This document shows, piece after piece, positions 1 to 64,000 of a DNA stretch of 64,000 nucleotides. The DNA is from Flavobacterium sp. N2270 (GTDB taxonomy: Bacteria; Bacteroidota; Bacteroidia; Flavobacteriales; Flavobacteriaceae). Under the pieces are notes generated by a model that was given only the letters and a program-made list of their open reading frames with translations, made no database searches and had not been told where the DNA came from. Both the position numbers and the translations under genes were made by a program. The DNA lies in contig NZ_CP110005.1 of the NCBI RefSeq assembly GCF_025947225.1, positions 2,542,001-2,606,000 of the forward strand, written 5' to 3'. The first letter of the stretch is position 1; every line of letters starts with the position of its first letter.

Positions 1-834
1 GGAGCTGGGTTTCCGGGTTGGCATTTAGAATGTACTGCAATGAGTACTAAATATTTAGGCGAAACATTTGATATTCATGGTGGCGGAATGGATTTAAAAT
101 TCCCGCATCATGAGTGTGAAGTTGCTCAAGGAAAAGCTTGTAACGGCGTTTCTCCTGTAAATTACTGGATGCACACTAATATGTTAACTATGAATGGTTT
201 ACGAATGAGTAAATCGACTGGGAATTATATTTTACCAATGGAATTAGTTAATGGTGAAAATAATTTCTTTGAAAAAGCTTTTCATCCTAATATTGTTCGT
301 TTTTGTTTTTTACAGGCACATTACAGAAGTGTTTTAGATATTTCTAACGATGCTATGATTGCTAGTGAAAAAGGTTTTAATAGATTAGCTGATGCATATA
401 AATTAAGCAAAAACCTTGAAACAAGCTTAACTTCTTCATTAGATATTAAAAGTTGGAAAAAAGCGTGTTATGATGCAATGAATGACGATTTTAATACGCC
501 TATTTTAATTGCACAATTGTTTGAAGCTGTTCGTTTTATTAATTTAGTAAATGATAAAAAAGAAACACTTACAAGAGAAGATATTGCAATATTAAACGAA
601 ACACTTTATACTTTTATAAATGATGTTTTAGGTCTTAATTTAGAAAATACATCTACTAGCGTAAGTTCAGACAATAACAAACTAGAAGGAGTTGTAAATA
701 TGTTAATTGAGATGCGTGATGAAGCTAGAGCCAATAAAAACTGGGGTTTATCTGATGAAATCAGAGATAAATTACTTGCGCTTGGCATTCAGTTAAAAGA
801 TGGCAAAGACGGAACTGGATTTAGCATAAACTAA
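1..834 (+). CDS. cysS: Cysteinyl-tRNA synthetase, C-terminal part (5' truncated by window edge)
   Basis: This is the class I aminoacyl-tRNA synthetase that charges tRNA-Cys in the cytoplasm. The frame is open from base 1, so the first ATG at 40 is not the true start. The visible protein begins [15 protein letters not shown], the catalytic-domain segment that carries zinc ligands. It continues with [18 protein letters not shown], which holds further zinc-binding histidines, then RMSKSTGN, the KMSKS-type loop that stabilises the adenylate. The remaining 150 or so residues are the helical DALR and C-terminal domains. The stop lies 8 bases before the yidD ATG, so the two are probably co-transcribed. 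The N-terminal HIGH half lies upstream of the window. Confidence 0.97.
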
Positions 835-842
835 GAATACAA

Positions 843-1076
843 ATGATTAAAAAAATTGTAAAAATATTAACTTATCCATTTATATTTTTGTTTCGATTTT
901 ATCAAGTTGCTATTTCTCCGTACACTCCTGCTGCTTGTAGGTTTGAACCAACATGCTCGCACTATTCTATTGAAGCTTTAAAAAAATACGGATTATTTAA
1001 AGGCGGATTTTTAGCTGTAAAAAGAATTTTAAGTTGTCATCCATGGGGAAAAAGCGGCTATGATCCTGTGCCTTGA
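843..1076 (+). CDS. yidD: Membrane protein insertion efficiency factor YidD
   Basis: A 77-residue protein of the YidD family, which acts at the inner membrane beside YidC and SecYEG and helps membrane proteins insert. The N-terminus is an amphipathic, positively charged segment ([21 protein letters not shown]). The family signature follows as [19 protein letters not shown], with its conserved cysteines, and the protein ends in [13 protein letters not shown]. The length is normal for the family. It sits 8 bases after cysS and 72 bases before lgt, a run of membrane and lipoprotein biogenesis genes. The ATG start is the only sensible one because the charged helix begins there. Confidence 0.95.
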
Positions 1077-1148
1077 GTTTTGACTATTTTTTAACAACTT
1101 TACCAATTATAATATTTATTTTTAACCTCAAATAAAAAATACATCAAT

Positions 1149-2102
1149 ATGCTTTATGCTTTAAATATGATTTGGAATCCTTCTGGAGGAATTGACCTAG
1201 GCTTTTTAAACATTCGTTTTTACAGTTTAATGTTTGTAATTGCTTTTGGATTAGGTTGGTATCTAATGAAAGCTATTTACGAAAGAGAAGGTGAAACATT
1301 AGAAAAATTAGACAACTTATTTGTTTCAACCGTTTTAGCAACTTTAGTTGGAGCACGTTTAGGCCATGTATTTTTTTATGATTGGGATTATTTTAAAGAT
1401 CATAAATTAGAAATTTTATTACCTATAAGAGAAAATGCCAACGAATCGATACTTGGAATTATCCAAGGCTGGGAATTTACAGGTTTTGCTGGGTTAGCTA
1501 GTCACGGAGCTGCAATTGCTATTATCATTGTAATGCTATATTATAGTAAAAAAGTTATTCACAAGCCTATTTTATGGATATTAGACCGAATTGTAATTCC
1601 AGTTGCAAGTGGAGCTATTTTTGTTCGTTTAGGTAACTTTATGAATTCGGAAATTGTAGGAACCGAAACAACTTCTTCTTTTGGAATTAAATTTATAAGA
1701 GATTGGTATTCACCAAGACAAGCTTTTGAAATTACAAAAATCGGAAATACTAACGAAGCATATAAAGCAATTGAAAACAACTCAGAATATTCTGAAATTT
1801 TAGCTGCTGTAGTACCTAAACACCCAGCGCAACTATATGAAGCATTTGGATATGTATTTGTTTTCGCTATTCTTTACTATATGTATTGGAAAACAGAAGC
1901 TAGAAACAAACAAGGGCTATTATTTGGTTTATTTTTAGTATTACTTTGGACTGTACGTTTTTTTGTGGAATATGTAAAAGGTAGTCAAGGAGGTTTTGAG
2001 GAAAACCCAATATTTTCAGCTCTTTCAACAGGTCAATGGTTAAGTATTCCCTTCATTATAGCTGGTTTTTATTTTATATTTAGGAGTAAAAAAACAGCAT
2101 AA
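1149..2102 (+). CDS. lgt: Prolipoprotein diacylglyceryl transferase
   Basis: Lgt moves a diacylglyceryl group from phosphatidylglycerol to the lipobox cysteine of prolipoproteins, the first step of lipoprotein maturation at the inner membrane. The 317-residue polytopic protein has about seven hydrophobic segments. The family motifs are visible: GARLGHVFFYDWDYF near residue 75, GAIFVRLGNFMNSEIVG near 155-170 (the Lgt signature with its arginine and asparagine), and HPAQLYEA near 225. The C-terminal helices end in FIFRSKKTA. Two lipoprotein genes follow on the opposite strand, and several more Lgt substrates are encoded in this window. A strong hairpin terminator lies 19 bases after the stop. 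Confidence 0.96.
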   Translation: MLYALNMIWNPSGGIDLGFLNIRFYSLMFVIAFGLGWYLMKAIYEREGETLEKLDNLFVSTVLATLVGARLGHVFFYDWDYFKDHKLEILLPIRENANESILGIIQGWEFTGFAGLASHGAAIAIIIVMLYYSKKVIHKPILWILDRIVIPVASGAIFVRLGNFMNSEIVGTETTSSFGIKFIRDWYSPRQAFEITKIGNTNEAYKAIENNSEYSEILAAVVPKHPAQLYEAFGYVFVFAILYYMYWKTEARNKQGLLFGLFLVLLWTVRFFVEYVKGSQGGFEENPIFSALSTGQWLSIPFIIAGFYFIFRSKKTA

Positions 2103-2121
2103 AGCATTATACAATAAAAAA

Positions 2122-2147
2122 GGCTCTGAAATTCAGAGCCTTTTTTA
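2122..2147. terminator. Bidirectional intrinsic terminator between lgt and the lipoprotein pair
   Basis: An 8-base stem GGCTCTGA / TCAGAGCC with a 3-base loop is flanked by A-tract on the left and T-tract on the right. It can therefore terminate transcription from both directions. It sits between the convergent ends of lgt (stop 2102) and the GldH-like gene (stop 2153). Confidence 0.9.
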
Positions 2148-2152
2148 TTTAA

Positions 2153-2611
2153 TTACTTTTCAATTAAAATGCCTACTCCTAATATATTAGGTAAAAACGG
2201 ACTTGGAAATTTATTTTTAACTATAAACTTATATTTACCTTTTCTTAAATTTATGTTACTTGTAATTGGTGTATATAAATCACAAATATCTCCTGAGCAT
2301 TGACCTAATTCTTTTCCTGTTTCATCCTTATACTTAACGTCTAAATGAAATTTTTCATTGGAACCATTAGGAAAAATAATAATTACTTCAGTTGGAACAT
2401 TCGCAAATTGAAAATCATAAATATGTCTAATGTGCAGGTTAATTGAACTAACTTTTATGTCGTTTTCATTATCAAACTCAAAAACTACTTCTTCATTAGA
2501 ATTCCACCTATTTGATTCAAAATTGGAATTAAAATCATTAAAAACATAATTTGGATTACATGACATAAAAAGAACGGCAACTAACAGAAGTAAAAAGTTT
2601 AACTTAATCAT
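2153..2611 (-). CDS. GldH-like gliding-motility lipoprotein
   Basis: The 152-residue reading frame starts at ATG 2611. The frame stays open further upstream, but that part only shadows the next gene, whereas M-I-K-L-N-F-L starts a proper signal peptide with the lipobox FMSC. The mature part (VFNDF near the N-terminus, RHIYDFQFANVPTEV, IIFPNGS, then LGVGILIEK at the C-terminus) matches what I recall of GldH, a lipoprotein needed for gliding and type IX secretion in flavobacteria. It is 13 bases downstream of another lipoprotein gene, so they likely form a two-gene operon. The neighbours are not those I associate with canonical gldH, so this may be a divergent paralogue. Confidence 0.6.
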   Translation of the reverse strand: MIKLNFLLLLVAVLFMSCNPNYVFNDFNSNFESNRWNSNEEVVFEFDNENDIKVSSINLHIRHIYDFQFANVPTEVIIIFPNGSNEKFHLDVKYKDETGKELGQCSGDICDLYTPITSNINLRKGKYKFIVKNKFPSPFLPNILGVGILIEK

Positions 2612-2624
2612 AAGAAGTACATAA

Positions 2625-3116
2625 TTAATTAATTTGTTTAAATTCTTCCCATTTAAAAACCTTATCTGGACTAGAATTGTCTTGAGTTCCTTTAAAAATT
2701 TTATAGCCTGATTTAGCATCAATAATATAAAAATATGTTCCAACACCTTTAAACATAGATCCACAAGCCGATACAGCTTCTGCTGGAATATTAAATTTAC
2801 TAAACTCATCATTTTTTATAATTATTGCTTTCCCTGTGATAGATGCAACAAAATCAAGAGCTAAATCGGTAGAAACATAAATTTTAGAAGCTGGATCTCC
2901 ATTGGCGTCACTTTCAATGGGCATAATCTTAAATTTTAAGAGACTATTCGCTTTCGATGACGAATCTATGACTGGCTCAAAAACAATCTCTTTAGAAACC
3001 TCTAAAGTGTCTTCTAAAACAACTTCTTCATTCATTGGTTCATTACCTTTCTTACAAGATGAAACAAGAATTACTGTAATAATCATAACTCCAAATAAGG
3101 TACTTAATTTTTTCAT
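2625..3116 (-). CDS. Small lipoprotein of unknown function
   Basis: A 163-residue protein with a clear type II signal peptide: MKKLSTLFGV, a hydrophobic core, and the lipobox LVSSC, with the lipid-bearing cysteine near residue 21. A charged linker rich in Glu, Asp and Asn follows, as in surface or periplasmic lipoproteins. The folded part has VSTDLALDFVASITGKAI and later GVGTYFYIIDAKSGYKIFKG. I do not recognise a domain. It shares a transcription unit with the GldH-like lipoprotein 13 bases downstream, which hints at an envelope role linked to motility or secretion, but this is only context. Confidence 0.75.
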   Translation of the reverse strand: MKKLSTLFGVMIITVILVSSCKKGNEPMNEEVVLEDTLEVSKEIVFEPVIDSSSKANSLLKFKIMPIESDANGDPASKIYVSTDLALDFVASITGKAIIIKNDEFSKFNIPAEAVSACGSMFKGVGTYFYIIDAKSGYKIFKGTQDNSSPDKVFKWEEFKQIN

Positions 3117-3187
3117 AGTAATAGAATTTAATTAGAAATAGATTTTAAAAGCACATAACATGCTTATTTTCAAATAAATATACAAAA

Positions 3188-3218
3188 AAAGTCCTGACAT
3201 TCATCAGGACTTTTTTTA
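3188..3218 (-). terminator. Intrinsic terminator upstream of the lipoprotein pair, after secDF
   Basis: A 7-base stem GTCCTGA / TCAGGAC with a 6-base loop is flanked by A and T runs on either side. On the reverse strand it lies 16-46 bases beyond the secDF stop, so it ends the secDF transcript. Confidence 0.88.
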
Positions 3219-3233
3219 TATATTGAAAAGAAA

Positions 3234-6164
3234 TTAATCTTCTTTCTTAAATTCAGCCATTCTCTTAGCTTCTTTATCACTCATTACATCTTTCATTAAC
3301 GGTGTTGCAACGAAAATAGATGAATAAGTACCAACTAAGATACCCACTAAAATAGCAAATACAAATCCTCTAATAGTTTCACCTCCAAAAATGAAGATTG
3401 CAACTAATACAACTAAAGTTGTTGCAGAAGTATTGATTGTTCTACTTAAAGTAGAATTTAATGCTTTATTTACTAATCCATTGAAATCTGAAGAAGAGTT
3501 ATAATCTAGATATTCACGAACTCTATCAAACACAATTACAGTATCATTTAAAGAATAACCAATAACCGTTAATATAGCCGCAATAAATGCTTGGTCTAAC
3601 TCCATATTAAATGGTAAAAATGTATAACCAAAAGAGAAAATACCTAATACAATAATAACATCATGAGCAACTGCTGCAACTGCTCCAAATCCAAATTGCC
3701 ATTTTCTAAATGAAATCATCAAATATGCAAAAACAACTAATAAAGAACCTAATACAGCCCAAATAGAGTTTGTTTTAATATCTTTAGAAATAGTTCCAGA
3801 AACCTTAGAAGCTTGCATTACACCATATTGTTTACCGTCATAAGATTTTACAAATTGGTCATAAGTTAAATCAGCTGGTAAGTGTTTTTTTAGAGCTTCA
3901 AATAACATTTGATTTACTTCTTTATCTATTCCTTCACCTTCTTCGTCAACTTTATATTTTGTAGTAATTTTTAACTGACTTTCGTTTCCATACACTTTAG
4001 CTTCAGCACTTCCAAAAACAGCTGTTAAATCTGCAGCAACTTCTGGTGCAGATACAGGTTTTTCAAAACGAACTTGATATGTTCTACCTCCAACAAAATC
4101 AACACCTTGATTTAATCCTTTAGTAAATAAAGAAACTAAACTTAAAATAATCATTACAGCTGAAATAGCGTAAGTAATTTTTCTTTTTGACAAGAAATCA
4201 AAGTTTAAGTTTTTAAACCAATTTTTAGTAATTGATGTTGAGAACGTAATATTTTCTTTTCTAGACAAACTCCAATCTAAGAACATTCTAGTAACAAAAA
4301 CAGCGGTAAAAAGTGAAGTTATAATACCAATTAATAATGTAGTAGCAAAACCTTTTATTGGTCCTGTACCAAATACTAATAATATAATTGCAGTAATTGC
4401 AGTAGTAATATTTGCGTCAAAAATAGATGACATTGCACCTTTCCAAGTATATGCGTAATTTACTGCTTCTTCAACTGATTTACCTTCGTCTAATTCTTCT
4501 TTTGCTCTTTCATATATAATTACATTAGCATCAACCGCCATACCAATTGTTAATACGATACCAGCAATACCAGGCAATGTTAATACAGCTCCAAAACTTG
4601 CTAAAGCTCCAAAAATGAATAAAATATTTACCAATAAAGCTAAGTTTGCGTAGAAACCAGTTTTACCATAATAAATTACCATCCAAATTAACACTAATGA
4701 GAAACCAATGATAAAAGACATTAATCCGCTATCGATTGCTTCTTTACCTAATGATGGACCAACAACATCTGATTGAACAATTTCAGCAGCAGCAGGTAAT
4801 TTACCGGCTTTTAAAATATTTGCTAAATCTTTAGTTTCATTAATTGAAAAATCACCAGAAATCTCAGAACGACCTCCAGAAATAGCACCTCTACTTACAC
4901 CAGGTGCTGAATAAACCGTATTATCTAATACAATTGCAATTGCATTACCTTGCTGTGAAACTGATCCTGTTAATTTTTCCCATAATCTAGCTCCAGTTCC
5001 ATCCATCTGCATAGAAACGGCTGGTTTACCCATTTGATCAAAAGTATCAGTAGCATCTACAATAACACCACCGCTAATAGGAGCTTTACCATCTCTACTT
5101 CCTTTTAAGGCATATAACTCAACACCTTCTGGTTTTTTTTCATCGATTTTACCCCATACAAATTTAACATTTGCTAATTCAGCAGGTAATAAAGATTTAA
5201 TATCACTTCTTGTTAAATATGCTCTAACTTGTGCAGTGTCTTTTGTTAAAAAGATACCAACATAAGGAGAACCTTGTTGACCACCCATTAACATTTTATC
5301 AAATAAAGGTCCGTTAGATTTATTAATCGTATCGGCAGATTTATCTGTTAATAAAGAATCAATTCCTGTTGCAGCATTTTCAACTACTTCAGACTTAACT
5401 TCAACTTCTGTTTTCTTTAAAGCTTCATTAGCAGCGACTATGAAACCGCTAATCTCTTCTACTTTAAAAGTTTCCCAAAATTCTAATTGAGCAGTACTTT
5501 GTAATAATTTTTTAATACGATCTACATCTTTAGCTCCAGGCAATTCAACTAAGATTCTTCCAGAGTTTCCTAACATTTGAATATTAGGTTGAGTAACACC
5601 AAATTTATCGATACGTTCTCTTAATACTTTAAAAGCACTTTCAACTGATTCGATAACTTTTTGTTTGATGATTGGTTCAACTTGAGCATTTGTCATGTCA
5701 AATTTAATTACCTCATCTAAATTTCTATTTCCAAAAATATCTGCGCTAGCTAATTTTAAATTAGCATTATTTGCTTCAACAAAAAATGCGTCAATATAAT
5801 CTTGATTTCCTGATTGGTTTGTTTTAGCATCTGCTAACGCTTTTTTAAACCCAGGATTTTTAGAATCATTTGCTAATCCGTTTAAAACATCTTTAACCGA
5901 GATTTGTAGTATTACGTTAATACCACCTTCTAAGTCAAGACCTTTTTGTAATTGATTATCTCTAACTTCATTGTATGTTTTACCTAAGAAAACATTTTCT
6001 TTTCCAATAGAATCTAAATATCTTAATTCTTTAGAAAAATCTCCTTTTGCAAATGTTTTGGCATCACTACTTATGCTATTAGCTACAAAAGTGAATGAAA
6101 GTTGGTAAATACATACCAACGCGAAAATAATTGCGAAAAATTTAATCAGTCCTTTATTCTGCAT
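3234..6164 (-). CDS. secDF: Fused protein translocase subunits SecD-SecF
   Basis: A 976-residue fusion of SecD and SecF, the proton-driven accessory subunits that pull secreted proteins through SecYEG. The N-terminal helix (FFAIIFALVCIYQL) is followed by the SecD motif KGLDLEGGINV, a long periplasmic P1 domain, and the SecD membrane region with GMAVDANVIIYER near residue 540. The SecF half starts near 640 with ITKNWFKNLNFDFLSKRK, then TKGLNQGVDFVGGR, and ends with IGYSLNDTVIVFDRVRE near 880. A fused SecDF is normal in Bacteroidota. A promoter with both expected boxes lies 40-70 bases upstream, and a terminator follows the stop, so the gene appears to be monocistronic. Confidence 0.97.
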   Translation of the reverse strand: MQNKGLIKFFAIIFALVCIYQLSFTFVANSISSDAKTFAKGDFSKELRYLDSIGKENVFLGKTYNEVRDNQLQKGLDLEGGINVILQISVKDVLNGLANDSKNPGFKKALADAKTNQSGNQDYIDAFFVEANNANLKLASADIFGNRNLDEVIKFDMTNAQVEPIIKQKVIESVESAFKVLRERIDKFGVTQPNIQMLGNSGRILVELPGAKDVDRIKKLLQSTAQLEFWETFKVEEISGFIVAANEALKKTEVEVKSEVVENAATGIDSLLTDKSADTINKSNGPLFDKMLMGGQQGSPYVGIFLTKDTAQVRAYLTRSDIKSLLPAELANVKFVWGKIDEKKPEGVELYALKGSRDGKAPISGGVIVDATDTFDQMGKPAVSMQMDGTGARLWEKLTGSVSQQGNAIAIVLDNTVYSAPGVSRGAISGGRSEISGDFSINETKDLANILKAGKLPAAAEIVQSDVVGPSLGKEAIDSGLMSFIIGFSLVLIWMVIYYGKTGFYANLALLVNILFIFGALASFGAVLTLPGIAGIVLTIGMAVDANVIIYERAKEELDEGKSVEEAVNYAYTWKGAMSSIFDANITTAITAIILLVFGTGPIKGFATTLLIGIITSLFTAVFVTRMFLDWSLSRKENITFSTSITKNWFKNLNFDFLSKRKITYAISAVMIILSLVSLFTKGLNQGVDFVGGRTYQVRFEKPVSAPEVAADLTAVFGSAEAKVYGNESQLKITTKYKVDEEGEGIDKEVNQMLFEALKKHLPADLTYDQFVKSYDGKQYGVMQASKVSGTISKDIKTNSIWAVLGSLLVVFAYLMISFRKWQFGFGAVAAVAHDVIIVLGIFSFGYTFLPFNMELDQAFIAAILTVIGYSLNDTVIVFDRVREYLDYNSSSDFNGLVNKALNSTLSRTINTSATTLVVLVAIFIFGGETIRGFVFAILVGILVGTYSSIFVATPLMKDVMSDKEAKRMAEFKKED

Positions 6165-6204
6165 TATTACTATAAATTAATTAATCTTTTTGTATAAAAA
6201 CGGA

Positions 6205-6235
6205 CAAATATATATATTACAATAGGATTAACCAA
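6205..6235 (-). promoter_or_regulatory. Candidate secDF promoter
   Basis: Read on the reverse strand, TTG (6235-6233) is followed after 20 bases by TATATTTG (6212-6205), a perfect match to the flavobacterial -7 box TAnnTTTG. Transcription would start about 30-35 bases before the secDF ATG. Confidence 0.6.
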
Positions 6236-6305
6236 TTTTATTTGGCAATAAAATCGGTTTTTATCAATTAATTATACACTTTCCTGATACTTTATTAAAA
6301 TAAAA

Positions 6306-6334
6306 AAACTGTCAATAAAGTTTGACAGTTTTTT
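6306..6334 (-). terminator. Intrinsic terminator after mdh
   Basis: A 10-base stem (AAACTGTCAA / TTGACAGTTT) with a 6-base loop is followed, on the reverse strand, by a run of T. It lies 20-45 bases beyond the mdh stop at 6353 and separates the gyrB-mdh unit from secDF. Confidence 0.88.
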
Positions 6335-6352
6335 AATCCTATTTTGTGAGAA

Positions 6353-7285
6353 TTACAAAACAGCTTTTAAATCTGCATTCATATTTCTAACAGCTTCAGC
6401 AGACTTAGCAAATAATGCTTTTTCAGCATCATTTAATTTTACATCTACAATTTGTTCAACACCATCTTTACCAATGATACATGGAACACCAATACAAATA
6501 TCGCTTTGACCATATTCTCCATCTAACATAACTGAACATGGAATCATACGTTTTTGATCATTTAAGATACTGTCTACTAAAAATGCTACCGAAGCTCCTG
6601 GTGCATACCAAGCTGAAGTTCCTAAAAGACCTGTTAAAGTTGCACCACCAACCATAGTTGAAGCCGCTACTTTATCCATTTCTTCTTGAGACATGAAATT
6701 AGAAACTGGTGAACCATTATAAGAAGCTAAACGAGTTAATGGAATCATAGTTGTATCACCGTGACCACCTATAACCATTCCTTGAACATCATTTCCTGGT
6801 TTTTGTAATGCTTGAGACAAGAAATATTTAAAACGAGAACTATCTAAAGCTCCACCCATTCCTATTACTCTATTTTTTGGTAATCCTGTTGCTTTTAATG
6901 TTAAGTATGTCATTGTATCCATAGGATTAGACACTACTACAATAATAGCATTTGGAGAATGTTTTAAAATATTTTCTGCAACAGATTTTACAATTCCTGC
7001 ATTAATACCAATTAATTCCTCACGAGTCATACCAGGTTTTCTAGGAATTCCAGATGTAATTACAACTACATTTGAATTAGCTGTTTTAGAGTAATCTCCA
7101 GTAGTACCAACCACTTTTGTATTAAACCCTGTTGTTGTAGCACATTGCATAATATCCATAGCCTTACCTTCAGCAAAACCTTCTTTGATATCTAATAATA
7201 CTACTTCACTTGCAATTCCTCTGTACGAAATAACGTCTGCACATGTTGCACCTACATTTCCCGCACCTACTATTGTTACTTTCAT
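6353..7285 (-). CDS. mdh: Malate dehydrogenase
   Basis: A 310-residue NAD-dependent malate dehydrogenase of the LDH-like type, which interconverts malate and oxaloacetate in the TCA cycle. The Rossmann glycine motif VGAGNVGATCAD is at residues 5-16, followed by LLDIKEGFAEGKAMD with the NAD-selecting aspartate. The substrate loop PRKPGMTREEL carries the paired arginines. The catalytic histidine is in IGGHGDTTMIPL, about residue 175. The length is typical. The gene follows the DUF6588-type gene by 25 bases and has a terminator after it, so it may be the last gene of a gyrB-containing unit. The ATG start gives the Rossmann strand directly. Confidence 0.97.
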   Translation of the reverse strand: MKVTIVGAGNVGATCADVISYRGIASEVVLLDIKEGFAEGKAMDIMQCATTTGFNTKVVGTTGDYSKTANSNVVVITSGIPRKPGMTREELIGINAGIVKSVAENILKHSPNAIIVVVSNPMDTMTYLTLKATGLPKNRVIGMGGALDSSRFKYFLSQALQKPGNDVQGMVIGGHGDTTMIPLTRLASYNGSPVSNFMSQEEMDKVAASTMVGGATLTGLLGTSAWYAPGASVAFLVDSILNDQKRMIPCSVMLDGEYGQSDICIGVPCIIGKDGVEQIVDVKLNDAEKALFAKSAEAVRNMNADLKAVL

Positions 7286-7310
7286 TTTGTTGTGTTTAAA
7301 AAATTATAAA

Positions 7311-10320
<3,010 letters not shown>

Positions 10321-10321
10321 C

Positions 10322-10466
10322 TAAAAAGCACCTTAAAATGACTGTAAGTTATTAACATTTGTTAATTTCTAAAAAGTCGCTTAAATCAAATAAAAAAAGG
10401 CTAAAATTAGATATTTGAGCAAATTAGTCTTTTATTAAAATTGAAATTTATAAAAAGTGTCTTAAA
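10322..10466. repeat. Three imperfect copies of TAAAAAGnnnCTTAAA between asnB and gyrB
   Basis: The 271-base gap 10255-10525 has no open frame of note. It holds three copies of a 16-base pattern, TAAAAAG + 3 bases + CTTAAA, beginning at 10322, 10370 and 10451. The central three bases differ each time (CAC, TCG, TGT). They could be operator sites upstream of gyrB or chance similarity in AT-rich DNA. Confidence 0.35.
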
Positions 10467-10525
10467 AGCGATTATTTGACAGTTCGATTTTTAGATATTT
10501 CGAAGAATCTAACCAGAAATCATTT

Positions 10526-12190
10526 CTAATAAGCTTCCGTATGCACATTTGCTACTGCTCTTCCTGATGGATCATTCATATTTTTGAAAGCTTCATCCCA
10601 TTCTAATGCGATTTTTGTACTACAAGCTACACTTGCTTCTTGCGGAACACTTAATGCCGCTGCATCACTTGGAAAGTGTTCTGTAAATATTGAACGGTAA
10701 TAATATTCTTCTTTTGATGTTGGTGTTTGAATTGGAAACTTGTATTTCGCATTGGCTAATTGTTCGTCTGAAACTTCTTTGGCTACCACTTCTTTTAAAG
10801 TATCAATCCAACTATAACCTACTCCATCACTAAATTGTTCTTTTTGTCTCCAAGCTACACTTTCTGGCAACATGTCTTCGAAAGCTTTTCGTAAAACCCA
10901 TTTTTCCATGCGTTCTCCGTTAATCATTTTATCTTGTGGATTGATTCGCATAGCTACATCCATAAATTCTTTATCCAAAAAAGGAACACGACCTTCAATT
11001 CCCCAGGCTGCTAAACTCTTATTAGCACGAAGACAATCATACATGTGTAATTTACTTAATTTACGAACGGTTTCTTCGTGAAATTCTTGTGCGTTAGGTG
11101 CTTTATGAAAATATAAATAACCTCCAAACAACTCATCTGAACCTTCTCCAGAAAGAACCATTTTAATTCCCATTGACTTGATTACTCTTGCCATTAAATA
11201 CATAGGAGTTGAAGCTCTTATTGTTGTAACGTCATAGGTTTCAATATTGTAAATTACATCTCTAATTGCATCTAAACCTTCTTGGATAGTGAATTTTATT
11301 TCGTGATGAATTGTTTTTAAATGATCTGCTACTTTTTGGGCTGCAGCCAAATCAGGTGAACCTTCTAAACCAACCGCAAAAGAATGCAATTGTGGATACC
11401 AAGCTTCTGAAGCATCATTCGATTCAATTCGTTTTTGTGCATATTTTTTAGCTATTGCCGAAGTGATTGAGGAATCTAATCCTCCTGAAAGTAAAACTCC
11501 ATAAGGAACATCGCTCATTAATTGTCTTTTTAAAGCAGCTTCTAATGCGACTTTAATTTCTTCAATACTTGTTTTGTTTTCTTTTACAGCGTCGAATTCT
11601 ATCCATTCTCTTTTATACCATTGCACAAATTTTCCATCTTTACTCGACATATAATGTCCTGGTGGAAATAATTCAATTTTTGTACAAACTCCTTCTAAAG
11701 CTTTTAATTCGGAAGCAACATAAAATGTTCCGTGTTCGTCCCAACCAATATATAAAGGTATAATTCCCATGTGATCACGTGCAATGAAATATTCATTTTT
11801 TGCAACATCATAAATAGCAAATCCAAAAATTCCGTTCATTTCATCAACAAAATGAGGTCCTTTTTCTTGGTACAAAGCTAAAATGACTTCGCAATCACTT
11901 TCTGTTTGAAATTCGTATTTTCCTTCAAATTGCTTTCTTAATTCTCTGTGATTGTATATTTCTCCATTAGCTGCTAAAACCAGACTTTTATCTTTTGAAA
12001 ATAATGGTTGTTTACCTGAAGCTGGGTCAACAATTGCTAAACGCTCATGAGACATGATTGCTTTTTCATCACTATAAATTCCACTCCAATCTGGTCCGCG
12101 ATGACGAATTTTTTTAGACATCTCCAAAACTTTTGGTCTTAACGTTTCAGCTGCTTGTTTTAGATCGAAGGCACATACTATTCCGCACAT
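10526..12190 (-). CDS. asnB: Asparagine synthase B (glutamine-hydrolysing)
   Basis: A 554-residue enzyme that makes asparagine from aspartate, ATP and glutamine. The start MCGIVCAFD puts the catalytic cysteine at residue 2, which fixes the start codon. The class II glutaminase domain continues with IRHRGPDWSG, HERLAIVDP and ANGEIYNHRELR. The synthetase domain has the ATP pyrophosphatase loop GVLLSGGLDSSITSA near residue 230 and later LSGEGSDELFGGY. The length equals that of enterobacterial AsnB. It stands alone: 227 bases to the gene upstream and 271 to gyrB. I see no clear terminator or perfect promoter box for it. Confidence 0.97.
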   Translation of the reverse strand: MCGIVCAFDLKQAAETLRPKVLEMSKKIRHRGPDWSGIYSDEKAIMSHERLAIVDPASGKQPLFSKDKSLVLAANGEIYNHRELRKQFEGKYEFQTESDCEVILALYQEKGPHFVDEMNGIFGFAIYDVAKNEYFIARDHMGIIPLYIGWDEHGTFYVASELKALEGVCTKIELFPPGHYMSSKDGKFVQWYKREWIEFDAVKENKTSIEEIKVALEAALKRQLMSDVPYGVLLSGGLDSSITSAIAKKYAQKRIESNDASEAWYPQLHSFAVGLEGSPDLAAAQKVADHLKTIHHEIKFTIQEGLDAIRDVIYNIETYDVTTIRASTPMYLMARVIKSMGIKMVLSGEGSDELFGGYLYFHKAPNAQEFHEETVRKLSKLHMYDCLRANKSLAAWGIEGRVPFLDKEFMDVAMRINPQDKMINGERMEKWVLRKAFEDMLPESVAWRQKEQFSDGVGYSWIDTLKEVVAKEVSDEQLANAKYKFPIQTPTSKEEYYYRSIFTEHFPSDAAALSVPQEASVACSTKIALEWDEAFKNMNDPSGRAVANVHTEAY

Positions 12191-12377
12191 ATTTTTTAGT
12201 TTAAAGGGTTATTCCTTAAAAGTTTAAATGGAAACTATTTAAATATGGAACAAAATTGCACTTAAATTAATTTAAATTAAACTAAATATACGTTTTTGAT
12301 TATAATTTAAAACTTTAATTCGATTATTTAAATAAATTTAAAACCAAGTAAATGCTTTTCAAACACATTTAATTACA

Positions 12378-12419
12378 AATCATAAAAAAACCACTCAATG
12401 GAGTGGTTTTTTTATGATT
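12378..12419 (-). terminator. Long perfect hairpin terminator after the GreA-like gene
   Basis: A perfect 19-base stem with a 4-base loop and internal A and T runs, so it can end transcription in either direction. Its right end overlaps the stop codon of the GreA-like gene (12418-12420). It separates that gene from asnB. Confidence 0.9.
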
Positions 12420-12867
12420 ATTCAATTGATAAGATTTTATATTTCATTCCGTTAAATTCAAATTTATCGTTTACTTCTTTTCCAAGCATTATTTTACCTA
12501 AAGGAGAATTTGGTGACAGAGCTACAACATCTTTATTATCAATTGTGATTTTTGGCAATGCTGTACTCATAAAAAAAAGAAAAATGTTGGTTTGAATTAA
12601 ACTTCCAATTCCTACTTTTTTATTGATTTTAACAATGTCAATACTTTCTAAAACTTGTTTTTGTTCTAAAACTTCTTTTAACTTATAATTGAGTTTTTCT
12701 TGCTCAATATGCATCATTGACAAAGCGGTTTCGTGCTTATCGCCAGCAGAACCTTTTGCATCGTTTTGAGCATCTTCAGCTAAGTCTGAAATCATTTCAC
12801 GATAATTTTGAATTCTATCGTTTATATGTTCTAGGTAATGATTGTAGATTTGTTGTTTGATTGTCAT
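12418..12867 (-). CDS. GreA/GreB-like C-terminal domain protein
   Basis: A 149-residue protein. The first 75 residues are charged and helical (ISDLAEDAQNDAKGSAGDKHETALSMM), which suggests a coiled coil like the GreA finger. The C-terminal half, IGSLIQTNIFLFFMSTALPKI to VALSPNSPLGKIMLGKEVNDKFEF, resembles the FKBP-like GreA/GreB C-terminal domain, with the SPLG..LLGK-type motif. GreA and GreB rescue backtracked RNA polymerase. This protein could bind polymerase or just share the fold, and the N-terminal part is not a normal GreA coiled coil. I recall related flavobacterial proteins carrying a misleading '3-oxoacyl-ACP synthase' label; nothing here supports that. Confidence 0.65.
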   Translation of the reverse strand: MTIKQQIYNHYLEHINDRIQNYREMISDLAEDAQNDAKGSAGDKHETALSMMHIEQEKLNYKLKEVLEQKQVLESIDIVKINKKVGIGSLIQTNIFLFFMSTALPKITIDNKDVVALSPNSPLGKIMLGKEVNDKFEFNGMKYKILSIE

Positions 12868-12890
12868 TTGGTTTTTTTTTGAACCACGAA

Positions 12891-12950
12891 GAGCACAAAG
12901 CGCACAATTTTTTAGTGAACTTTATGCCTTCTTCATAACCCTGTGGTTAG
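12891..12950. repeat. Intergenic repeat of the AACCAC-AAG-GCACAAAG type, with inverted ends
   Basis: The gap between the barrel gene and the GreA-like gene holds AACCACGAAGAGCACAAAG followed by a degenerate mirror ending in GTGGTTAG. The outer arms AACCAC (12892-12897) and GTGGTT (12943-12948) are complementary. I recall this wording (AACCACAAAGAGCACAAAG and so on) as a dispersed intergenic repeat in many bacterial genomes. Confidence 0.55.
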
Positions 12951-12953
12951 TAT

Positions 12954-14708
12954 TTAAAAATCAAACTTATAATTAGCGCCTAACATAATTTGTATTCCTT
13001 GAACTGGGAAATTTGCCCAACGGTTGTATTGTTGGTTTGCCAAATTGTTTCCTCTTAAGAAAGCCGTTAAACGCGCATTGTATTTATAACCTATATGTGC
13101 ATTTAAATCGAAATAACTGTCCAATGTAACTTCTTGCTGTGTATATGTTCCTGGATTAATTAACAAATCGTCTTGAACTGTAACCACATCTTTTCTTTCT
13201 CCAACGAAGAACACATTTGTACCTGCATACCATTTTTCTGTCAGGTTGAAATCTAAAGTTGTTCCAACTTTTAATTGCGGTAAATTCCACGCTTCTGCTT
13301 GAACATCAGAAGTGAAATTATTATACGTTCCGTTAATTCCGAAAGTAACATTTTTAGAAAAATCGGCTTTCAATTCTCCAAAGAAACTGATTGTTTTTAC
13401 ATTATCATACACAACATTAAATGAGTTTCCGTATGCATAACCTTCGGTATTTGTATTTCCTAAAACGTATTCATTACTTACAAATAATGCTTTGTTATCT
13501 TCGTTTTTAAGACTTCCTCTAATATTAAAAGCAACAGAACTAGCCAACTTTCCTTTCATACCTACATAAATATCATATTTATTATCTGTTGGAGCAATGA
13601 ATAAAGTTGGAGAAACAAATGCATTTTGATCTACAAAATCAGCATACGAATTTTGAGTCAATCCACCTTCTGCACCCGCATAACCAACTAAAATATCGCC
13701 AACAATTCGATACGATGCTTTTACGTTTGGATATACAAACAACTTACTATCACTTGCACCGTCATTTTTTGCAGTTGTATAGAAAACTCCAGCGCCAATT
13801 TGCACTGACAAATCATCTTTTTGATATAAAATACTTGGTTTAATTCCGAAAAGAACGTTGCTATAATCGATTGTACTTGTATTTAAATAATTTTTTTTAA
13901 AATTTCCACCAACGTAATCTACAATAACATCAGCTTTGATTTTTTGGTCGAATGCCTCCACATCGAAAGAAGGTTTTACAAAAAAGCGGTTTTCACCAGA
14001 ACCTTGTCCGTCAGAGAAACGCTTAAATTGCATTGAAGCATCTTTGAAAAAACTTTTCTTAAATTCCACTTTTCCGCCAAGAACAATTGTGTTATACGAT
14101 TGAGAAGAGTCAATTCCGTCAATTGTAGCTTGATCATAAAATATATTTTCGATAGGCAAACCGTACCAATTATAGATTTGATTTTTAACACCTAAATCGA
14201 TGTTCCAATTCATATCTCTTTCTCTAACACCATAAGTAACATCTAAACTAGTGTTATAATATTTATCGTCTAAAACAACATCTTTAATTCCGCCTTGAGA
14301 AGATAAGTGACGAAGCATTCCGCCAATATAGCTAGTTCTGCTCAAATTTTCGGTAATGAATAATTCTGCATTTATGGTTGGATAATTTCCAAAACCTAAA
14401 GTTGCGTAATTATTGTATAGTTTTACTTTTTCAGCTTTATCAACATCAGCTGCTTTTCCTTTTGCAGGCGTAAACGTAGATGCCACTGGAAATGAGAAAA
14501 TATTATATTCAATTACTTCTTTTTGTGTATTGTCTTCATCTTCAATAACAGGTGTTTCTTTTACCTTAAAAGCATCTGAAATTGTTGGCGTGTATGGTTT
14601 TACAATGTTTACCACTTCTGAACCAATATTTTCATCTTTTACTTGTCCAAAAGTAAACTGTGTTGCAAATGCAAAAACTCCTATGATTATATATTTTGTA
14701 TTCTTCAT
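12954..14708 (-). CDS. TonB-receptor-like outer-membrane beta-barrel without a plug domain
   Basis: A 584-residue protein with a type I signal peptide (MKNTKYIIIGVFAFATQFTFG). Residues 25-85 form an extended, charged segment (VVNIVKPYTPTISDAF, then STFTPAKGKAADVDKAEKV). After this, beta strands in the style of a TonB-dependent receptor run to the end: LYNNYATLGFGNYPTINAEL, SYNTIVLGGKVEF, and a final strand IQIMLGANYKFDF ending in Phe, as outer-membrane barrels do. The C-terminal NNLANQQYNRW also matches TonB receptors. No plug domain is seen and the length is short for a receptor. It lies 58 bases after the giant TPR gene, so the two probably work together. Confidence 0.75.
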   Translation of the reverse strand: MKNTKYIIIGVFAFATQFTFGQVKDENIGSEVVNIVKPYTPTISDAFKVKETPVIEDEDNTQKEVIEYNIFSFPVASTFTPAKGKAADVDKAEKVKLYNNYATLGFGNYPTINAELFITENLSRTSYIGGMLRHLSSQGGIKDVVLDDKYYNTSLDVTYGVRERDMNWNIDLGVKNQIYNWYGLPIENIFYDQATIDGIDSSQSYNTIVLGGKVEFKKSFFKDASMQFKRFSDGQGSGENRFFVKPSFDVEAFDQKIKADVIVDYVGGNFKKNYLNTSTIDYSNVLFGIKPSILYQKDDLSVQIGAGVFYTTAKNDGASDSKLFVYPNVKASYRIVGDILVGYAGAEGGLTQNSYADFVDQNAFVSPTLFIAPTDNKYDIYVGMKGKLASSVAFNIRGSLKNEDNKALFVSNEYVLGNTNTEGYAYGNSFNVVYDNVKTISFFGELKADFSKNVTFGINGTYNNFTSDVQAEAWNLPQLKVGTTLDFNLTEKWYAGTNVFFVGERKDVVTVQDDLLINPGTYTQQEVTLDSYFDLNAHIGYKYNARLTAFLRGNNLANQQYNRWANFPVQGIQIMLGANYKFDF

Positions 14709-14723
14709 ATTTAATTTTATTGG

Positions 14724-14754
14724 TGAGATTCTTCGACAAGCTCAGAATGACAAC
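14724..14754. repeat. Dispersed intergenic repeat (GAGATTCTTCGACAAGCTCAG type)
   Basis: The short gap between the TPR gene and the barrel gene contains GAGATTCTTCGACAAGCTCA followed by GAATGACAA. I recall this wording as a repeat scattered through intergenic regions of many bacterial genomes. It sits directly before the barrel ATG at 14708 and may affect its expression. Confidence 0.5.
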
Positions 14755-14766
14755 TTAATAAATAAT

Positions 14767-17700
14767 TTATTTTGTGATAGATGAATTGGTTTTAGCTTCT
14801 TCTGTTTTGATTTTCTCTAATTCAGCTTTTGCTTCTTCAACAACATCTGGAAAATCGGTAAAGTTTTTAATTACACTTTCTAAAATGTAAGTGGCTTGAA
14901 AACTGTCTTTTAATCCGTAGAAGTTTTTAGCCATAACTACTAAGCCTTTTGCTCCATAATATTTATAACCAGAATAATCTTTGGCAATTTTTTGAACTAC
15001 AACATTTGAAGTTTCAAACTGACCTTCTTTATTTTTAAAATAAGCGTCGTAAAATAATGCTTCGGCAGCTAATTCACCTTTCGCAATTTTTAATAATTTC
15101 GCATAAGCTTCTTTCGCTTTAGCCTCGTTATTTGTTTTCATTGCTGCACGAGCTACGATAATTTGAGCATCACTTTTAACTCTGTCTTCGGTTTTGTCGT
15201 TTGCTAATACTTTATCTGCATAAACAACTGCATTTGCATAATCTTCTTTGTCGTAATATGCTTTCATTAAATTAGATTGAGCAAAAGTTACGTTTTGAGG
15301 AAAATCAGCTTCTGTTTCTAATCGTTTTAAAACCGGAATAGCTTTTGTATAGTCCTTAGCTTTTAAATGAACTTGACTTAAACGAGCCAATGCTTGTTCG
15401 GTAAATTCACTTCTTGGTTTATCAACTACAAATTCGTAATGCTTTACTGAATTGCTTTCTAGACCATCAGCAAAATACAATTGTGCTAAATAGAAGTTTG
15501 CATTTAATGCATGTAAACCTTGAGGGAATTTTGAAACATAATTTGAAAAACCTGCAATGGCTTGTTTTGAATTATTCATTAAATATTGCTTTTCAGCAGA
15601 TTCATAAGTTGTATTATCTAAATCGGCATTTGAGACTTCAACGAAACTTAGAGTTTTAACCCAATCTGCATATTCATCTACTCTACCGTTATCTACATAA
15701 ATTAAACGAGCTGTTGCAACCGCTTCCAAAGATTCAGGAGAATTTGGAAATTCAGCAACCACCTTTTTGAATTTAGTTAAAGCTTGTTCGCTTTTATTTC
15801 CGTTATAATATATTAATCCTTGTTTTAAAATAGATTTTGCTACGTAAGAACTTGTTTTATTCGTTTGAATTAACTTATCATACGTTGCAATAGCTTTATC
15901 GGTTTGGTTTTCGTTTACATAGGTATTTCCTAATTCATAATACGCATCATCTGCATATTGAGAACTCGGATATGTTTTAACGAATTTTTCTAAATCTTCA
16001 ATTTTCCTATCATTTTTACCAACAAAACCGTAACTGATTCCTTTTTGGAAAGCAGCATAATCTGCATCAACACTTTTTAAATCGATTGCTTTATTATAAG
16101 CATCCATTGCTGGCCAATATTTGGTAGAAATAAAATTACAATCACCCAAACGCAAATAAGCATCTGTTTGTCGTACTTTATCGTCTTTTACAACAGCAAT
16201 ATAATCTCCAAAATATTTTATAGCATTGTCGTATTCTTTTAATTTGAAATAAGCATACGCTAAGTTATAGTTTGCATTTTTAAATTCAGGAGTAGTTTTA
16301 GCATTTGCATCATTTACAAATTGCAAGAAACTTAATTTAGCTTCGTTGAAATTATCTAAACTGTATTCTGTTTCTGCTTTCCAAAATGTTGCTCTTGCAG
16401 AAAACTTAGCATCTTGTCTTTCTGCAATAGATTTTTTAAATAAATCGTAAGCACCTTTATAATCCCCATCAGTATATAGTTCTAAACCTCTGTAGAAAGC
16501 AACTTTTTGGTACGCTAATTTATTTTCTGGTCCTCTATTTTTTTCTAATAAAACTAAAGCTTCTTTATAATTTTTAGAAGTGATGTATGAACTAATCAAT
16601 AAAGTATTGATTTCTTGTTTATAAGATGTGTTTGGATATTTAGCCAAATAACTATTTAAAACTTGAGGAACTGATTGGTATGGGTTACCAATTTCGTAAC
16701 TCAATTTAGCATAGTTTAAAAAGGCATCTTCTTGGATTTTCTTTTCAAATTCCATTTCTGAAGCCGTTTTAAAAGCATTTAAAGCTTGTTGTTTTTTTTC
16801 GGTCTTTAAATAACTTTCACCTAAATGATAATAGGCATTCTGAGCAACGAAGTCATTTCCGTTGATGATTTTATTGAATTGCGCTATTGCATTTTCAAAA
16901 TCATTTTGTTTGTAATACACATAACCCAATTGGTAATAATCGGTATTATTCCATTTTCCTTTTTTTCCTCTGTAATCTACTAAATACGGAAGCGCTTTAT
17001 CGTATTGTTTTAAGTTGAAATAACTTTCACCAATAATCTTAGATAATTCACTTTTTTCAACAGCATTTGATTTTGGCATTTGCTTCAATCCTAAATCAAT
17101 AGCTTTTTGGAAATTTCCAAGTTTGAAATTCATATCTGCTTGAAAATAGCCCATTTTTTCTTTGTACTTGTCTTTATCCTGAACTTGGTCAAAATACTGA
17201 TTAGCACTTGTATAGTCATCAGATTCATAAGAAAGGTAACCCAAATAATATTTGGCCTGACTACCAAAAGTCTTCGAATTAATAACCTTATTAAAGTATT
17301 TGGTAGCTTCTTTATTATTTTTGGCTGTAAAATAAGCGTATCCTTTTTGGAAATTATATTTTTCCAAATCAGAATACGACATCGATTCTGTATTCGCTTT
17401 ATCAAACCAAGCCAACGATTGTGCATAATTTCCTTGATCAAAATAATAATGAGCCACTTCTATATATGCCTGATTTTGCTTTGTACTTGTAGGATAATCT
17501 TCTACAAAACTTTCAATTAAAGCATCTGCACCCATTTGATTTAAACGAATAGCACAATTTGCAATGTAATAAGCACAGTCAGCCTGAACTTCTTTATTAT
17601 CAACCTGGTTTTTTACTTTGTCAAATAAAATTTGAGCTGATTGATATTGCATATCTTTATACAAAGCAAGTGCGTTATCAAATTCTTTTAATTCATGCGT

Positions 17701-17781
17701 ATAAACAGACGATTGTTGTCCAAATACTGAAAATGAAATTAAAAATAAAAACAGAAATCTTAGTTTAATTATTGGAATCAT
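14767..17781 (-). CDS. Large secreted tetratricopeptide-repeat protein
   Basis: A 1004-residue protein with a signal peptide (MIPIIKLRFLFLFLISFSVFG). Nearly the whole mature part is helical TPR or TPR-like repeats with the usual spacing, for example NAYYHLGESYLKTEKKQQALNAF, DAYYELGNTYVNENQTDKAIATYDK and RLGDCNFISTKYWPAMDAYNKAI. Such proteins form scaffolds for protein complexes. It probably lies in the periplasm or at the outer membrane, as the export signal has no lipobox cysteine. The downstream barrel gene, 58 bases away, suggests an envelope complex. A -7 box lies 22 bases before the ATG. The exact function is unknown. Confidence 0.85.
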   Translation of the reverse strand: MIPIIKLRFLFLFLISFSVFGQQSSVYTHELKEFDNALALYKDMQYQSAQILFDKVKNQVDNKEVQADCAYYIANCAIRLNQMGADALIESFVEDYPTSTKQNQAYIEVAHYYFDQGNYAQSLAWFDKANTESMSYSDLEKYNFQKGYAYFTAKNNKEATKYFNKVINSKTFGSQAKYYLGYLSYESDDYTSANQYFDQVQDKDKYKEKMGYFQADMNFKLGNFQKAIDLGLKQMPKSNAVEKSELSKIIGESYFNLKQYDKALPYLVDYRGKKGKWNNTDYYQLGYVYYKQNDFENAIAQFNKIINGNDFVAQNAYYHLGESYLKTEKKQQALNAFKTASEMEFEKKIQEDAFLNYAKLSYEIGNPYQSVPQVLNSYLAKYPNTSYKQEINTLLISSYITSKNYKEALVLLEKNRGPENKLAYQKVAFYRGLELYTDGDYKGAYDLFKKSIAERQDAKFSARATFWKAETEYSLDNFNEAKLSFLQFVNDANAKTTPEFKNANYNLAYAYFKLKEYDNAIKYFGDYIAVVKDDKVRQTDAYLRLGDCNFISTKYWPAMDAYNKAIDLKSVDADYAAFQKGISYGFVGKNDRKIEDLEKFVKTYPSSQYADDAYYELGNTYVNENQTDKAIATYDKLIQTNKTSSYVAKSILKQGLIYYNGNKSEQALTKFKKVVAEFPNSPESLEAVATARLIYVDNGRVDEYADWVKTLSFVEVSNADLDNTTYESAEKQYLMNNSKQAIAGFSNYVSKFPQGLHALNANFYLAQLYFADGLESNSVKHYEFVVDKPRSEFTEQALARLSQVHLKAKDYTKAIPVLKRLETEADFPQNVTFAQSNLMKAYYDKEDYANAVVYADKVLANDKTEDRVKSDAQIIVARAAMKTNNEAKAKEAYAKLLKIAKGELAAEALFYDAYFKNKEGQFETSNVVVQKIAKDYSGYKYYGAKGLVVMAKNFYGLKDSFQATYILESVIKNFTDFPDVVEEAKAELEKIKTEEAKTNSSITK

Positions 17782-17802
17782 TTGGCCTTATTTTATTGCT
17801 TT

Positions 17803-17810
17803 CAAATATA
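17803..17810 (-). promoter_or_regulatory. -7 promoter box of the TPR-barrel unit
   Basis: On the reverse strand this reads TATATTTG, a perfect TAnnTTTG, 22 bases before the TPR ATG. About 21 bases further upstream is TTTC, a weak -33 candidate. Confidence 0.5.
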
Positions 17811-17891
17811 GATTTTATATACTTATTAACGAAAGAGATTAACGTTTTATTGTAAAAGATTATTAACATTTTTATCAACGATAACAATAAT

Positions 17892-17919
17892 TTGCATCAT
17901 ATTTAAGTTTTATATTTTG
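17892..17919 (+). promoter_or_regulatory. Candidate ftsE promoter
   Basis: TTG at 17892-17894 (within TTTG) is followed after 16 bases by TATATTTTG at 17911-17919, a -7 box with one extra base. It faces away from the TPR promoter, so the gap 17782-17968 is a divergent promoter region. The distance to the ftsE ATG is about 50 bases. Confidence 0.4.
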
Positions 17920-17968
17920 AAAGCGAAAATATAGTTATTACATTTACACATTAAATTAGAGTTACATT

Positions 17969-18652
17969 ATGTCACAAACCATTCTTTCATTAAAAAACGT
18001 TTCTATTTTTCAAGAGAAAAATCCAGTTTTAACCAATATTAATTTAGAAGTTAATAAAGGAGAATTCATCTATTTGATTGGAAAAACTGGAGCTGGAAAA
18101 AGTAGTTTTTTAAAAACACTTTATGCCGATTTAACTTTGACTGAAGGTGAAGGAAATATAGTTGACTATGATTTAAAAACCTTAAAAGAAAATGACATTC
18201 CTTACCTGAGAAGAAAATTAGGTGTTGTATTTCAGGATTTTAAACTTTTACCCGATAGAAATGTAAAAGAAAATCTACTTTTTGTTTTAAAAGCAACAGG
18301 TTGGATTGAAAAAGAGGAAATGAATGTGAAAATTGATGAAGTTTTAGACAAAGTTGGGATGAAAAACTACCAATCTAAAATGCCACATCAATTATCTGGT
18401 GGAGAACAACAACGTATTGCCATTGCTAGAGCTTTGTTAAACGATCCTGAATTAATTTTAGCCGATGAACCAACAGGAAACCTTGATCCGCAAACCAGTT
18501 CTGAAGTAATGCAAGTTTTAAAAAACATTAACGCTACAGGTAAAACGATAATTATGGCAACTCATGATTATGCTTTATTGCTTAAATATCCTTCAAAAAC
18601 ATTAAAATTTGATGAAGGAAAAGTGTTTGAAGTAGTTCAAAGAACGGTGTAA
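17969..18652 (+). CDS. ftsE: Cell-division ATP-binding protein FtsE
   Basis: A 227-residue ABC ATPase. FtsE works with the membrane protein FtsX at the division septum to activate cell-wall hydrolases. Visible motifs are the Walker [15 protein letters not shown] near residue 36-50, the Q-loop [13 protein letters not shown], the signature [16 protein letters not shown] near 140, Walker [13 protein letters not shown], and the switch histidine in MATHDY. The KLLPDRNV wording after the Q-loop is characteristic of FtsE rather than of LolD. FtsX is not adjacent. The stop overlaps the next start in TAATG, so the glycosyltransferase downstream is translationally coupled. Confidence 0.92.
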
Positions 18653-19536
18653 TGCTTTCTATTTTAATTCCAACTTATAACTACAAATGTTATGACCTTG
18701 TTGTAGAATTAAAAAAACAATGCGATTTAGTTCCTATAGAATATGAAATTATTGTTTTAGACGATGCTAGTGCTCTTCAAATACAAGAAAATCTTGCTAT
18801 AAATACTTTAGAAAATTGTTCCTATCAAAGTAATTCGTCAAATTTAGGCAGAGCTAACAATATTAACAAGCTTATAAATCTTTCAAATTTTAATTATTGT
18901 TTGATTTTAGATTGTGATGTTTTTCCTAAAAACGATAGCTTTATTTCTAATTATTTAACCGAAATTAATTCTGAGAAAAGTATCGTTTTTGGAGGAATTG
19001 ATTATCAACCGAAAACTCCAAGTCCAAATGAAATGTTGCGCTGGAAATACGGTATAAATAGAGAAGCTGTTTCTGTAGAAAAAAGAAAAAAAAATCCATA
19101 CAATAATCTATTGACTTCAAATATTTTAATTTCAAAAAAAATATTTAAAACTCATTTATTTCATACTGAAATTATTGAATACGGTTATGAAGATTTGGTC
19201 TTTGCAAAAAAATTAGAACATGAAAAAATTCCAATAAAAAATATAGAAAATGAAGTATTTCATTTAAATTTAGAAACATCGGTTGAATTTCTTCAAAAAA
19301 CGGAACGCGCTTTAAACAACTTATTTTTCCTGGAAACAACTGGAATACTTCCATTACAATCAACTAAAGTTACAAAATTACATAACAAAGTTAAACAACT
19401 TCATCTTAACAAATTATTTGGGAAACTATTTGACCTTACAAGTTCGATATTAAAACAAAACCTTTGTTCTAAAAATCCAAATTTAGTTATATTTGACCTT
19501 TACAAAATTTTATACTATTGTAATATTTCTAAATAA
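18652..19536 (+). CDS. Family 2 glycosyltransferase
   Basis: A 294-residue GT-A fold glycosyltransferase. The N-terminal strand [17 protein letters not shown] and the motif IIVLDDAS hold the nucleotide-binding aspartates. NLGRANNINKLI and LILDCDVFPKN supply the DxD metal site near residue 87-91. The predicted acceptor region includes EYGYEDLVFAKKLEHE, an ED motif typical of inverting GT2 enzymes. It should transfer a sugar from a nucleotide donor to a lipid-linked glycan on the cytoplasmic face of the inner membrane. It overlaps ftsE by one base and abuts the next GT2 gene with no gap. Confidence 0.85.
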   Translation: MLSILIPTYNYKCYDLVVELKKQCDLVPIEYEIIVLDDASALQIQENLAINTLENCSYQSNSSNLGRANNINKLINLSNFNYCLILDCDVFPKNDSFISNYLTEINSEKSIVFGGIDYQPKTPSPNEMLRWKYGINREAVSVEKRKKNPYNNLLTSNILISKKIFKTHLFHTEIIEYGYEDLVFAKKLEHEKIPIKNIENEVFHLNLETSVEFLQKTERALNNLFFLETTGILPLQSTKVTKLHNKVKQLHLNKLFGKLFDLTSSILKQNLCSKNPNLVIFDLYKILYYCNISK

Positions 19537-20472
19537 ATGCCATTAATTTCTGTTGTAATTCCGTTGTACAATAAAGGTTTCATTATAAAAGAAACTTTAG
19601 AATCTGTATTGGAACAAACGTTTACCGATTATGAAATTATAATTGTAGACGATGGTTCAACAGACAATGGTTATGAAGTTGTAAAAGAATTTTCCGATAA
19701 TAGAATTCACTTATTTCAACAAGAGAACAAAGGAGCAGCATCGGCAAGGAATCTAGGAATTGAAAAAAGTGCAGGAATTTACATTGCTTTTTTAGATGCA
19801 GATGATCATTGGGAAACTAATCATTTAGAAGAATTAGTAAAACTAGCTGATAAATATCCAAATTGTGGTGCATATTGTTCGAGATATCAAATAAAAAACT
19901 CAATAAATTCAATACATCAACCATATTTTAAGAATATCACAAATGATTTTTATGGAATTGTTGAGAATTATTTTGCATCAAATCATCCCTATAAAATAAA
20001 CATTACTTTAAATCAAATGATTCCTAGAAATATTTTAATGGAATTAGGTTGTTTTACAGAATCAATTACAAATGGTCAGGATCTAGAATTATGGACAAAA
20101 ATAGCTATAAAATATCCTGTTGCATTACACAATAAAACTACGACAACATATAATTATTATTTACCTAATTCTCTATCAAAAAAGAGCATTAAATCAATGA
20201 AACTGATGGATTTTAGTCAGTTTTTAGAAAATGAAAAACAAAACGAAGATTTAAAAGACTTTTTAGACAAATACCGAATTGAATATGCTTTACAGTATAA
20301 AATTGCTGGTGATTATGAAAATTCAAAAAAATATTTAACCGAAGTTAAAAAAACGAACATTTCACTTATAACAAAAATATTATTCAACATTCCTTCAAAA
20401 ATATTAAAGAAATTATTAGCTTTTAAACATTGGTTAAGAAAAAAAGGAATTGATTTTACGGTTTATAATTAA
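19537..20472 (+). CDS. Family 2 glycosyltransferase
   Basis: A 311-residue GT2 enzyme. PLISVVIPLYNKGFIIKET begins the GT-A domain, followed by EIIIVDDGSTDNGYEVV (UDP-sugar binding), NKGAASARNLGI, and the DxD-like IAFLDADDHWE near residues 85-95. The catalytic-base region may be TNGQDLELWTKIA near 185. It starts on the base after the upstream GT2 stop and runs tail to tail into the FdtA-like gene, with 4 overlapping bases. Codon use is like its neighbours. Donor and acceptor cannot be told from sequence. It forms the end of the forward ftsE-GT2-GT2 unit. Confidence 0.88.
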   Translation: MPLISVVIPLYNKGFIIKETLESVLEQTFTDYEIIIVDDGSTDNGYEVVKEFSDNRIHLFQQENKGAASARNLGIEKSAGIYIAFLDADDHWETNHLEELVKLADKYPNCGAYCSRYQIKNSINSIHQPYFKNITNDFYGIVENYFASNHPYKINITLNQMIPRNILMELGCFTESITNGQDLELWTKIAIKYPVALHNKTTTTYNYYLPNSLSKKSIKSMKLMDFSQFLENEKQNEDLKDFLDKYRIEYALQYKIAGDYENSKKYLTEVKKTNISLITKILFNIPSKILKKLLAFKHWLRKKGIDFTVYN

Positions 20473-20873
20473 GACTCCTTTTTTAAGAAAATTTCAAAAT
20501 CTCTAATATAATCTTCTTCTTTAAAAACATCGGAAGCAATAACTAAACAAACCGATCCCGAAGAAAAGTTTTTTAATTCACGCCAAATTCCATTGCTTAT
20601 TAGTAACCCTTCAAAAGGCTTATTTAAAGTAATTTTTTTTTGATCATTTCCATCGTTAAGAATAACATCAAAACTTCCAGAAAGTGCAATTAAAAACTCT
20701 TGTTGCTCTATGTGCGAATGGCCGCCACGTTCAGCAGCACTAGGAACATCATATAGATAATAAACACGTTTTATTGGATAAGGAATTACATCATTTTCTA
20801 TAACCGAAAGATTACCTCTTGGATCTTCAATTTTAGGTATTTTAAGTAATTTACAGTCTGATATATTTCGCAT
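20469..20873 (-). CDS. FdtA/QdtA-family sugar 3,4-ketoisomerase (cupin)
   Basis: A 134-residue cupin of the WxcM/FdtA family. These enzymes convert dTDP-4-keto-6-deoxyglucose to the 3-keto isomer, the step before a 3-amination. The markers are IEDPRGNLSVIE at residues 15-26, RVYYLYDVPSAAERGGHSH near 40-58 with the conserved histidines, and NGIWRELKNFS near 95. Stereochemistry (FdtA or QdtA type) cannot be decided by eye. It overlaps the upstream GT2 by 23 bases. The FdtB-like aminotransferase at 25440-26543 is its natural partner, in the same locus and on the same strand. Confidence 0.8.
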   Translation of the reverse strand: MRNISDCKLLKIPKIEDPRGNLSVIENDVIPYPIKRVYYLYDVPSAAERGGHSHIEQQEFLIALSGSFDVILNDGNDQKKITLNKPFEGLLISNGIWRELKNFSSGSVCLVIASDVFKEEDYIRDFEIFLKKES

Positions 20874-21675
20874 ATTTATTTTTCCCTTTTATAGCTTTAT
20901 TTAATAATTTTCCAATATTTGAAAAAGCAATATTACCTTGTTTTACATCAAAAAACAACTTTAAAAACACCCAAAATAAATACTTTTTATTAAAAATACG
21001 ATAAAAAATTGCTCCTTGATTAAAATATTTTAATTCATTAGAAATAACTTGAGAAGTCGTTTTATTATTATGAATCGTTAATGTTTTAGGAACAAATCCT
21101 ATTTTTATTTTTTTCTTCTTTGCGTCTGCCAAAAAAACAGCTTCTTCACCAAGTGATATAAGACTTCCTAATCCGAAATTTTCATCAAAAGAAACAATAT
21201 TATAAATACTTTCTCTTTTAAAAATCAGCTCAATTGATGATGCATTTAAAACTTCAAACCAGTTTAACTTTGGTTGAAATTTATCGGGATATTTTTTTGA
21301 AAAACCACCAGATTCTATTTTAAAACGAAAACGAAAGCCATCAAAATCTTTACGTTTATTAAATGTTTTTATTATTTTTTCAGAGAATTTTAAATCAAAA
21401 ACAACGTCGTCATCTGTAAAAACTAAAATGTCTTTACTTGAATTTTGAAGAGCAATATTTCTACTTTTAGACAAGCCTTTTTCAAACACATTGATAACTT
21501 TTACTGATTCATAATCAGATTTTAAGATTGCATCGCTAGTAGTTTGATTGACAATTAAAATATTAAAATTGTAGAAACCTGAAAACACAAACATAGACTG
21601 CAAAAAATCGAAATTTGTTCGATTCATCGTAGCAATTAAAATTTCAATATCTGATGTATTATAGGTTTTTATCAA
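20851..21675 (-). CDS. Family 2 glycosyltransferase with TTG start
   Basis: A 274-residue glycosyltransferase. DIEILIATMNRTNFDFL is the first GT-A strand, KGLSKSRNIALQNS follows, and ILVFTDDDVVFD near residue 90 is the DxD metal site. LGSLISLGEEAVFLADAKK supplies the acidic catalytic motif. The start is TTG 21675; the first ATG (residue 17) would cut off the first beta strand, so TTG is chosen. A -7 box on the reverse strand (21699-21692) lies 17 bases upstream, which agrees. The 3' end overlaps the FdtA-like gene by 23 bases. It probably adds one sugar of the repeat unit. Confidence 0.8.
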   Translation of the reverse strand: MIKTYNTSDIEILIATMNRTNFDFLQSMFVFSGFYNFNILIVNQTTSDAILKSDYESVKVINVFEKGLSKSRNIALQNSSKDILVFTDDDVVFDLKFSEKIIKTFNKRKDFDGFRFRFKIESGGFSKKYPDKFQPKLNWFEVLNASSIELIFKRESIYNIVSFDENFGLGSLISLGEEAVFLADAKKKKIKIGFVPKTLTIHNNKTTSQVISNELKYFNQGAIFYRIFNKKYLFWVFLKLFFDVKQGNIAFSNIGKLLNKAIKGKNKYAKYIRL

Positions 21676-21681
21676 TTGTGT

Positions 21682-21699
21682 TATCTTTACACAAAGATA
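21682..21699. promoter_or_regulatory. Palindromic pair of -7 boxes between divergent glycosyltransferase genes
   Basis: TATCTTT (21682-21688), ACAC, AAAGATA (21693-21699) form a perfect 7-base inverted repeat. The reverse-strand half reads TATCTTTG, a full TAnnTTTG box for the gene starting at 21675. The forward half reads TATCTTTA, one mismatch, for the gene at 21725. Confidence 0.5.
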
Positions 21700-21724
21700 G
21701 ACAAATTAGAAATAGAAAAAATCA

Positions 21725-22867
21725 ATGAAAATTTTATTACTTGGTGAATACAGCAGACTGCATAATTCTTTAAAAGAAGGATTGGTTTCATTGGGTAATG
21801 AAGTAATTATTGTAGGTTGTGGCGATAAGTTTAAACAATTTCCTGTAGATTATTTTATTAATGCAAAAATTTGCAACGACAACAAAATTGCCAATTTCCT
21901 TTTTAAAAGTATTCGTAAAGTAACTTCCGTTAATTTTGAAAAGATTGAAAAAGCAATTCGATTTTATTTTTTACTTCCAAAACTAAATGATTTTGACCAT
22001 GTACAATTGATTAATTCAGATGCTTTAGAAACTTACCCTTTTCTGTCGCGTTTTTTGTATAAAAAATTATTTACCAAAATAAAATCGAGAAGTTTATTAG
22101 TATGTGGAGATGAAGCTCCGGTTATAGAATATTTGTTAAAAAAAGAAATGAAATATTCTATTTTGACTCCTTATTTTGAAAATAAATCACTTAAAAAACA
22201 ATTCAATTTTCCTTTGAAATACATTACTTCAGAATATCGAAAAACGTTTAACTGGTTAAAAGAAAATTGTCAAAATCTAATTACATCTGATTTAGATTAT
22301 GAAATTCCAATGCAACAAATGGGGTTTCAAACTACGCTTATTCCTAATCCAATAAATACAGATAAGATTAAATATTCGCCTTTAAAAATAGAAAACAAAA
22401 TCATTATTTTCTTAGGCATAAATAGATTGAGTTATCTTAAAAAAGGGATTCCGTTTTTTGAAAAAGCATTAGAAATTATTCAAAGAAAATATCCAGAAAA
22501 AGTCGAAATCATTATTACGGAAAACATTCCATATAACGAATACATTTCTATTTACAATAAAGCACATATTTTACTGGATCAAGTATATGCTTACGATCAA
22601 GGTTATAATGCTTTAGAAGCGATGACAAAAGGAAAAGTGGTTTTCACAGGTGCAGAAAGTGAATTTTTACAACACTATGATTTAAACGAAAATGAGGTTT
22701 GCATAAATGCTCTTCCTGATGTGAATGACATTGTTGAAAACCTGAGTTTGATAATTGAAAGCCCAGATTTAATTTTAGAAATTTCAAAAAACGCAAAAAC
22801 TTTTATAGAACAAAAACATCATTACAAAACTATTGCAAATACTTATTTAAAAACTTGGGGCTTTTAA
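21725..22867 (+). CDS. Family 4-like glycosyltransferase (GT-B fold)
   Basis: A 380-residue GT-B glycosyltransferase. The N-terminal domain starts MKILLLGEYSRLHNSLKEGLVSLG, the typical Rossmann strand and glycine loop. The C-terminal domain has IIIFLGINRLSYLKKGIPFFEKAL near residue 225, then HILLDQVYAYDQGYNALEAMTKGKVVF near 285-310. That last segment holds the acidic and glycine residues that bind the nucleotide sugar in GT4 enzymes. It is the only forward gene in a reverse-strand stretch. Its last 38 bases overlap, tail to tail, the end of the membrane-protein gene that follows. Confidence 0.78.
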   Translation: MKILLLGEYSRLHNSLKEGLVSLGNEVIIVGCGDKFKQFPVDYFINAKICNDNKIANFLFKSIRKVTSVNFEKIEKAIRFYFLLPKLNDFDHVQLINSDALETYPFLSRFLYKKLFTKIKSRSLLVCGDEAPVIEYLLKKEMKYSILTPYFENKSLKKQFNFPLKYITSEYRKTFNWLKENCQNLITSDLDYEIPMQQMGFQTTLIPNPINTDKIKYSPLKIENKIIIFLGINRLSYLKKGIPFFEKALEIIQRKYPEKVEIIITENIPYNEYISIYNKAHILLDQVYAYDQGYNALEAMTKGKVVFTGAESEFLQHYDLNENEVCINALPDVNDIVENLSLIIESPDLILEISKNAKTFIEQKHHYKTIANTYLKTWGF

Positions 22868-24164
22868 TATGATTCTTTACAAACAGTAAAACAACCACAA
22901 TCATTGCAAATTCAAAAGGAAAACTAAATCTGCTATTATTTCCAAAGGTTACCAATGCTTGTAAAACAGAACTCGAAAAAACAAGTGCAATAATTATCAA
23001 TTCAAATGTGATTCTTCGGTTTTTAAGAAATAAATAAAAATAGAAAAACATCAATCCAATAAAAACAATCTTAAAAATTTGAATAATGAAACTTTGAATT
23101 TTCCATATAAAACCAATTATAGAATCGACACTTGAATTATTAAATTTCACAAAAGGTTTCATATCAAATACTTTCCAAAAATCTAAAAAAGATTTTGAAA
23201 TAACTTGTTCAAAAAAATCAGCTTGATTATTTTCAATTGTTTCTTTTCCAAACTTACCTAACTCATTAGATAAATCGGGGAAATTATTATAATATTTATT
23301 AAAAACGCTATCATTATAAGCATACCAAATAGACATGGCAACATCTTTATTTTCTTTTATTGCTTCATCTCTATATTTAATATAAGGATCTTTAATCCAT
23401 TTATATTTTTCGGGAGCTTTCTCTACAAAATATACACAATTTTGAGAAATATTTAAACCAAAATAAGTAGTTGAAACAAAATAGCCTGTGTTCAATTTAT
23501 TTACATAAGACCATCCAAAATAAGCAATTAACGGAAAAATCAAGATTATAATGCGTCTATTAATAATTTTCTTAAAACTAAATGATTTTAAAGCATATAA
23601 ACCATAAAATAAAAAAGATACATAAGCATAAAATGGTTTTATTAATACAAGAAAACCTAACAATAAACTGATTAAGACTAATTGTATTAATGTAGGCTCT
23701 TCTAAATACTTTTTTGAAAGCATCCAAAAGATTATACTGAAAACAAACACTACAAAAGCTTCAACTAAAATAGCAGTTTCAAAAAAGAAATAACATAGTA
23801 AACTGTTTATAAGTAAAACAATCCAAAAACTTTGTTTTTTTGAAAATTGTAATTCTTCTAAGGTTGCATACCAAAAACACAATGTAAAAAGTCCTATTAA
23901 AAACTGGTACAACATTGTAATTTTCATAGTTCCAAAAGCCAAAGCAATTAAAATTGGATAACCTGGACTTCTCCAACCAATATATCCTGAGAAATCTAAT
24001 TTTAGAATATATTCAGATAATTCCATATAACTCCAACTGTCAGGAACTTTAGTGATTTTTAAGTACATTAAAAACAATAAAGTACGAAACAAAAATCCAA
24101 TAAGAAGTAACAACTTAACTTCTTTTTGATTTAAAAACTGAATTATTTTATTTAAATGTTTCAT
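22830..24164 (-). CDS. Polytopic membrane protein, GT-C / ArnT-like
   Basis: A 444-residue membrane protein with about ten hydrophobic helices. It looks like a GT-C enzyme that uses a lipid-linked sugar: an early charged loop LKITKVPDSWSYMELSEYI near residue 35-53 contains an acidic residue at the usual catalytic place, and SGYIGWRSPGYPILIALAF follows. A soluble region near residues 220-330 (NISQNCVYFVEKAPEKYKWI) would face the periplasm. The role might be to decorate a glycan after export. It lacks a clear PMT signature, so a polymerase (Wzy) role remains possible. It overlaps the flippase gene by one base. Confidence 0.6.
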   Translation of the reverse strand: MKHLNKIIQFLNQKEVKLLLLIGFLFRTLLFLMYLKITKVPDSWSYMELSEYILKLDFSGYIGWRSPGYPILIALAFGTMKITMLYQFLIGLFTLCFWYATLEELQFSKKQSFWIVLLINSLLCYFFFETAILVEAFVVFVFSIIFWMLSKKYLEEPTLIQLVLISLLLGFLVLIKPFYAYVSFLFYGLYALKSFSFKKIINRRIIILIFPLIAYFGWSYVNKLNTGYFVSTTYFGLNISQNCVYFVEKAPEKYKWIKDPYIKYRDEAIKENKDVAMSIWYAYNDSVFNKYYNNFPDLSNELGKFGKETIENNQADFFEQVISKSFLDFWKVFDMKPFVKFNNSSVDSIIGFIWKIQSFIIQIFKIVFIGLMFFYFYLFLKNRRITFELIIIALVFSSSVLQALVTFGNNSRFSFPFEFAMIVVVLLFVKNHIKSPKFLNKYLQ

Positions 24165-25438
24165 TAAATCATCATTTTTCTAAAATAAATACTAACAACA
24201 ATAAAGTATAAAAAATAAGTAACAGCGTAAGCCATAACAGCACCTTCTACACCAAAAATTTGAATTCCAAAATAACTCGAAAAAATTAAAATGGTAAACG
24301 AAATTATTTCGGTAATAAAATAAGGTTTAACCAACTTTTTAGCAAAAAACTGTATGGCTAAAATTAACGCTGCTGCTCTAAAAAAATCACCTAATAATTG
24401 CCAAAAAAACAAATTTGAAACTGCTGAGAAATCTTTGGTAAATAAAACTAAAATTACAATATCTTTTAAAAAATACATAAGAATTAAACCAACACTAAAT
24501 AATGGTAAAATAGTTTTGTAAAACTGCTGAACTAACGGCCTATTTTCTTGCAAAGATGCTGTTTTAGAGAGCTCTGGTAAATAATACAAACTGACTAAAG
24601 TAGTAATAAACATCATGTAAAAGCTCGAAATTCTACTCATCGCTTCATAATATCCGGCTGCTTCAATTGATTGTGCTGAAATGATTAATTTTCGAATATA
24701 AATGTATACAACTGGTGTTAAAATAGAAGAAAACAAAGTCATTGAAGCAAAAACAAATACTTTTTTAATTTGATTAAAATCAAAATGTTGAATATTTAAA
24801 ACTTCTTGCAATGAAAATTGCTTTAAGAAATAAAAACCTGAAAAACAGAATAATAAAAACGAAACAATCGACACCGAAATCATTGCTCCCAAAACGGTAA
24901 ACTTCCACATTAGGAAAACCGAAATTAAGAGTCCGGCTATATAACTAAAAATAGTTGTCGTAATTACATTTTTATATAAACTAAGTCCGTTAATTACAGA
25001 AACAAAAAACAAATGCAATATTGAGAATGGAATTGAAAAAGCCAAGATTTGTAACGCTAATAAATACGTTTCATTTCCATTTAAAATAGAAGTTAAAAAA
25101 TAACTTGAACCTATTAAGACAGTAAAACTAACCAATAAAGAAGTAATTAATAAAGTGTAAAAAACAGTCGTCAATAAAGAATATACTTTGTTTTTATCTT
25201 CTTGATTTTCTGCAACCGTTTTAACAATTCCATTTTGAAAACCTAGAATTCCAACAGCTTCTAGAGTGGAACTAAAATTTCTGAAATTTCCCATTAAAGC
25301 CATTCCAGATGGACCAATAAAATAAGCAATTGCTTTTGAAGAAAGTAACCCCGTAAAAATTCGCACCAATAGACTTGCGCTATTAAAACTCGCAATTTTA
25401 AATAAAGGTGATTTTGCTATATTTTTTATCCAATTCAA
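24164..25438 (-). CDS. Wzx-type oligosaccharide flippase (TTG start)
   Basis: A 424-residue protein of the MVF/polysaccharide-transporter superfamily, with 12-14 hydrophobic helices. These proteins flip undecaprenyl-linked repeat units across the inner membrane. Signs are the early LVRIFTGLLSSKAIAYFIGPSGMALMGNF, typical of Wzx/O-antigen translocases, and paired helices to the end. The start is TTG 25438: an in-frame stop lies just before it and the next ATG is some 50 residues in, past the first helix. It begins one base after the fdtB-like stop. The presence of a flippase makes this a Wzx/Wzy-type glycan locus. Confidence 0.82.
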   Translation of the reverse strand: MNWIKNIAKSPLFKIASFNSASLLVRIFTGLLSSKAIAYFIGPSGMALMGNFRNFSSTLEAVGILGFQNGIVKTVAENQEDKNKVYSLLTTVFYTLLITSLLVSFTVLIGSSYFLTSILNGNETYLLALQILAFSIPFSILHLFFVSVINGLSLYKNVITTTIFSYIAGLLISVFLMWKFTVLGAMISVSIVSFLLFCFSGFYFLKQFSLQEVLNIQHFDFNQIKKVFVFASMTLFSSILTPVVYIYIRKLIISAQSIEAAGYYEAMSRISSFYMMFITTLVSLYYLPELSKTASLQENRPLVQQFYKTILPLFSVGLILMYFLKDIVILVLFTKDFSAVSNLFFWQLLGDFFRAAALILAIQFFAKKLVKPYFITEIISFTILIFSSYFGIQIFGVEGAVMAYAVTYFLYFIVVSIYFRKMMI

Positions 25439-25439
25439 A

Positions 25440-26543
25440 TTAGTAGTTATTTAAAGTGGCAATGATTTTATTGATTTCTGCTTCCGTCAAAGTTCCGTTT
25501 AAAGGAATACTTAAAACCTCATCATGAATTTTCTCTGAGATAGGATAAGACAAAACATTCCAATCTTTTAACGCTTTTTGTTTGTGTGGTGGAATTGGAT
25601 AGTGAATCATTGTTTCAATTCCGTTTTTAAGTAAATATTCTTTTAAATCATTTCTGTTTTTTGTTCGAATGACAAACAAATGAAAAACATGAATCTCTGA
25701 ATAGTCCCAAAAAGGAAGAATTATTTTTTCGTTTTTTATTTCAGTTAAATAGCGTTTTGCAATTTCTCTACGAATTTGATTTTCTTTATCAAGTTCTGGT
25801 AATTTTACATTTAAAAAAGCAGCTTGCAATTCGTCTAAACGAGAATTAACTCCAATTAATTCATTTTCATATTTTACTTTAGAGCCATAATTTCGAAGTG
25901 AAAATAAAACCTCAGCCAATTCATCATCATTTGTGGTAATGGCACCAGCATCGCCAAGAGCACCTAAATTTTTTCCTGGATAAAAGCTATATGCTGACGC
26001 TGATTTAAGATTGTTGATTGCTGATTGTTGATTGTTGAATTTAGAACCGTGTGATTGAGCTGCATCTTCAATAATCAACAAATTATTTTTTTGAGCAATT
26101 TTGTTAATAGCCTCCATTTCACACAATTGACCGTATAAATGAACCGGTAAAATGGCTTTAGTTTTAGAGGTAATTTTAGCCTCAATTAAATCCGGATTTA
26201 AATTATATGTTTCTAATCTTGGTTCAACCAAAACCGGAACTAAATCAGCCTCAAGAACTGCTAAAATAGTCGCTATATAAGTATTTGAAGGAACTATTAC
26301 TTCATCTCCTTTTTGTATTTTCCCTAAATGAATATTGGCTTTTAAAATTAAAACCAAAGCATCTAAACCATTACCAACACCAATGCAGTGTTTTGCTCCA
26401 CAATATTGCGCAAAACTTTCTTCAAAAAGCTTTACTTCCTTTCCTAAAATATACCATCCACCTTCTAAAAATTGTTCCATTTTTTGTTTGAAAGCGCTCT
26501 CAAAAGTTTGGTTTACTTTTTTTAAATCTAGGAATTTTATCAT
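25440..26543 (-). CDS. FdtB-like sugar aminotransferase (DegT/DnrJ/EryC1/StrS family)
   Basis: A 367-residue PLP enzyme. With the FdtA-like cupin it should make a dTDP-3-amino-3,6-dideoxyhexose by amination at C3. Motifs: IKFLDLKKVNQ at the N-terminus, GVGNGLDALVLILKA near 55-70, VPSNTYIATILAVLEA near 87-105, the PLP-contact aspartate in LLIIEDAAQSHGS near 155-167, and the PLP lysine K191 in SFYPGKNLGALGDAGAI. Residues 170-179 (NNQQSAINNL) are encoded by a heptanucleotide tandem repeat not typical of the family. The gene overlaps the upstream acyltransferase gene by 4 bases (ATGA) and is one base from the flippase start. Confidence 0.85.
   Translation of the reverse strand: MIKFLDLKKVNQTFESAFKQKMEQFLEGGWYILGKEVKLFEESFAQYCGAKHCIGVGNGLDALVLILKANIHLGKIQKGDEVIVPSNTYIATILAVLEADLVPVLVEPRLETYNLNPDLIEAKITSKTKAILPVHLYGQLCEMEAINKIAQKNNLLIIEDAAQSHGSKFNNQQSAINNLKSASAYSFYPGKNLGALGDAGAITTNDDELAEVLFSLRNYGSKVKYENELIGVNSRLDELQAAFLNVKLPELDKENQIRREIAKRYLTEIKNEKIILPFWDYSEIHVFHLFVIRTKNRNDLKEYLLKNGIETMIHYPIPPHKQKALKDWNVLSYPISEKIHDEVLSIPLNGTLTEAEINKIIATLNNY
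26009..26036 (-). repeat. Four tandem heptanucleotides inside the fdtB-like gene
   Basis: On the coding strand the repeat is AACAATC, AACAATC, AGCAATC, AACAATC. It is read through in frame as NNQQSAINNL, directly upstream of the PLP lysine codon (25971-25973). Because seven is not a multiple of three, gain or loss of one unit would shift the frame. Confidence 0.85.
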
Positions 26544-27523
26544 ATTAAAACAGTGTCTAAAAGTGAATGGTTTTTAGTTTCAATTTCATAGAAATTTTGA
26601 ACAATTGTTCTTGCTCCAAAACTTTCTTTCCAATAATGTAAACTTACGTTTAGTTTTCTTCCATGTTCTTCATTTGAAATTCCAAAGTCGAAATATTTCT
26701 CATTTTTATAGACTACGTTAATTAAATGATGATACAAAAAGTCTAATCCTCCAAGCTCGTTATTGAACGCTTTATTTCCCGAAATATATTGAGGATGAAT
26801 CACATTATCAGTTACAAAAACTGTAACTCCACCAACTATTTTATCAACTTGATAAACATTATATTGTTTAATTTGATTAGGAAATTTTGACTTTAAATAA
26901 GAAATTTCAGTTAAAGAATGAACAGGATTTGCATTATATCGCTCTTTTAAATTAGGAATCAATAGTTCGTTCCAAAATGAAGTAAAATCATTCTCTTCTT
27001 TAACTAATAAACCATTTGACTTTCCTTTTTCGATTCCTCTTTTTCGAACTCTTGAAACAGGAACTTGATTTGAAATTTCTAAAACAGCTAATGCATCTCT
27101 CCTATTTAGTTTTGCATCCAAAAGGAAACTAACATATTCCATTTCATCAGATGGAAAACTATTGTAAATGGATGGAATAATTTTTAAGTGCAACTTACTT
27201 ATAAGATTTTTGTTCAAAAACTCTAAAATCGTTTTAACAATTAAAATTACATCTGACAAAATCACTTTCGCATTCAATACTAGTCCTCCATAAGTTAATC
27301 CTTGATGAGAATGTAAAATATTTTCAACTTTATGCGCAGGTAAAACAGCAACCAATTTATCTTTAACATCAAAAATAAGCAATGAATAGTCATCAAATCT
27401 ATCTTTATGATATTCCATAAAGTCTCTATGAAATAAAAATGTTGCATTCTTTGCGTTTGCTACAAATGTATTCCAATCCTTATAATGACTTGACTGATAT
27501 CGATGAACTCTATAGTTATTCAA
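26540..27523 (-). CDS. FemAB/GNAT-like acyltransferase (TTG start)
   Basis: A 327-residue protein with two acyltransferase-like halves, as in the FemAB / GNAT superfamily. Seen: NATFLFHRDFMEYHKDRFDDYSL near 25-47, LVAVLPAHKVENILHSHQGLTYGG near 55-80, and in the second half VDKIVGGVTVFVTDNVIHPQYISGN and YFDFGISNEEHGRKLN near 285-300. Such proteins transfer acetyl or aminoacyl groups to amino sugars or peptidoglycan. As the gene before the FdtB-like aminotransferase (4-base overlap), it may acylate the 3-amino group, the job done by FdtC elsewhere. TTG 27523 is the only upstream start that keeps the first strand. Confidence 0.68.
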   Translation of the reverse strand: MNNYRVHRYQSSHYKDWNTFVANAKNATFLFHRDFMEYHKDRFDDYSLLIFDVKDKLVAVLPAHKVENILHSHQGLTYGGLVLNAKVILSDVILIVKTILEFLNKNLISKLHLKIIPSIYNSFPSDEMEYVSFLLDAKLNRRDALAVLEISNQVPVSRVRKRGIEKGKSNGLLVKEENDFTSFWNELLIPNLKERYNANPVHSLTEISYLKSKFPNQIKQYNVYQVDKIVGGVTVFVTDNVIHPQYISGNKAFNNELGGLDFLYHHLINVVYKNEKYFDFGISNEEHGRKLNVSLHYWKESFGARTIVQNFYEIETKNHSLLDTVLI

Positions 27524-27629
27524 TAGAAATTATTTTTTGGAAAATTACTAATTTTTTAATTCTTCAGCAGTAGTTTTTACTATTTTCTAATAAAAAACAT
27601 TATATTGGTACTGAAATATTTATTTTTTC

Positions 27630-29420
27630 ATGATAAAAAAAATTACTCTTATCCTTTTTTTATTTTGCCTACTAATTCCTGTCTCGTTTTTTGCACAGGA
27701 TATTTCATTATATACACAAATTAACGGACGTTATGATTTTACATTTGTTGGTAATACTTTAAATACCAATGAAAATTCGTTTATGTCTTCACCTACAATT
27801 CTTACAAGTTCTTCCGCAGATTTAAATTTAGCTTCAACTGATGTTATTGAACGAGCTTATTTATACTGGGCAGGTTGTGGAACCGGAGATTTTAATGTAC
27901 AATTAAATGGAATTGATATAACTCCTGATAGGACGTTTTCAATTATTCAAGCTAGTTCTGGTTGGCCACATTTTAGTGCATTTAAAGATATTACTGCTCA
28001 AGTACAAGCCACAGGAAATGGAACTTACACACTTTCTGATTTAGATTTAACAGCTGAAATTCCTCAATATTTTCAAAACAGAACTAATTTTGGAGGTTGG
28101 GCAATTATTGTGGTTTATCAAAACGATGCTTTACCCTTAAATCAATTGAATATTTACGATGGAATGCAAGCTGTTCCTGATAGAATTGATATTTCGCTAA
28201 ACAGCTTAAACGTTATTGATAATTTTGATGCTAAAATTGGTTTCTTAGCTTGGGAAGGCGATGTTGGAATTGCGAATAATGAGTCACTAACCATTAACGG
28301 AAGTGTATTAAGTAACCCTCCGCTAAACCCAAGTAACAATGCTTTTAACAGTACTAATAGTGTAACAGGTTCAAACTCTTTATTCAACATGGATTTAGAC
28401 ATTTATACTATTCAAAATAACATTCAAATTGGTGACACAACTGCCGATATTTCATTAACTTCAGATCAAGATTATGTAATGATTAATGCAATTGTAACTA
28501 AACTAAACAGTCAATTACCCGATGCTACAATTGTTTTAAATAATTACATTTCAGAATGTAATACAGGTTATATAGAACTAGACTATACTGTTTATAACGT
28601 TAATAGTACTGATTTTTTACCTGCTAATACACCAATTACTTTTTATACTCAAAACACATTACTAGGCACTTTTTATACTCAAAACGACATACCAATTGGC
28701 GGAAATGAAAACAATACTATTATATTAAATATTCCTAATGCTATTTCAAGCCCTTTTACACTTACTGCTGTTGTAGACGATAATGGAACAAGATCAGGAA
28801 TTGTTACTGAACTTGTAGAAACAAATAATGAATTTGAAACCGTTATTGAATTAAAATTACCACCTACTTTTAATTATTTAGAAGATTTGTTATCATGTAA
28901 CTTAGGTTTAACCAAAGGAATATTTGATTTTTCAAATTATGAAGAATTGGTTAAGAACGACCAATCTCATATTGTAACTTTTCATGAAAGTTATAACGAT
29001 GCCTTTTTAAATAATAATGAAATTTTCAATACTACTAATTTTGAAGCTATCACTACTCCAAAAGAAATTTTTGTGAGAATTGAAAATGAATTTTGTTATA
29101 GCTTAACTTCTTTTAATCTAAGAACAAGAAACTGTCCGCCAGAAGTATTTAATGCAGTTTCTGCAAACAATGACGGATTAAATGATAGTTTCTATATTGA
29201 AGGCTTACGCGATATTTTTGTTAATTTTAAATTAGAAATATACAACCGCTGGGGAAAACACATTTGGACTGGTGATAACAGCATGCCTGATTGGGATGGA
29301 AAAGTTAAAAAATCAGTTGGACCAGATGATGCTCCTGATGGAACTTACTACTATATTCTTTACCTAAATGATCCAGATTATAATGAACCCTTAACTGGTT
29401 ATTTATACCTTACGAGATAA
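27630..29420 (+). CDS. Secreted protein with type IX secretion type B (CHU_C) sorting domain
   Basis: A 596-residue exported protein. A signal peptide (MIKKITLILFLFCLLIPVSFFAQ) is followed by a large beta-rich region with ASTDVIERAYLYWAGCGTGD near 70-90. The middle has repeat-like immunoglobulin-type strands. The C-terminus from about residue 510 has PPEVFNAVSANNDGLNDSF, LEIYNRWGKHIWTGD, DGTYYYILYL and LTGYLYLTR. This is the gliding-motility-associated C-terminal (CHU_C) domain, which directs type IX secretion to the cell surface. The N-terminal region is not a domain I can name. The next gene begins on the base after its stop, so the two are likely linked. Confidence 0.85.
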   Translation: MIKKITLILFLFCLLIPVSFFAQDISLYTQINGRYDFTFVGNTLNTNENSFMSSPTILTSSSADLNLASTDVIERAYLYWAGCGTGDFNVQLNGIDITPDRTFSIIQASSGWPHFSAFKDITAQVQATGNGTYTLSDLDLTAEIPQYFQNRTNFGGWAIIVVYQNDALPLNQLNIYDGMQAVPDRIDISLNSLNVIDNFDAKIGFLAWEGDVGIANNESLTINGSVLSNPPLNPSNNAFNSTNSVTGSNSLFNMDLDIYTIQNNIQIGDTTADISLTSDQDYVMINAIVTKLNSQLPDATIVLNNYISECNTGYIELDYTVYNVNSTDFLPANTPITFYTQNTLLGTFYTQNDIPIGGNENNTIILNIPNAISSPFTLTAVVDDNGTRSGIVTELVETNNEFETVIELKLPPTFNYLEDLLSCNLGLTKGIFDFSNYEELVKNDQSHIVTFHESYNDAFLNNNEIFNTTNFEAITTPKEIFVRIENEFCYSLTSFNLRTRNCPPEVFNAVSANNDGLNDSFYIEGLRDIFVNFKLEIYNRWGKHIWTGDNSMPDWDGKVKKSVGPDDAPDGTYYYILYLNDPDYNEPLTGYLYLTR

Positions 29421-30389
29421 ATGAAAAATGTTACCAAAATAAACATCATTAATATTTTTTTGATGCTGTTCTCTTTTTGTTTTGCATTTCTATTTCCTTT
29501 TGAATTATTTTTAATTGTTTACGCAATTTTAGGTCCTTTACATTACTTAACTGAAATCAATTGGCTACATAAAAAAAACTATTTCACTACACAAAAGAAA
29601 GATTATTATGTTCATATTTTAATCTTGTGCCTTATATCAATTGCTCTATTTTCACCCTTATCCTATTATTTGAGAAAATATTTAGCGGTATTTATCTTTA
29701 TAGCTTTTACCTCAAGTTTCGGTATGGTTTATTTCAAAGAGTTAAAATCAAAAATTATATTCAATACTATATCAATAATAATTGGTTTTGTATTCTTTTA
29801 TTATTTCGACAGTGAATTTAACATTACTTTCTCCATGTTTTTACCAACATTAATCCATGTATTTATTTTTACAGGATTGTTCATTTTAATTGGTACATTA
29901 AAAGAGAAAGGTGTAACTGGTAAAATTTCATTAGTAATTTTCATTGTATCTGCTTTAGCACTTTTACTCATTCCAATAAATTTTAATTTTTCTGTTGTTA
30001 CAGAACAAATTCAGAACAACTATCACTCATTTGAAAAACTAAATCAAAAAATAATTACACATAGTAATCAATTTTCAACTACCACAAAAAATGATGTGTA
30101 TTTTTCGAATATTGGTATTCAAGTAATGCGATTTATAGCTTTTTCTTATACTTACCATTATTTCAATTGGTTCTCAAAAACATCAATTATTCAATGGCAT
30201 CATACATCAAGGCTAAAACTAATAATAATTATAATTCTATGGATTACATCTATAATTCTATATTTTTATAATTACAACCTTGGCTTAAAATGGTTATATA
30301 TACTAAGTATGGCGCACGTATTTTTAGAATTCCCTCTAAATTTCATTTCTATACTGAAACTAAAAACTATATTTAAGAACAATTGTTAA
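29421..30389 (+). CDS. Polytopic membrane protein with conserved-looking histidines, unknown function
   Basis: A 322-residue protein with about eight or nine hydrophobic helices. Histidines cluster at membrane edges: GPLHYLTEINWLHKK (H41, H50), PTLIHVF near 147, TYHYFNWF near 244, QWHHTSR near 258, and MAHVFLEFPLNF near 302. This layout recalls membrane di-iron or carotenoid-cleaving (Brp/Blh-like) enzymes, but no signature I know is complete, so the function is open. It starts directly after the CHU_C gene. It could modify or help export that surface protein, or simply share its promoter. Confidence 0.7.
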   Translation: MKNVTKINIINIFLMLFSFCFAFLFPFELFLIVYAILGPLHYLTEINWLHKKNYFTTQKKDYYVHILILCLISIALFSPLSYYLRKYLAVFIFIAFTSSFGMVYFKELKSKIIFNTISIIIGFVFFYYFDSEFNITFSMFLPTLIHVFIFTGLFILIGTLKEKGVTGKISLVIFIVSALALLLIPINFNFSVVTEQIQNNYHSFEKLNQKIITHSNQFSTTTKNDVYFSNIGIQVMRFIAFSYTYHYFNWFSKTSIIQWHHTSRLKLIIIIILWITSIILYFYNYNLGLKWLYILSMAHVFLEFPLNFISILKLKTIFKNNC

Positions 30390-30409
30390 ATTTTTCTTCA
30401 TAAAAGAGA

Positions 30410-30444
30410 TTTGAACTTTATTTTTAGATTAATCCTTATATTTA
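30410..30444 (+). promoter_or_regulatory. Candidate promoter of the amidohydrolase pair
   Basis: TTTG (30410-30413), 23 bases, then TATATTTA (30437-30444), one mismatch to TAnnTTTG. Transcription would start near 30450, after the TTG at 30411 and before the ATG at 30468. This supports ATG 30468 as the true start of the next gene. Confidence 0.5.
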
Positions 30445-30467
30445 GCAGAAATTTTAAGCAACTAAAT

Positions 30468-33467
30468 ATGAAATTTTACAAAATCCTGCTCTTACTTTGT
30501 TTTAGTATTGGTTTACAAGCACAAGATTATTTTCCAAAAAATGATGGTGTAAAACAAAGTTTTAAGAATTATACCGCAATTACAAATGCTACGATTTATG
30601 TTTCTTCAACAAATAAAATAGAGAAAGCAACTTTATTAATTAAGGAAAATAAAATTGTTGATGTGGGTACAAATGTTAGTATTCCAAAAAATACAGCAAT
30701 AATTGATGCAACCGGAAAAACAATATATCCTTCATTTATTGATCTATTTAGTGAATTTGGAATTCAAAAACCAAATCAAAGACCAAGTGGAAACTTTACT
30801 CCACAATACGATTCTTCAAGAGAAGGCTATTATTGGAACGATCATGTAAAACCAGAGTACAATGCCTTTGAAAATACAAACTACGATTCAAAAACTGCTG
30901 AAACATTAAGAAATGTAGGTTTTGGAACCGTTTTAAGTCATCATAACGATGGAATTATTGCAGGTACAGGATTTCTTTGGACTCTTAACGATAATTTAGA
31001 TAATGCAACTCGTATTTTAAACACTAAAGTTTCTCAACATTTTACGTTTAAACGCAGTAAGTATACAAGACAATCTTATCCATCTTCATTAATGGGTGGA
31101 ATGGCATTAATAAGACAAGTATATCATGATGCTGATTGGTATAGCAAAGGACTTTCTACTACTAAAGATTTGTCGTTAGAAAGTTTTAATGCTAATAAAA
31201 ATTTAGTTCAAATTTTTGAAGCCAATGATAAACTTTCAAGTTTAAGAGTTGCTAAAATTGGTAAAGAATTTGGAATAAACTATCTTATTAAAGGTAGTGG
31301 AAATGAATTCGAACGAATTGAAGAAATTAAAAAAACAGGCGCAACTTATATAATTCCATTAGATTTTCCAGATGCTTATGATGTTTCTGATCCATACTTA
31401 GCCCAACAAGTAAGTGTTAGTGACATGAAATTTTGGAACCAAGCACCATTCAACTTAAAAGTATTAGCAGATAACAACATTAATTTTGTTTTAACTGCTT
31501 CAGATAATAAAAAACCAGAAGATTTTCTTTCCAACTTAAGAAAAGCTGTCTTATATGGTTTTCCAAAAGAAAAAGCAATTGCAGCTTTAACAGAAACTCC
31601 AGCAAAACTAATTAAGCAATCCAACTTAATTGGAAGTTTAGGAAAAGGAAAACTGGCTAATTTCATTATTACTTCAAAAGATATTTTTGAAGATGATGCT
31701 ACCATTCATGAAAACTGGGTACAAGGAAATCGTTCAGTTATTACTAAAATGGATACTGATGATATAAGAGGAAAATACGATTTGGTTTTCAATAATGAAA
31801 CTTTCGAATTAAATATCGATGGCGAATTAGAAAAAATAAACGGAAAAATTTCTAAAGACAGTATTAACTACGGAACCAAATTATCGTTCAATGAACCTTG
31901 GTTAACAATTGTTGTTCGAACAAAAGACACTTTAAAAACAGAATATCTTCGTTTTACAGGAACAAAAATGAATAATATTTTACAAGGAAAAGTAGTTTTA
32001 GAAAACGGAAAAGAAACTGCTTGGACAGCAACTAAAAAAGAAATAGTTAAAGAAGATAAAAAAGAAGATAAAAAAGAAGACAGTGTAGTGCCAGAAATGG
32101 TTGCAATTACCTATCCAAATTTACCTTTTGGGAACACCGAGAAACCAAAACAACAAACTATTTTAGTAAAAAACACTACAGTTTGGACAGGTGAAAAAGA
32201 AGGTCATTTAACCAAAACAGATGTTTTAATTGAAAACGGAAAAATTGCTAAAATCGGAAAGAATCTTTCTGCTAAAAACGCACTTGAAATTGATGGAACA
32301 AACAAACATTTAACTGCCGGAATTATTGACGAACATTCACACATTGCCATTTCTAACGGAGTTAATGAAGGTGGCCAAAATTCATCAGCTGAAGTTACTA
32401 TTGAAGATGTTGTAAATTCAGATGATATTAATATATATAGAAATCTTTCTGGTGGAGTTACTTCTGCAAATTTATTACATGGTTCAGCAAACCCTATTGG
32501 TGGTCGTGCAGCATTCATCAAATTAAAATGGGGTTATGCACCAGATGAAATGATTATGAAAGATGCTCCAAAATACATCAAATTTGCTCTTGGAGAAAAC
32601 GTAAAACAATCCAATTGGGGAGATTATGCAAGAAATCGTTTTCCTCAATCACGTATGGGAGTTGAGCAAGTGTATGAGGATTACTTCACAAGAGCTTTAG
32701 AATACGAAAGAGAATGGAAAGAATACAAATCAAAAAAGGGTAAAAACAAAGTTATGCCTCGTTTTGATATTGAAATGGAAGTTTTAGGAGAAATTTTAAA
32801 TAAGAAAAGGTTTATTACTTGTCACTCTTATGTTCAATCTGAAATTAACATGTTGATGAAAGTTGCTGATAAGTACGGATTCAAAATTCAAACATTCACT
32901 CATATTTTAGAAGGTTATAAACTAGCAGATAAAATGGCAGAACACGGTGTTGCCGGTTCTACATTTGCAGATTGGTGGGCCTATAAATTTGAAGTAAATG
33001 ATGCCATTCCATATAATGCTGCCCTAATGAACAGTCAAGGGGTTTTGGTTTCTATCAATTCAGACGATGCTGAAATGTCAAGAAGGTTAAATCAAGAAGC
33101 CGCTAAAGCTGTAAAATATGGAGATGTTTCTGAAGAAACCGCATGGAACTTTGTAACTCTAAATCCAGCTAAAATTTTACAAGTTGATGATAAAGTTGGA
33201 AGTATTAAAGTAGGTAAACACGCTGATGTGGTATTATGGACAGACAATCCACTTTCAATTTACGCTAAAGCTGAGAAGACAATTATTGAAGGAGCAATAT
33301 TTTATGATTTGAATAAAGAACAAGAAAATTTAAACACCATTCAAAAAGAAAGAAGCGAATTAATTAATGCCATGTTAGAAGCCAAAAATAAAGGTTTAAA
33401 AACACAAGCACCTGTTAAAAAAGAAATCAAACATTACCATTGTGATACAATGGAAGAGTACAAATAA
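30468..33467 (+). CDS. Secreted tandem amidohydrolase-family protein with a degenerate first half
   Basis: A 999-residue protein from ATG 30468, where MKFYKILLLLCFSIGLQAQ is a clean signal peptide. It contains two amidohydrolase halves. The second (from about residue 570) has the metal-site motif DEHSHI with H623 and H625, then TCHSYVQSE, THILEGYKLADKMAEHG and the late aspartate in SINSDDAE. The first half has the matching fold cues (KTIYPSFIDLFSEFG near 85-97) but lacks the HxH pair, so it is probably inactive. A Lys/Glu/Asp linker (EDKKEDKKED) from a 12-base tandem repeat joins them. Substrate unknown; related family members act on peptides or cyclic amides. The gene is followed by a second amidohydrolase-like gene. 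Confidence 0.82.
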   Translation: MKFYKILLLLCFSIGLQAQDYFPKNDGVKQSFKNYTAITNATIYVSSTNKIEKATLLIKENKIVDVGTNVSIPKNTAIIDATGKTIYPSFIDLFSEFGIQKPNQRPSGNFTPQYDSSREGYYWNDHVKPEYNAFENTNYDSKTAETLRNVGFGTVLSHHNDGIIAGTGFLWTLNDNLDNATRILNTKVSQHFTFKRSKYTRQSYPSSLMGGMALIRQVYHDADWYSKGLSTTKDLSLESFNANKNLVQIFEANDKLSSLRVAKIGKEFGINYLIKGSGNEFERIEEIKKTGATYIIPLDFPDAYDVSDPYLAQQVSVSDMKFWNQAPFNLKVLADNNINFVLTASDNKKPEDFLSNLRKAVLYGFPKEKAIAALTETPAKLIKQSNLIGSLGKGKLANFIITSKDIFEDDATIHENWVQGNRSVITKMDTDDIRGKYDLVFNNETFELNIDGELEKINGKISKDSINYGTKLSFNEPWLTIVVRTKDTLKTEYLRFTGTKMNNILQGKVVLENGKETAWTATKKEIVKEDKKEDKKEDSVVPEMVAITYPNLPFGNTEKPKQQTILVKNTTVWTGEKEGHLTKTDVLIENGKIAKIGKNLSAKNALEIDGTNKHLTAGIIDEHSHIAISNGVNEGGQNSSAEVTIEDVVNSDDINIYRNLSGGVTSANLLHGSANPIGGRAAFIKLKWGYAPDEMIMKDAPKYIKFALGENVKQSNWGDYARNRFPQSRMGVEQVYEDYFTRALEYEREWKEYKSKKGKNKVMPRFDIEMEVLGEILNKKRFITCHSYVQSEINMLMKVADKYGFKIQTFTHILEGYKLADKMAEHGVAGSTFADWWAYKFEVNDAIPYNAALMNSQGVLVSINSDDAEMSRRLNQEAAKAVKYGDVSEETAWNFVTLNPAKILQVDDKVGSIKVGKHADVVLWTDNPLSIYAKAEKTIIEGAIFYDLNKEQENLNTIQKERSELINAMLEAKNKGLKTQAPVKKEIKHYHCDTMEEYK

Positions 33468-33499
33468 AATTGCTTTTTTAACAAAAAAAAAAATTTAAA

Positions 33500-34798
33500 A
33501 TGAAAAAATATATTCTTTTATTATTAATGAGTTGCTTGGCTTTTGCCCAACAAACTCCTGCTTCAAAGCAAACTAAAAGCATTCTTATTATGGGCGGAAA
33601 AGCACATTTAGGGAATGGTGAAGTAATTGAAAACAGTTTAATTTCTATAATTGATGGAAAAATTGGAGCAATTGGCGATGCCAGAGTGATGAAACCAATG
33701 AAGCATGATGTAATTATAGATGCTTCAGGAAAACATATCTATCCGGGCTTTATTGCACCAAATGCAACTTTAGGTTTAGTTGAAATTGATGCTGTAAGAG
33801 CATCCGACGATGAAAGTGAAATGGGTGAATTTAATCCTCATATTAGAAGCTTAATTGCCTATAACACTGAATCAATTTTAGTTGAAACAATGCGTCCAAA
33901 TGGGGTTTTATTAGCTCAAATCACTCCAAGAGGCGGAAGGATTTCAGGAACTTCTTCTGTAGTTCAATTAGACGCTTGGAATTGGGAAGATGCTGTTATT
34001 AAAAAAGATGGCGGTATTCATTTATATTGGCCAAGAAGTTATTCAAGATCAGGTTGGTGGGCAGAACCAGGAAATATTGAGCCTAACAAAAAGTACGATG
34101 ACCAACTTAAAGAAGTACAAGAGTTTTACGATAACGCATCTGCTTATTTAAAGTCAAGTAATTCTAAAAGAGATATTCCTTATGAAGCAATGAAAGGTAT
34201 TATTTCAGGAGAAAAAACACTTTTCGTTCATGCAAACGGAGAAAAAGAAATTATTGATGCTGTTTTGTTTAAAATAAAGAATAACATTAAAAACATGACC
34301 ATCGTTGGTGGTTATTATGCTTTTAAAGTAGCCGATTTATTAAAAGAAAATAATATTTCTGTGCTATTAAGACGTGTACACGACTTACCTGTTTTAGAAG
34401 ACGAAGATGTTAACTTACCTTATAAAAATGCTAAACTTTTAGTTGAAAAAGGTATTTTAGTTGGTTTAGAAAACTCTGGTGATATGGAGCGCATGCAAGC
34501 TCGTAACCTTCCTTTTTATGCTGGTACTTGTGCTGCTTGGGGATTATCTAAAGAAGAAGCGTTGAAATTAATTACTTTAAATACGGCTAAAATACTAGGA
34601 ATCGATGCAAATTATGGTTCATTAGAAAGTGGTAAAAGTGCAACACTATTTATTTCAAATGGCGATGCTTTAGACATGCGAACAAATACAATAACAAAAG
34701 CTTTTATAGACGGTAGAGAAATAAGTTTAGAAAGCCATCAAACTGAACTTTACGAACGATACAAAGGAAAATACGAAAACGAAAAATCAAATAAATAA
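33500..34798 (+). CDS. Secreted amidohydrolase-like protein lacking the HxH metal site
   Basis: A 432-residue protein with a signal peptide (MKKYILLLLMSCLAFAQ). It has the composite amidohydrolase layout: a beta sandwich start (ILIMGGKAHLGNGEVIENSLISI), GKHIYPGFIAPNATLG at residues 78-92, and the closing TLNTAKILGIDANYGSLESGKSATLFI. At 86-92 the usual DxHxH reads APNATLG, so the metal ligands are missing. It does keep HANGEKEIIDA near 248 and ENSGDMERMQARN near 325. It lies 32 bases after the tandem amidohydrolase gene, so it may be a structural partner of it. A terminator follows. Confidence 0.78.
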   Translation: MKKYILLLLMSCLAFAQQTPASKQTKSILIMGGKAHLGNGEVIENSLISIIDGKIGAIGDARVMKPMKHDVIIDASGKHIYPGFIAPNATLGLVEIDAVRASDDESEMGEFNPHIRSLIAYNTESILVETMRPNGVLLAQITPRGGRISGTSSVVQLDAWNWEDAVIKKDGGIHLYWPRSYSRSGWWAEPGNIEPNKKYDDQLKEVQEFYDNASAYLKSSNSKRDIPYEAMKGIISGEKTLFVHANGEKEIIDAVLFKIKNNIKNMTIVGGYYAFKVADLLKENNISVLLRRVHDLPVLEDEDVNLPYKNAKLLVEKGILVGLENSGDMERMQARNLPFYAGTCAAWGLSKEEALKLITLNTAKILGIDANYGSLESGKSATLFISNGDALDMRTNTITKAFIDGREISLESHQTELYERYKGKYENEKSNK

Positions 34799-34805
34799 TT
34801 ACAAG

Positions 34806-34838
34806 AAGCCTTTTCAAATTGAAAAGGCTTTTTTTTTG
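34806..34838 (+). terminator. Intrinsic terminator after the amidohydrolase pair
   Basis: A near-perfect 10-12 base stem AAGCCTTTTC / GAAAAGGCTT with a short loop is followed by an uninterrupted T run. It starts 8 bases after the stop at 34798. Confidence 0.92.
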
Positions 34839-34846
34839 TAGTTTTG
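34819..34846 (+). promoter_or_regulatory. Candidate promoter of the TrmH-type gene, overlapping the terminator
   Basis: TTG (34819-34821) sits inside the terminator stem, followed by 17 bases and then TAGTTTTG (34839-34846), a full TAnnTTTG match. The start codon is at 34866, giving a leader of about 15 bases. Confidence 0.6.
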
Positions 34847-34865
34847 CATCAAATAAATACGTTTC

Positions 34866-35657
34866 ATGAAACAAATTACTTCTGCTCAAAATCCTTTTAT
34901 TAAATCGCTTGTACAACTTCAAGAAAAAGCTAAAATTCGTAAACAAACGGGGACTTTTCTAATTGAAGGAAAACGAGAAATTGAATTGGCTTTAAAGGGA
35001 AATTATGAATTAGAAACTGTTTTATTTTTACCCGAAATCATTTCTGAAAAAGAATTAAACAATATTGTCGCTTCGAGCGCAGTCGATAAAATTGAAATCT
35101 CAAAAGACGTTTACCAAAAATTAGCTTATAGAGATTCAACCGAAGGAATAATTGCAGTTGCAAAGAGTAAATCTTTACAATTATCTGATTTAGAATTAAA
35201 AGAGAATCCCTTAATTTTAGTTTTAGAAAGCATTGAAAAACCAGGAAACATTGGTGCAATGCTTCGTACAGCTGATGCTGCAAAAATCGATGCAGTTATT
35301 ATTGCCAATCCAAAAAGTGATATTTACAATCCAAATAATATCCGCTCTAGCGTAGGCTGTGTATTTACCAATCAAATTGCAGTTTGCACCACAGATGAAG
35401 CAATTGCGTTTTTAAAAGAAAAAAACATTTCTATTTACAGTGCAACTCTTCAAAATTCCAACGAATACCATAAAGAATCTTATACTTCCGCAACAGCATT
35501 AGTTGTTGGAACAGAAGCAACTGGTGTTTCGCAAACTTTTAGAGATAACAGCACACAAAATATCATCATTCCAATGCAAGGTGAAATCGATTCTATGAAT
35601 GTTTCCGTTGCTGCAGCAATCTTATTATTCGAAGCAAAAAGACAAAGAGGATTTTAA
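34866..35657 (+). CDS. TrmH/SpoU-family RNA methyltransferase
   Basis: A 263-residue SPOUT methyltransferase that 2'-O-methylates rRNA or tRNA using SAM. The N-terminal substrate-binding part begins with NPFIKSLVQLQEKAKIRKQTGTF. The catalytic trefoil-knot part has all three SpoU motifs: IEKPGNIGAMLRTADAA near 120, VGTEATGVS near 215, and IPMQGEIDSMNVSVAAAILLFEA near 235-258. The normal length and complete motifs indicate an active enzyme. The exact RNA site cannot be read from sequence. It begins a new transcription unit with its own promoter, and the next gene starts 13 bases after its stop. Confidence 0.93.
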   Translation: MKQITSAQNPFIKSLVQLQEKAKIRKQTGTFLIEGKREIELALKGNYELETVLFLPEIISEKELNNIVASSAVDKIEISKDVYQKLAYRDSTEGIIAVAKSKSLQLSDLELKENPLILVLESIEKPGNIGAMLRTADAAKIDAVIIANPKSDIYNPNNIRSSVGCVFTNQIAVCTTDEAIAFLKEKNISIYSATLQNSNEYHKESYTSATALVVGTEATGVSQTFRDNSTQNIIIPMQGEIDSMNVSVAAAILLFEAKRQRGF

Positions 35658-35669
35658 CATTACTAACTT

Positions 35670-36458
35670 ATGGATATTAAAAATTTAATATTAGGCATAT
35701 TGCTTTTAGTCTTTGGAATAATCCTGTTAGTTTATGATAACAATAAAAAAGACAGAATAGGAATGCTAAAGACTATTTATCTTAATTTAAATATTACTAG
35801 AATAGGAATGATTATCATTGGTTTATATGTAATTTTTAGAGAAATGAATAAGTTACTTTTTTTAATTCTAATTATATTTTTAAATTCTTGTTCTAATTTA
35901 AAAATACAAACCGATAAAAAACTAGAAGAAATAGATTTAGATAAAAATATTATTCTGAATATAAAAAACTATAAAAATCAATATGGTTCAGAGTCTATTG
36001 TATTAATCTCATTCAAAAATAAAATAGCTTCCACGAATAACACCTATTATATAACTCGAATTTCTAACTTATCTACTATTTACCAAAACTATCTTTCATA
36101 CTACTCGTTAATTGATGATGTTCCAGTTATAATCTCATCAAAAAAAGATAGGCTTATTGGTTACAAAAACTATCCTGACAACTTTATAAATTTAATTTCC
36201 AAAAATCTAAATAATGATTTGCTTTTAAACTCAATTAAAAAAAGCAAAATAACTGAAAATCATTGGGAAATTGAGCTAAAAAACAACCTAATATCTGAAC
36301 ATTCAAAAGTTTGGAAAATACATAAAAACAATATCAATAAAAACCCTTCAGAAAGAAATGTTTTAGTTGAAAATAGTAAATTTAACTTTTTTCAAAATTA
36401 TAAAGTTATAAATGGTGGTATTGATGAAAGAACTACAAATGAATTAATTCATAATTAA
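35670..36458 (+). CDS. Unrecognised protein: two-helix membrane segment fused in frame to a lipoprotein
   Basis: A 262-residue frame with two unlike parts. Residues 1-58 make a small membrane protein with two helices (LILGILLLVFGIILLVYD, then RIGMIIIGLYVIF). At residue 59 (ATG 35844) a second start-like segment begins, MNKLLFLILIIFLNSCSN, which is a classic lipoprotein signal with lipobox LNSC. The remaining 190 residues are Lys/Asn/Ile-rich with no domain I recognise. Either this is a genuine fusion, or two genes lost the stop between them, or the lipoprotein is translated from the internal ATG. The gene lies 13 bases after the TrmH-type gene. Confidence 0.65.
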   Translation: MDIKNLILGILLLVFGIILLVYDNNKKDRIGMLKTIYLNLNITRIGMIIIGLYVIFREMNKLLFLILIIFLNSCSNLKIQTDKKLEEIDLDKNIILNIKNYKNQYGSESIVLISFKNKIASTNNTYYITRISNLSTIYQNYLSYYSLIDDVPVIISSKKDRLIGYKNYPDNFINLISKNLNNDLLLNSIKKSKITENHWEIELKNNLISEHSKVWKIHKNNINKNPSERNVLVENSKFNFFQNYKVINGGIDERTTNELIHN

Positions 36459-36515
36459 ACTTTCTATTGCACATTCCATATCTTTATCCTAATTTTAAGC
36501 TATTAAAGACCTACT

Positions 36516-38735
36516 ATGACCGAGATAGAAATTGAAGCAGAAAACAAGGCAATTGCCCAAGAATATAAAGAGTTACTTCGCATTAGTTATCAAACACTTA
36601 GCGATAAAGACAAAAAACTAATTCGTAAGGCTTTTGATGTAGCTGTAGATGCTCATAAGGATCAGCGCAGAAAATCTGGAGAAGCTTATATATTTCACCC
36701 TATAGCTGTAGCAAAAATTGTTGCAAGAGATATTGGTCTTGGGGCAACTTCTATTGCTGCTGCTTTAATGCACGATGTGGTAGAAGATACTGATATTACT
36801 GTGGAAGACATTGAAAAAATGTTCAACCCAAGTATTGCAAAAATTGTAGAAGGTTTAACCAAAATTGCAAAAGTAAAAACCGACCAAGATGTAAGTATTC
36901 AAGCGGAAAATTTTAGAAAAATGCTGCTTACCTTACATGATGATGTTCGTGTAATTTTAATAAAAATTGCCGATAGATTACACAACATGCAAACTATGGA
37001 AAGCATGGTCGATTATAAGCAAGCTAAAATTGCTTCAGAAACATTATACATTTATGCGCCACTCGCCCATCGTTTAGGCTTATATAATATTAAAACACAA
37101 TTAGAAGATTTAGGTTTAAAGTATACCGAACCTGAAGTTTTTAAAGATATTGTAAGTAAAATAAAAGAAACCAAAGAAGAACAAGACGAATATATAAAAG
37201 CTATTTCTGAAATTATAGGTGACTCTTTAAAAGCAGAAGGTGTTGAATTCACAATTAAAGGCAGACCAAAATCAATTTATTCCATCAGAAGAAAAATGCG
37301 TGTTCAAGGCGTAACTTTTGATGAAGTTTATGACAAATTTGCGCTACGTATTGTTTACAAATCAACTCCAAATGATGAAAAATTCTTAGCCTGGAAAATA
37401 TACTCAGTTGTAACTGATCATTATCGACCAAGTCCAAGTAGATTGCGTGATTGGATTTCTTCACCAAAATCTTCAGGTTATGAAGCACTTCATATTACTG
37501 TAATGGGACCAAAAGGGCGTTGGGTTGAAATTCAAGTTCGTAGTGAACGAATGAACGAAATTGCCGAAAAAGGATATGCTGCACATTACAAATATAAAAA
37601 TGCAGACACTGAAGAACATGGTTTAGAAATTTGGTTGAACCAATTGAAAGAAGCGCTAGAAAATCAATCTTCAAATGCTGTAGATTTTGTTGAAGACTTC
37701 AAATTAAATTTATACGCCAAAGAAATTTATGTATTTACTCCGAAAGGAGATATCAAATCACTTCCTAAAGGAGCAACAAGTTTAGATTTTGCTTTTAGTA
37801 TACACTCCGAAATTGGAATTCATACAAGAGGAACAAAAGTCAATGGAAAATTAGTTCCTTTAAATCATGTTTTAAATAGTGGAGATCAGGTTGAAATTAT
37901 TACTTCGGCAGTTCAAAAACCTACAATTCATTGGTTAGAATACGTTACAACTTCAAGAGCCAAAACAAAAATTAAAAACGTATTAAACGAAAATACTAAG
38001 AAAATTGCCGAAGACGGAAAAGAATTATTAACACGAAAGCTTCGTCATTTAAAAATATCTTTAAATGAAAATACAATTAATGAATTAGTTGTGTTTTTTA
38101 AACTTCAAACCAGTTTAGATTTATTTTACCGCATTGGAATTGGAGCTATAGAAAATCAACAATTAAAAGATTTTGTTGCACAAAAGAATAATACTTTAGT
38201 CAACTTTTTCAAAAAACCATTCAGCAGAACTCCATCTGTTAAGCCTGAACAAATTAATAAATATGATGAAAATAAAAAATATGACTTAATTGTTTTTGGA
38301 GCCGAACAATCAAAACTAGATTATAAGTTAGCAACTTGTTGTAATCCAATATCTGGTGATGAAGTTTTTGGTTTTCTTACCATTAATGAAGGAATTAAAG
38401 TACATAAAAAAGATTGTCCAAATGCTATAAGTTTACAGTCAAATTACGCATACAGAATCATGCAAGCAAAATGGATAGATTCTAGTCAGGAAAATTTTAG
38501 AGCTGTTTTAAAAATCACTGGAATGGACACTATGGGTTTAACCAACGAACTCACAAAAGTCATTTCTAATCAAATGCATGTAAATATTCAAAATATTTCA
38601 TTAAGTGGTGATGCAGGTATATTTAACGGACAAATTACTGTAATTGTTCAAAACAATACCATTCTTAAAAAACTGATTGACAACATTAAAAAAGTTGATG
38701 GAATTGATAAAATAACAAGAGTTTATAACGCTTAA
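36516..38735 (+). CDS. Bifunctional (p)ppGpp synthetase/hydrolase (RelA/SpoT)
   Basis: A 739-residue long RSH enzyme controlling the stringent response. The HD hydrolase domain is intact: RRKSGEAYIFHPIAVAKIVA near 48-70, LMHDVVEDTDI near 85-95, and IADRLHNMQT near 150. The synthetase domain has GRPKSIYSIRRKM near 250 and later YEALHITVMGPKGRWVEIQVRS. A TGS domain follows (EIYVFTPKGDIKSLPKGAT near 405-425), then a zinc-finger-like region with LATCCNPISGD near 605-615, and a C-terminal ACT domain. Both catalytic sites appear complete. It has its own start region 57 bases after the previous gene and precedes fur by 107 bases. Confidence 0.96.
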   Translation: MTEIEIEAENKAIAQEYKELLRISYQTLSDKDKKLIRKAFDVAVDAHKDQRRKSGEAYIFHPIAVAKIVARDIGLGATSIAAALMHDVVEDTDITVEDIEKMFNPSIAKIVEGLTKIAKVKTDQDVSIQAENFRKMLLTLHDDVRVILIKIADRLHNMQTMESMVDYKQAKIASETLYIYAPLAHRLGLYNIKTQLEDLGLKYTEPEVFKDIVSKIKETKEEQDEYIKAISEIIGDSLKAEGVEFTIKGRPKSIYSIRRKMRVQGVTFDEVYDKFALRIVYKSTPNDEKFLAWKIYSVVTDHYRPSPSRLRDWISSPKSSGYEALHITVMGPKGRWVEIQVRSERMNEIAEKGYAAHYKYKNADTEEHGLEIWLNQLKEALENQSSNAVDFVEDFKLNLYAKEIYVFTPKGDIKSLPKGATSLDFAFSIHSEIGIHTRGTKVNGKLVPLNHVLNSGDQVEIITSAVQKPTIHWLEYVTTSRAKTKIKNVLNENTKKIAEDGKELLTRKLRHLKISLNENTINELVVFFKLQTSLDLFYRIGIGAIENQQLKDFVAQKNNTLVNFFKKPFSRTPSVKPEQINKYDENKKYDLIVFGAEQSKLDYKLATCCNPISGDEVFGFLTINEGIKVHKKDCPNAISLQSNYAYRIMQAKWIDSSQENFRAVLKITGMDTMGLTNELTKVISNQMHVNIQNISLSGDAGIFNGQITVIVQNNTILKKLIDNIKKVDGIDKITRVYNA

Positions 38736-38814
38736 AATATAACTGTAATATTATAGTATTGAAAAGTATGTTGAAAAAAAATTAAACTAACTTCTACTAA
38801 CGCTTAACTTTACT

Positions 38815-38822
38815 TATCTTTG
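38815..38822 (+). promoter_or_regulatory. fur -7 promoter box
   Basis: TATCTTTG is a perfect TAnnTTTG match, 20 bases before the fur ATG at 38843. I found no TTG at the proper -33 spacing. Confidence 0.5.
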
Positions 38823-38842
38823 CAACTTATTAGGTTCACTAA

Positions 38843-39283
38843 ATGGAAAATAACAAAAATCAAGAAATTGTAAAGAACGTATTTACGAAGTATTTGGAAG
38901 ATAAAGCACATCGTAAAACACCCGAACGATATGCAATTCTTCAAGAAATATACAATACAAAAGAACATTTTGATATTGAATCTTTATATATTAAAATGAA
39001 GAACAAAAACTATCGTGTAAGTAGAGCAACCCTTTACAACACTATTGAACTTCTTTTAGAATGTGGTTTAGTTAGGCGTCATCAATTTGGACAAAATCAA
39101 GCACATTATGAAAAATGCTATTTTGACAAACAACATGATCATATTATAATTACAGATACTAATGAAGTAATTGAATTTTGCGACCCTAGAATTCACCAAA
39201 TAAAACAAACTATGGAAGAAATGTTTGGGATAGATATTCATACACATTCTCTTTATTTTTACGCAACAAAAAAACAACAATAA
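38843..39283 (+). CDS. Fur-family transcriptional regulator
   Basis: A 146-residue metal-responsive repressor. The winged-helix domain spans residues 1-85 ([26 protein letters not shown], then [20 protein letters not shown]). The dimerisation domain has [21 protein letters not shown] near 100-118, which contains the HDH regulatory-metal motif, and ends with [13 protein letters not shown]. The usual CxxC after HDH is replaced by TDTN, so the structural zinc site of E. coli Fur is missing, as I recall for other Bacteroidota Fur proteins. The metal sensed (iron, zinc or peroxide) is uncertain. The purA gene begins 33 bases downstream. Confidence 0.9.
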
Positions 39284-39316
39284 ACTACTCAATAACAACA
39301 CAAAACAACTAAAAAA

Positions 39317-40588
39317 ATGACTGTAGACTTACTACTAGGGTTACAATGGGGTGACGAAGGAAAAGGAAAAATTGTAGATGTATTAACCTCAAAATATGAC
39401 ATTATTGCTCGTTTTCAAGGTGGACCAAATGCAGGACACACTTTAGAATTTGACGGAATTAAACATGTTTTAAGAACTATTCCTTCTGGAATTTTTCACA
39501 AAAACGCAAAAAACGTTATTGGAAATGGTGTAGTTATTGACCCAGTTGTATTTCAGAAAGAACTTGAAGGCTTAGAAAAATTCAATATGGATGTTACTTC
39601 TAAACTTTTAATTTCTAGAAAAGCACATTTAATTTTACCAACTCATCGTTTGCTTGATGCAGCATCTGAAGCTTCAAAAGGAAAAGCAAAAATTGGTTCT
39701 ACATTAAAAGGTATTGGGCCAACTTATATGGATAAAACAGGTAGAAATGGTTTACGTGTTGGAGATACTGAACTAGCAGATTTTAAGGAAAGATATAGAG
39801 CTTTAGCTGACAAGCATGAATCTATGATTGCTTTTTACAATGTAGATTTACAATACAATCTACAAGAAATGGAAGATGAGTTTTTTACGTCTATTGAAGT
39901 ACTAAAAAAATTAACTTTCATTGATAGTGAAGAATACTTAAATCAAGCTTTAAAAGCGGGTAAATCTATCTTAGCTGAAGGAGCTCAAGGTTCTCTTTTA
40001 GATGTTGATTTTGGAACATATCCATTCGTAACTTCATCAACAACTACTGCAGCTGGTGCTTGTACAGGTTTAGGAATAGCGCCAAATAAAGTAAAAGACG
40101 TTTACGGAATTTTCAAAGCATATACTACTCGTGTAGGAAGTGGTCCTTTTCCCACTGAATTATTCAATGAAGAAGGAATAACAATGGCTAAAGTAGGTAA
40201 CGAATTTGGAGCTGTAACAGGTCGCCCAAGACGTTGCGGATGGTTAGATTTAGTTGCACTTAAATATGCGGTTCAAGTAAATGGTGTAACACAATTGTAC
40301 ATGATGAAAGGAGATGTTCTTTCTGGTTTTGATACTTTAGATATTTGTACAGGTTATAAATACAAGGGAGAAATTATTAATCATTTACCCTATAATATTG
40401 AACCAGAAAATGTTGAGCCAATTTTTACAACAATGAAAGGTTGGAAAGCAGATTTAACAGGAATGACAACGTATAATGAATTACCTGACGAATTAAAAGA
40501 ATATATCGCTTTTATTGAAAAAGAAGTAGAAGTACCTATAAAAGTAATTTCTGTAGGTCCAGATAGAAAACAAACAATTACAAAATAA
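39317..40588 (+). CDS. purA: Adenylosuccinate synthetase
   Basis: A 423-residue GTP-dependent enzyme that converts IMP and aspartate to adenylosuccinate, the first step from IMP to AMP. MTVDLLLGLQWGDEGKGKIVDVL contains the GTP-binding loop and catalytic aspartate at the start. RFQGGPNAGHTLEF holds the catalytic histidine near residue 41. The middle has GSTLKGIGPTYMDKTGRNGLR (IMP binding), then EGAQGSLLDVDFGTYPFVTSS, and the end has GPDRKQTITK. The length and motifs are standard. It is 33 bases behind fur and ends in a strong terminator, so a fur-purA operon is likely. Confidence 0.97.
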   Translation: MTVDLLLGLQWGDEGKGKIVDVLTSKYDIIARFQGGPNAGHTLEFDGIKHVLRTIPSGIFHKNAKNVIGNGVVIDPVVFQKELEGLEKFNMDVTSKLLISRKAHLILPTHRLLDAASEASKGKAKIGSTLKGIGPTYMDKTGRNGLRVGDTELADFKERYRALADKHESMIAFYNVDLQYNLQEMEDEFFTSIEVLKKLTFIDSEEYLNQALKAGKSILAEGAQGSLLDVDFGTYPFVTSSTTTAAGACTGLGIAPNKVKDVYGIFKAYTTRVGSGPFPTELFNEEGITMAKVGNEFGAVTGRPRRCGWLDLVALKYAVQVNGVTQLYMMKGDVLSGFDTLDICTGYKYKGEIINHLPYNIEPENVEPIFTTMKGWKADLTGMTTYNELPDELKEYIAFIEKEVEVPIKVISVGPDRKQTITK

Positions 40589-40595
40589 TATTTTA

Positions 40596-40625
40596 AAACG
40601 TCTCTTTAACCAGAGACGTTTTTTT
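40596..40625 (+). terminator. Intrinsic terminator after purA
   Basis: A 9-base stem AACGTCTCT / AGAGACGTT with a 6-base loop, followed by a T run. It begins 8 bases after the purA stop. Confidence 0.92.
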
Positions 40626-40670
40626 ATGATAAAAATTTCTTAATAATAAAGGCCTTATCGAGTTTTTACT

Positions 40671-40678
40671 TAAATTTG
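40671..40678 (+). promoter_or_regulatory. -7 box upstream of the OstA-like gene
   Basis: TAAATTTG matches TAnnTTTG. The TTG inside it (40676) also opens the longest frame, but transcription would start after it, so the gene probably starts at the next TTG (40697). No clear -33 box was seen. Confidence 0.45.
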
Positions 40679-40696
40679 ACACAAATTATAACTATT

Positions 40697-42340
40697 TTGA
40701 AAAAGCACATTTTATATATAACAAGCTTGCTATTAGTAAGTTTTTCTCTTTTCTCACAAGAAAATAAAAAAATTATCATTGAACATTCCGATTTTATCGA
40801 TATGAATCAGAATGAAATTCCTGGAGCAATTATATTTACAGGAAATGTAAGTGTTTTACATAATGGAGTTCAAATAAAATGCAATAAAGCCTATCATTTT
40901 AAAGATGAAGATTATATAAAAGCTTTTGGAAATGTTCAAATTAATCAAGGCGACTCTATCCATATGGACAGTCGTTATGCAGAATACAACGGTAAAACCG
41001 AATTTGCTTTTGCAACTGGTGATGTAAATCTTCGTTCACCTGAATCTACTTTAGTTACTGATACTATATTTTTTGATAAAAAAAAACAAGTCGCTTTTTA
41101 TAACAGCTATGGAACTATTAAAAATAAAGAAAATACATTAAAAAGTAAATCGGGTAAATATTTTCTTTCAGAAAAGAAATACAAATTTACATCAGCAGTT
41201 ACCGTAACAAACCCTGAAAGTACAATAAAAACAAATCATTTAGATTTTTATGAGAACTCTGGTCATGCTTATGTTTTTGGACCCTCAACCATAACTAGTA
41301 AGGATAATGTTATTTATACCGAAAATGGTTTTTATGATACTAAAACCGGAATTGGAAAACTAAAAAAAGGTTCAAAAATTACGTATAGTAATAAAATTAT
41401 TGAAGGTGATGATTTATTTTATGATAGAGAAAAAAATTATTCACGAGGAATTAATAATGTTAAAATTACTGATACTATAAATAATTTAGTAGCAAAAGGG
41501 CATTATGCAGAAATGTACAGAAATCCTTTAACACGTAAAGACTCAATTATACTAACAAAAAGAGCCGTTGTAATTACCAAAGTTGAAAAAGATTCACTTT
41601 ATATGCACGGTAAAAAAATACAAGTTACTGGTCCTCCAGAAAACAGAATTATCAAAGCATTCAATAATGTTCGTTTTTATAAATCAGATATGAGTGGAAA
41701 ATGTGATTCTCTGCATTCAAGCAATAAAACAGCATTAACTCAATTAATTGGAAAACCTATTATTTGGAATTTTGACAATCAAATGACTGGAGATATTATA
41801 CACCTAATAGGTAATAATGAATCTGAAAAACTAGATTCTTTAAAAGTGCTTAATAATGCGTTTATTATTCAAAAAGACACTCTAAGTAAAAATGGCTTCA
41901 ACCAAATTAAAGGACAAAATTTATATGGTAAATTTATTGACAACAACCTTAATGAAGTAGATATTATTAAAAATGCAGAAGTTATTTATTACATGTATAA
42001 TGATAATAATGAGTTAATTGGCATCAATAAAGGCGTTTGTAGTAAAATTAACTTAATACTAAACGAAAATAAAATTGAAACCATTACATTTTTTAAAAAA
42101 CCAGAATCAGAAATTTATCCCGAATCTGAGTTTCCTGAAAATGCAAGAAAACTAAGAGGATTTAATTGGCGAGGCGACGAACGAATAAAATCTAAAGATG
42201 ATATTTTTCCTGATGAAGAGAATATCATACATGAGAAAATTCTAATTGAAAGCAAGAAAAAAGAATTAGAAGTAGATGTACCAATGGGGGTTTTAAAGGA
42301 AACACTTGATTTCGATAAAAACAATCCAAAAAAAGAGTAA
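40697..42340 (+). CDS. OstA-like LPS-transport protein
   Basis: About 547 residues. From TTG 40697 the protein reads M-KKHILYITSLLLVSFSLFSQ, a normal signal peptide; there is no ATG nearby. The mature part has repeated OstA/LptA-type beta-jellyroll motifs: ITGNVSVLHNGVQIKC-like text (GAIIFTGNVSVLHNGVQIKC), YIKAFGNVQINQGDSIHMDS, and several more GNV or G.V repeats. LptA and the N-domain of LptD carry LPS through the periplasm. It is longer than LptA and lacks a barrel, so I call it OstA-like. The C-terminus is charged (KKKELEVDVPMGVLKE). The class III aminotransferase gene starts 51 bases later. Confidence 0.8.
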   Translation: MKKHILYITSLLLVSFSLFSQENKKIIIEHSDFIDMNQNEIPGAIIFTGNVSVLHNGVQIKCNKAYHFKDEDYIKAFGNVQINQGDSIHMDSRYAEYNGKTEFAFATGDVNLRSPESTLVTDTIFFDKKKQVAFYNSYGTIKNKENTLKSKSGKYFLSEKKYKFTSAVTVTNPESTIKTNHLDFYENSGHAYVFGPSTITSKDNVIYTENGFYDTKTGIGKLKKGSKITYSNKIIEGDDLFYDREKNYSRGINNVKITDTINNLVAKGHYAEMYRNPLTRKDSIILTKRAVVITKVEKDSLYMHGKKIQVTGPPENRIIKAFNNVRFYKSDMSGKCDSLHSSNKTALTQLIGKPIIWNFDNQMTGDIIHLIGNNESEKLDSLKVLNNAFIIQKDTLSKNGFNQIKGQNLYGKFIDNNLNEVDIIKNAEVIYYMYNDNNELIGINKGVCSKINLILNENKIETITFFKKPESEIYPESEFPENARKLRGFNWRGDERIKSKDDIFPDEENIIHEKILIESKKKELEVDVPMGVLKETLDFDKNNPKKE

Positions 42341-42391
42341 GATATTTTCAGAATTCTAAATTACTTAAACCTATTACATCAAAATAATAAA

Positions 42392-43582
42392 ATGTTATCC
42401 GATTTTTTCAAATACCAAGCTCAAACTACAGAACATCCACTTGCTATGGAAGTTTCACACGCAAAAGGTTCATACATATACAATACAGCCGGAAAAGAAT
42501 ATTTAGACTTTGTTGCTGGCGTTTCTGCAAATACTTTAGGACATCAACCTAAAAGAGTTAACGATGCCATAAAAACACAGTTAGACAAATATTCACATGT
42601 TATGGTTTATGGTGAATATGCACAAAATCCAGCAACTGAACTTTGTAAATTATTAGCACAAAACCTACCTTCTACTCTATCAAAAACATACTTAACTAAT
42701 TCTGGTACAGAAGCAATTGAAGGTGCATTAAAATTGGCTAGAAGAGTTACAGGCAGAAGTCAGTTAATTTCGTGTCATAATGCTTATCATGGAAACACAA
42801 TGGGAAGCATGAGTGTTATGGGGTTTGAAGAACGTAAACAAATATTTAGACCGCTAATTCCAGATGTAGATTTTATTACTTTTAACAACGAAGCTGATTT
42901 AGAAAAAATTACCTCTAAAACCGCTGGTGTACTTTTAGAAACCATTCAAGGCGGTGCAGGATTTATTCAACCTGAAAATAATTTTCTCAAAAAAGTAAAA
43001 CAACGTTGCGAAGAAGTAGGTGCTATTATGATTTTAGATGAAATTCAACCTGGATTTGGTCGTACTGGAAAATTATTCGGATTTGAAAACTATGATGTTG
43101 TTCCAGACGTTGTGGTTATGGGAAAAGGAATGGGAGGAGGAATGCCAGTAGGCGCTTTTACAGCTTCTGCTGAAATGATGGATTTATTGAGTCATGATCC
43201 AAAATTAGGTCACATTACTACATTTGGTGGTCATCCTGTAATTGCAGCTGCTTGTTTAGCAACTTTGCAAGAACTAACCGAAACAAATTTAATAGCTGAA
43301 ACACTAGAAAAAGAAGCTTTATTTAGAAAAACCTTAGTTCACCCACTAATTAAAGAAATAAGAGGAAAAGGATTAATGCTCGCTGCTATGACAGAAAGTC
43401 CGGATTTAGCAACAGAAGTTATTTTAAAATGCCAAGAAAAAGGGCTTATTTTATTTTGGTTACTCTTTGAAGGCTGCGCTATTCGTATTACTCCACCCTT
43501 AACAATTTCAAATGAAGAAATTATAAAAGGTTGTGGCATTATTCTTGAAGCATTAAATGAGATAGAGAACAATAATAATTAA
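42392..43582 (+). CDS. Class III PLP aminotransferase (acetylornithine-aminotransferase-like)
   Basis: A 396-residue fold-type I PLP enzyme. The N-terminal region YIYNTAGKEYLDFVAGVSANTLGH is typical of the OAT/ArgD group. YLTNSGTEAIEGALKLAR near 100-117 binds phosphate, LQSNAY-type text is CHNAYHGNTMGSM, and MILDEIQPGFGRTGKLFGFE near 212-230 holds the cofactor aspartate. The PLP lysine is K245 in VMGKGMGGGMPVGAF. The substrate could be acetylornithine, ornithine or another omega-amino acid, and the neighbours do not decide. It lies between an envelope gene and a TPR gene, with no arginine genes in view. Confidence 0.88.
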   Translation: MLSDFFKYQAQTTEHPLAMEVSHAKGSYIYNTAGKEYLDFVAGVSANTLGHQPKRVNDAIKTQLDKYSHVMVYGEYAQNPATELCKLLAQNLPSTLSKTYLTNSGTEAIEGALKLARRVTGRSQLISCHNAYHGNTMGSMSVMGFEERKQIFRPLIPDVDFITFNNEADLEKITSKTAGVLLETIQGGAGFIQPENNFLKKVKQRCEEVGAIMILDEIQPGFGRTGKLFGFENYDVVPDVVVMGKGMGGGMPVGAFTASAEMMDLLSHDPKLGHITTFGGHPVIAAACLATLQELTETNLIAETLEKEALFRKTLVHPLIKEIRGKGLMLAAMTESPDLATEVILKCQEKGLILFWLLFEGCAIRITPPLTISNEEIIKGCGIILEALNEIENNNN

Positions 43583-43689
43583 TATTAAAAATTGTTAATT
43601 AAATTGTTTAAAACAATTCGCACAAGAAATGATTGCCCCACTATTTTTCCTTAATTTTAAATATAGGAGAAACCTTAAAAAGAGAAGCT

Positions 43690-45084
43690 ATGAGAATGAG
43701 TCACGATGAAGAAGAAAATAACTTTTCCTTATCTAAATTTGAATCAATGTTAAAAACAAATAAAGTTTTTTTCTTTGATTCTGAGGAGTTTGAAGAAATC
43801 ATTCTCCACTATATGGATACAGGACGAATGAACTTAGCCAAAAAAGCTTTAAAATTAGGTTTGGAACAACATCCAAAATCTACAGGGTTAAAATTGGTAC
43901 AAGTAGAAACTTTAATTTACGAAGACAAACTTGATATTGCAGAAAAACTCTTAAATGAATTATATGCAATTGAACCACATAATGAGGAAATATACATCCA
44001 AAAAGCAAATATTTACTCTAAAAGAGATCAACATGAAGAAGCAATTGAAACTTTAAAAATTGCTTTAAAATATACTGATGATGCTGCTGATGTTTATTCT
44101 ATGATAGGAATGGAATATCTTTTTAACGACGAACTTGAAAAAGCAAAAGAATTTTTTATTCGTTGTTTAAGCGAAGATACAGAAGATTATTCTGCACTTT
44201 ACAATGTAGTTTATTGCTTTGATTTTCTAGACCAAAACGGAGAAGCTATTATTTATTTAAATAGTTTCATCGACAAAAATCCATACAGCGAAGTAGCTTG
44301 GCATCAACTAGGACGCCAATATTATGCGGTAAAGAATTTTGAAAAAGCAGTTTGGGCTTTCGATTACGCAACATTAATTGATGAAACTTTTTTAGGTGCT
44401 TATTTAGAAAAAGCAAAAGCATTAGAAAAGCTAAAAAAATATGAAGAAGCAATTGCTTGTTATGCAATTACTATGGAGTTAGACGATGCTACTTCTTTTG
44501 TTTTCTTACGCGTAGGTAAATGTTATGAAAAAATTGACAATATTGAATTCGCACTTCAATACTATTTAAAAACAGTTCATGAAGATCCTTTATTAGATAA
44601 AGGCTGGATTGCTATTACCGACTTTTACATTCGTCAAAAAAACTATCAAAAAGCGCTATACTACGTAAATAAAGCAATTGGAATTGATGGAGAAAACAAT
44701 ATGTATTGGAAAAGATTTGGAGCAATTAATCAGGCTTTAAATTTACATGAAGAAGCAGAACTTGGCTATAGAAAAGCATTTGAAACTGGCGACATTAATT
44801 TAGACACATTTGTTCTTTGGTCTGATACTCTTCAGTTTTTAGGCGAGTACGATTCTGCTATTGAAATTTTATTACAATCATCAGAATTATTCCCAGATAA
44901 TTATGAAATTGAATACCGATTAGCAGGTTTAAATTACATGGTAAAACAAGTTAAAAAAGGTAATTTCCATTTAAATAATGCATTACGATTGAATTTCGCA
45001 AATCACACTTTTTTTAAAGAGAATTTTCCAACAATTTGGGAAAAAAAATCAGTTCAAAATCAAATTATAAAATATAGAGAATAA
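43690..45084 (+). CDS. Cytoplasmic tetratricopeptide-repeat protein
   Basis: About 464 residues from ATG 43690 (MRMSHDEEENNFSLSKFES); a TTG at 43633 opens the frame earlier but gives no better start, and ATG 43696 is also possible. There is no signal peptide. Tandem TPR helices fill the protein: MNLAKKALKLGLEQHPKS, IYIQKANIYSKRDQHEEAIETL, AYLEKAKALEKLKKYEEAIACY and RVGKCYEKIDNIEFALQYY. Such proteins act as adaptors. The closeness to DUF368 (26 bases) and aroE suggests a run of housekeeping genes read together, with no more exact role visible. Confidence 0.82.
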   Translation: MRMSHDEEENNFSLSKFESMLKTNKVFFFDSEEFEEIILHYMDTGRMNLAKKALKLGLEQHPKSTGLKLVQVETLIYEDKLDIAEKLLNELYAIEPHNEEIYIQKANIYSKRDQHEEAIETLKIALKYTDDAADVYSMIGMEYLFNDELEKAKEFFIRCLSEDTEDYSALYNVVYCFDFLDQNGEAIIYLNSFIDKNPYSEVAWHQLGRQYYAVKNFEKAVWAFDYATLIDETFLGAYLEKAKALEKLKKYEEAIACYAITMELDDATSFVFLRVGKCYEKIDNIEFALQYYLKTVHEDPLLDKGWIAITDFYIRQKNYQKALYYVNKAIGIDGENNMYWKRFGAINQALNLHEEAELGYRKAFETGDINLDTFVLWSDTLQFLGEYDSAIEILLQSSELFPDNYEIEYRLAGLNYMVKQVKKGNFHLNNALRLNFANHTFFKENFPTIWEKKSVQNQIIKYRE

Positions 45085-45110
45085 GTAAGCTTATTTTCAA
45101 TTCATTATTC

Positions 45111-46079
45111 ATGAGAAAAATTTTTCCCGATTATTTAATCATTACACTAAAAGGAATTGCAATGGGGGCTGCTGATGTAGTTCCGGGTGTTTCTGGAGGT
45201 ACAATAGCATTTATTTCTGGCATTTATCAAGAATTAATTGATAGCATTAATGGAATTAATCTTTCATTATTAAAAACTTTAAAAAAAGAAGGAATAAAAG
45301 CAACTTGGAAGCAAGCAAATGCTTCATTTTTAATAGCTTTAGTAGTTGGAATAGGAATAAGCATATTAACTTTTTCTAAAATAATTACACATTTATTAGA
45401 AACACAGCCCATAATGGTTTGGTCTTTCTTTTTTGGATTAATAATTGCAAGTGTTTTACTCATTTGGAAACAAATTACAAGTTTAAAACCTGTTTCAATT
45501 CTCGCGTTAATAATTGGTATTATTTTAGCTTATTTCATCACAATTATAAAACCAGTAAGTAGCCCTGAAAGTTATACTTATCTATTCCTTTCAGGATTTA
45601 TTGCGATAATTGCAATGATTTTACCTGGAATTTCTGGAGCTTTTATTTTATTACTAATGGGGTCTTATGAAACTGTTATTGGTACTATAAATCAATTTAG
45701 AGAAGGCTTAACCCAAATGAATACAGAATTAATTTCAACTTCATTAATGAAGCTTGGCGCTTTTGCTATTGGGGCAATAATTGGCTTAAAAACTTTTTCT
45801 AAAATACTGCATTGGATGTTTGACCATCATAAAAATACAACTTTAGCAATGCTAATAGGCTTTATGATAGGCTCTCTTAATAAAGTTTGGCCTTGGAAAG
45901 AAGTCTTAGAAACACGTATAAATAGTCATGGAAAAACTGTTCCTTTTTTAGAAAAAAGTATCTTACCACAAAATTTTGAAGGTGATGCTCAAGTTATTTT
46001 AGCAATTATTTTAGCAACATTTGGTTTTTTAGTAATTTACGGAATGGAAAAAGTTGCAGCACATTTAGAAAAAAAATAA
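45111..46079 (+). CDS. DUF368 family membrane protein
   Basis: A 322-residue polytopic membrane protein with about eight helices. The N-terminal signature KGIAMGAADVVPGVSGGTIAF at residues 14-34 and a second, inverted copy MILPGISGAFILLLMGSYETVI near 165-186 are the DUF368 hallmarks. Recent work links DUF368 proteins (PopT/UptA-related) to recycling of undecaprenyl phosphate across the membrane; I recall this and cannot check it here. Such a role would fit a cell that makes two surface glycans. The gene lies 26 bases after the TPR gene and 4 bases before aroE. Confidence 0.9.
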   Translation: MRKIFPDYLIITLKGIAMGAADVVPGVSGGTIAFISGIYQELIDSINGINLSLLKTLKKEGIKATWKQANASFLIALVVGIGISILTFSKIITHLLETQPIMVWSFFFGLIIASVLLIWKQITSLKPVSILALIIGIILAYFITIIKPVSSPESYTYLFLSGFIAIIAMILPGISGAFILLLMGSYETVIGTINQFREGLTQMNTELISTSLMKLGAFAIGAIIGLKTFSKILHWMFDHHKNTTLAMLIGFMIGSLNKVWPWKEVLETRINSHGKTVPFLEKSILPQNFEGDAQVILAIILATFGFLVIYGMEKVAAHLEKK

Positions 46080-46083
46080 TACA

Positions 46084-46842
46084 ATGAAAAAGAAGAAACT
46101 GAAAAAACAATATAAATATGGTCTTATAGGTCGTAATATCGATTATTCATTTTCAAAAAATTATTTCACAGAAAAATTTTCATTGTTTCATTTTGACAAT
46201 TGTGAATACTTAAATTTTGATATTAATACAATAGAGCAATTTACAAAAATCACAAAACACACTAAAGGATTAAAAGGCCTAAATATTACTATTCCATATA
46301 AAGAAGCAATAATTCCTTATTTAGATAAAGTTTCTAAAAACGCTAAAAAAATTGGAGCAGTAAATACCATTACAGTTTCAAAAAAAGGCAAATTAAAAGG
46401 CTATAATACCGATTATTTTGGGTTCAAAAAATCATTAAAACCTCTATTAAAAGACAACCACAAAAAAGCACTTATTTTAGGAACTGGTGGCGCAAGTAAA
46501 GGTGTTGCTTTTGCTTTACAAAAACTTAAAATAGAATATGATTTTGTTTCAAGAAATCCTAATGAATTTCAAATATCATATAATGAATTAAACCAAGATT
46601 TTTTTGATGAATATCAAATCATTATTAACACTACTCCACTTGGTACTTTTCCAAATATTGATGAATGTCCGCCTTTAGATTATAGTTTATTCACTAAGAA
46701 ACATATTGCTTTTGATTTAGTTTACAATCCAGAAGAAACTACCTTTTTAAGAAAAGCTGCTGAAAATAAAGCAACAGTTAAAAACGGATATGAAATGTTA
46801 GTATTTCAAGCTGAAAAAGCATGGATTATTTGGAACAAATAG
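46084..46842 (+). CDS. aroE: Shikimate dehydrogenase
   Basis: A 252-residue NADPH enzyme of the chorismate pathway, which reduces 3-dehydroshikimate to shikimate. The substrate-binding domain has YGLIGRNIDYSFSKNYFTEKF at residues 12-32 and LKGLNITIPYKEAIIPYLD near 61-79 with the catalytic lysine. IGAVNTITV and GYNTDYFGF follow, the latter with the catalytic aspartate. The Rossmann domain has LILGTGGASKGVAFAL near 138. The C-terminus GYEMLVFQAEKAWIIW is typical. In this lineage the usual VGxPLxHS motif is IGRNIDYSFS, a common Bacteroidota variant as I recall. It follows DUF368 by 4 bases. Confidence 0.93.
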   Translation: MKKKKLKKQYKYGLIGRNIDYSFSKNYFTEKFSLFHFDNCEYLNFDINTIEQFTKITKHTKGLKGLNITIPYKEAIIPYLDKVSKNAKKIGAVNTITVSKKGKLKGYNTDYFGFKKSLKPLLKDNHKKALILGTGGASKGVAFALQKLKIEYDFVSRNPNEFQISYNELNQDFFDEYQIIINTTPLGTFPNIDECPPLDYSLFTKKHIAFDLVYNPEETTFLRKAAENKATVKNGYEMLVFQAEKAWIIWNK

Positions 46843-46900
46843 TTATTATAATCAATTCACGCAACCTAGCCGTATTTTTATCATCTATTAAAAAAAAAAT

Positions 46901-47284
46901 ATGTCAAAAATTAAATCATTTAGTTTATTCTTATTGATCGGAATTTGTTTTTGTTGTAGTAATGATGAATTAACTCAAGAACAAGAAAATCAAAACTTAA
47001 ACCTACTGTTTTCAGAAATTGAAAATATGGCAACTAGTGTAACTTGTAGTGATCCTTCAGAATGGACTTATACTAGTTATGGAAATAAACCATGTGGTGG
47101 TCCAGTTGGCTACATCGCTTATTCAAGAAACATTAACACTTTTCTATTTCTTCAAAAAATAGAAGAACATAGAATAAAACAATTAGAATATAACATCCGT
47201 TGGAAACTTATTAGCGATTGTTCAGTACCACCTCAACCTATTGAAATACTATGTGAAAACGGAAATGCAATACTTGTATATTAA
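46901..47284 (+). CDS. Small lipoprotein with a CGGPVGYIAYS motif
   Basis: A 127-residue lipoprotein. The signal MSKIKSFSLFLLIGICFCC contains the lipobox ICFCC, and the mature part begins near residue 18. A variable, charged linker leads to VTCSDPSEWTYTSYGNKPCGGPVGYIAYS, then a helical part (IEEHRIKQLEYNIRWK) and SDCSVPPQPIEILCENG near the end. Four cysteines in the mature domain (TCSD, PCGG, SDCS, LCEN) could form two disulfides. I recall similar hypothetical proteins in flavobacteria, with CGGP and SDC motifs, but no function. It stands alone between aroE and the DUF349 gene. Confidence 0.72.
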   Translation: MSKIKSFSLFLLIGICFCCSNDELTQEQENQNLNLLFSEIENMATSVTCSDPSEWTYTSYGNKPCGGPVGYIAYSRNINTFLFLQKIEEHRIKQLEYNIRWKLISDCSVPPQPIEILCENGNAILVY

Positions 47285-47385
47285 AAAAGCTTAACTTTTT
47301 TTTCTGAAATTAATAAAATATTTAAATTTCACATAATTCTTTTTTACGTTTTCCCCATAAAATAAACCACATTTAACGGTTTTTC

Positions 47386-47416
47386 TTTGAAATTTAATGT
47401 TGCATTCGTATCTTCG
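47386..47416 (+). promoter_or_regulatory. Candidate DUF349 gene promoter
   Basis: TTTG (47386-47389), 19 bases, then TATCTTCG (47409-47416), one mismatch to TAnnTTTG. It lies 31 bases before ATG 47447. The longer frame from TTG 47387 would begin inside this -33 box, which rules that start out. Confidence 0.6.
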
Positions 47417-47446
47417 AAAACTAATAGTAACCTTAAGCATGTAATA

Positions 47447-49342
47447 ATGTTAGAAGAAATGAATGATAACCTGCCACAGGCAGACGGAACAGAGAACGAA
47501 ACGACTCAAGAACAAGAGAATGTAACGGCAATTAATCAATCTGCTTTAGAAGAAATTGATAATTCAAATGCTGAAGAAAGCGAAGACGATTCGGTACAGG
47601 ATAGACACGACATCCCTATGTTGGAATACGACACAATGTCTAAGGAAGAACTTACTGAAGAACTTGAACGACTAGTCGCAAACCATAAGGTTATGGCTAT
47701 TAAAGATCATGTAGAAGAAATTAAAAAAGCTTTTACAAGTAAGTACAACGACTTAATTGACGAAAAAAGAGATGAATTTAACGAAACAAATACCGATGAA
47801 AATGCTACGTTTGAATATCATTTTCCTTTAAAAAATAAATTTGACAACGCATATAATGAATATAGAACCAATAGAAATAATCATTATAACCAACTGCAAA
47901 AAAATCTAAAAGGGAATTTAAATACACGAAGTGAATTAATAGATGAACTGAAGGAATTAGTAGACGGAACTGAAGAAGTTTTAAGCATTGGCGATATGTT
48001 TAAACGTGTTAATGATATTAGAGAACGTTGGAAAAACGCGGGTTCAATTCCTAGAGATAAATACAATATTGTTTGGAACGATTATCATTTTCATTTAGAG
48101 CGCTTTTACGATTTAATTCATTTAGATAAAGAAGCCAGAGATTTAGATTTCAAACATAATTTAGAGCAAAAACTACAAATCATTGAAAAAGCAAAAAGTC
48201 TTTTAAATGAAACCGATGTTATGAAAGGCTTTAGAGAATTGCAAATTTTACACCGTGTTTGGAAAGAAGAAATTGGACCAGTAGACAGAGAACAAAGAGA
48301 AATAGTTTGGAATGCATTTAGTGACATTACCAAGCAAATGCATGAAAAACGAGAAGCCTTCTTTGAAAAAGCAAAAGAGCGCGAAGTTGAAAATTTAGCT
48401 AAGAAAAAAGCAATTATTGAAGAAATTAATGCGGTTTCAAATGAGAAAGTTGCAAACCATAACGGTTGGCAAAACCAAATTAAAAAAATTGAAGCATTAA
48501 GAGAAAAATTCTTCAAAGCTGGTAAAGTGCCTCAAGAAGAAACAGATGCAAGTTGGAATGCTTTTAAAGCTGCCGTTCGCAACTTTAATGCTACAAAAAA
48601 TGCTTTTTACAAAGACATTAAGCACGAGCAACAAGAAAATTTAAATAAGAAAACCGAATTAGTTGAAAAAGCAAATGCTTTAAAAGACAGTGAAGATTTT
48701 AAAGCTACTACTCCAATCATGAAGAAAATTCAAGATGATTGGAAAAAAATTGGTCATGTTCCAAGAAAGCAGTCAGACAAAATTTGGAAAGAATTTAAAG
48801 ACGCTTGTAACCATTACTTTGACAGAATGCACAAAGTAAGAAATACAGAAGATAAAGTTGAAATTGAAGCTTTTGAAAACAAGAAAACCTATTTAGAAAC
48901 TTTAAAAGATTTTGAATTAGTTGGTGATCATAAAACCGATTTAGACGCTATTAAAAAGCATATTGAAAACTGGAAAGCATTTGGTAAAGTTCCTTTTAAC
49001 AGAAGACATATCGAAGGAAAGTTCAATAAAATACTTGATGCCTTATTTGAAAAATTAAGCTTATCTAAAAAAGATACCGAAATGATGAAGTTTAATGCAA
49101 AACTTGATCAATGGGTAGAAAATGAAGACGACAGAGCTTTAGAAAAAGAGCAGTTTTTTATTAGAAAGAAAATTGACGAAGTACAAAATGAAATTTTCCA
49201 ATTAGAAAACAACATTCAGTTCATTAGCTCTAGTTCTAAAGGAGAAAATCCTTTCATTAAAGAAGTACAAAAAAGCATTGAACGCCACAAAGAAGATTTA
49301 AAAATGTGGAAAGAAAAGCAAAGTAAATTACATTCTCTTTAA
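47447..49342 (+). CDS. DUF349 repeat protein
   Basis: About 631 residues from ATG 47447 (MLEEMNDNLPQADGTENE). An acidic, unstructured N-terminus of 60 residues is followed by helical DUF349 repeats, each with a tryptophan in the pattern W+..G.+PR+..D..W..F: for example ERWKNAGSIPRDKYNIVWNDY, REKFFKAGKVPQEETDASW and DDWKKIGHVPRKQSDKIWKEF. The domain is of unknown function, and long coiled-coil-like helices suggest a structural or RNA-related cytoplasmic protein. There is no signal peptide. A candidate promoter and a strong terminator frame it, so it is monocistronic. Confidence 0.9.
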   Translation: MLEEMNDNLPQADGTENETTQEQENVTAINQSALEEIDNSNAEESEDDSVQDRHDIPMLEYDTMSKEELTEELERLVANHKVMAIKDHVEEIKKAFTSKYNDLIDEKRDEFNETNTDENATFEYHFPLKNKFDNAYNEYRTNRNNHYNQLQKNLKGNLNTRSELIDELKELVDGTEEVLSIGDMFKRVNDIRERWKNAGSIPRDKYNIVWNDYHFHLERFYDLIHLDKEARDLDFKHNLEQKLQIIEKAKSLLNETDVMKGFRELQILHRVWKEEIGPVDREQREIVWNAFSDITKQMHEKREAFFEKAKEREVENLAKKKAIIEEINAVSNEKVANHNGWQNQIKKIEALREKFFKAGKVPQEETDASWNAFKAAVRNFNATKNAFYKDIKHEQQENLNKKTELVEKANALKDSEDFKATTPIMKKIQDDWKKIGHVPRKQSDKIWKEFKDACNHYFDRMHKVRNTEDKVEIEAFENKKTYLETLKDFELVGDHKTDLDAIKKHIENWKAFGKVPFNRRHIEGKFNKILDALFEKLSLSKKDTEMMKFNAKLDQWVENEDDRALEKEQFFIRKKIDEVQNEIFQLENNIQFISSSSKGENPFIKEVQKSIERHKEDLKMWKEKQSKLHSL

Positions 49343-49363
49343 TTAGATAATAATAGTAAATAT

Positions 49364-49395
49364 AAAATCCTGCTAATCAATTAGCAGGATTTTTT
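49364..49395 (+). terminator. Intrinsic terminator after the DUF349 gene
   Basis: A 10-base perfect stem ATCCTGCTAA / TTAGCAGGAT with a TCAA loop and a T run on the right. It starts about 22 bases after the stop. Confidence 0.92.
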
Positions 49396-49408
49396 GCTTT
49401 AAAAGTTT

Positions 49409-49416
49409 TATATTTG
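49409..49416 (+). promoter_or_regulatory. -7 box of the GNAT gene
   Basis: TATATTTG, a perfect TAnnTTTG, 21 bases before the ATG at 49438. A TTTG 12 bases upstream is too close to be a standard -33 box. Confidence 0.5.
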
Positions 49417-49437
49417 ATGAACTTATAAAAGTGTATA

Positions 49438-49869
49438 ATGCAAAACATTCAATTTAAAAAACTATCAAAATCTAATATAAAAGAAATTGCTCCTTTTGGT
49501 AAACTTCTTAATCCAGATAAACCTATTGAAGAAATAGAAAATAGTTTAAATGAAATATTTAAATTTGAAAATTACCATTGCTTTGGTTTGTATCAAGATG
49601 AAAAGTTAGTTGGAATTTCGGGCGCATGGATTACCGTTCGTATTTATTCTGGAAAACAATTAGAAATAGATCATTTTGTAATTGATGAAACCATTCGTTC
49701 TGGTGGACTAGGAAATCTATTTGTTTCGCATATTGAAAATTGGGCAATTAAGAATAGTTGCAAAACCGTTGAGCTAAATGCTTATGTGCAAAGCGATAGA
49801 GCACATAAATTTTACTTTCAAAATGGTTATAAAGTTTTAGGGTTTCACTTTCAAAAGAAGATAAATTAA
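49438..49869 (+). CDS. GNAT-family N-acetyltransferase
   Basis: A 143-residue acetyltransferase. The GNAT core is visible: ENYHCFGLYQDEKLVGISGAWI (strands 2-4), QLEIDHFVIDETIRSGGLGNLFVSHIE near 80-105, where RSGGLG is the acetyl-CoA pyrophosphate loop (motif A, R/Q-x-x-G-x-G/A), then CKTVELNAYVQSDRAHKFYFQNGYKVLGFHF as motif B. The substrate is not readable from sequence. The gene has its own -7 box, and the next gene, a possible inserted cassette, begins 147 bases later. It has no obvious functional link to its neighbours. Confidence 0.88.
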   Translation: MQNIQFKKLSKSNIKEIAPFGKLLNPDKPIEEIENSLNEIFKFENYHCFGLYQDEKLVGISGAWITVRIYSGKQLEIDHFVIDETIRSGGLGNLFVSHIENWAIKNSCKTVELNAYVQSDRAHKFYFQNGYKVLGFHFQKKIN

Positions 49870-49904
49870 AATAATTTTCAATAAATAAGCCTTAGTAATT
49901 TTCT

Positions 49905-49912
49905 TATATTTG
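49905..49912 (+). promoter_or_regulatory. -7 box upstream of the orphan secreted-protein gene
   Basis: TATATTTG, a perfect TAnnTTTG, 105 bases before the ATG at 50017. The leader that follows (49925-50016) is uncommonly long for this window and includes ACAACCGTTTGTTTATAGCG. Confidence 0.4.
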
Positions 49913-50016
49913 GATTTACAAACAAGTACACACAAAAACAATTACTTACAACCGTTTGTTTATAGCGGGTATACTTTAGTTGTGTTTCATTTTAGCTGAA
50001 CGTAAACCAGAATTCA

Positions 50017-50868
50017 ATGAGAAAAATCTTTTTATTTTTTATACTTTTTCATGGAAGTTTTATATTTTCACAATCCTTTGACAGTATAAACAAAATAAAA
50101 TTTTCATACTCGTTCGGTGGCTCTTCTTGGGGAAATAACGGCATTTACTCAAGGAGCGAAATTTTTGAATTAACTAAAACAGAAAATGGTGATTTCAAAA
50201 TCTCTTTACATCTTAAAATAAACGATAAAGTATATAATAAAGTCTTCTCAAATGACACAATACAAGTAAAAACTTCAAATTATAAAACCATTCCAAAAAG
50301 CAATATTAATTATCTTTTAACTTCATTAAACAATAACGAAGATAATTTCACAGAAGAATTTTTAATGCAAAATTTCACAAAATCAACTAAAAAAGAAATT
50401 TTAAAAATCGCAAAGCAAAATGGTTATAAAAGTTATTTAAAAAATGATTATGATGAAAACAGTGATGCTGAAAAAAAATATTCAGAAATTCAAAACTATA
50501 AATATTTTGACGAATATTTGAAGCTTAATAAACCAGACTTAAACATAACATCATTAACTCTTGACGGATGGAATAATTTAGGAATTATAACATTCACTGA
50601 AAAAGAAACAAAACTATATAATTTAGATTTTTTCAATTATTGTGGACAACCAATCCAAATTAATTATATCGAAATCGACCAAAAGAATAAAAAAGTAAAC
50701 ACAATAGAAAATAAAAGTTTTTCGGCAATTAACTTAAATGTGAATCTCATTTTATTAAAAATATTACCAAAAAAAGCAAAATTAATTACCGAATTAAATT
50801 TAAATAATATTCGAAATGAATATATTACTTGGTTTTTTGAAAATAAAACTGACGAATTTGAATATTAA
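50017..50868 (+). CDS. Orphan secreted protein of unknown function (possible gene cassette)
   Basis: A 283-residue protein with a signal peptide (MRKIFLFFILFHGSFIFSQ). The mature part is Lys/Asn/Ile-rich, begins FDSINKIKFSYSFGGSSWG, and has no domain I can name. A middle helical, charged region (TKKEILKIAKQNGYKSYLKND) and a later LDFFNYCGQPIQINYIEID are the most distinctive parts. It is very AT-rich even for this genome. It is flanked on the left by a 147-base leader and on the right, 4 bases after its stop, by a 137-base folded sequence that resembles an integron attC site. This suggests the gene was acquired as a unit. Confidence 0.65.
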   Translation: MRKIFLFFILFHGSFIFSQSFDSINKIKFSYSFGGSSWGNNGIYSRSEIFELTKTENGDFKISLHLKINDKVYNKVFSNDTIQVKTSNYKTIPKSNINYLLTSLNNNEDNFTEEFLMQNFTKSTKKEILKIAKQNGYKSYLKNDYDENSDAEKKYSEIQNYKYFDEYLKLNKPDLNITSLTLDGWNNLGIITFTEKETKLYNLDFFNYCGQPIQINYIEIDQKNKKVNTIENKSFSAINLNVNLILLKILPKKAKLITELNLNNIRNEYITWFFENKTDEFEY

Positions 50869-50872
50869 AAAA

Positions 50873-51009
50873 CTAACACACAACAGCGGTTACAAGAAAT
50901 TGCTAGTCATAGGATTTATCAGAAATGGTAATTGTTGAATCAAAGTTTTATCTATACTTGTAATTGGCAGTGAATGAAGTACGCAACTTCTTATAGCCGC
51001 AAAACGTTA
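50873..51009 (+). other. attC-like folded sequence after the orphan gene
   Basis: The arms GCGGTTACAAGAAATTGC (50886-50903) and GCAACTTCTTATAGCCGC (50983-51000) are complementary at 15 of 18 positions. They are bounded by CTAAC (50873-50877) and CGTTA (51005-51009), which read like the outer R'' and R' boxes of attC. The spacer is 79 bases. The boxes differ from the attC consensus (RYYYAAC, GTTRRRY) by one base each. No integrase gene is in the window. Confidence 0.45.
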
Positions 51010-51294
51010 AAACTCATATTCGCGTTCTACTTTTGCAATACGAACTTTATAGTTTTTATACCATGTGCTTCTACCTTTTTGTTGAGCTTCCAAATGATCT
51101 AAGTTCATTTTCCAGTTTTTTATAGCTTCTAAACTTTCCCAATAAGATACTGTAATTCCTATTTCATTTCGAGCACTTTCAACACCTATAAAACCAGGTT
51201 GTTGTTTGGCTAATTGCTCCATTTTTTCAGCCATTTCAGCATAGCCTTCTTCTGTTTCTGTTCGTATTGAAGTAAAAATAACGGCGTAATACAT
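51007..51294 (-). CDS. Antibiotic-biosynthesis-monooxygenase (ABM) domain protein
   Basis: A 95-residue protein of the ABM / dimeric alpha-beta barrel fold. MYYAVIFTSIRTETEEGYAEM gives the first strand and helix, KQQPGFIGVESARNEIGITVSYWES is the typical core (PGF.g.es....g.tvs.We), and AIKNWKMNLDHLEAQQKGR finishes the helix. The group includes heme-degrading and quinol monooxygenases as well as many small proteins of unknown function. The stop overlaps the right end of the attC-like sequence. Upstream (51295-51406) is a stretch of dispersed-repeat sequence separating it from mazG. Confidence 0.88.
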   Translation of the reverse strand: MYYAVIFTSIRTETEEGYAEMAEKMEQLAKQQPGFIGVESARNEIGITVSYWESLEAIKNWKMNLDHLEAQQKGRSTWYKNYKVRIAKVEREYEF

Positions 51295-51300
51295 TTTAAT

Positions 51301-51395
51301 TATGAATTAAGAATTTAAAATTATGAATAGTTCTCGATACGATTTCTTCGAAATCACTCGAACTGACGACATCAATTACTAATTACTGACAACTG
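51301..51395. repeat. Composite of intergenic repeat sequences between mazG and the ABM gene
   Basis: Three low-complexity or repeat-like pieces follow each other: TATGAATTAAGAATTTAAAA with a second TTATGAAT; TTCTCGATACGATTTCTTCG continuing to AAATCACTCGAACTGACG, with an internal hairpin GATTTC-TTC-GAAATC; and ATCAATTACTAATTACTGAC with an AACTGAACACTG tail. I recall all three as wordings of dispersed repeats in Flavobacterium intergenic DNA. Confidence 0.5.
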
Positions 51396-51406
51396 AACAC
51401 TGTAAA

Positions 51407-52183
51407 TTAAAGTCGCTTCGCTTCTTCCCAAAACACATCCATTTCAGCTAAAGTCATATCAGATAGATTTTTTCCTAATTCGACAGCTTTACTTTCTAAA
51501 TACATAAATCGTTTCATGAATTTTTTATTGGTGCGTTCTAGAGCATCTTCAGGATTTATTTTTAAAAAAAGAGCATAGTTTATCATAGAAAACAAAACAT
51601 CGCCAAATTCGGCTTCCATTTTATCTTGATTGCCTTCTGCAACTTCATCTTGTAGTTCGTTTAGTTCTTCTTGTACTTTTTCCCAAACTTGTTCTGGTTT
51701 TTCCCAGTCAAAACCTACACCTTTTACTTTATCTTGAATACGACTTGCTTTTACTAATGCTGGTAAACTTTTTGGCACGCCTTCTAAAACCGATTTTCTA
51801 CCTTCTTTTAGTTTCAGTTTTTCCCAATTGCGTTTTACTTCTTCTTCATCTTCTACCACAACATCGCCATAAATATGCGGATGTCTATCAATTAGTTTAT
51901 CACAAATTGAATTAGCAACATCTGCAATATCAAAATCACCTGTTTCGCTTCCTATTTTAGCATAAAAAATAATATGCAGTAATAAATCACCTAATTCATT
52001 TTTAATTTCTGGCAAATCATTATCTAAAATAGCATCGCCTAACTCATAAGTTTCTTCAATAGTTAAATGGCGTAAACTTTCTAGGGTTTGTTTTTTATCC
52101 CAAGGACATTTTTCACGTAAATCATCCATTATATCTAATAAACGATTGAAAGCATCTAATTGAAGTTGTCGGCGATTATTCAT
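51407..52183 (-). CDS. mazG: Nucleoside triphosphate pyrophosphohydrolase MazG
   Basis: A 258-residue NTP pyrophosphatase that removes non-canonical or excess NTPs and, in E. coli, lowers ppGpp. It has two all-alpha MazG domains. The first has LREKCPWDKKQTLESLRHLTIEETYELGDAI near 18-48, with the metal-binding EExxE-type acidic cluster, followed by NELGDLLLHIIF with ExxD. The second has EEVKRNWEKLKLKEGRK and later EAEFGDVLFSMINYALFLKINPEDALERTNKKF near 190-222. The length is normal. It has no close neighbours on the same strand. The DNA between it and the ABM gene is dispersed-repeat material. Confidence 0.94.
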   Translation of the reverse strand: MNNRRQLQLDAFNRLLDIMDDLREKCPWDKKQTLESLRHLTIEETYELGDAILDNDLPEIKNELGDLLLHIIFYAKIGSETGDFDIADVANSICDKLIDRHPHIYGDVVVEDEEEVKRNWEKLKLKEGRKSVLEGVPKSLPALVKASRIQDKVKGVGFDWEKPEQVWEKVQEELNELQDEVAEGNQDKMEAEFGDVLFSMINYALFLKINPEDALERTNKKFMKRFMYLESKAVELGKNLSDMTLAEMDVFWEEAKRL

Positions 52184-52234
52184 TATAGTTTGTCTTAAAA
52201 TTTATCAAAATCAAAATTAAAGAAATAAATTAAC

Positions 52235-52264
52235 TTAACCCTTTCCAAAATAATTAAAGGTTAA
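52235..52264. repeat. Inverted repeat upstream of the sensor kinase gene
   Basis: TTAACCCTTT (52235-52244) and AAAGGTTAA (52256-52264) are complementary apart from one extra C. They lie in the 198-base gap shared by mazG and the kinase gene and could be a regulator site. Confidence 0.35.
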
Positions 52265-52381
52265 ACTTTGCTGTTTAGAGAGTTATTTTTACGTAAGAAT
52301 TTTATTTAATTTAAATATTTTTCTATTTTTACTAATAATATTTGGTTTTTTAATAATTTAACTGAATTTAAATCAACAAAT

Positions 52382-54457
52382 ATGATTCGATTTAAACTAT
52401 TTTTTATTTTACTTATTTTTTTTCCAATAGTAATCTACGCACAAAAATCAACTATTTATAACGACTTATCTAAAAATGAAATTGAATGGTTAACAAATAA
52501 TAAAAATTCAATTAAATATGCTCCAAATCCATTTTGGCCACCCATGGATTATCTTGATGAAGATGGAAATCATAAAGGCTTAATTTCAGACTATATTGAA
52601 TTATTTGAAGAAGAGCTTAATATTGAATTTCAAAAAACAAAATTTAAAACTTGGAATGATTTATTAGTTGGGCTTAAAAACAATGAAACTGATTTTGTTG
52701 GCGCTATTCAAAAAACAAAAGAAAGAGAAAAGTACTTATTATTCTCTGAACCCTATCTAAAGTCGCCATTAGTAGTAATTATTAAGAACAATAGAAACTT
52801 TAAAGATAAAAGTGAAATTAATAAAATGAAACTTGCAATTGTTAAAGGCTATGCAAGTATTGATTTCATTAGAAAAAAATACCCAAAAGCTGAAATAATT
52901 GAATGTGAAGATGAATTAGCCGCAATACTCAAGACTTCTCTTGGCCAAGCTGATGGAACAGTTACTGATTTAATGTCTGCTAGTTATATTGTTGAAAAAT
53001 ATGGCATTAATAATCTTGAATGGGCAACAGAATTAAATTACTCATGGAACATATCTTTTGCATGTAGAAAAGATTCTCCTGAACTATTTTCAATCATTAA
53101 TAAACTTTTTAAAAAAATTGATCCAAAAGACAGGAAAGAAATGTACGAAAAATGGATCAACTCTAGTACACTACATAAAAAAAGCTACTTCGAAAAAAAC
53201 TTAAATAAAATTTTAATCATTACAGCTATTGCCTTATTCTGTTTAGCAATAACTTTAAGTTTTAATTTAATTTTAAAAAGAAGAATTAAAAAAAGAACAG
53301 ATGAACTCTATGAAGCTAAAGTTAAAGCCGAAGAAAGTGAATTATTAAAATCGGCTTTTTTAGCAAATATGAGTCACGAAATAAGAACACCTATGAATGG
53401 TATAATTGGCTTTACCACTTTATTAAAAGAAGCAGATTTAACAAATGAAGAAAAGTCTTTATACATTGACATTATTAGTAAAAGTGGTGAAAGACTTTTA
53501 AATACCATAAATGATATTATTGACATTTCAAAGATTGATGCACAGCAAATGCATATAACAAATGAACAGGTTAATATTAATGAAGTTATTTATGATTTGT
53601 ATAATTTCTTTAAAATTGAATGTGATGAAAATAAAGTAAGTCTAAAACTAGAAATAGAACCTAATACGCAAGATTTAAAGATACTTACCGATAGAAATAA
53701 ATTCAATTCAATATTAACTAATTTAATTAAGAATGCCATAAAATTTACTGAAATTGGAGAGATTACAATTGGTTATAAGATAAATCAAGAAAATTACTTA
53801 TTCTTTATTAAAGATACTGGAATTGGAATTCCTAAAGATAGACATGAAGCTATTTTTAATAGATTTATACAGGCAGATATTGAAGATAAAAACGCCTTTC
53901 AAGGTTCTGGATTAGGTCTTTCTATTGCAAAAGCTTATGTAGAAATGTTAGAGGGTGAAATTTGGGTAGAGTCTGAAGTTAATAAAGGATCTTGTTTCTA
54001 TTTTACCATTCCACTAAACAAAACTATTATAAAAAATGATGATGCTTCTCAAGAAAAAAATGAAACAGAGACTTTAAAAAGTAACAAAAAAATTAAGATA
54101 TTAATTGCTGAAGACGATATTATAAGCCTAACCTATTTATCTACTTTATTATCAAAACTAGGGCATGAAATTGTTCATGCTGAAAATGGTAAACAAGCCA
54201 TTGAAATTTGTAAAGAACAAAAAGATATTGATCTTATATTAATGGATATTAAAATGCCTGAAATTGATGGTTTAGAAGCAACAATGGAAATAAGAAAGTT
54301 TAATAAATCGGTTTATATCATAGCTCAATCTGCTTATATTTTTGAAGACGATTTTATAAACTCTAAAAAAGTGGGGTGCAATGAATATTTATCAAAACCT
54401 ATTAATAAAAATGAGCTAATAAAACTTATCAATAATTTTATTGAATCTAAATATTAA
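52382..54457 (+). CDS. Hybrid sensor histidine kinase with a periplasmic solute-binding sensor domain
   Basis: A 691-residue signalling protein. Signal segment (residues 1-20), then a family-3 solute-binding-like (BvgS-type) periplasmic domain at about 30-260 (IKYAPNPFWPPMDYLDEDGNHKG, KTKEREKYLLFSEPYL, IVKGYASIDFIRKKYPKAE). A membrane helix follows at about 277-298, a coiled coil, then HisKA with the phospho-acceptor H332 in MSHEIRTPMNGI. The ATPase domain has NLIKNAIKFTE, DTGIGIPKDR and QGSGLGLSIAKA. A C-terminal receiver domain has acidic residues EDD and phospho-acceptor D622 in LILMDIKMPE, with K in LSKP. There is no separate DNA-binding regulator nearby, so its output partner is unknown. 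Confidence 0.93.
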   Translation: MIRFKLFFILLIFFPIVIYAQKSTIYNDLSKNEIEWLTNNKNSIKYAPNPFWPPMDYLDEDGNHKGLISDYIELFEEELNIEFQKTKFKTWNDLLVGLKNNETDFVGAIQKTKEREKYLLFSEPYLKSPLVVIIKNNRNFKDKSEINKMKLAIVKGYASIDFIRKKYPKAEIIECEDELAAILKTSLGQADGTVTDLMSASYIVEKYGINNLEWATELNYSWNISFACRKDSPELFSIINKLFKKIDPKDRKEMYEKWINSSTLHKKSYFEKNLNKILIITAIALFCLAITLSFNLILKRRIKKRTDELYEAKVKAEESELLKSAFLANMSHEIRTPMNGIIGFTTLLKEADLTNEEKSLYIDIISKSGERLLNTINDIIDISKIDAQQMHITNEQVNINEVIYDLYNFFKIECDENKVSLKLEIEPNTQDLKILTDRNKFNSILTNLIKNAIKFTEIGEITIGYKINQENYLFFIKDTGIGIPKDRHEAIFNRFIQADIEDKNAFQGSGLGLSIAKAYVEMLEGEIWVESEVNKGSCFYFTIPLNKTIIKNDDASQEKNETETLKSNKKIKILIAEDDIISLTYLSTLLSKLGHEIVHAENGKQAIEICKEQKDIDLILMDIKMPEIDGLEATMEIRKFNKSVYIIAQSAYIFEDDFINSKKVGCNEYLSKPINKNELIKLINNFIESKY

Positions 54458-54463
54458 AATAAA

Positions 54464-54490
54464 AAAAGTCCTCACTTTATGAGGACTTTT
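54464..54490. terminator. Bidirectional terminator between the kinase and DUF5606 genes
   Basis: An 11-base stem AAAAGTCCTCA / TGAGGACTTTT with a 5-base loop. A runs on the left and T runs on the right allow it to serve both convergent genes. Confidence 0.92.
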
Positions 54491-54509
54491 TATTTATAAA
54501 AAATATGAA

Positions 54510-54938
54510 TTATTCAGCAGATTCTTCAGCTGGTTTTTCTTCCTGAGACAAAGCCTCAACACTGACTAATCCTTTAGCTTGTAACAAATTATACCAGTTA
54601 ATAATTTTCTTTATATCAGAAGTGTATACTCTATCTTCATCAAACTCAGGTAAAACTTCACGAAAATATGATTTTAATTTAGCATCATCTTCTTTGTGAG
54701 AAATAGTTGGTCCGTCGTTTTCTTTTACTGCAATTGCTTTAAAAACTTCGGCTAAACGAACTTCTTCAGAATAAGTATAAACCGCAATTTCAGAAAGTAA
54801 ACTTACATTACTTCTCATACTTACAGTTATTCTTTTTCCGTCTAATAAAGATTCTGCAACAAATCCTGTACGAGTTTGAATTTTTAGTTCAAATAATCCT
54901 GGTTTCCCAGATATAGCTAATATTTTTTGAATACTCAT
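54510..54938 (-). CDS. DUF5606 domain protein
   Basis: A 142-residue cytoplasmic protein. It begins MSIQKILAISGKPGLFELKIQTRTGFVAESLLDG, which I recognise as the start of the Bacteroidota DUF5606 family. SEIAVYTYSEEVRLAEVFKAIA near 49-70, DDAKLKSYFREVLPEFDEDRVY near 84-105 and KKIINWYNLLQAKGLV near 110-125 follow, then an acidic tail. The N-terminal half looks like a small beta-barrel (SH3-like), the rest helical. The function is unknown. It is 57 bases downstream of def, so the two may be co-transcribed with ruvX and suggest a housekeeping role in translation or DNA maintenance. Confidence 0.88.
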   Translation of the reverse strand: MSIQKILAISGKPGLFELKIQTRTGFVAESLLDGKRITVSMRSNVSLLSEIAVYTYSEEVRLAEVFKAIAVKENDGPTISHKEDDAKLKSYFREVLPEFDEDRVYTSDIKKIINWYNLLQAKGLVSVEALSQEEKPAEESAE

Positions 54939-54995
54939 TATTGTAATTTTATTAAGGTTGGCAAATATCTAATCTTTATTTAAAAAAGCAAAAAA

Positions 54996-55583
54996 TTATC
55001 TTCCTTTTTTGTTAGCAAACTTCATTTTATAATCAGGTCTTGCTTTACCGTCCATTATGTTTTGTAATTTTTTACCAATTAATTTTTTCTTTAAAGTAGA
55101 AACATGGTCAGTAAAAAGTATACCTTCAATATGGTCGTATTCATGTTGAATTACTCTAGCGATTAAACCGTTAAAAACTTCAGTTTTCTTGTTGAAATCT
55201 TCATCAAAGTATTCGATTGTAATTGTATCGTGTCTAAAAACATCTTCACGAACATCAGGAATACTTAGACATCCTTCATTAAAAGCCCAAATATCTCCTT
55301 CTTCTTTAAGAATTGTAGCGTTAATAAATGTTTGTTTAAATTTTTTCAATTCAACAGCTTCCTCTTTAGAAACATCATCACTATCACTAAAGGGTTCTGT
55401 ATCTACTAAAAAAATTCTAATTGGCAAACCTACTTGAGGTGCAGCTAGTCCAACTCCATGTGCATGATACATCGTTTCATACATATTGGCAATGATTTCT
55501 TTAAGATTTGGATAATCTTTAGTAATTTCTTCGCAATGTTTTCTTAAAACAGGCTCTCCATATCCGTAAACTGGTAAAATCAT
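54996..55583 (-). CDS. def: Peptide deformylase
   Basis: A 195-residue metallohydrolase that removes the formyl group from new protein N-termini. All three motifs are present: HGVGLAAPQVGLP (motif I, near residues 40-52), EGCLSIPDVRED (motif II with the metal cysteine, near 115-126), and QHEYDHIEGILF (motif III, HExDH, near 155-166). ATG 55583 (MILPVYGYGEPVLRK) is chosen because family members begin there; ATG 55613 adds ten odd residues. An acidic insertion SDSDDVSKEEAVELK lies between motifs I and II, normal for flavobacterial Def. The gene sits between ruvX and the DUF5606 gene. Confidence 0.95.
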   Translation of the reverse strand: MILPVYGYGEPVLRKHCEEITKDYPNLKEIIANMYETMYHAHGVGLAAPQVGLPIRIFLVDTEPFSDSDDVSKEEAVELKKFKQTFINATILKEEGDIWAFNEGCLSIPDVREDVFRHDTITIEYFDEDFNKKTEVFNGLIARVIQHEYDHIEGILFTDHVSTLKKKLIGKKLQNIMDGKARPDYKMKFANKKGR

Positions 55584-55662
55584 TGTATTCTTTTTTAAAT
55601 AATTAGTTGGCAAAAATAGTAATTTATAGTGAGTTGAAAAATGAAAATAGTGTAATTATACG

Positions 55663-56079
55663 TTAAAAGCGACTTTTAGACATATAATCTTGCAACATAA
55701 TTGTTGCTGCAATTTCATCAACGAGTGCTTTATTTTGCCTTTGTTTTTTCTTTAAACCACTATCAATCATTGTTTGAAAAGCCATTTTAGAGGTAAAACG
55801 TTCATCTATTCTATCTAAAGGCATTTCAGGAAATTCTTTCAAAAAATGCTTAATAAACTTTTCAATAATAGGTGTACTTTCAGATGGCATTCCATTCATT
55901 TGTTTTGGTTCCCCTATAATAACTTTTTCCACCTTTTCTTTGGAAAAATAATCTTTTAAAAACAAAATCAACTCGTTTGAAGCTACAGTCGTTAAGCCCG
56001 AAGCAATAATTTGCATTTCATCAGTAACTGCAATTCCTGTTCGTTTTATTCCATAATCTAATGATAGAATTCTAGGCAT
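55663..56079 (-). CDS. ruvX: Putative pre-16S rRNA nuclease / Holliday junction resolvase YqgF
   Basis: A 138-residue RNase H-fold nuclease of the YqgF/RuvX family, implicated in 16S rRNA 5' end maturation and once proposed as a resolvase. ILSLDYGIKRTGIAV at residues 4-18 carries the first catalytic aspartate (D8). VEKVIIGEPKQMNGMPSE near 55-72 has the conserved acidic and glycine turn, and RIDERFTSKMAF near 95-106 the second acidic cluster. KALVDEIAATIMLQDYM near 118-134 gives the final aspartate. The length is standard. The gene follows a META lipoprotein gene by 6 bases and precedes def by 79. Confidence 0.94.
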   Translation of the reverse strand: MPRILSLDYGIKRTGIAVTDEMQIIASGLTTVASNELILFLKDYFSKEKVEKVIIGEPKQMNGMPSESTPIIEKFIKHFLKEFPEMPLDRIDERFTSKMAFQTMIDSGLKKKQRQNKALVDEIAATIMLQDYMSKSRF

Positions 56080-56085
56080 AGGTAT

Positions 56086-56535
56086 TTATTTTATTAATTC
56101 GAATTCGGCTAAATGAGACATTCTTGCTTTATTTAATTTCAATGTTTTTCCATCAAAATTATAATTATCAGTAATATCCAAAATTGATAATAGTTCTTGT
56201 TCAGTGTTCATTTCTTCACAAGCCATCATAGTTGTAATTATTTTTGAAAAAATAATTCTATTTTTATCTTCTTTTATTTCGTAATTACCAGATATACTAT
56301 TACAGCCTACAAAAGCCGAAAATATCCCTTCAGTGGTAAAAATAATTCCAAAATTTCTTTTAGAATTTTCATTTTCTACAATATTTTTTCCATTTAGTTT
56401 AATTAAACGCCATTTTGAGTTTTTCAATTCAAGTTTACTCTCTATCGTGTTTCTTTCGTTATTTGATTCAACAACACTTTTACAAGAAATAATTAAAAGA
56501 AAAAAAGCAAAAATTGGTAAAAATATATTTTTCAT
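56086..56535 (-). CDS. META-domain lipoprotein (HslJ-like)
   Basis: A 149-residue lipoprotein. MKNIFLPIFAFFLLIISC is the signal with lipobox LIISC (cysteine at residue 18). The mature protein has the META domain pattern: NSKWRLIKLNGKNI near 40-53, FAFVGCNSISGNYEIKED-type text (FSAFVGCNSISGNYEIKED) near 72-90, then TTMMACEEMNTEQELLSIL, and FDGKTLKLN near the end. META domains occur in HslJ, a heat-shock protein linked to novobiocin tolerance in E. coli, so an envelope-stress role is possible. It lies just upstream of ruvX, with a 6-base gap. Confidence 0.88.
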   Translation of the reverse strand: MKNIFLPIFAFFLLIISCKSVVESNNERNTIESKLELKNSKWRLIKLNGKNIVENENSKRNFGIIFTTEGIFSAFVGCNSISGNYEIKEDKNRIIFSKIITTMMACEEMNTEQELLSILDITDNYNFDGKTLKLNKARMSHLAEFELIK

Positions 56536-56610
56536 TATATTTAAAGTTTTATTGGTAAAATTAATTATTTATTAACCAATCAAAAATAATTCCAAATTTA
56601 TATTATGTAT

Positions 56611-56618
56611 TATATTTG
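56611..56618 (+). promoter_or_regulatory. dapD -7 promoter box
   Basis: TATATTTG, a perfect TAnnTTTG, 16 bases before the dapD ATG at 56635. The leader would be very short. No TTG was seen at -33 spacing. Confidence 0.5.
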
Positions 56619-56634
56619 CTAAAATTATTACAAG

Positions 56635-57450
56635 ATGCAACATTTACAATCAATTATAGAGAAAGCTTGGGAAAACAGAGCTTTATTACAAGAAAATGAA
56701 ACAATTAATGCTATTAGAGAAGTTATTGGCTTATTAGATAACGGAAAACTTAGAGTTGCTGAACCAGTTGAAAACGCATGGCAAGTTAACGAATGGATAA
56801 AAAAAGCCGTTGTTATGTACTTTCCAATTCAAAAAATGGAGACTTTAGAGGCTGGTATATTCGAATATCATGATAAAATGCTTTTAAAACGTAACTATGC
56901 AGAAAAGGGAATTCGTGTAGTACCAAATGCGGTTGCTAGATATGGTGCATATATTTCTAGCGGTGTAATTTTAATGCCTAGTTATGTAAATATTGGGGCC
57001 TATGTAGATGAAGGTACAATGGTTGATACATGGGCAACAGTAGGAAGTTGTGCGCAAATTGGTAAAAATGTGCACCTTTCTGGCGGTGTAGGTATAGGAG
57101 GAGTTTTAGAGCCATTACAAGCTGCTCCAGTAATTATTGAAGATGGTGCTTTTATAGGCTCAAGATGTATTGTTGTAGAAGGTGTACATGTTGGTAAAGA
57201 AGCTGTACTTGGTGCTAATGTATGTTTAACAGGTTCTACAAAAATTATTGATGTAACTGGTAATGAACCAATAGAATACAAAGGTATAGTACCAGACCGT
57301 TCTGTTGTTATACCTGGTAGTTATACGAAGAAATTCCCTGCCGGTGATTACCAAGTTCCATGTGCTATTATTATTGGAAAACGCAAACCTTCAACAGATT
57401 TGAAAACATCACTTAATGATGCGTTGAGAGAATATAATGTAGCTGTGTAA
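56635..57450 (+). CDS. dapD: 2,3,4,5-tetrahydropyridine-2,6-dicarboxylate N-succinyltransferase
   Basis: A 271-residue hexapeptide acyltransferase in lysine and diaminopimelate synthesis; it succinylates tetrahydrodipicolinate using succinyl-CoA. The N-terminal helical domain (QHLQSIIEKAWENRALLQ) precedes left-handed beta-helix repeats with the [LIV]GxxxX pattern from about 100 to 220, including RYGAYISSGVILMPSYVNIGAYVDEGTMVDTWATVGS. Key residues in FVDEG/TMVDT and ERCTF-like text match DapD. The C-terminus has RKPSTDLKTSLNDALREYNV. The gene is promoted alone and is followed after 34 bases by a surface-polymer gene, with no apparent link to it. Confidence 0.95.
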   Translation: MQHLQSIIEKAWENRALLQENETINAIREVIGLLDNGKLRVAEPVENAWQVNEWIKKAVVMYFPIQKMETLEAGIFEYHDKMLLKRNYAEKGIRVVPNAVARYGAYISSGVILMPSYVNIGAYVDEGTMVDTWATVGSCAQIGKNVHLSGGVGIGGVLEPLQAAPVIIEDGAFIGSRCIVVEGVHVGKEAVLGANVCLTGSTKIIDVTGNEPIEYKGIVPDRSVVIPGSYTKKFPAGDYQVPCAIIIGKRKPSTDLKTSLNDALREYNVAV

Positions 57451-57484
57451 ATATAAAGATGATCATACAAAACACTAAAAAGTA

Positions 57485-58405
57485 ATGTTAAAAAAAATAA
57501 AAAGATTCGGTTTAAGAACGTTGCGAAAAATGCGCTTTTTACCTCCAAAATTTTACGCACGTGTTTTATATGAATACCATACTGGAAAAAAATTAAATTT
57601 AGAGAATCCTAAGGAATTCAATGAGAAAATACAATGGTACAAAGTGTTTTATCATCCATCAATTCTAACTCAATTAGTTGACAAGTATGCTGTAAGGCAA
57701 TATGTTGAAGAGAAAATTGGGGCTCAATATCTCAATGAAATTTATGGCGTTTATGAAAAAGCTGATGATATTCCTTTTAATAAACTTCCAAATAAATTTG
57801 CTATAAAAGCAACTCACACGAGTAGTCATAACTTAATTGTTTCTAACAAAAAAACACTTAATATTCCTAAAGCTATTAAGCAAATTAATAAGTGGCTAGG
57901 TATAAATCAATATTACCGTATGGGACAAGAGTGGGCATATAAAGATGTACAACCTAGAATTGTTATCGAAAAATTCTTAACAAATGAAGGTCAAAATTCA
58001 CTTATAGACTATAAATTCTTTTGCTTTAATGGTACACCTAAATTTGTAGATATACATATTGATAGAGAAACAGATCATAAGCAAAGTATTTATGATTTAG
58101 ATTTTAAATTATTACCTTTTGGTAGAGGTTCTAAAGAAAAAAGTATTTCTTGTGAAATTGAAAAGCCTGTAAACTTTGATGAAATGGTTTCATTAGCAAA
58201 AAAACTATCTGAAAACTTCCCTTTTGTCCGCGTTGATCTATATTCTATTGAAGGAAAAACTATTTTTGGAGAAATGACATTCTACCCAGCAGATGGTTGT
58301 AGAAGAGAATTTTATCCTGATGAATACAATGAAATTATAGGTAATTATTTTGAATTACCTAAACTTACAAATGGCAATCCCATAACTGAATTTACAATTA
58401 CTTAA
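57485..58405 (+). CDS. TupA-like ATP-grasp ligase of surface-polymer synthesis
   Basis: A 306-residue ATP-grasp-fold protein of the TupA-like group. It begins MLKKIKRFGLRTLRKMRFLP, then LENPKEFNEKIQWYKVFYH near 38-56, a motif I associate with TupA-like proteins. ATP-binding parts are FAIKATHTSSHNLIVSNKK near 105-123 and the metal-binding acidic residues near VRVDLYSIEGKTIFGEMTFYPADG (250-273). TupA is named from teichuronopeptide synthesis, where an amino acid is joined to a sugar acid. Here it sits in a cluster with a Stealth-type phosphotransferase, two bases upstream of it, so it likely decorates the same polymer. Confidence 0.8.
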   Translation: MLKKIKRFGLRTLRKMRFLPPKFYARVLYEYHTGKKLNLENPKEFNEKIQWYKVFYHPSILTQLVDKYAVRQYVEEKIGAQYLNEIYGVYEKADDIPFNKLPNKFAIKATHTSSHNLIVSNKKTLNIPKAIKQINKWLGINQYYRMGQEWAYKDVQPRIVIEKFLTNEGQNSLIDYKFFCFNGTPKFVDIHIDRETDHKQSIYDLDFKLLPFGRGSKEKSISCEIEKPVNFDEMVSLAKKLSENFPFVRVDLYSIEGKTIFGEMTFYPADGCRREFYPDEYNEIIGNYFELPKLTNGNPITEFTIT

Positions 58406-58406
58406 A

Positions 58407-59354
58407 ATGGAAGTAAAACCAAATAAATTCCCCATAGACGCTGTAATTCTCTGGGTAGATGGAGACGATGCAGTTCACCAAGAAAAAATACAATCTTATT
58501 TGCATTTACAAAATGTGTTTACCACTAACTCTAGAAAATTTAATCGCCGATTTGCACAAGTAAATGAAATAGAATATACCGTAAATTCTATTTTAAAATT
58601 CGCTCCATTTATTAGAAATATCTTCATTGTAACAGATAATCAAATTCCCGATTTTTTAAAAACAAATAAAGATGATTACCAAAATGTTTCAATAATTGAT
58701 CACACCACAATTTTTTCTGGACATGAAGAGTTTTTACCTACTTTTAATAACAGAAGTATTGAAACTTGTATTTATAGAATTCCAAATTTATCTGAACATT
58801 TTATATATTTAAATGATGATTTTTTTCTTATAAATCCAACACAACCTGATGATTTTTTTAAAAATGGTTTGCCTATCTTAAGAGGTAAATGGTTAAAATT
58901 TGATGAAAATATTTTTTATAAAAAATTCAAAGAGCATCAAAAAGGACATAAATATGCTCAACAAAACGCCGCTAAGTTATTGGGGTTTAAGGAGTATTAT
59001 AATTTTAAACATACTCCCCACCCAATTCGTAAATCTACCCTTCAAAAATATTTTGAAGAAAATCAAGATATCTTCATAGAAAACATTAAACATAAATTTA
59101 GAAGTTCTACTCAAATTTTAATACAAGGTTTGGCTTATCATTTAGAAATAAAAAACAAAACTTGTGTATTAAAACTGAATAAACAATTATTTTATTTAAG
59201 ATCTTACAAGAAACCATTATTATGGTATAAATTTAAATTAACTATATTACAACGAAACACTTTGTTTTTTGCAATGCAAAATTTAGATGCTGCACCTCCT
59301 AAAATTCAAACATATCTTTTAAATTGGTTAAAAAATAGAGTTTTCAAAAAATAA
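58407..59354 (+). CDS. Stealth-family sugar phosphotransferase
   Basis: A 315-residue protein of the Stealth family, which link sugars by phosphodiester bonds in capsules and related polymers. Conserved region 1 is PIDAVILWVDGDDAVHQEKI at residues 9-28. Region 2 has RFAQVNEIEYTVNSILKFAPFIRNIFIVTDNQIPDF near 50-86 and FNNRSIETCIYRIPNLSEHFIYLNDDFFL near 113-141. Region 3 looks like HTPHPIRKSTLQKYF near 205-219. Region 4 is weak, so the protein may be a short version. It begins 2 bases after the TupA-like gene and precedes the glycerophosphotransferase-like gene by 63 bases. Confidence 0.85.
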   Translation: MEVKPNKFPIDAVILWVDGDDAVHQEKIQSYLHLQNVFTTNSRKFNRRFAQVNEIEYTVNSILKFAPFIRNIFIVTDNQIPDFLKTNKDDYQNVSIIDHTTIFSGHEEFLPTFNNRSIETCIYRIPNLSEHFIYLNDDFFLINPTQPDDFFKNGLPILRGKWLKFDENIFYKKFKEHQKGHKYAQQNAAKLLGFKEYYNFKHTPHPIRKSTLQKYFEENQDIFIENIKHKFRSSTQILIQGLAYHLEIKNKTCVLKLNKQLFYLRSYKKPLLWYKFKLTILQRNTLFFAMQNLDAAPPKIQTYLLNWLKNRVFKK

Positions 59355-59417
59355 AAAAGAATTTTCCCTAATCAATTAATAAAAACAAAAAAATCTTACA
59401 AAAAAATAAACCAAATT

Positions 59418-60473
59418 ATGTACAAATTTTTAATTTACATAGCACATCCATATAGTATTCCAATAGGAAGACCATTAGATGCTGAAATTAAAAAAAGAGG
59501 CTTTAAAGTAAAGTGGTTTGTAGAGATTGATGCAACAAAAAAACAATTATCTAAAAAAGAAAATTTACTCAATACAGTTGATGAAGTAATAAGTTATAAA
59601 CCAGATGCTGTTTTAGTAGCGGCAAATGAAGTACCTCATTTTTTCCCTGGAATTAAAGTACAAGTTTTTCATGGATTTAGTGTTAATAAACGTAATAAAG
59701 ATAAAGGACATTTTAGAATTAGAGGCTTCTTTGATTTATACTGTACTCAAGGTCCATCTACTACAAATTATTTTAAGGAATTAGAAAAAAAACATGGCTT
59801 TTTTAAAGTTGTAGAAACTGGCTGGTCTAAAGTTGATATTCTGTTTCCTAAAGTTGAAAGCAAAGGAGACTCAAAACCTACACTTTTTTTAGCATCAACA
59901 TTTACTACTTCTTTAAGTTTAGCACATAATATAGAAGTATTTAATGTCATAAAGGAATTAATTAGGAAAAACGAATGGAATTGGATTATTAATTTGCATC
60001 CAAAAATGGATTCAGAAATTGTCCAAAAATTTAAACAACTCGAACAATATGAGAACGTAACATACATTCCATTTTTAGAATCATTGCTTCCATTAAAAAA
60101 CGCAGACATTTTAATAGCAGACACCTCTTCTATTATTACTGAGTTCATGATTCAAGAAAAACCAGTTGTTACTTTTAATAACAACAAACCATTTGACTAT
60201 TTCGTAAATACACTAGAAGCTAAAGATTTAGAAAAAAACATTCGTTACGCACTTAGTAAACCAACTAAATTAATGAAAAAAATTAGTGCTTTTATACGAA
60301 ATGAACATCCATATTTTGATGGAAAATCTAGTGAACGAGTTATTAATGCTTGTCTTGATTTTTTAGATGCTAAAACTCAAACTAAGCTAAAGAGTAAGCC
60401 ATTAAATTTAATACGTAAATTTAAAATGCGTAAAAAATTTAATTACTTTAAAAATTTCTTTAAAAGCAATTAA
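59418..60473 (+). CDS. CDP-glycerol glycerophosphotransferase-like protein
   Basis: A 351-residue GT-B fold protein. Cues for the CDP-glycerol glycerophosphotransferase (TagB/TagF) group are IKVQVFHGFSVNKRNKDKG near 77-95, with the catalytic histidine in FHG, then NWIINLHPKMDSEIV near 193-207, and LLPLKNADILIADTSSIITEFMIQEKPVVTF near 228-258, where ADTSS is the nucleotide-phosphate site. The basic C-terminal tail (KMRKKFNYFKNFFKSN) would bind the membrane. In Gram-positive bacteria such enzymes build teichoic acids; here a phosphate-linked surface glycan is likely. It sits in line with the TupA-like, Stealth and epimerase genes. Confidence 0.82.
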   Translation: MYKFLIYIAHPYSIPIGRPLDAEIKKRGFKVKWFVEIDATKKQLSKKENLLNTVDEVISYKPDAVLVAANEVPHFFPGIKVQVFHGFSVNKRNKDKGHFRIRGFFDLYCTQGPSTTNYFKELEKKHGFFKVVETGWSKVDILFPKVESKGDSKPTLFLASTFTTSLSLAHNIEVFNVIKELIRKNEWNWIINLHPKMDSEIVQKFKQLEQYENVTYIPFLESLLPLKNADILIADTSSIITEFMIQEKPVVTFNNNKPFDYFVNTLEAKDLEKNIRYALSKPTKLMKKISAFIRNEHPYFDGKSSERVINACLDFLDAKTQTKLKSKPLNLIRKFKMRKKFNYFKNFFKSN

Positions 60474-60501
60474 ATTTTATCTTTGACTAAAGATTTTTTA
60501 C

Positions 60502-61521
60502 ATGAAAATATTAGTAACTGGTGCAGCAGGATTTATAGGGTTTCATCTTTGTCAAAAATTCATTACTTTAAACCATGAAGTAATAGGGTTGGATAACCTA
60601 AATGACTATTATGACCCAAATTTAAAATTAGCAAGATTAAATGAGTTAGGAATTGTTGAAAAAAACATTACTTATAATAATCTTTATGAAAGTGCATTAG
60701 ATAATAAATTTAAGTTTACTAAAATTAATCTTGAAGACAGGGAAAACTTACCTGCTTTATTTAAAACAGAAAAATTTGACATTGTTATTAACTTAGCTGC
60801 TCAAGCTGGTGTTAGATACAGTATTGAGAATCCTTTTGTATATGCTGAGAGTAATGTAATGGGATTTTTAAACATTTTAGAATGCTGTAGAAATTTTAAA
60901 ATTGAAAAGCTTCTTTTTGCAAGTAGTTCAAGTGTTTATGGCTTAAACGAGAAAATTCCGTTTTCTACTGAAGATAATGTTGATCATCCAATAAGTTTAT
61001 ACGCAGCAACAAAAAAATCTAATGAATTAATGGCACACACCTATAGTTATTTATACAATATTAAAACTATAGGCTTACGATTTTTTACAGTTTATGGACC
61101 TTGGGGAAGACCTGATATGGCCATGTTTTTATTTACAGATGCCATTTTAAATAATAGACCTATTAAAGTTTTTAATAACGGAAATTTATCTCGAGACTTT
61201 ACTTATATAGATGATATTATAAATGGAATAACTGCTATTGTTGAACAATTTGATACTATTGACTTATCTGACAGAAAATATAAAATTTATAACATTGGAA
61301 ACAATGAACCTGTTAAACTAGTTGATTTTATTTCTGAAATTGAAAAGAACACAGGAATTACTGCCGAAAAAGAGATGTTGCCAATGCAACCGGGAGACGT
61401 AGAAAAAACTTGGGCTAATATTGATGAATTAATTGCTGACACTGGCTATACTCCTAAAACAAGTATAAAAGAAGGTGTAGCTAATTTTATAAATTGGTAT
61501 AAAAACTATTACAAAGTTTAA
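60502..61521 (+). CDS. UDP-glucuronate 4-epimerase-like NAD-dependent epimerase
   Basis: A 339-residue short-chain dehydrogenase (extended SDR). MKILVTGAAGFIGFHLCQKFI at the start is the NAD-binding glycine motif. The catalytic triad is Ser in FASSSSVYG and Tyr/Lys in SLYAATKKSNELMAHTYSY near residues 170-180. NLAAQAGVRYSIENPFVYAESNVMG (near 97-121) and RFFTVYGPWGRPDMAMFLF (near 194) are typical of the CapI/LpsL UDP-glucuronate epimerase group, giving UDP-galacturonate. It follows the glycerophosphotransferase-like gene by 28 bases, so the polymer may contain uronic acid. Its 3' end overlaps the next gene by 4 bases, tail to tail. Confidence 0.87.
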   Translation: MKILVTGAAGFIGFHLCQKFITLNHEVIGLDNLNDYYDPNLKLARLNELGIVEKNITYNNLYESALDNKFKFTKINLEDRENLPALFKTEKFDIVINLAAQAGVRYSIENPFVYAESNVMGFLNILECCRNFKIEKLLFASSSSVYGLNEKIPFSTEDNVDHPISLYAATKKSNELMAHTYSYLYNIKTIGLRFFTVYGPWGRPDMAMFLFTDAILNNRPIKVFNNGNLSRDFTYIDDIINGITAIVEQFDTIDLSDRKYKIYNIGNNEPVKLVDFISEIEKNTGITAEKEMLPMQPGDVEKTWANIDELIADTGYTPKTSIKEGVANFINWYKNYYKV

Positions 61522-62330
61522 AGTTTGTAAATTCCGTTATTTACTTTTATAACATTATGTTTCCTATTATATCTTCTAATTGTATTGTTCTTCTCAATAC
61601 TTTCAGAAGATTTATAAGAACGCTTGTGATCTAAATGAATACAAACTGCACTATAACGAATTTGTTTTGCTTTAATTCCTAAATTAAATAATCGTTCACC
61701 TACTTCCCTATCCAAACCACCATATTGCATTTCTTCATTAAATCCGTTTACAGCTAATAAATCAACTTTAAAACAAGAAGTATTATGACCGTTAAATGTT
61801 TTTTTTGTTGGAGTAACCCAATTTAAAAATTGACAAATCCATTTATTTTCAATCAATTTAGACAACTTAAAAGACTTTTTTACTCCATTACTTATTAACC
61901 ATTTTGGTTTAAAGCAATCACCATTCTCAATTTCTAAAGATGAAATAGAATTTGATGTAATCATAGGTAACTTAAAATAACCACCAGATAAAAAATAGCC
62001 TTTTTCTTTATTCTTTAAATGTTTTTCTACAAAATCCTTTCTTGGAATACAATCTCCATCTGTAAAAAGCAAATAATCTGAATTGGTTTTTAAAATTGCT
62101 TTATTCAAAATTTTACATTTTTGAAAACCTTCATCAGGCTGCCAAACATGAATAATTGGGTATTTAAATTTTAAGAGAAAATCATCAATAACTTTTCTTG
62201 TAGATTCATTTGAGCCATCGTCAGCAATAACAACTTCAAAGTCTAATTCAGTTTGCACACTATAACCATAGAGCACTTTTCTGAGCCATTTTTCAGCGTT
62301 GTATGTTGTTATTACTATAGATACTTTCAT
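61518..62330 (-). CDS. Family 2 glycosyltransferase
   Basis: A 270-residue GT-A glycosyltransferase. MKVSIVITTYNAEKWLRKVLYG begins the fold; VVIADDGSNESTRKVID near 33-49 binds the nucleotide; ILKTNSDYLLFTDGDCIPRKDFV near 78-100 carries the DxD motif; and FNGHNTSCFKVDLLAVNGFNEEMQYGGLDREVGERLF near 180-215 is the GT27-like C-terminal extension with the catalytic acidic residue (GGxDREVGxRL). The gene reads away from the forward polymer genes, tail to tail with the epimerase. The kinase-like gene lies 26 bases upstream on the same strand, so these two may act on LPS core. Confidence 0.88.
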   Translation of the reverse strand: MKVSIVITTYNAEKWLRKVLYGYSVQTELDFEVVIADDGSNESTRKVIDDFLLKFKYPIIHVWQPDEGFQKCKILNKAILKTNSDYLLFTDGDCIPRKDFVEKHLKNKEKGYFLSGGYFKLPMITSNSISSLEIENGDCFKPKWLISNGVKKSFKLSKLIENKWICQFLNWVTPTKKTFNGHNTSCFKVDLLAVNGFNEEMQYGGLDREVGERLFNLGIKAKQIRYSAVCIHLDHKRSYKSSESIEKNNTIRRYNRKHNVIKVNNGIYKL

Positions 62331-62356
62331 GTATAAACTTAAAGCGTGAAATTAAA

Positions 62357-63121
62357 CTATTTTTTCCAAAACTTTAATTTCTTTTTCAATTGCTTTTTTC
62401 TGTTAAATTTATGTCGAAATTCTTGGGTAAATTTCCACATAGAATTAAAAACGTTTACATTATTTTCACCAAGTAATATTGCATATTCATTACTCAAAAT
62501 TTTAATTATTTCTTCTTTTGAAGTAAGTCTAGAGAAGTTTTTCATTCGAGTTTGAAAGTCAATGTTTTCATGAAAATTCATTCTATTTAGGTCAACTAAA
62601 TAAAAAGAATACATACCGTTTTCCTCTTTTTTTATTAATGTATTTCCTGGTGAATGATCTAAAAATTCAATTCCTTTTTGGTGCATATCAAAAGTAAAAC
62701 GTGTAAACTGTCGTAAAATATTCTCCGCATCAGGATAATCTTCATTTCGTTCAACAGCTCTAAATTCAAATACATTTTGAAGATGCTCACACGCATAATA
62801 ACTATCCTTTAAACCAATAATATCGAATTTTTCGCAAAATGCTACAGGTTTTGGAGTTCCAATATGTAAATCAATTAATTTTGAAGCATACTCAAATGAG
62901 CGTTGAGCCTTTGATTTACGAAAATATTTATATGCAATTTTGTTAATTAAATTTGGAGTTCTAAATGACTTAATACTAATTGTTTCATCATTCACTTGAA
63001 AAAGTCTAATTGTATTGCGTTTTCCATTAACGAAAGTTTCACCTGAATTATTAAAGTTTTCAATAAGAAAATCAAATTTTGGTTGAAGAAATTCATAATC
63101 AGGATGAATTGTTTTTTTCAT
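62357..63121 (-). CDS. Kdo/WaaP-like lipopolysaccharide kinase
   Basis: A 254-residue protein with a bacterial LPS-kinase (Kdo kinase/WaaP) fold. From ATG 63121 (MKKTIHPDYEF) it has a kinase N-lobe (VNDETISIKSFRTPNLINKIAY near 45-66, with Lys in IKSF) and a catalytic loop HQKGIEFLDHSPGNTLIKK near 155-174, where DHSPGN is the D-x-x-x-x-N motif. FYLVDLNRMNF near 185 supplies the DFG-like aspartate. A longer frame from TTG 63166 overlaps a -7 box (TACTTTTG, reverse strand 63152-63145), so the ATG is preferred. It probably phosphorylates Kdo or heptose in LPS core. A glycosyltransferase gene follows on the same strand. Confidence 0.85.
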   Translation of the reverse strand: MKKTIHPDYEFLQPKFDFLIENFNNSGETFVNGKRNTIRLFQVNDETISIKSFRTPNLINKIAYKYFRKSKAQRSFEYASKLIDLHIGTPKPVAFCEKFDIIGLKDSYYACEHLQNVFEFRAVERNEDYPDAENILRQFTRFTFDMHQKGIEFLDHSPGNTLIKKEENGMYSFYLVDLNRMNFHENIDFQTRMKNFSRLTSKEEIIKILSNEYAILLGENNVNVFNSMWKFTQEFRHKFNRKKQLKKKLKFWKK

Positions 63122-63282
63122 TTGAGTAAATTCATTTATAAACACAAAAGTAAGTTTTTTTATCAATTTAGTCTATTAATCCTAATAAAAAGCCATATTT
63201 CATAAATTTTAAATCAACATATTTTATTTAGAAATCAATAAACTTTTCTGATGAATAATATTTTCGGGAAAAAACAAATTGC

Positions 63283-63318
63283 ATTCGTTTCCAAATGAAA
63301 CAATATTATAAAACGAAT
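63283..63318. repeat. Nested inverted repeats in the divergent region before the Sua5/YrdC gene
   Basis: ATTCGTTT (63283-63290) and AAACGAAT (63311-63318) are perfect 8-base complements spaced by 20 bases; inside them GTTTC (63287-63291) and GAAAC (63297-63301) also pair. The region 63122-63395 has no open frame of note apart from these and the two promoter boxes. Confidence 0.4.
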
Positions 63319-63359
63319 ATGAATTTAAACCAAAAATAGAAATATATTACAACATTAAA

Positions 63360-63367
63360 TATCTTTG
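63360..63367 (+). promoter_or_regulatory. -7 promoter box of the Sua5/YrdC gene
   Basis: TATCTTTG, a perfect TAnnTTTG, 28 bases before the ATG at 63396. No clear -33 box was found. Confidence 0.5.
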
Positions 63368-63395
63368 CAAAAAAATAACTATAAAAATAACAAAA

Positions 63396-63962
63396 ATGGA
63401 CATAAATACTGAAGTACACAACGCTTATGAAGTCATAAAAAATGGAGGAATTATCCTTTACCCTACTGATACCGTTTGGGGAATAGGTTGTGATGCTTCA
63501 AATGAAGAAGCTGTTGCTAAAATTTATGCATTAAAACAACGTGAAGAAAGCAAAAGTATGATTTGCCTTATGAATAGCGAAAAAATGGTTTATGCTGTTT
63601 TTCCAAAAATACCTGAAGTAGCATGGGAAATTTTAGATTTATCTGAAAAACCAACTACTTTAATTTTAGACGGGCCAAAAAATGTTGCCAAAAATATTAT
63701 TGCAAGTGATAATACACTAGCAATTCGCATTGTAAAAGAACCTTTTTGTTATAAATTAATGGAACGAATGAAAAGACCATTGGTTTCAACTTCAGCAAAT
63801 ATTTCTGGAATGTTTACCCCAAAAACTTTTAAAGAAATTAGTCCCGAAATTTTAAAAGGTGTTGACTATGTAGTAAATTTGCATCAAGATAAAGTTTGCA
63901 AAAATCCTTCAACAATAATAAAGTTATCATTAGATAGCCAAGTGAAGATTATTCGCAAGTAA
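63396..63962 (+). CDS. L-threonylcarbamoyladenylate synthase (Sua5/YrdC/TsaC family)
   Basis: A 188-residue enzyme that makes threonylcarbamoyl-AMP from threonine, bicarbonate and ATP for the t6A37 modification of ANN-decoding tRNAs. Family motifs: GGIILYPTDTVWGIGCDASNEEAV near 17-40, IYALKQREESKSMICLM near 45-61 (KxR+..KP-type loop), and in the C-terminal part PLVSTSANISGMFTPKTF near 130-147, with the SxSANxSG motif that binds the nucleotide. It lacks the extra Sua5 domain, so it is the short YrdC/TsaC form. It is divergent from the kinase gene. The last 38 bases of the window hold no further feature. Confidence 0.94.
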   Translation: MDINTEVHNAYEVIKNGGIILYPTDTVWGIGCDASNEEAVAKIYALKQREESKSMICLMNSEKMVYAVFPKIPEVAWEILDLSEKPTTLILDGPKNVAKNIIASDNTLAIRIVKEPFCYKLMERMKRPLVSTSANISGMFTPKTFKEISPEILKGVDYVVNLHQDKVCKNPSTIIKLSLDSQVKIIRK

Positions 63963-64000
63963 TTAATTTGAAGATATAAAGATTTGATGGTTAAAATAAT

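Follow-up and report, generated by a model that had tools for sequence, protein, structure and literature searches.

An array of four AACAATC-type heptamers is read in frame in the FdtB/QdtB-like aminotransferase gene of Flavobacterium sp. N2270, just before the family lysine, in a loop where other species of the genus carry heptamers of other kinds. The repeats of this loop were observed to share one place, to show a 7-nt periodicity in about half of the loops, to come in many kinds and to be dispersed elsewhere in the genomes searched. We consider it likely that dispersed, mostly non-coding repeats have been captured in frame at permissive positions of proteins, with replacement or exchange in the course of time. 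The different repeats that related bacteria carry in this loop, and in loops of another enzyme, suggest that protein segments are repeatedly built in this way and speak against an on/off switch. In the following, the window is the whole 64 000-nt stretch of DNA that was analysed, and the coordinates of all features are collected in Table 1.

The array and its host enzyme

On the minus strand, the array consists of the units AACAATC AACAATC AGCAATC AACAATC (window letters GATTGTTGATTGCTGATTGTTGATTGTT), and TRF delimited it at 26009-26038 with a period of 7, 4.3 copies and 91% matches. Its first unit begins in phase 0 at codon 170, and the array encodes NNQQSAINNL as residues 170-179. The preliminary description of four AACAATC-type units in frame at these residues, just before K191, was thus confirmed by the sequence, by TRF and by the frame check. 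The array was the only segment of the window with a lag-7 score of at least 17 and no such segment occurred in 60 second-order Markov windows, which places it beyond chance; among 500 codon shuffles of its own loop, none matched its score. At most two of its units are identical and uninterrupted, and it is a direct repeat and not a palindrome.

Both the domain and the fold of the DegT/DnrJ/EryC1 family were present in the host enzyme (PF01041 and TM-score, respectively). Its best solved relatives, by sequence as well as by fold, were HCAN_0200 (7n63), WlaRG (5u1z) and QdtB (3frk), with a TM-score of 0.87 to both 3frk and 5u1z. K191 was invariant in 31 aligned proteins and was aligned with the family lysine of the solved relatives, the title of one of which names a K184A mutant; by homology, we take K191 to be the PLP lysine. 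Because an FdtA-like gene lies in the same cluster, a dTDP-3-amino sugar pathway is likely at this locus, with 3-amination predicted to be carried out by the FdtB-like enzyme.

The window protein has its sequence and fold in common with the FdtB/QdtB/WlaRG 3-aminotransferases, but differs from them in that repeat-encoded residues replace the loop before the lysine. This loop is two residues longer than in the best solved relatives and the family wording is gone from it, so the suggestion that the inserted residues replace family-typical wording was borne out against both the solved relatives and the orthologues described below. A structure model from 31 sequences had a mean pLDDT of 80.1, with values below 50 at residues 165-182 and further low-confidence segments at residues 221-232 and 316-326, and on this model the loop is probably flexible.

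Table 1. Features discussed in the text (positions are those of the window unless another locus is named)
Feature	Position	Strand	Basis
FdtB/QdtB-like dTDP-sugar 3-aminotransferase (DegT/DnrJ/EryC1 family), 367 aa	25440..26543	-	PF01041 4.3e-104
Hypervariable loop, residues 167-184, SKFNNQQSAINNLKSASA, between AQSHG and YSFYPGK	25992..26045	-	156 orthologues; pLDDT <50 at 165-182
Heptamer array, AACAATC x4 (one AGCAATC), read as NNQQSAINN(L)	26009..26036	-	sequence reading, TRF, frame check
Codon of K191, lysine of PGKN, family PLP position	25971..25973	-	alignment position, homology
Block divergent in L229, ~115 nt	25998..26112	-	alignment, bounds approximate
FdtA-like sugar ketoisomerase, likely pathway partner, same cluster	20469..20873	-	PF05523 FdtA 4.1e-50
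aroA, three heptamer arrays in three loops	L285:16926-18170 = G000:C1:316926-318170		TIGR01356 above its cut-off
Methyltransferase, N-terminus of translated AACAATC units, MSTINNQQSEINNQQSN	L001:765-1547, G000:C1 around 1503298-1503332		

The loop across the genus

We compared 156 orthologues (L009-L164, the window's own included), which were chosen as best matches and are therefore biased to intact genes. In the 155 aligned orthologues, insertions and deletions were almost confined to residues 168-180, with small inserts after residue 281 in 6 sequences and after residue 327 in 12, and the loops were 10 to 36 residues long. The partial sequence L036 was excluded from this gap profile and from the periodicity test, and a looser loop pattern was used for L064, L111 and L113. 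The match rate at lag 7 was 0.457 in the loops versus 0.277 in the rest of the genes, with further peaks at lags 14 and 21. After dereplication, 79 of 150 loops beat their codon shuffles at lag 7 (p ≤ 0.01) compared with 0/150 control stretches, and other lags were significant in 0-2 of the 150 loops, except for lag 8 (7 loops) and the harmonic lag 14 (71 loops). Significant periodicity was absent in 71/150 loops, and a family-type tail was kept in 50 of the 156.

An insertion unique to this strain, a possibility raised at the outset, was ruled out by these comparisons, since other heptamers occupy the equivalent position in many species. The loop fold as such does not attract repeats either: in paralogous aminotransferases from 20 genomes of the genus, the loop was constant at 21 residues and was periodic in 0/20. 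Long loops with repeat-like DNA at the same position were also seen in the Winogradskyella orthologues L254, L256 and L262.

The units found in the loop include AACAATC, TAAAATC, AAAAATC, AATTCCA, GAAAGCC, GAATTAC, TTCAGTA, AACCGAC and TTGGAAG. Grouping the arrays of 73 of the 156 loops (p ≤ 0.01 and score ≥ 8; arrays of 15-53 nt) gave 16 kinds when kinds differed at two or more of the seven positions and 7 kinds when they differed at three or more, numbers that rule out a single sequence family. AACAATC, TAAAATC and AAAAATC were grouped as one kind, and the loops that carry them, mostly of 17 residues, may share an ancestral array. The array-bearing loops had 17 residues in 32 cases, 24 in 5 and 31 in 4; lengths of 23, 25 and 32 residues were found in 4 loops each, so that 24 and 31 were no commoner, and three-unit steps in loop length are weakly supported. 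Hairpin-like repeats of four patterns, written after the loops had been seen, were matched by 11/156 loops, 7 of which belong to the imperfect CTCTGAGCG-AGTCGAAGAG kind.

The frame through the array depends on the number of units, as it does in phase-variable repeats. In a simple unit count, 2, 3, 5 and 6 units led to proteins ending at 174, 190, 181 and 197 residues, respectively, and the frame stayed open with 4 or 7 units, so the arithmetic by which the preliminary description had a gained or lost unit shift the frame is sound. From this arithmetic it had proposed phase variation, in which the gain or loss of one heptamer would remove K191 and turn synthesis of the 3-amino sugar off or on, and the FdtA-like and polysaccharide-synthesis-like genes nearby would suit such a switch. 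We nevertheless regard it as very unlikely. Both sides of the loop were in one open frame in 156/156 orthologues (best matches, in which intact genes are favoured), and 20 re-examined genomes, most of which showed only distant paralogues, yielded no array-bearing gene in an off state; these 20 were taken from the 38 genomes of the genus without a strong match, and both sets have one genome per species. One of the 20, the draft genome G151, has an fdtB-like gene out of frame at the loop (L169, G151:C30:900-2600), with no heptamers there. A split gene was ruled out in G126, where the loop is long but the frame is open throughout; in G163 pieces of the gene lie on two contigs, and in G073 the gene has masked bases.

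The array shares with the phase-variable simple sequence repeats of Haemophilus influenzae a unit length that is not a multiple of three, but it is short and impure where examples in the available part of that survey have 13, 16 and 38 copies (PMC2651432), and none of the array-bearing genes seen here was in an off state. With at most two identical uninterrupted units, it falls below the three-unit limit that the same part of the survey gives for heptanucleotides (PMC2651432). Arrays also occur in AroA, which is not a surface-sugar gene (see below). Since the off genes with arrays, the one-unit steps and the long pure arrays that fast switching predicts were not seen in the sequences compared, a fast switch is unsupported; slow switching may occur through off variants that are rare in a population. 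If the capture reading is right, it also cautions against taking a non-triplet repeat in a sugar gene, on its own, as evidence of phase variation.

On a quick tree of 156 tips built without the loop, array state changed no fewer than 58 times and array presence no fewer than 39 times, both of which numbers are inflated because they depend on a cut-off near which loops lie. In the closest named relative, the metagenome bin L229 (PKEA01000060.1), most of the 50-base bins over ~4 kb had at least 48 bases in common with the window, the bins below 48 having 41 at -150, 45 at 1150 and 47 at 1550. Within these near-identical flanks, L229 has a divergent block of ~115 nt with a loop that differs from that of the window and is 21 nt shorter; because the wording differs, this speaks for exchange and not for a simple loss of three units, although a metagenome bin such as L229 could be chimeric. 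Between two of the near metagenome proteins, P0003 and P0007, the loop difference is QNLEFRN, seven residues corresponding to the size of three heptamers (at the protein level only). Proteins near that of the window had 360, 361, 366, 367, 369, 371 and 390 residues, and the protein and loop lengths rule out that near relatives differ only in 7-residue steps.

A selected function could also be considered, in which the loop would be under diversifying selection, for example for partner binding, and the repeats would serve as raw material. The short block, loop included, in which the otherwise near-identical L229 diverges, the several loop alleles found on backgrounds 93-98% identical and the constant loop of the paralogues would all be in keeping with this, but similar repeats are present in AroA and in a methyltransferase, and we think such a function improbable as the explanation.

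Dispersal in genomes and arrays in other genes

Both hairpin-like families tested were dispersed in genomes. The CTCTGAGCG-AGTCGAAGAG pattern was found in 8 of the 10 genomes searched, in each of them at two or more places outside fdtB, and was absent from the window's own genome and from G263. TGCTGAACTNGTTTCAGCATC had 31 occurrences in G263, of which one falls within the fdtB of that genome, 4 in G012, 1 in the window's own genome and 0 in G288. Three heptamer kinds were searched in 25 genomes. Where a kind was present in fdtB, a further copy was found in the same genome in 7 of 8 cases, compared with 12/67 of the other genome-kind pairs by hand tally (Fisher p 0.0002, with related genomes and with kinds picked after the loops had been seen). 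Control patterns read backward were found in 1/25 genomes for AACAATC, 4/25 for AATTCCA and 0/25 for the third kind.

In 464 kb comprising 20 stretches of 20 other genomes and the window, eight period-7 arrays reached a score of 14 or more, compared with 0-3 arrays for each remaining period between 5 and 12. Seven of the eight lay outside ORFs, in 4 of the 20 stretches, and the eighth was the array in question. In another 464 kb, consisting of 20 stretches of the window's own genome and the window, period-7 arrays with a score of at least 11 numbered 9 outside and 6 inside ORFs, and other periods gave 1-10 in all; inside ORFs, lag 7 (6 arrays) was no more frequent than lags 6, 9 and 12 (6, 6 and 8, respectively). 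The genome contains one other full AACAATC array, itself inside the methyltransferase gene. The statement in the preliminary description that AACAATC-like wording occurs as intergenic repeat DNA in flavobacteria held in the genomes searched, although the other full array of this genome is intragenic.

Three further loci were noted in these genomes. In G267, a non-ORF array of 240 nt (L191:2655-2895) passes from AATTGTG-type into ACATCTA-type units, which looks like the replacement of one kind by another on the spot. A membrane-protein-like gene of G164 (L202:1125-1883), which adjoins a sigma-factor-like gene (both names from reading only), has an AACAATC array that is open within its frame of 253 residues, and at another locus of that genome (L195 around 1500-1545) the AACAATC units stop just before an ATG.

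Dispersal bears on whether copying between sites is needed at all, as pure in-place slippage would produce local 7-nt duplications wherever the protein tolerates them. The many kinds within one genome would be consistent with this, as would the account of Mrazek et al. 2007 in the available part of PMC4679880, according to which heptanucleotides are the commonest repeat category in most genomes studied, perhaps reflecting a polymerase contact length. However, individual kinds are found again at several sites, with the fdtB kind tending to be among them, and the hairpin-like families of the same loops are dispersed; we hold pure slippage to be possible but rather doubtful.

The suggested search of the genome for other heptamer runs in genes was productive: the six intragenic arrays are distributed over fdtB (one), aroA (three), a methyltransferase-like gene (one) and a YggS-like gene (one), the last two names being from reading only. 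Among 30 AroA sequences, the three loops were periodic in 6, 6 and 7, in loop windows set after the sequences had been seen, and loop 2 has heptamers that differ by species or, instead, a TGCTGAACT hairpin repeat. The N-terminus of the methyltransferase that contains the other full AACAATC array was periodic in 5/29 sequences, some with other units (30 of 60 matches were taken, of which 29 were readable and L358 was left out). In-frame repeats are therefore present in several unrelated genes, namely those of FdtB, AroA and a methyltransferase.

Proposed origin and comparison with known systems

We propose that the array derives from heptanucleotide repeat DNA that is dispersed and for the most part non-coding, and that it resides in frame in a permissive loop of the FdtB-like enzyme. 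Arrays would arrive by copying from the repeat pool of the genome or by 7-nt slippage, and slippage would also make the units within one array alike. Only frame-keeping changes would survive, recombination would swap loop alleles, and the position of the arrays in the loop would be due to its tolerance. Because 7 and 3 have no common factor, a pure heptamer array gives one cyclic heptapeptide in any frame (here NNQQSTI), and a stop-free array is therefore a ready-made polar linker. In all 14 of the loops with two or more TAAAATC units (14/14), no such unit was in the frame that reads TAA; the open frames require this, but it still marks where the uniformity yields. Rather than a switch, the loop is probably a flexible spacer that the enzyme tolerates.

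On balance, we lean towards a wider process in Flavobacterium and perhaps its relatives, in which heptamer arrays and hairpin repeats would be copied in frame into exposed positions of enzymes, genome-wide and still ongoing, with kinds being replaced and alleles swapped, such that, within the genus, the sequence of this one loop would have been renewed dozens of times. If this is true, new protein segments are made from non-coding DNA, aided by the frame-independent peptide cycle of stop-free heptamer arrays, and a single loop compared across species would be a natural record of non-coding repeats becoming protein, in enzymes that can be assayed. To our knowledge, the origin and spread of bacterial heptamer repeats are not settled, and their kinds, places and replacement can be traced here across hundreds of genomes.

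A literature search of titles and abstract starts, mostly outside subscription journals, recognised no description of repeats inside Flavobacterium enzymes and no paper pairing 'heptanucleotide repeat' with Flavobacterium. By analogy, the closest known case would be the Rickettsia palindromic element inside genes. In the available part of PMC10969869, these elements are likewise dispersed repeats in frame inside unrelated protein-coding genes, but they are ~150 bp long with a conserved peptide, whereas the Flavobacterium repeats are mainly heptamers with some short hairpins. As with the Rickettsia elements, the same repeats were found dispersed elsewhere in the genomes searched. PMC2996958, also available in part, deals with a palindromic repeat that forms coding sequence in a diverse range of microbes.

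Judged by likeness, the closest repeat DNA would be the heptamer-derived satellites of prokaryotes (PMC6749651) and the TAACTGA class (PMC4679880), each source being available in part. The satellites include heptamer-derived families, one of them listed for Flavobacterium psychrophilum, and some lie within genes, but the available part of that source describes no single loop filled by different repeats across species (PMC6749651). The TAACTGA-class heptanucleotide direct repeats are reported from Beggiatoaceae, Cyanobacteria and some Bacteroidetes as dispersed heptamer arrays that, in the genome described, lie mostly just upstream of start codons (PMC4679880, in part), a placement shared by the AACAATC units before the ATG in G164. 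According to the same part of that source, one heptamer is favoured there (PMC4679880), whereas many kinds, some of them inside enzymes, were found here.
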